A DNA stretch of 9,572 nt from Anaerolineae bacterium (GTDB lineage: Bacteria > Chloroflexota > Anaerolineae > UBA1429): contig JAFGLK010000008.1 in assembly GCA_016928125.1 (NCBI GenBank), positions 1 through 9,572 of the forward strand, given 5' to 3'. This document shows, piece by piece, positions 1 to 9,572 of the stretch. Below the pieces are notes generated by a model, which was given only the letters and a program-made list of their open reading frames with translations, was not told where the DNA came from and made no database searches. The stretch's first letter is position 1, and the number at the start of each line of letters is the position of its first letter. Made by a program: the position numbers and the translations under genes.

Positions 1-527
1 GAGTCGGCCCGCATGTGAAAGCGGCCCCACTGGGGCACGCCGCGCCGTCGCAGCGCCGAGGTCTCGGCATAGTAGACCTCGCCCAGACGCCCCTCGTCGG
101 TCCATTCCTTCGCCGCCTGGATCTCGGCGGAGTAGCGCCCCGTCTGCACGATCATCAAGAGGCGCCCGGTCCGTCGCGCCGCGGCGAACATGGCCTGCGC
201 ATCGGCATAGGCCGCGGCCGCGGGCTTTTCGCAGAGCACATCAGCGCCCGACTCCAACGCAGCGATGGTGATCTCGGCGTGCGACGTGTTGGGCGTGGTG
301 ACCACAGCCAGATCGGGCTGCAGATCGGCCAACATCGCCCGCCACGAGGTATAGGCTTGGGGGATGCCGTGGCGTTCGGCGGTGGCGGCCACACGGGCCG
401 GGTCGCGGCTCGACACGCCCACGATCTCCACCTCGTCGGCCAGGTTCCTGAAAGCCGGGATGTGGCCTGCATTGGCGATCATGCCCGCGCCGATCACAAC
501 AATCCTCAGCTTTGCGCTCTCGGTCAT
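1..527 (-). CDS. Gfo/Idh/MocA-family oxidoreductase, C-terminus cut by window edge
   Basis: NAD(P)-dependent oxidoreductase of the Gfo/Idh/MocA family, which usually oxidises or reduces hydroxyls of sugars, inositols or related polyols in the cytoplasm. About 175 N-terminal residues are visible. The Rossmann nucleotide-binding turn VIGAGMIA lies at residues 11-18, TPN-TSH at 78-83, and the family's Glu-Lys-Pro motif at 100-102 (CEKP). A stretch YYAETSALRRRGVP (152-165) resembles the neighbouring oxidoreductase. The C-terminal substrate domain, with the catalytic Asp/His, lies beyond the window. The ATG is preceded by a strong GGAGGAG (positions 532-538, minus strand), which settles the start. 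It sits 30 nt downstream of the other Gfo/Idh gene and is almost certainly co-transcribed with it. Family assignment is firm; the substrate cannot be read from sequence. Confidence 0.92.
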   Translation of the reverse strand, partial: MTESAKLRIVVIGAGMIANAGHIPAFRNLADEVEIVGVSSRDPARVAATAERHGIPQAYTSWRAMLADLQPDLAVVTTPNTSHAEITIAALESGADVLCEKPAAAAYADAQAMFAAARRTGRLLMIVQTGRYSAEIQAAKEWTDEGRLGEVYYAETSALRRRGVPQWGRFHMRAD

Positions 528-557
528 GTTGCTCCTCCGCGATCTATGCACGACGCC

Positions 558-1676
558 TCAGTCTGGCTGGACCGTGCGGCCAAGACCCGGCTCCGCCGCC
601 GCGATTTCCTCTGCCGTGACCTCGCGGCCCAGGGCGCCCGAGACGTAGATGCCCTCAGTGATGAACGCGGTGTTCAGCGCGATGCCCGCCGTGTCGAGCA
701 GGGGCACGCGCCCGAGTTGCGCGCCGATCCAATGGCGCTGTGACTCGGTGTAGTAGATGGCCGTCGGGTCGCACTGGCTCCAGCGCCACTCGGCGCGCTT
801 GGTGTCAAAGGTAGCATCCATCTCCATGTCGCCCAGGGTGGTGAAATAGGTCAGCGGCTGCACCTTCACGCCGCCCTTGCTGCCATAGACATAGCTGGCC
901 GCCGGATCGTCGCCATGGATCGCCCAGGCCTCCTCCATGTAGAACACGATTCCCCCGGCCAGACGCACGAACCCCATGCCGAACTCTTCCACGTCATAGC
1001 CGCTGCTCTCGCGTCGGTCGGGGTACATATTGTCGAAGAGCTTCTGGAAGGTGGCCCCCGATACGCTCACCAGCTCGGGGTTGCCGAGCAGATAGAGCAT
1101 CTGCGACAGATGGTAGACCGCCACGTCGAGCATGGCGCCGCCACCTGAGGTGCGGGTGTTCACAAAGGCGTTGGTGCCATAGCCATCGACGAACGGGCGC
1201 CCGCGCCGCCGATAGTGGGTCGACTTGGCGTAATAGAGCTCGCCCAGGTGCCCCTCGTCGATCAGGCGCTTGGCCCCGCGCGTGTCAGCGGTGTAGATCT
1301 GGGCGAGTTGTACGTGCAGCTTCCTGCCCAAGGCCTGGGCCGTGTCGTACATCTCTTTGGCCTCGCGGTAGGTCCACGACATGGGCTTTTCCACATAGAC
1401 GTGCTTGCCCGCCTGCAGCGCGTCGATCGTCACTGACTTGTGCAGCCGATTGTGCAGGATGATATCCACCGAATCGATGTCGTCGCGGGCCAGTAGATCG
1501 TGGTAATTCGTATACACATGCGGCACGCCGTACTGCTGCGCGACGGCCTGCCCCACCTCCTCGCGCAGATCCGCCACGGCCACGAGCTCGGCCTCGGGGA
1601 TCTCGCTGTAGCGTTGCACATGGCGCTGTCCTTGCTGTCCCACCCCGATGACGCCCACACGGATTCTGTCTGTCAC
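558..1676 (-). CDS. Gfo/Idh/MocA-family oxidoreductase (complete, GTG start)
   Basis: NAD(P)-dependent sugar/polyol oxidoreductase, 372 aa, a normal length for the family. The N-terminal Rossmann domain begins with VGVIGVGQQGQRH (residues 7-19). The cofactor/catalytic Glu-Lys-Pro is at 96-98. The second domain carries the usual glycine-rich Asp/His segment SGGGAMLDVAVYHL (177-190), giving D184 and H189 as likely catalytic residues. The start is GTG, preceded by AAGGAGGA (1685-1692, minus strand) at 8 nt spacing. It is the first gene of a minus-strand pair, 30 nt ahead of a second member of the same family. Both proteins share a Y-Y-A-x-S/T segment followed by RRRG after the Rossmann domain (148-159 here), so they may be old duplicates with different substrates, or partners. 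It is transcribed away from the URO-D-like gene across a 219-nt control region. Substrate unknown. Confidence 0.95.
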   Translation of the reverse strand: MTDRIRVGVIGVGQQGQRHVQRYSEIPEAELVAVADLREEVGQAVAQQYGVPHVYTNYHDLLARDDIDSVDIILHNRLHKSVTIDALQAGKHVYVEKPMSWTYREAKEMYDTAQALGRKLHVQLAQIYTADTRGAKRLIDEGHLGELYYAKSTHYRRRGRPFVDGYGTNAFVNTRTSGGGAMLDVAVYHLSQMLYLLGNPELVSVSGATFQKLFDNMYPDRRESSGYDVEEFGMGFVRLAGGIVFYMEEAWAIHGDDPAASYVYGSKGGVKVQPLTYFTTLGDMEMDATFDTKRAEWRWSQCDPTAIYYTESQRHWIGAQLGRVPLLDTAGIALNTAFITEGIYVSGALGREVTAEEIAAAEPGLGRTVQPD

Positions 1677-1746
1677 GGTTCGTGTCCTCCTTACTGTGAT
1701 CTGACTACCGACCGCTCAGGGTCGGGGCGAAAGGTGCTCGAGCCGG

Positions 1747-1775
1747 ATTGTCGCCCAAAAGCGGCCTGAGCGCAA
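1747..1775 (-). promoter_or_regulatory. Candidate promoter for the Gfo/Idh pair
   Basis: On the minus strand, TTGCGC (1775-1770) and GACAAT (1752-1747) are separated by exactly 17 nt. Each matches the sigma-70-type consensus only in part (3 of 6 and 4 of 6). Transcription would begin near 1740, giving a leader of roughly 65 nt. The -35 element lies inside the GCGCAAGC arm of the adjoining repeat, so a repressor bound there would block it. This is a pattern call only. Confidence 0.3.
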
Positions 1776-1798
1776 GCGCCAGGGCTTGCGGCTTGCGC
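1770..1798. repeat. GCGCAAGC / GCTTGCG / GCTTGCGC operator-like repeat
   Basis: In the divergent region, GCGCAAGC (1770-1777) is an exact inverted copy of GCTTGCGC (1791-1798). A further GCTTGCG (1784-1790) stands directly before it, making a 7-bp tandem direct repeat. Three copies of one half-site in 29 bp between divergently transcribed genes is the usual look of a transcription-factor binding site. The GCAAGC core resembles LacI-type half-sites, but the spacing is not the standard adjacent arrangement. No regulator gene lies in the window. Confidence 0.45.
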
Positions 1799-1895
1799 GA
1801 CCCGCGATGCCCGCTTGTCCTGCCTTGCTCGACACGTTTCGCTCCTTTGACTATCATACGGAGGCTTGATCGCAGCCGCATCGAGGATATACGCG

Positions 1896-2987
1896 ATGAC
1901 ATCCCACCCCCACATCCCGCTGCAGCGCGCCCGGCCCGACGCAGGGCGCTTCATCGATGCGGTCCTCGGTCGTGAGCAGCTTGAGCGGCCCCCCCTGGTC
2001 GAGTATCTGGTGGACGACGCGCTGCGCGAGTCGATCGTGGTCGGGTTGCTGGGGCGCCCCTGGGTTGAGCGGGACCCGCTGGATCGCCGCGCCACCGAGG
2101 CCTATCTGGACAATTTCATCATCTTCTGGCACGCCCTGGGCTATGACTGCGTGCGCTATGAGGAATCCCTGCCCTTTGTGGAGCACAACCTCATGGGTGC
2201 AGATGCCACGGGCCGCGATGGCACGCGTCAGTGGCGTGACCTGCACCATGGCGCGATCGCCTCTTGGGAGGATTTCGAGCGCTACCCGTGGCCCGAGGTG
2301 ACGCCCGCGACGCTGGCCAACTATGCCTACCTGGCCGAGCATCTGCCCGAAGGGATGGGGTTGCTGGCCTGCCATGCGGGCGGCATTTATGAGCACTTGT
2401 CGGCCATCCTGTCGTACGAGGGCCTGTGTTACGCATTGCACGATCAGCCCGACCTGGTGGCCGCCGTGGTCCAGCGTCTGGGCGAGCTGATGCTGCGCTT
2501 CTACGCCCAACTGGTCGAGCTGGAAGGGGTGGTGGCCATCTTTCCCGGAGATGATATGGGCTTTCGCACGGCCACGCTCATCCCGCCCGATGCGCTGCGG
2601 CGCTACACGCTGCCTTGGCACCGCCGCTACGCAGCGCTGGCCCATGAGCGTGGGCTGCCCTACTTTTTGCATTCCTGCGGGAATCTCGAGGCGATCATGG
2701 ATGATCTAATCGAGCATGTGGGCATCGACGCCAAGCACTCGTACGAGAACGCCATCCTGCCCGTGGGGCGCTTTCAGGAGCGCTATGGCGGCCGCATCGG
2801 CGTGTTGGGCGGCGTGGATGTGGACATCTTGACGCGCCAGCCCGAAGAGGTGGTGCGCGCCGAGGTGCGTCACCTGATGGAGATCTGCGGCGCCCGCGGG
2901 CGCTATGCCATCGGTTCGGGCAACTCAATCCCGAGCTATGTGCCGGTGGCGAACTATCTCGCCATGGTGGACGAGGCCAACCGCTGA
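1896..2987 (+). CDS. Uroporphyrinogen-decarboxylase-like (URO-D fold) protein, methyltransferase-like subgroup
   Basis: A 363-aa protein of the URO-D superfamily, which covers haem-pathway HemE and corrinoid/CoM methyltransferases (MtaA/CmuA type). Visible marks are FPGDDMGF (216-223), the barrel strand ending in HSCGN (259-263) with H259 and C261 in the H-x-C position of the methyltransferase zinc site, GVLGGVD (302-308), and a closing GSGNSIPSYVP (340-350). The third zinc Cys expected near the C-terminus is not evident; Ser/Asn stand there. HemE's N-terminal Arg-rich RQAGRY motif is also absent, so this is not a haem enzyme. The ATG at 1896 follows GAGG (1883-1886) at 9 nt. A TTG at 1866 would add ten residues but sits 1 nt after GGAGG, too close to serve it. 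It is transcribed ahead of rmlA and away from the Gfo/Idh pair. Many such proteins in non-methanogens have no assigned substrate, and no corrinoid protein is present here. Confidence 0.88.
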   Translation: MTSHPHIPLQRARPDAGRFIDAVLGREQLERPPLVEYLVDDALRESIVVGLLGRPWVERDPLDRRATEAYLDNFIIFWHALGYDCVRYEESLPFVEHNLMGADATGRDGTRQWRDLHHGAIASWEDFERYPWPEVTPATLANYAYLAEHLPEGMGLLACHAGGIYEHLSAILSYEGLCYALHDQPDLVAAVVQRLGELMLRFYAQLVELEGVVAIFPGDDMGFRTATLIPPDALRRYTLPWHRRYAALAHERGLPYFLHSCGNLEAIMDDLIEHVGIDAKHSYENAILPVGRFQERYGGRIGVLGGVDVDILTRQPEEVVRAEVRHLMEICGARGRYAIGSGNSIPSYVPVANYLAMVDEANR

Positions 2988-3010
2988 TGGCTATGTCGGA
3001 TGGATAGCCA
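2988..3010 (+). repeat. 7-bp inverted repeat directly after the URO-D-like stop codon
   Basis: TGGCTAT (2988-2994) and ATAGCCA (3004-3010) are perfect complements around a 9-nt loop, beginning at the base after the TGA. No U-run follows, so it is unlikely to end transcription by itself. It could stabilise the 3' end of the upstream message or reduce read-through into rmlA. A chance occurrence is possible. Confidence 0.35.
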
Positions 3011-3060
3011 GGCGCTCACCCGTCCGAACCCAGAGTATGAAGGACGAAGGGAGATTCGCG

Positions 3061-3813
3061 ATGAAGGGAGTCGTTCTCGCCGGCGGGCTTGGCACCCGCC
3101 TCTATCCGCTGACCCATGCCACCAACAAACACCTCTTGCCTGTCTATGACAAGCCCATGGTGTATTATCCCATCGGCACGCTGGTGCGCGCGGGCATCAC
3201 CGAGGTGCTCATCGTGACAGGCGGCCCCTTTGCCGGGCATTTCGTCGGCGTGCTGCGCAACGGCAAGCAGCTCGGGCTCACCCATCTCGAGTACGCTTAT
3301 CAGGAGACCGAGGGGGGCATTGCGGACGCCCTGAGCCTGTGTGAGGATTTCGCCGACGGCGGCGACGTGGCCGTGATCCTGGGCGACAACACCACGGATG
3401 CGGACATCTCGGAGGCGGTGCAGGGCTTCAGCGACGGGGCAATGGTCTTTCTGCGGCAGGTGCCCGATCCCGAGCGCTTTGGCGTGCCGGTCTTCGATCC
3501 TCAGGAGCCCAGCCGTATCATCGCCATCGAGGAGAAACCCAAGACGCCCAAGAGCCAGTACGCCGTGACGGGCCTTTACCTCTATGACCATCAGGTGTTC
3601 GACATCATTCGCACGGTCAACCCGTCGGCGCGCGGCGAGCTCGAGATCACCGATGTGAATAACGCCTACATCCGTCGGGGCCAGCTCCGCTGGACTGAGC
3701 TGAACGGCTTTTGGTCGGATGCAGGCACGTTTGAGAGCCTCTTTCGCTCCAGCGCCTACTGGGCGCAAAAGGCCACCGGGCAGCCGTGTGAGGATTTCAG
3801 GGAGTACTTGTAG
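3061..3813 (+). CDS. rmlA: Glucose-1-phosphate thymidylyltransferase, short form
   Basis: Joins dTTP and glucose-1-phosphate to dTDP-glucose, the first step toward dTDP-rhamnose and other deoxysugars; a cytoplasmic nucleotidyltransferase. The signature GGLGTRLYPLT is at residues 8-18, followed by HLLPVYDKPMVYYPI (24-38). LGDN (107-110) supplies the Mg-binding D109, and IEEKP (156-160) the sugar-phosphate contacts. LEITDVN (194-200) and FWSDAGT (217-223) complete the active site. At 250 aa it is shorter than the classical RfbA of about 290 aa and lacks the C-terminal helical extension. It resembles short forms common in archaea and deep-branching bacteria. The ATG at 3061 follows AAGGGAG (3047-3053) at 7 nt; an in-frame ATG at 3037 is less likely because the family begins at MKGVVLAGG. 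rmlB, C and D are not adjacent. It lies 73 nt after the URO-D-like gene, so co-transcription is possible. Confidence 0.94.
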   Translation: MKGVVLAGGLGTRLYPLTHATNKHLLPVYDKPMVYYPIGTLVRAGITEVLIVTGGPFAGHFVGVLRNGKQLGLTHLEYAYQETEGGIADALSLCEDFADGGDVAVILGDNTTDADISEAVQGFSDGAMVFLRQVPDPERFGVPVFDPQEPSRIIAIEEKPKTPKSQYAVTGLYLYDHQVFDIIRTVNPSARGELEITDVNNAYIRRGQLRWTELNGFWSDAGTFESLFRSSAYWAQKATGQPCEDFREYL

Positions 3814-3830
3814 TTCTGGTACCCAGGCCC

Positions 3831-3879
3831 GACAAGGCGTCAGAGGAGCCGCCCTGGGCGGCTCCTCTGACGCCTTGTC
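3831..3879. terminator. Perfect 23-bp hairpin between convergent genes (bidirectional terminator)
   Basis: Bases 3831-3853 and 3857-3879 are exact reverse complements over 23 bp with a 3-nt loop (CTG). The hairpin begins 18 nt past the rmlA stop and ends 11 nt before the stop of the opposing VOC gene. On the plus strand a loose T-rich stretch (TCTTTACTCATTCT) follows. On the minus strand no T-run is seen. Its place between convergent stops fits a shared terminator. The stem is far longer and more exact than most intrinsic terminators. Confidence 0.8.
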
Positions 3880-3889
3880 TTTACTCATT

Positions 3890-4273
3890 CTACTTCCAGC
3901 TCAGATTCGGGCTCTTGAATAGCTCCAGCGGGTTGCCGTCCGGGTCCCGGAAGAAGGCCATGCGGATGTCGCTGATCGCGTCGCGCGGCTCGATGAAAAA
4001 CTCCACCCCCTTGGCCGCCAGCTCGCGGTAGGTGGCGTCTACGTCATCCACCTCAAAGGCCAGGTGGATGAAGCCGGTCTTGCGGTCGGGCGTATCCTGG
4101 GCCACATCGGTGGGCCCCAGCTCGATGGTGGTGCCGCCGATGTCGATAAACACCACCTGGGTGCCCGGAATCTGGCCGGCGATAGGAAAGCCAAGCGTCT
4201 CGGTGTAAAAGGCCTTCATCTCCTCGTACTTGCTCGACTTGACGTTGATGTGATGCGCTCCCAGAATCGCCAC
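3890..4273 (-). CDS. VOC-family protein (glyoxalase I/dioxygenase fold)
   Basis: A 127-aa single-chain member of the vicinal oxygen chelate superfamily, which includes glyoxalase I, methylmalonyl-CoA epimerase, extradiol dioxygenases and fosfomycin/bleomycin resistance proteins. Two beta-alpha-beta-beta-beta modules are visible. The first starts HHINVKSS (7-14) and ends IELGP (50-54); the second runs from FIHLAFEV (68-75) to FFRDPDGNPLELF (107-119). H8, E51, H70 and E117 fall at the four metal-ligand positions, so it should bind a divalent metal and be an active enzyme. The start is GTG, preceded by AAGGAG (4281-4286, minus strand) at 7 nt. It diverges from the SCP-2-like gene and converges on rmlA. 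The substrate cannot be read; glyoxalase- or epimerase-like chemistry are both open. Confidence 0.9.
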   Translation of the reverse strand: MAILGAHHINVKSSKYEEMKAFYTETLGFPIAGQIPGTQVVFIDIGGTTIELGPTDVAQDTPDRKTGFIHLAFEVDDVDATYRELAAKGVEFFIEPRDAISDIRMAFFRDPDGNPLELFKSPNLSWK

Positions 4274-4329
4274 TGTGTATCTCCTTTTCTGTATTGGATG
4301 GCCTTGTTGGAGCCGAGGCCCCGAAAGGC

Positions 4330-4357
4330 ATGCTACCCCATCGCGCGAGATTGACAG
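4330..4357 (-). promoter_or_regulatory. Candidate promoter for the VOC gene
   Basis: On the minus strand, CTGTCA (4357-4352) and TAGCAT (4335-4330) are 16 nt apart, each matching consensus at 4 of 6 positions. Transcription would begin near 4323, about 50 nt before the GTG. The -35 occupies the same bases as the -35 of the opposing promoter. Pattern call only. Confidence 0.35.
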
Positions 4358-4379
4358 ACGTCTCTCATGGAACGAGAAT
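4351..4379 (+). promoter_or_regulatory. Candidate promoter for the SCP-2-like gene
   Basis: A perfect TTGACA (4351-4356) is followed after exactly 17 nt by GAGAAT (4374-4379), which matches the -10 consensus at 4 of 6. The start site would be near 4386, giving a leader of roughly 37 nt with the AGGAGG ribosome site. An 8-bp palindrome AGACGTCT (4356-4363) begins at the last base of the -35 and extends into the spacer; it could be an operator or chance. Confidence 0.5.
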
Positions 4380-4422
4380 CGACGCAGAGATCTATCTGTT
4401 CAGAAGCCAGGAGGCGAGTACC

Positions 4423-4806
4423 ATGTATGCCACACCGCAAGCCCTTTACGCCACTCTGGACCGCATGGTCGAGCGCCTGCAGGCCAACGAGGCTTTTGGG
4501 AAGCGCATCGCCAACGCCAACGTCTCAGTGGCGTTCGAGCTGCCCGACCTGGAGGCCGAGTACACCCTGACCCTACACCAGGGCCAGATCAGCGGCGCCC
4601 CGGGCGGCGCAGATGCGGCCCCTCTGGTCGTGACGCTCCCGGTCGTCGTGCTGGACGAACTGCTCTCGGGCGCCACGTCAGGCGAATCGCTCTACTATGC
4701 AGGTAAGCTCCGCTTCCGGGGCGACGACTGGGTCGCCGAGAGCGCTGCCTACTATGTCTATGCCATGATCGAGGACTATCGGGCCGCCCGCGCCGAGGCC
4801 AACTAG
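4423..4806 (+). CDS. Small SCP-2 sterol-carrier-like domain protein
   Basis: A 127-aa stand-alone protein that reads like an SCP-2 domain, a fold with a hydrophobic tunnel that binds lipids, fatty-acyl groups or other apolar ligands. It opens with a helix (LYATLDRMVERLQANEAF, 8-25). Alternating strands follow (VSVAFEL at 34-40; EYTLTLHQGQISG at 46-58; APLVVTLPVVVLDELLSG at 66-83). The usual end is seen in AGKLRFRGDDW (93-103) before a C-terminal helix. No signal peptide or membrane segment is visible, so it should be cytoplasmic. The ATG follows AGGAGG (4409-4414) at 8 nt. Its TAG overlaps the opposing amidohydrolase stop by the 4-bp palindrome CTAG (4803-4806). The family call rests on overall pattern, not catalytic residues, so it is less certain than its neighbours. 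The ligand is unknown. Confidence 0.7.
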   Translation: MYATPQALYATLDRMVERLQANEAFGKRIANANVSVAFELPDLEAEYTLTLHQGQISGAPGGADAAPLVVTLPVVVLDELLSGATSGESLYYAGKLRFRGDDWVAESAAYYVYAMIEDYRAARAEAN

Positions 4807-5609
4807 ATCCGACGGCGGCTCTCCAGCAGGCGTAGGGCATTCTCGCGCAGGATGGCGCGGCGCGCGTCGTCGCTGATGTGGGCCATCACCAGGCAGCCGA
4901 TGGCATAGTGCGGGTCGAACCAGGGCAGATCGCAGCCAAACACGATCTTGTGCGCCCCGACTCGCGCCACCATCTCCTCGATTACCCCGTTCACGGCATA
5001 GGCCGCGGTCAGCTCCAGGTAGACGTTGGCATGTTCGCGAGCGACCTGTATGCACTCGGCGAACTGGCCGTGCCCCGAGTGTCCCGCCAGGAAGACCGCC
5101 TCCGGGTAGCGCTCGGCCACCTGCGCCAGGAGCTCGGGCCGATCGTAGGCCGACCCACCCCAGGTGTGCGTGAGCACCAGCAGTTGGCGCGAGGCCGCGA
5201 ACTCCAGCGCCGGCCGATAGAGATCGCCAGTGATCGGATACTCGTGGTGGCTCGGATGGAACTTGAGCCCCACGTAGGTCGGCTGGCTCTCATAGCCCTC
5301 CAATTGCTGTCGGCCCTCCTTGGGGTAGTGAGGGTTGTAGGTCAGGTAGGCGTACCATCGCCCGGGATACGCGGCGGTCACCTGGGCCATCTCGGCGTTG
5401 CCCAGCACCATGTCACGCAGGGCGGTGTGTCCCGCTGAGACGATCGTCTCGACCCCGCAGCGATCCATGGTCGCGATCATCGCCTCGGGCGTGTGATTGG
5501 GCATGTAAATGCCGGCATAGTGCCCATAGTGGGCATGCAGATCGATGACGCGACAACTCTCGCAGCGACCCGTCTCCAGGTACTCCAACGCGATGGGCGA
5601 GTCGATCAT
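4803..5609 (-). CDS. Metal-dependent amidohydrolase-family protein (active site intact)
   Basis: A 268-aa TIM-barrel hydrolase or decarboxylase of the amidohydrolase superfamily (amidohydrolase 2 / ACMSD-like group). The metal-site residues are all present: H25 and H27 in IDLHAH (22-27), H148 in LTHTWGG (146-152), H177 in AGHSGHG (175-181) and the proton-shuttling D227 in FGCDLPW (224-230). K116 in GLKFHP (114-119) sits on an inner strand. An N-terminal extension of about 20 residues includes a CxxC pair (C15, C18) just before the metal motif, which is unusual for this group. The ATG lies inside the stop of the preceding gene (ATGA overlap, 5606-5609), with GGAGG 10 nt upstream, so translation is coupled. 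The partner gene encodes the same fold without the metal ligands. It could hydrolyse lactones or amides, or decarboxylate aromatic or keto acids; the substrate is not evident. Confidence 0.9.
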   Translation of the reverse strand: MIDSPIALEYLETGRCESCRVIDLHAHYGHYAGIYMPNHTPEAMIATMDRCGVETIVSAGHTALRDMVLGNAEMAQVTAAYPGRWYAYLTYNPHYPKEGRQQLEGYESQPTYVGLKFHPSHHEYPITGDLYRPALEFAASRQLLVLTHTWGGSAYDRPELLAQVAERYPEAVFLAGHSGHGQFAECIQVAREHANVYLELTAAYAVNGVIEEMVARVGAHKIVFGCDLPWFDPHYAIGCLVMAHISDDARRAILRENALRLLESRRRI

Positions 5610-6376
5610 AGTTGCACCCCCTCCAGCAGGCGACGCAGGTTGCCGCCGGCGATGGACCCGCGCGCCTGGTCGCTCATCTCAGCCCGCGCCACCATCAGCC
5701 TCGGCCCGCCCATGGCGTTCTGCGGGTAGTTGCTGCCATACAGCAGCCGCTCGGGGCCATAGCGCGCCACCAGCTCGGCCAGGCCGCCCTCCAGCTCGTA
5801 GCGCGAGATGTCCAGGTGAAAGCCGGGGTAGCGCTCCAACAACGGTCGGAAAAGGCGATCCTCGCCCCAAGCCCCCTGCGCCGCCAGGACCATGAGCAGA
5901 TCAGGATACTCGGCCAACAGCTCGGCCAAGAGGTAATAGGTGTCAGCAGGTCGCGGGCCGCCTGCCTTGCGCGGGATAAAGAGCGGGATGCGACGCTCGC
6001 TCACCTCGTCCAGAAACGCGCCAAAAGTGAGCCGGTTGAGCATGTAGCGATGCTCCTCGGGAAAGGCCCACAGGGCGCGCACTTCTGCCTGGGCCATCGC
6101 ATCAAAGAAGCGCCCCGGGTCGAGCTCCCCGGTCTGGGGCGGCAGAATGGCCCACGAGCCCAGCAGGCGCGGGTGGCCGGCGATCAGCTCGCTCAGGATG
6201 CGATTGCCCACCACGGGCGACTGGGCGCTCATCAGCTCGTGGCGCACCAGGGCCTTCTCCACGCCGACCCAGTCCAGCTCAGGCAGCAGCTCGCCAGGGT
6301 TGCGGCACGGTCGAAAAATCCCGGTCTGGGGTCGCCCCAGGCACACATTGCAGTCCCAATAGGCGATGTCTGGCAT
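5606..6376 (-). CDS. Amidohydrolase-fold protein lacking the metal ligands (probable pseudoenzyme)
   Basis: A 256-aa protein with the strand order and spacing of the amidohydrolase barrel but without its metal site. The usual D-x-H-x-H is replaced by DCNVC (residues 8-12). The strand that normally ends in His reads IPLFIPRK (130-137), the AGHSG position reads LAAQGAWG (164-171), and the catalytic GSD reads GSNYP (214-218). All expected His and Asp ligands are therefore missing although the framework is kept, so it is unlikely to be a standard metal hydrolase. Related D-x-N-x-x-x-G proteins occur widely as metal-less amidohydrolase relatives. Its TGA overlaps the ATG of the intact amidohydrolase downstream, which suggests a paired or heteromeric function. 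The start is taken as ATG 6376, because AGGGAG (6385-6390) lies 8 nt upstream; the GTG at 6385 would sit directly against that site. Confidence 0.85.
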   Translation of the reverse strand: MPDIAYWDCNVCLGRPQTGIFRPCRNPGELLPELDWVGVEKALVRHELMSAQSPVVGNRILSELIAGHPRLLGSWAILPPQTGELDPGRFFDAMAQAEVRALWAFPEEHRYMLNRLTFGAFLDEVSERRIPLFIPRKAGGPRPADTYYLLAELLAEYPDLLMVLAAQGAWGEDRLFRPLLERYPGFHLDISRYELEGGLAELVARYGPERLLYGSNYPQNAMGGPRLMVARAEMSDQARGSIAGGNLRRLLEGVQL

Positions 6377-6384
6377 ATCACGCA

Positions 6385-6390
6385 CTCCCT
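6385..6390 (-). promoter_or_regulatory. Ribosome binding site that fixes the metal-less amidohydrolase start
   Basis: AGGGAG on the minus strand lies 8 nt before ATG 6376. It overlaps the first base of the in-frame GTG at 6385, which therefore cannot use it. This shortens the protein by three residues relative to the longest reading. Confidence 0.6.
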
Positions 6391-6399
6391 ACGCACAAC

Positions 6400-6438
6400 G
6401 CGCCGCCATCCGGCCTGAGGAATAGCGGCGCACCGGAT
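6400..6438. repeat. Interleaved inverted repeats between map and the amidohydrolase pair
   Basis: GCGCCGC (6400-6406) pairs with GCGGCGC (6425-6431), and ATCCGG (6409-6414) pairs with CCGGAT (6433-6438). The arms alternate A-B-A'-B', the order of a pseudoknot or of two mutually exclusive hairpins. A second copy of GCGGCGC ends at the map stop (6458-6464). No U-run follows on either strand, so a plain terminator is not indicated. GC richness makes short repeats likely by chance. Confidence 0.35.
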
Positions 6439-6463
6439 CGGTTGGGCCGCTCGATGCGCGGCG

Positions 6464-7231
6464 CTAGAGCGTCAAGACCTCGGGCTCGCCATCGGTGATG
6501 GCGACGGTGTGCTCAAAATGAGCGCACAGGCCGCCATCCTGCGTGGCCACCGTCCAACGGTCGGCCTTCACAAACAGGATCGGCTCGTTCACGGTCACCA
6601 TCGGCTCCAGAGCGAAGGTCATGCCGGCCTTGAGCGGCACGCCACGATCGCGCTTGCCCCAATTGAGGATCTGCGGATCCTCGTGCATGTCGCGCCCCAC
6701 GCCGTGCCCCGTGTATTCGCGTACCACCTGGTAGCCCTGCGACTCGACCCACTCTTGGATGGTGGCGGAGATGTCGCCCACGCGGTTGCCCACTCGGCAG
6801 GCTTCGATGGCCAGTTGCAGTGCGGTCTCAGTCACTTGGATCAGCCGCCGCGCTTCGTGCGAGATGGGGCCCACGGGCACGGTAATGGCTGAATCGCCGA
6901 CAAAGCCCTCCCAGACCGTTCCACAGTCCACGCTGAGAATGTCGCCTTCGCGCAGGCGGCGCCGGCTTGGCAGGCCGTGCACCAATTCATCGTTGATGCT
7001 GGCGTTGATCGTCGCGGGGTAGGGATACTCTGGGAACGAGCGATTGGGATAGCCCAGAAAGGCCGGCTCGGCAGCGTGTGAATGGAGGACATCCCGGGCA
7101 ACGCGATCGAGCGCGCGCGTGGTGACGCCGGGGCGCACGGCCTGGCTCACCGCCTCCAGGGCCAGCGCGTTGATGTGCCCGGCCCGGCGCATGATCTCGA
7201 TCTCATCTTTGGATTTGAGGATGATGCCCAC
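6464..7231 (-). CDS. map: Methionine aminopeptidase, type I
   Basis: Removes the initiator methionine from new proteins; a cytoplasmic dinuclear metallopeptidase and usually essential. At 255 aa it is a single pita-bread catalytic domain without N-terminal extension, as expected for bacterial type Ia. Metal ligands are D102 (SVDCG, 100-104), D113 (VGDSA), H176 (TGHGVG, 174-179), E209 (ALEP, 207-210) and E240 (FEHT, 239-242). Each is offset by five from the E. coli numbering. The substrate-binding H85 is in ELVHGLP (82-88). The start is GTG with GAGG (7239-7242, minus strand) at 7 nt. In many bacteria map sits in the ribosomal-protein cluster beside adk, secY or infA. Here it lies between an uncharacterised Cys-rich protein and the amidohydrolase pair, so it is either the relocated main copy or a second copy. 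It probably shares the upstream gene's promoter, since no good one is seen in the 111-nt gap before it. Confidence 0.97.
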   Translation of the reverse strand: MGIILKSKDEIEIMRRAGHINALALEAVSQAVRPGVTTRALDRVARDVLHSHAAEPAFLGYPNRSFPEYPYPATINASINDELVHGLPSRRRLREGDILSVDCGTVWEGFVGDSAITVPVGPISHEARRLIQVTETALQLAIEACRVGNRVGDISATIQEWVESQGYQVVREYTGHGVGRDMHEDPQILNWGKRDRGVPLKAGMTFALEPMVTVNEPILFVKADRWTVATQDGGLCAHFEHTVAITDGEPEVLTL

Positions 7232-7342
7232 GGTGATTCCTCGGCTGGATCGCTTGAGCTGGCTCAGAAGGTCTGACGGATAGCGGCCTCAATCCGCAGG
7301 CGGCGCTCCCATCGAGCTGGCCCCACACAGCACATGGGCAAC

Positions 7343-7738
7343 CTAGAAGCAGCCGAGTTGACAGGGCGTGACGCGCAGCCCCATCGCCTCGACGATGTTG
7401 CCCAGCCCCAGGCGCGGGTACTTGAACCGGGCCGCTATCTCCCACACGGCCACGCAGGGCACGTGTCCATTCACGGCCGCCGTCTCCAGGGCCGCCCGAA
7501 TCTCGTCGGGCACATGCGCTGCGGGCAGCACGATCTTGCTCAGCCCCTCGGCCTTGGGGCCATAGCCAAACAGGCCCAGTTGGCAGCGGCTAAAGCGCAC
7601 GTCGGTCTGGCGGTTGACCACATCAGCCAGCGCCAAGGGCCCCAAGCCATACTCCGCGGCCAGATCATGCGCGTCCTCACAGGCGAGCTCGCCTGCGACG
7701 ACCCTGTCCTCGATCGCACGAAGAAGCTCCGCTTGCAT
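7343..7738 (-). CDS. Small protein with duplicated CQLG-x-F module, function unknown
   Basis: A 131-aa protein that I cannot assign to a named family. It is built from two similar halves. Residues 17-57 and 92-131 align with one single-residue gap: a starting Cys (C20, C95), a helix with L/I-A-A (26-28, 101-103), a second helix L-x-L-x-D/N-V/I-V (35-41, 110-116), and a closing Cys-Gln-Leu-Gly-x-Phe (C52-F57, C126-F131). The protein ends exactly on the second motif. The linker carries GYGPKAEG (58-65). The helix pattern resembles helix-turn-helix modules, and C20, C52, C95, C126 and C130 could form metal or redox sites; both are inference. No signal peptide or membrane segment is seen. ATG 7738 is preferred because GAGG (7745-7748) stands 6 nt before it; an ATG at 7750 adds four residues but has no ribosome site. 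It heads the minus-strand run leading to map. Confidence 0.82.
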   Translation of the reverse strand: MQAELLRAIEDRVVAGELACEDAHDLAAEYGLGPLALADVVNRQTDVRFSRCQLGLFGYGPKAEGLSKIVLPAAHVPDEIRAALETAAVNGHVPCVAVWEIAARFKYPRLGLGNIVEAMGLRVTPCQLGCF

Positions 7739-7742
7739 AACA

Positions 7743-7748
7743 CACCTC
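7743..7748 (-). promoter_or_regulatory. Ribosome binding site that fixes the CQLG-protein start
   Basis: GAGGTG on the minus strand precedes ATG 7738, with 6 nt between GAGG and the ATG. The upstream ATG at 7750 overlaps this element and has no site of its own. Confidence 0.5.
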
Positions 7749-7771
7749 ATTCCAACACCATAGTGAACGCC

Positions 7772-7800
7772 ATTCTAGTCGCGCCAGACAGTTGGTGCAA
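7772..7800 (-). promoter_or_regulatory. Promoter for the CQLG protein, probably also map
   Basis: On the minus strand, TTGCAC (7800-7795) and TAGAAT (7777-7772) are 17 nt apart. The -10 matches consensus at 5 of 6; the -35 shares its TTG. Transcription would start near 7765, leaving a leader of about 27 nt that contains the GAGGTG ribosome site. This agrees with the start chosen at 7738. Confidence 0.5.
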
Positions 7801-7841
7801 ACCGAGAGGTGGCTTTGGCGCAGTTCCTGGCCCATGTCCCT

Positions 7842-7869
7842 TTGTCATCGCCCGCAGGGCGGCTATAAT
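7842..7869 (+). promoter_or_regulatory. Strong promoter for the GT4 glycosyltransferase
   Basis: TTGTCA (7842-7847), a 16-nt spacer and a perfect TATAAT (7864-7869) make the clearest promoter in the window, with a start site near 7876 and a leader of about 38 nt. The spacer holds an inverted repeat, CGCCC-GCA-GGGCG (7849-7861), that reaches almost to the -10. It would be well placed for a repressor, or is a chance product of high GC. Confidence 0.7.
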
Positions 7870-7913
7870 GGGCTCGTCTTGCCCGGCGCTAGCATTGCAG
7901 GGGAGGGAGAGGT

Positions 7914-9110
7914 ATGCGCGTCTTGATGCTGAGTTGGGAATACCCGCCACACGTGGTGGGCGGCCTGGGCGCACATGTGGCCCAGCTGGTGCCGGAACTG
8001 GCGCCCCTGGGGGTGGAGGTGCATCTGGTGACGCCTCGGCGTCAGGGCGGCCGTGCCCAGGAAGTTCTCGAGGGCCTTTTTGTGCATCGCATCGATTCGC
8101 CCACCGGCCCCTTTGATCGCTTTGTGGACGAAGCGCACGCCGTCAATCGCGCCCTGGAGGGCGCCTGTCGAGAGCTCATCGCGCGACACGGGCCCTTCCA
8201 CCTGATCCATAATCACGATTGGCTGACCGCCGAGGCCAGCCGCAGGCTGAAGCACGCCTACAAACTGCCCCTGGTGGCCACGATCCACGCCACCGAGCGC
8301 GGCCGGGGCCGAGGAAATCTGCCCGGCGATGAGGCGGCCGAGGTGCACGATGCCGAATGGTGGCTGACCTATGAAGCCTGGCGGGTGATCTGCTGTACCC
8401 AGTATATGAAGGCCGAGGTGCAGGCCTACTTTGACACCCCCGCGGACAAGATCGATGTCATCCCAAACGGAGTGGACCCTGCGCCTTTCCAGGCCTATGA
8501 GGGCGTCGACCTGAGCGCTTTCCGTGCCGCCTACGCCGCGCCCGACGAGCGCCTGGTGTTGCACGTGGGGCGCATCGTCGCCGAGAAGGGCATCGAGGTG
8601 CTGATCCGTTCGGTGCCTCTGGTGCTGGATGGCTTTCCCAAGGCCAGGTTCGTCATCGCAGGCAGGGGCCCCGAGTGGGAGCGCATGCGCGCCCTGGTCG
8701 AGGAACTGGGCCTGCGAGAGCATGTCTACCTGCCCGGTTTCATCAGCGACGACGATCGTAACCGCCTGTACGTTGTGGCGGATTGCGCCGTCTTTCCGAC
8801 GCTCTACGAGCCGTTCGGCATCGTGGCCCTCGAGGCTATGGCCGCCCGCACCCCGGTTGTGGTCAGTGAGGTGGGCGGCCTGCGCGAGGTGGTGCGCCAC
8901 GCCGAGACGGGCATCACCATCTATCCCAACAGCCCCGAATCGTGCGCCTGGGGCATCCTGCACACGTTGCAGCATCCCGAGTGGGCGCAGCAGCGGGTCG
9001 AGAACGCCTACCAGGAGGTGCTGACGGTTTACAATTGGGCCTCCATCGCTCAGCAGACGATTGAGGTCTATGAGCGCGTCGTCGAGGAGCGCAAGCATAC
9101 GACCTGGTAG
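7914..9110 (+). CDS. GT4-family glycosyltransferase, glycogen/starch-synthase-like
   Basis: A 398-aa retaining GT-B glycosyltransferase that moves a sugar from a nucleotide-sugar donor to a glycan, glycolipid or small acceptor. The N-terminal half opens LSWEYPPHVVGGLGAHV (6-22), a glycine-rich loop typical of glycogen/starch-synthase relatives, and carries HNHDW (99-103). IPNGVDP (183-189) marks the hinge. The donor half has HVGRIVAEKG (217-226; R220 and K225 contact the donor phosphates), VIAGRGPE (247-254) and the E-x7-E motif EPFGIVALE (E299, E307), followed by TPVVVSEVGGL (313-323). No signal peptide or membrane segment is seen, so it is cytoplasmic or peripherally bound. The ATG follows a purine-rich GGGAGGGAGAGG. 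It has its own promoter and is 79 nt ahead of the enolase-superfamily gene. Whether it makes glycogen, a compatible solute such as a glucosylated acid, or an exported polysaccharide cannot be told. Confidence 0.93.
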   Translation: MRVLMLSWEYPPHVVGGLGAHVAQLVPELAPLGVEVHLVTPRRQGGRAQEVLEGLFVHRIDSPTGPFDRFVDEAHAVNRALEGACRELIARHGPFHLIHNHDWLTAEASRRLKHAYKLPLVATIHATERGRGRGNLPGDEAAEVHDAEWWLTYEAWRVICCTQYMKAEVQAYFDTPADKIDVIPNGVDPAPFQAYEGVDLSAFRAAYAAPDERLVLHVGRIVAEKGIEVLIRSVPLVLDGFPKARFVIAGRGPEWERMRALVEELGLREHVYLPGFISDDDRNRLYVVADCAVFPTLYEPFGIVALEAMAARTPVVVSEVGGLREVVRHAETGITIYPNSPESCAWGILHTLQHPEWAQQRVENAYQEVLTVYNWASIAQQTIEVYERVVEERKHTTW

Positions 9111-9138
9111 CGGTTGTCGGAGGGAGATGGCAGCCGAA

Positions 9139-9164
9139 TGCAGGGCGAATCGCCCGCATTTCTC
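9139..9164 (+). terminator. Weak hairpin after the glycosyltransferase
   Basis: TGC (9139-9141) plus GGGCG (9143-9147) pairs with CGCCC (9151-9155) plus GCA (9156-9158), with a 3-nt loop and one bulged A, followed by TTTCTC. This could act as a partial terminator or attenuator before the next gene. The U-run is short, so read-through is likely. Confidence 0.35.
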
Positions 9165-9189
9165 ACTAGACATAGAGCCAGGAGGGCCA

Positions 9190-9572
9190 ATGAAGATCAC
9201 CAAGACCGACATCTGGACCGTGGTTGTGCCGACCATCACCGAACGCGTGCAGTCGCCTTGCTTTGGGCCATCGGGTTGGGATCTGGTACCCAAGCACATC
9301 ATCCGCCTGCATACCGATGAGGGCCTCTATGGGCTGGGCGAGAGCGGGCGCGGCGTGCCTCGCGAGAATGTGCAGGCGCTTGCCGATGCTCTGGTGGGTG
9401 TGGATCCTAGGGAGCTGGCGCTGCAACACCTGCCTGCCGCATTGGGGCGCCTCGATGACCGGCCGGCGGAATCGGTGCCGGGCCGGTGGTGGGAGACGGC
9501 CGCGGGAGGCCCTGGCATGAGCGGCTACGAGGCCATCGAGATGGCGATCCTGGACCTGCTGGGCAAGTTCTA
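9190..9572 (+). CDS. Enolase-superfamily protein (mandelate racemase/muconate lactonizing group), C-terminus cut by window edge
   Basis: About 127 residues of the N-terminal capping domain are visible. Enzymes of this superfamily abstract a proton alpha to a carboxylate with Mg2+, most often as sugar-acid dehydratases, racemases or lactonizing enzymes. The start MKITKTDIWTVVVP (1-14), the strand pair IIRLHTDEGLYGLGES (38-53) and the helix YEAIEMAILDLLGKF at the end of the visible part are the expected landmarks. The catalytic barrel, with its Lys, Asp/Glu metal ligands and His, lies beyond the window, so activity cannot be assigned. The ATG follows AGGAGG (9180-9185) at 4 nt, a little short. 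An in-frame ATG at 9127 would add 21 residues but abuts GGAGGGAG, and the family's N-terminus favours 9190. It is downstream of the glycosyltransferase on the same strand. Confidence 0.88.
   Translation, partial: MKITKTDIWTVVVPTITERVQSPCFGPSGWDLVPKHIIRLHTDEGLYGLGESGRGVPRENVQALADALVGVDPRELALQHLPAALGRLDDRPAESVPGRWWETAAGGPGMSGYEAIEMAILDLLGKF

Follow-up and report, generated by a model that had tools for sequence, protein, structure and literature searches.

Two neighbouring genes of the PF04909 family, here called A and B, probably encode the two subunits of one heteromeric amidohydrolase, in which B would be the catalytic subunit and A a metal-free pseudoenzyme; we put the probability of this reading at about 0.75. 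The genes lie in a window of 9,572 nucleotides, by which we mean the whole stretch of DNA that was analysed. B would work through its metal site, and A, either synthesised together with B through translational coupling or forming one chain with it, would be needed for the folding, the assembly or the work of B; an arginine conserved in A (R177) may complete the active site of B across the dimer interface, as the second chain does in ACMSD. We infer a physical heteromer with its chains in a 1:1 ratio, and the coupling, the natural fusions and the invariant metal site of B argue that B would be its catalyst and A the partner chain. Annotation treats PF04909 proteins, A included, singly and calls them amidohydrolases or metal-dependent hydrolases. 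Should B depend on A as an obligate partner, assays of B by itself might show no activity, and the present names of A would be misleading.

Gene A, gene B and their junction

The pair and its signals read as follows:
5606..6376, minus strand: gene A, a metal-less PF04909 protein with the motif D-C-N-V-C, first gene of the coupled pair
4803..5609, minus strand: gene B, a PF04909 protein with the ligands H25, H27, K116, H148, H177 and D227 all present
5606..5609, minus strand: ATGA overlap of the A stop and the B start, read from the sequence
5617..5624, minus strand: GGAGGGGG, Shine-Dalgarno-like, within the 3' end of A and 7 nt ahead of the B ATG
6385..6390, minus strand: AGGGAG, Shine-Dalgarno-like, 8 nt ahead of the A ATG

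The two genes stand head to tail, both on the minus strand, at coordinates given beforehand. An earlier note on this DNA had claimed that they overlap by ATGA at 5606-5609, and this was borne out: the stop codon of A is TGA at 5606-5608, the start codon of B is ATG at 5607-5609, and ATGA at 5606-5609 is common to both. The likely start of A is the ATG at 6374-6376, which is preceded by AGGGAG and gives a protein of 256 aa; the longest mechanical open reading frame of A opens at GTG 6383-6385 (259 aa), and residues of A are numbered here from that GTG, with ATG-based numbers lower by 3. B is 268 aa long.

Each protein matched PF04909 (Amidohydro_2) above the curated cut-off of 26.4 bits (36.1 bits for A and 88.3 bits for B), and an NCBIfam search returned no family for A and none for B. 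AlphaFold2 gave confident single-chain models (pLDDT 93.0 and pTM 0.92 for A; pLDDT 95.4 and pTM 0.93 for B), and the best Foldseek matches of both were to solved PF04909 members, with probability 1.00. The match to 3irs was not a close one (TM normalised by query length, 0.69 with A and 0.78 with B).

Pairing and natural fusions across genomes

Scanning the species genome collection with the A alignment gave 34 loci, which are titled Chloroflexi, Armatimonadota and Zipacnadia, WS1, Planctomycetota, Latescibacteria, Bacillota, Lentisphaerae, Thioalkalivibrio and a Bathyarchaeota archaeon; organism names are record titles throughout, and genome bins may be misassigned. B lies directly 3' of A in 32 of the 34 loci, and in the other two (L028 and L033, one of them the Lentisphaerae locus) the contig ends inside A. 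At 31 of the 32 junctions the A stop overlaps an in-frame start by 4 nt (ATGA at 21, GTGA at 10), these starts being possible rather than proven because our script took the in-frame start nearest the A stop; the sole junction without the overlap, in L018, has a gap of 138 nt between A and B. Selection for coupled synthesis of the two proteins in equal amounts would preserve a junction as constant as this.

The same 34 genomes were searched with A and B profiles and 60 places were then read, together with 20 more from the phylum sample described below (114 loci). Pairing in the first 34 loci and in 55 of the next 60 is conditional on A, because these were picked by A matches; the remaining 5 of the 60 were picked from B matches, and counts over the 114 loci do not describe a random sample, because the last 20 comprise 12 places whose neighbour was missing from the phylum-sample lists and 8 examples. 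Loci from one genome or from near-identical genomes (L031, L032) are not independent. Our call of 104 A and 108 B domains excludes domains of 200 or fewer aligned residues, and two partial A-like matches (G016:C169 and G016:C312) lie outside the 114 loci. The earlier note had named a metal-less protein occurring mostly alone as evidence that would speak against its proposal, and the opposite was seen, with B directly downstream of 94 of the 104 A domains; the ten without B downstream in the stretch read comprise one at a contig end (L033), four in another gene order (L087, L091, L092 and L093) and five that are unlinked. L091, L092 and L093 are three-gene sets in which two complete HxH amidohydrolases are followed by a metal-less one, and the ligand columns of the metal-less copy read N, N, R, A/E/T, A and H, so that live and dead copies are combined here in a different way.

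A second sample, chosen independently of A, consisted of 301 genomes taken evenly across the phylum to which G001 belongs (Chloroflexota, going by the L001 title), in each of which the best 8 candidates were scored at thresholds of E<=1e-40 for B-like and E<=1e-20 for A-like matches. B-like matches occurred in 22 and A-like matches in 23 of these genomes. The conserved adjacency that the earlier note had proposed to look for was present in this sample: for 35 of the 41 B-like matches, an A-like match precedes B on that strand at a distance of 0-283 nt, and one further B (G001:C79, which is L100) was found on reading to be paired with A. The remaining five B matches lie in G067, G111, G151, G190 and G254, each of which also has one unlinked A of one type (the unlinked loci are L097, L101, L102, L103 and L104; in G254, A and B are 6 kb apart on one contig). 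Co-occurrence of A and B is thus kept where linkage is lost, and the partnership of the unlinked copies is putative. From the size and spread of these adjacency counts we judge the pairing of A and B to be real.

Most of the further, more distant A-like matches immediately precede a B-like match, and in many cases the two form a single open frame, mostly 533 to 712 aa in length. Over the 114 loci, 25 of the 104 A domains stand in one open frame with B, A first. With one fusion as query we retrieved 130 proteins, and 116 of the 120 listed carry A then B, a count that favours fusions because the search admits only proteins of similar length; the other 4 of the 120 fall below the two-domain criterion. 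Named fusion homologues include Armatimonadota, Planctomycetota, Bacteroidota, Gemmatimonadota and Paenibacillus. When plasmid records were searched, A matched 1 record and a fusion matched 29, of which 3 were matched over most of the query, and a plasmid of the cultured haloarchaeon Halomontanus rarus (L115) carries an A-B fusion at 7983-9608. Right after it, at 9682-11370 on the plus strand, lies a second fusion of an active with a dead amidohydrolase domain in the reverse order, with an HxH domain first and an N-x-Y domain (a partial profile match) second. Natural A-B fusions would be single-chain versions of the complex and would make the passage from a homodimer to an enzyme with a pseudoenzyme directly testable, many lineages being available for comparison.

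Translationally coupled genes need not interact, and A and B might be plain operon partners whose adjacency was simply inherited. We consider this very improbable given the 25 single-frame fusions among 104 A domains, the reverse-order fusion on the haloarchaeal plasmid, the identical 4-nt overlap in loci whose titles span several bacterial phyla and one archaeon, and the co-occurrence of A and B even where they are unlinked. The earlier note had proposed a heteromer of an active enzyme and an inactive paralogue, the latter as scaffold, specificity subunit or regulator; adjacency, the repeated 4-nt overlap and the many natural fusions support the heteromer, and the three roles are not separable on this evidence.

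Metal site, conservation and descent

The ligand set of metal-dependent, possibly binuclear, hydrolases consists of an HxH pair on strand 1, a Lys on strand 4, a His on each of strands 5 and 6 and an Asp on strand 8. B has H25 and H27 (HxH, strand 1), K116 (strand 4), H148, H177 and D227; the earlier note had listed these residues correctly with the exception of K116, which it missed. Its reading of the replacements in A likewise held for Asn/Cys, Pro and Asn (N13 and C15 for HxH, P138 for H148 and N219 for D227), and W106 takes the place of K116. Opposite H177, where a Gln had been named, A has Q170 by the A1/A2 profiles or A169 by wider alignments, the register being uncertain by one and neither residue being His, and A of the window thus counts 0 of 6 ligands. 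On these residues, B has the six-ligand pattern of a metal-dependent amidohydrolase and A does not.

Over the 114 loci, B domains have six of six ligands in 105 of 108 cases and five in the other 3, whereas A domains have none in 65 of 104, one in 33, two in 6 and all six in no case; part of this contrast is built in because domains were labelled by the better-scoring profile, and gene order is unaffected by the labelling. Weighted conservation across 201 aligned B sequences is 100% for HxH and for K116, and the B ligands overall are at 92-100%. No alternative set of His, Asp or Cys residues that could replace the metal ligands is kept across the A clade, as judged from sequence. The A proteins of L026, L027, L029, L031 and L032 read Asp-Cys-His and so keep one of the two strand-1 His; they are possible intermediate stages of ligand loss. 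The loss of catalytic residues in A and their retention in B, with consistent co-occurrence, would fit a pseudoenzyme-enzyme heteromer.

A homologue search with A returned 480 proteins at E<=1e-10, the best 120 of which reach down to 47% identity, and our counts for the close A family refer to these 120 listed of the 480, the window's own protein included. Named members among the 120 are Chloroflexi and Armatimonadota, and the nearest named sequences to A come from Anaerolineae and other Chloroflexi, which makes this phylum the most likely origin of the window. Decay of a paralogue was ruled out as an account of A because its own signature is conserved, with Asp-Cys-Asn kept in 110 of the 120 listed homologues. 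All 120 share P82, E87, W106, G174, D176, R177 and Y196, while T85 is kept in 119, and H112 and E197 in 118 each. The earlier note's picture of a chain with none of the metal residues does not carry over to the relatives of A, among which the loss is not total: of the 120 listed homologues (window protein P0003 included), 90 have His at column 170 and 17 have Gln there. Strong selection acts on A, and its object is something other than a metal site.

Invariants of this kind (the seven residues kept in 120 of 120) would also suit a metal-free enzyme, and A might, as the earlier note had also allowed, catalyse a reaction of its own, with A and B performing two linked steps and the fusions being bifunctional. 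Coupled, and even fused, genes can just equalise successive pathway steps with no shared active site, a point against our preferred reading. We nevertheless regard an enzymatic A as unlikely, since across the wider A clade several of the residues concerned fall, in weighted terms, to between 19% and 58% (H112 58%, Y196 50%, D176 47%, W106 22%, E197 19%), as against 92-100% for the B ligands, an argument that is not decisive because R177 (94%), P82 (88%) and E87 (79%) are kept. In its favour, some characterised PF04909 enzymes are reported to be free of a cofactor (PMC10811679).

When 53 A and 53 B domains were placed in one tree, all A domains fell on one side and all B domains on the other side of a single branch (SH-aLRT 99), which makes the ligand loss in A look old; the tree comes from a quick method and has long branches, and the root and the direction of divergence are our own reading of it because it has no outgroup. 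Distances among A and among B domains correlate with an r of 0.79, a value that none of 2000 permutations reached, as is partly expected from the shared descent of linked genes. One old duplication, loss of the metal site in one copy and co-inheritance thereafter is the simplest account of this history.

R177, known heteromers and gene neighbourhood

Of the polar residues in the 20 A columns that are best conserved across the clade, R177 alone has no similar counterpart in B, which has mostly Glu or Asp there; D11, N61, N249 and R213 of A are matched in B by an identical or similar residue. In the single-chain fold of A, R177 lies where strand 6 gives way to the following helix. All 33 A domains from the first loci have Arg in this column, one of the two patterns used in that search having itself contained the Arg, and 61 of 71 A domains elsewhere have it; four further A domains in plasmid records have R in two, E in one (haloarchaeal) and G in one. 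An Arg also occurs at +4 to +12 after the strand-6 His in 50 of 108 B domains, so the division of labour between A and B is not clean. We found it unconvincing that the Arg had moved to B where A lacks R177 (the matching B column holds R or K in 2 of 6 such pairs versus 5 of 88).

PMC11650718 and PMC9021598 describe ACMSD as a homodimer. Its Arg239 (Arg235 in the human enzyme) follows His228 (His224 in the human enzyme) by 11 residues and reaches into the active site of the neighbouring subunit; loss of this Arg abolishes activity, and the enzyme is inactive as a monomer because the neighbouring subunit donates it. By Foldseek its fold is similar to those of A and B, and the B profile matches ACMSD over parts of the chain only; it differs in that both chains of the homodimer hold metal, whereas here the A chain has lost the metal site. 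The offset differs too, R177 standing 7 residues after column 170 and Arg239 standing 11 after His228. We take His228 to be at the end of strand 6. The likeness of R177 to Arg239 is a resemblance of place whose exact register is not settled, and it suggests that A may complete the active site of B. More tentatively, and as a possibility that we hold with some doubt, A and B might represent an old, widespread class of split amidohydrolases that arose when, following a single duplication, a once symmetric homodimer turned asymmetric; B would have kept the metal site, and A would have lost it and kept an R177 delivered across the interface, giving one complete active site from two barrels, coupled or fused.

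A could instead be a subunit of the heteromer that does not reach the B active site, acting as a scaffold or an allosteric sensor, an alternative that strikes us as conceivable but somewhat unlikely. The close A family has strictly conserved polar residues and no metal site, which would suit ligand sensing; weakly against this, the A-specific residue that is best conserved is an Arg directly following strand 6, to which we presumptively assign the element that reaches the partner site in ACMSD. A structural role has a precedent in AibH1H2, the 2-aminoisobutyric acid hydroxylase (PDB 8FUN), described in PMC10401708, PMC12141560 and PMC10811679 as a heteromer of two PF04909 chains from one operon. 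According to PMC12141560, AibH1 is thought to be structural and AibH2 catalytic, with a Mn/Fe site of D25, H27, H211, E265, D337, H340 and D342 in AibH2 and a metal in AibH1 also.

For our preferred reading, a catalytic B with a pseudoenzyme partner, AibH1H2 is the nearest described case, and a heteromer of two PF04909 chains as such is already known. In both systems two PF04909 chains are encoded together; AibH1H2 differs in being an oxygenase with metal in both chains, whereas B has HxH and A has no site. The AibH2 ligand set (D25, H27 and the D-H-D loop) is absent from B, in which H-x-H is 100% weighted over the 201 aligned sequences, and 8FUN was neither among the 47 distinct sequences matched by the B profile at E<=10 nor among the 22 matched by the A profile at E<=1. 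An inactive dihydroorotase chain is required for assembly of the Pseudomonas aspartate transcarbamylase complex (PMC4581275), where the partner is a transcarbamylase and not an active paralogue of the chain itself. PMC5201418 describes AdoMetDC-prozyme of Trypanosoma brucei, in which a dead paralogue activates its live partner through a heterodimer, in another enzyme family and by another mechanism, the relief of autoinhibition. A literature search, with most subscription papers outside its scope, found no report of a metal-less partner or tandem in PF04909.

Among 20 scanned neighbour representatives and the neighbour clusters, we found no third conserved gene that would name a pathway, and the commonest other neighbour family occurs at 6 of 34 loci. 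An M24 peptidase gene lies upstream of the A-B pair in the window (6464-7231, minus strand) and also upstream in L001, L002, L003, L004, L008 and L030, which are six of the 10 loci whose titles name Chloroflexi, Anaerolineae or Anaerolineales (identified by Pfam for L002 and by BLAST cluster for the other five). Neighbours at other loci are varied and include a DegT aminotransferase, an MFS or ABC transporter, GH4, a 2-hydroxyacid dehydrogenase, a radical SAM protein and porphobilinogen deaminase. In the window, an SCP2-domain open reading frame (4294-4806, plus strand) converges on B (4803-5609, minus strand), and their ends overlap by 4 nt. A Gfo/Idh/MocA oxidoreductase gene stands at 558-1676 (minus strand), and 3-551 (minus strand), cut by the window edge and adjoining it, is presumably a second one. 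What we take to be the start of a mandelate racemase/enolase-family gene, cut by the window end, lies at about 9190-9570 (plus strand), and the two fusions on the Halomontanus rarus plasmid lie near a mandelate racemase family gene.
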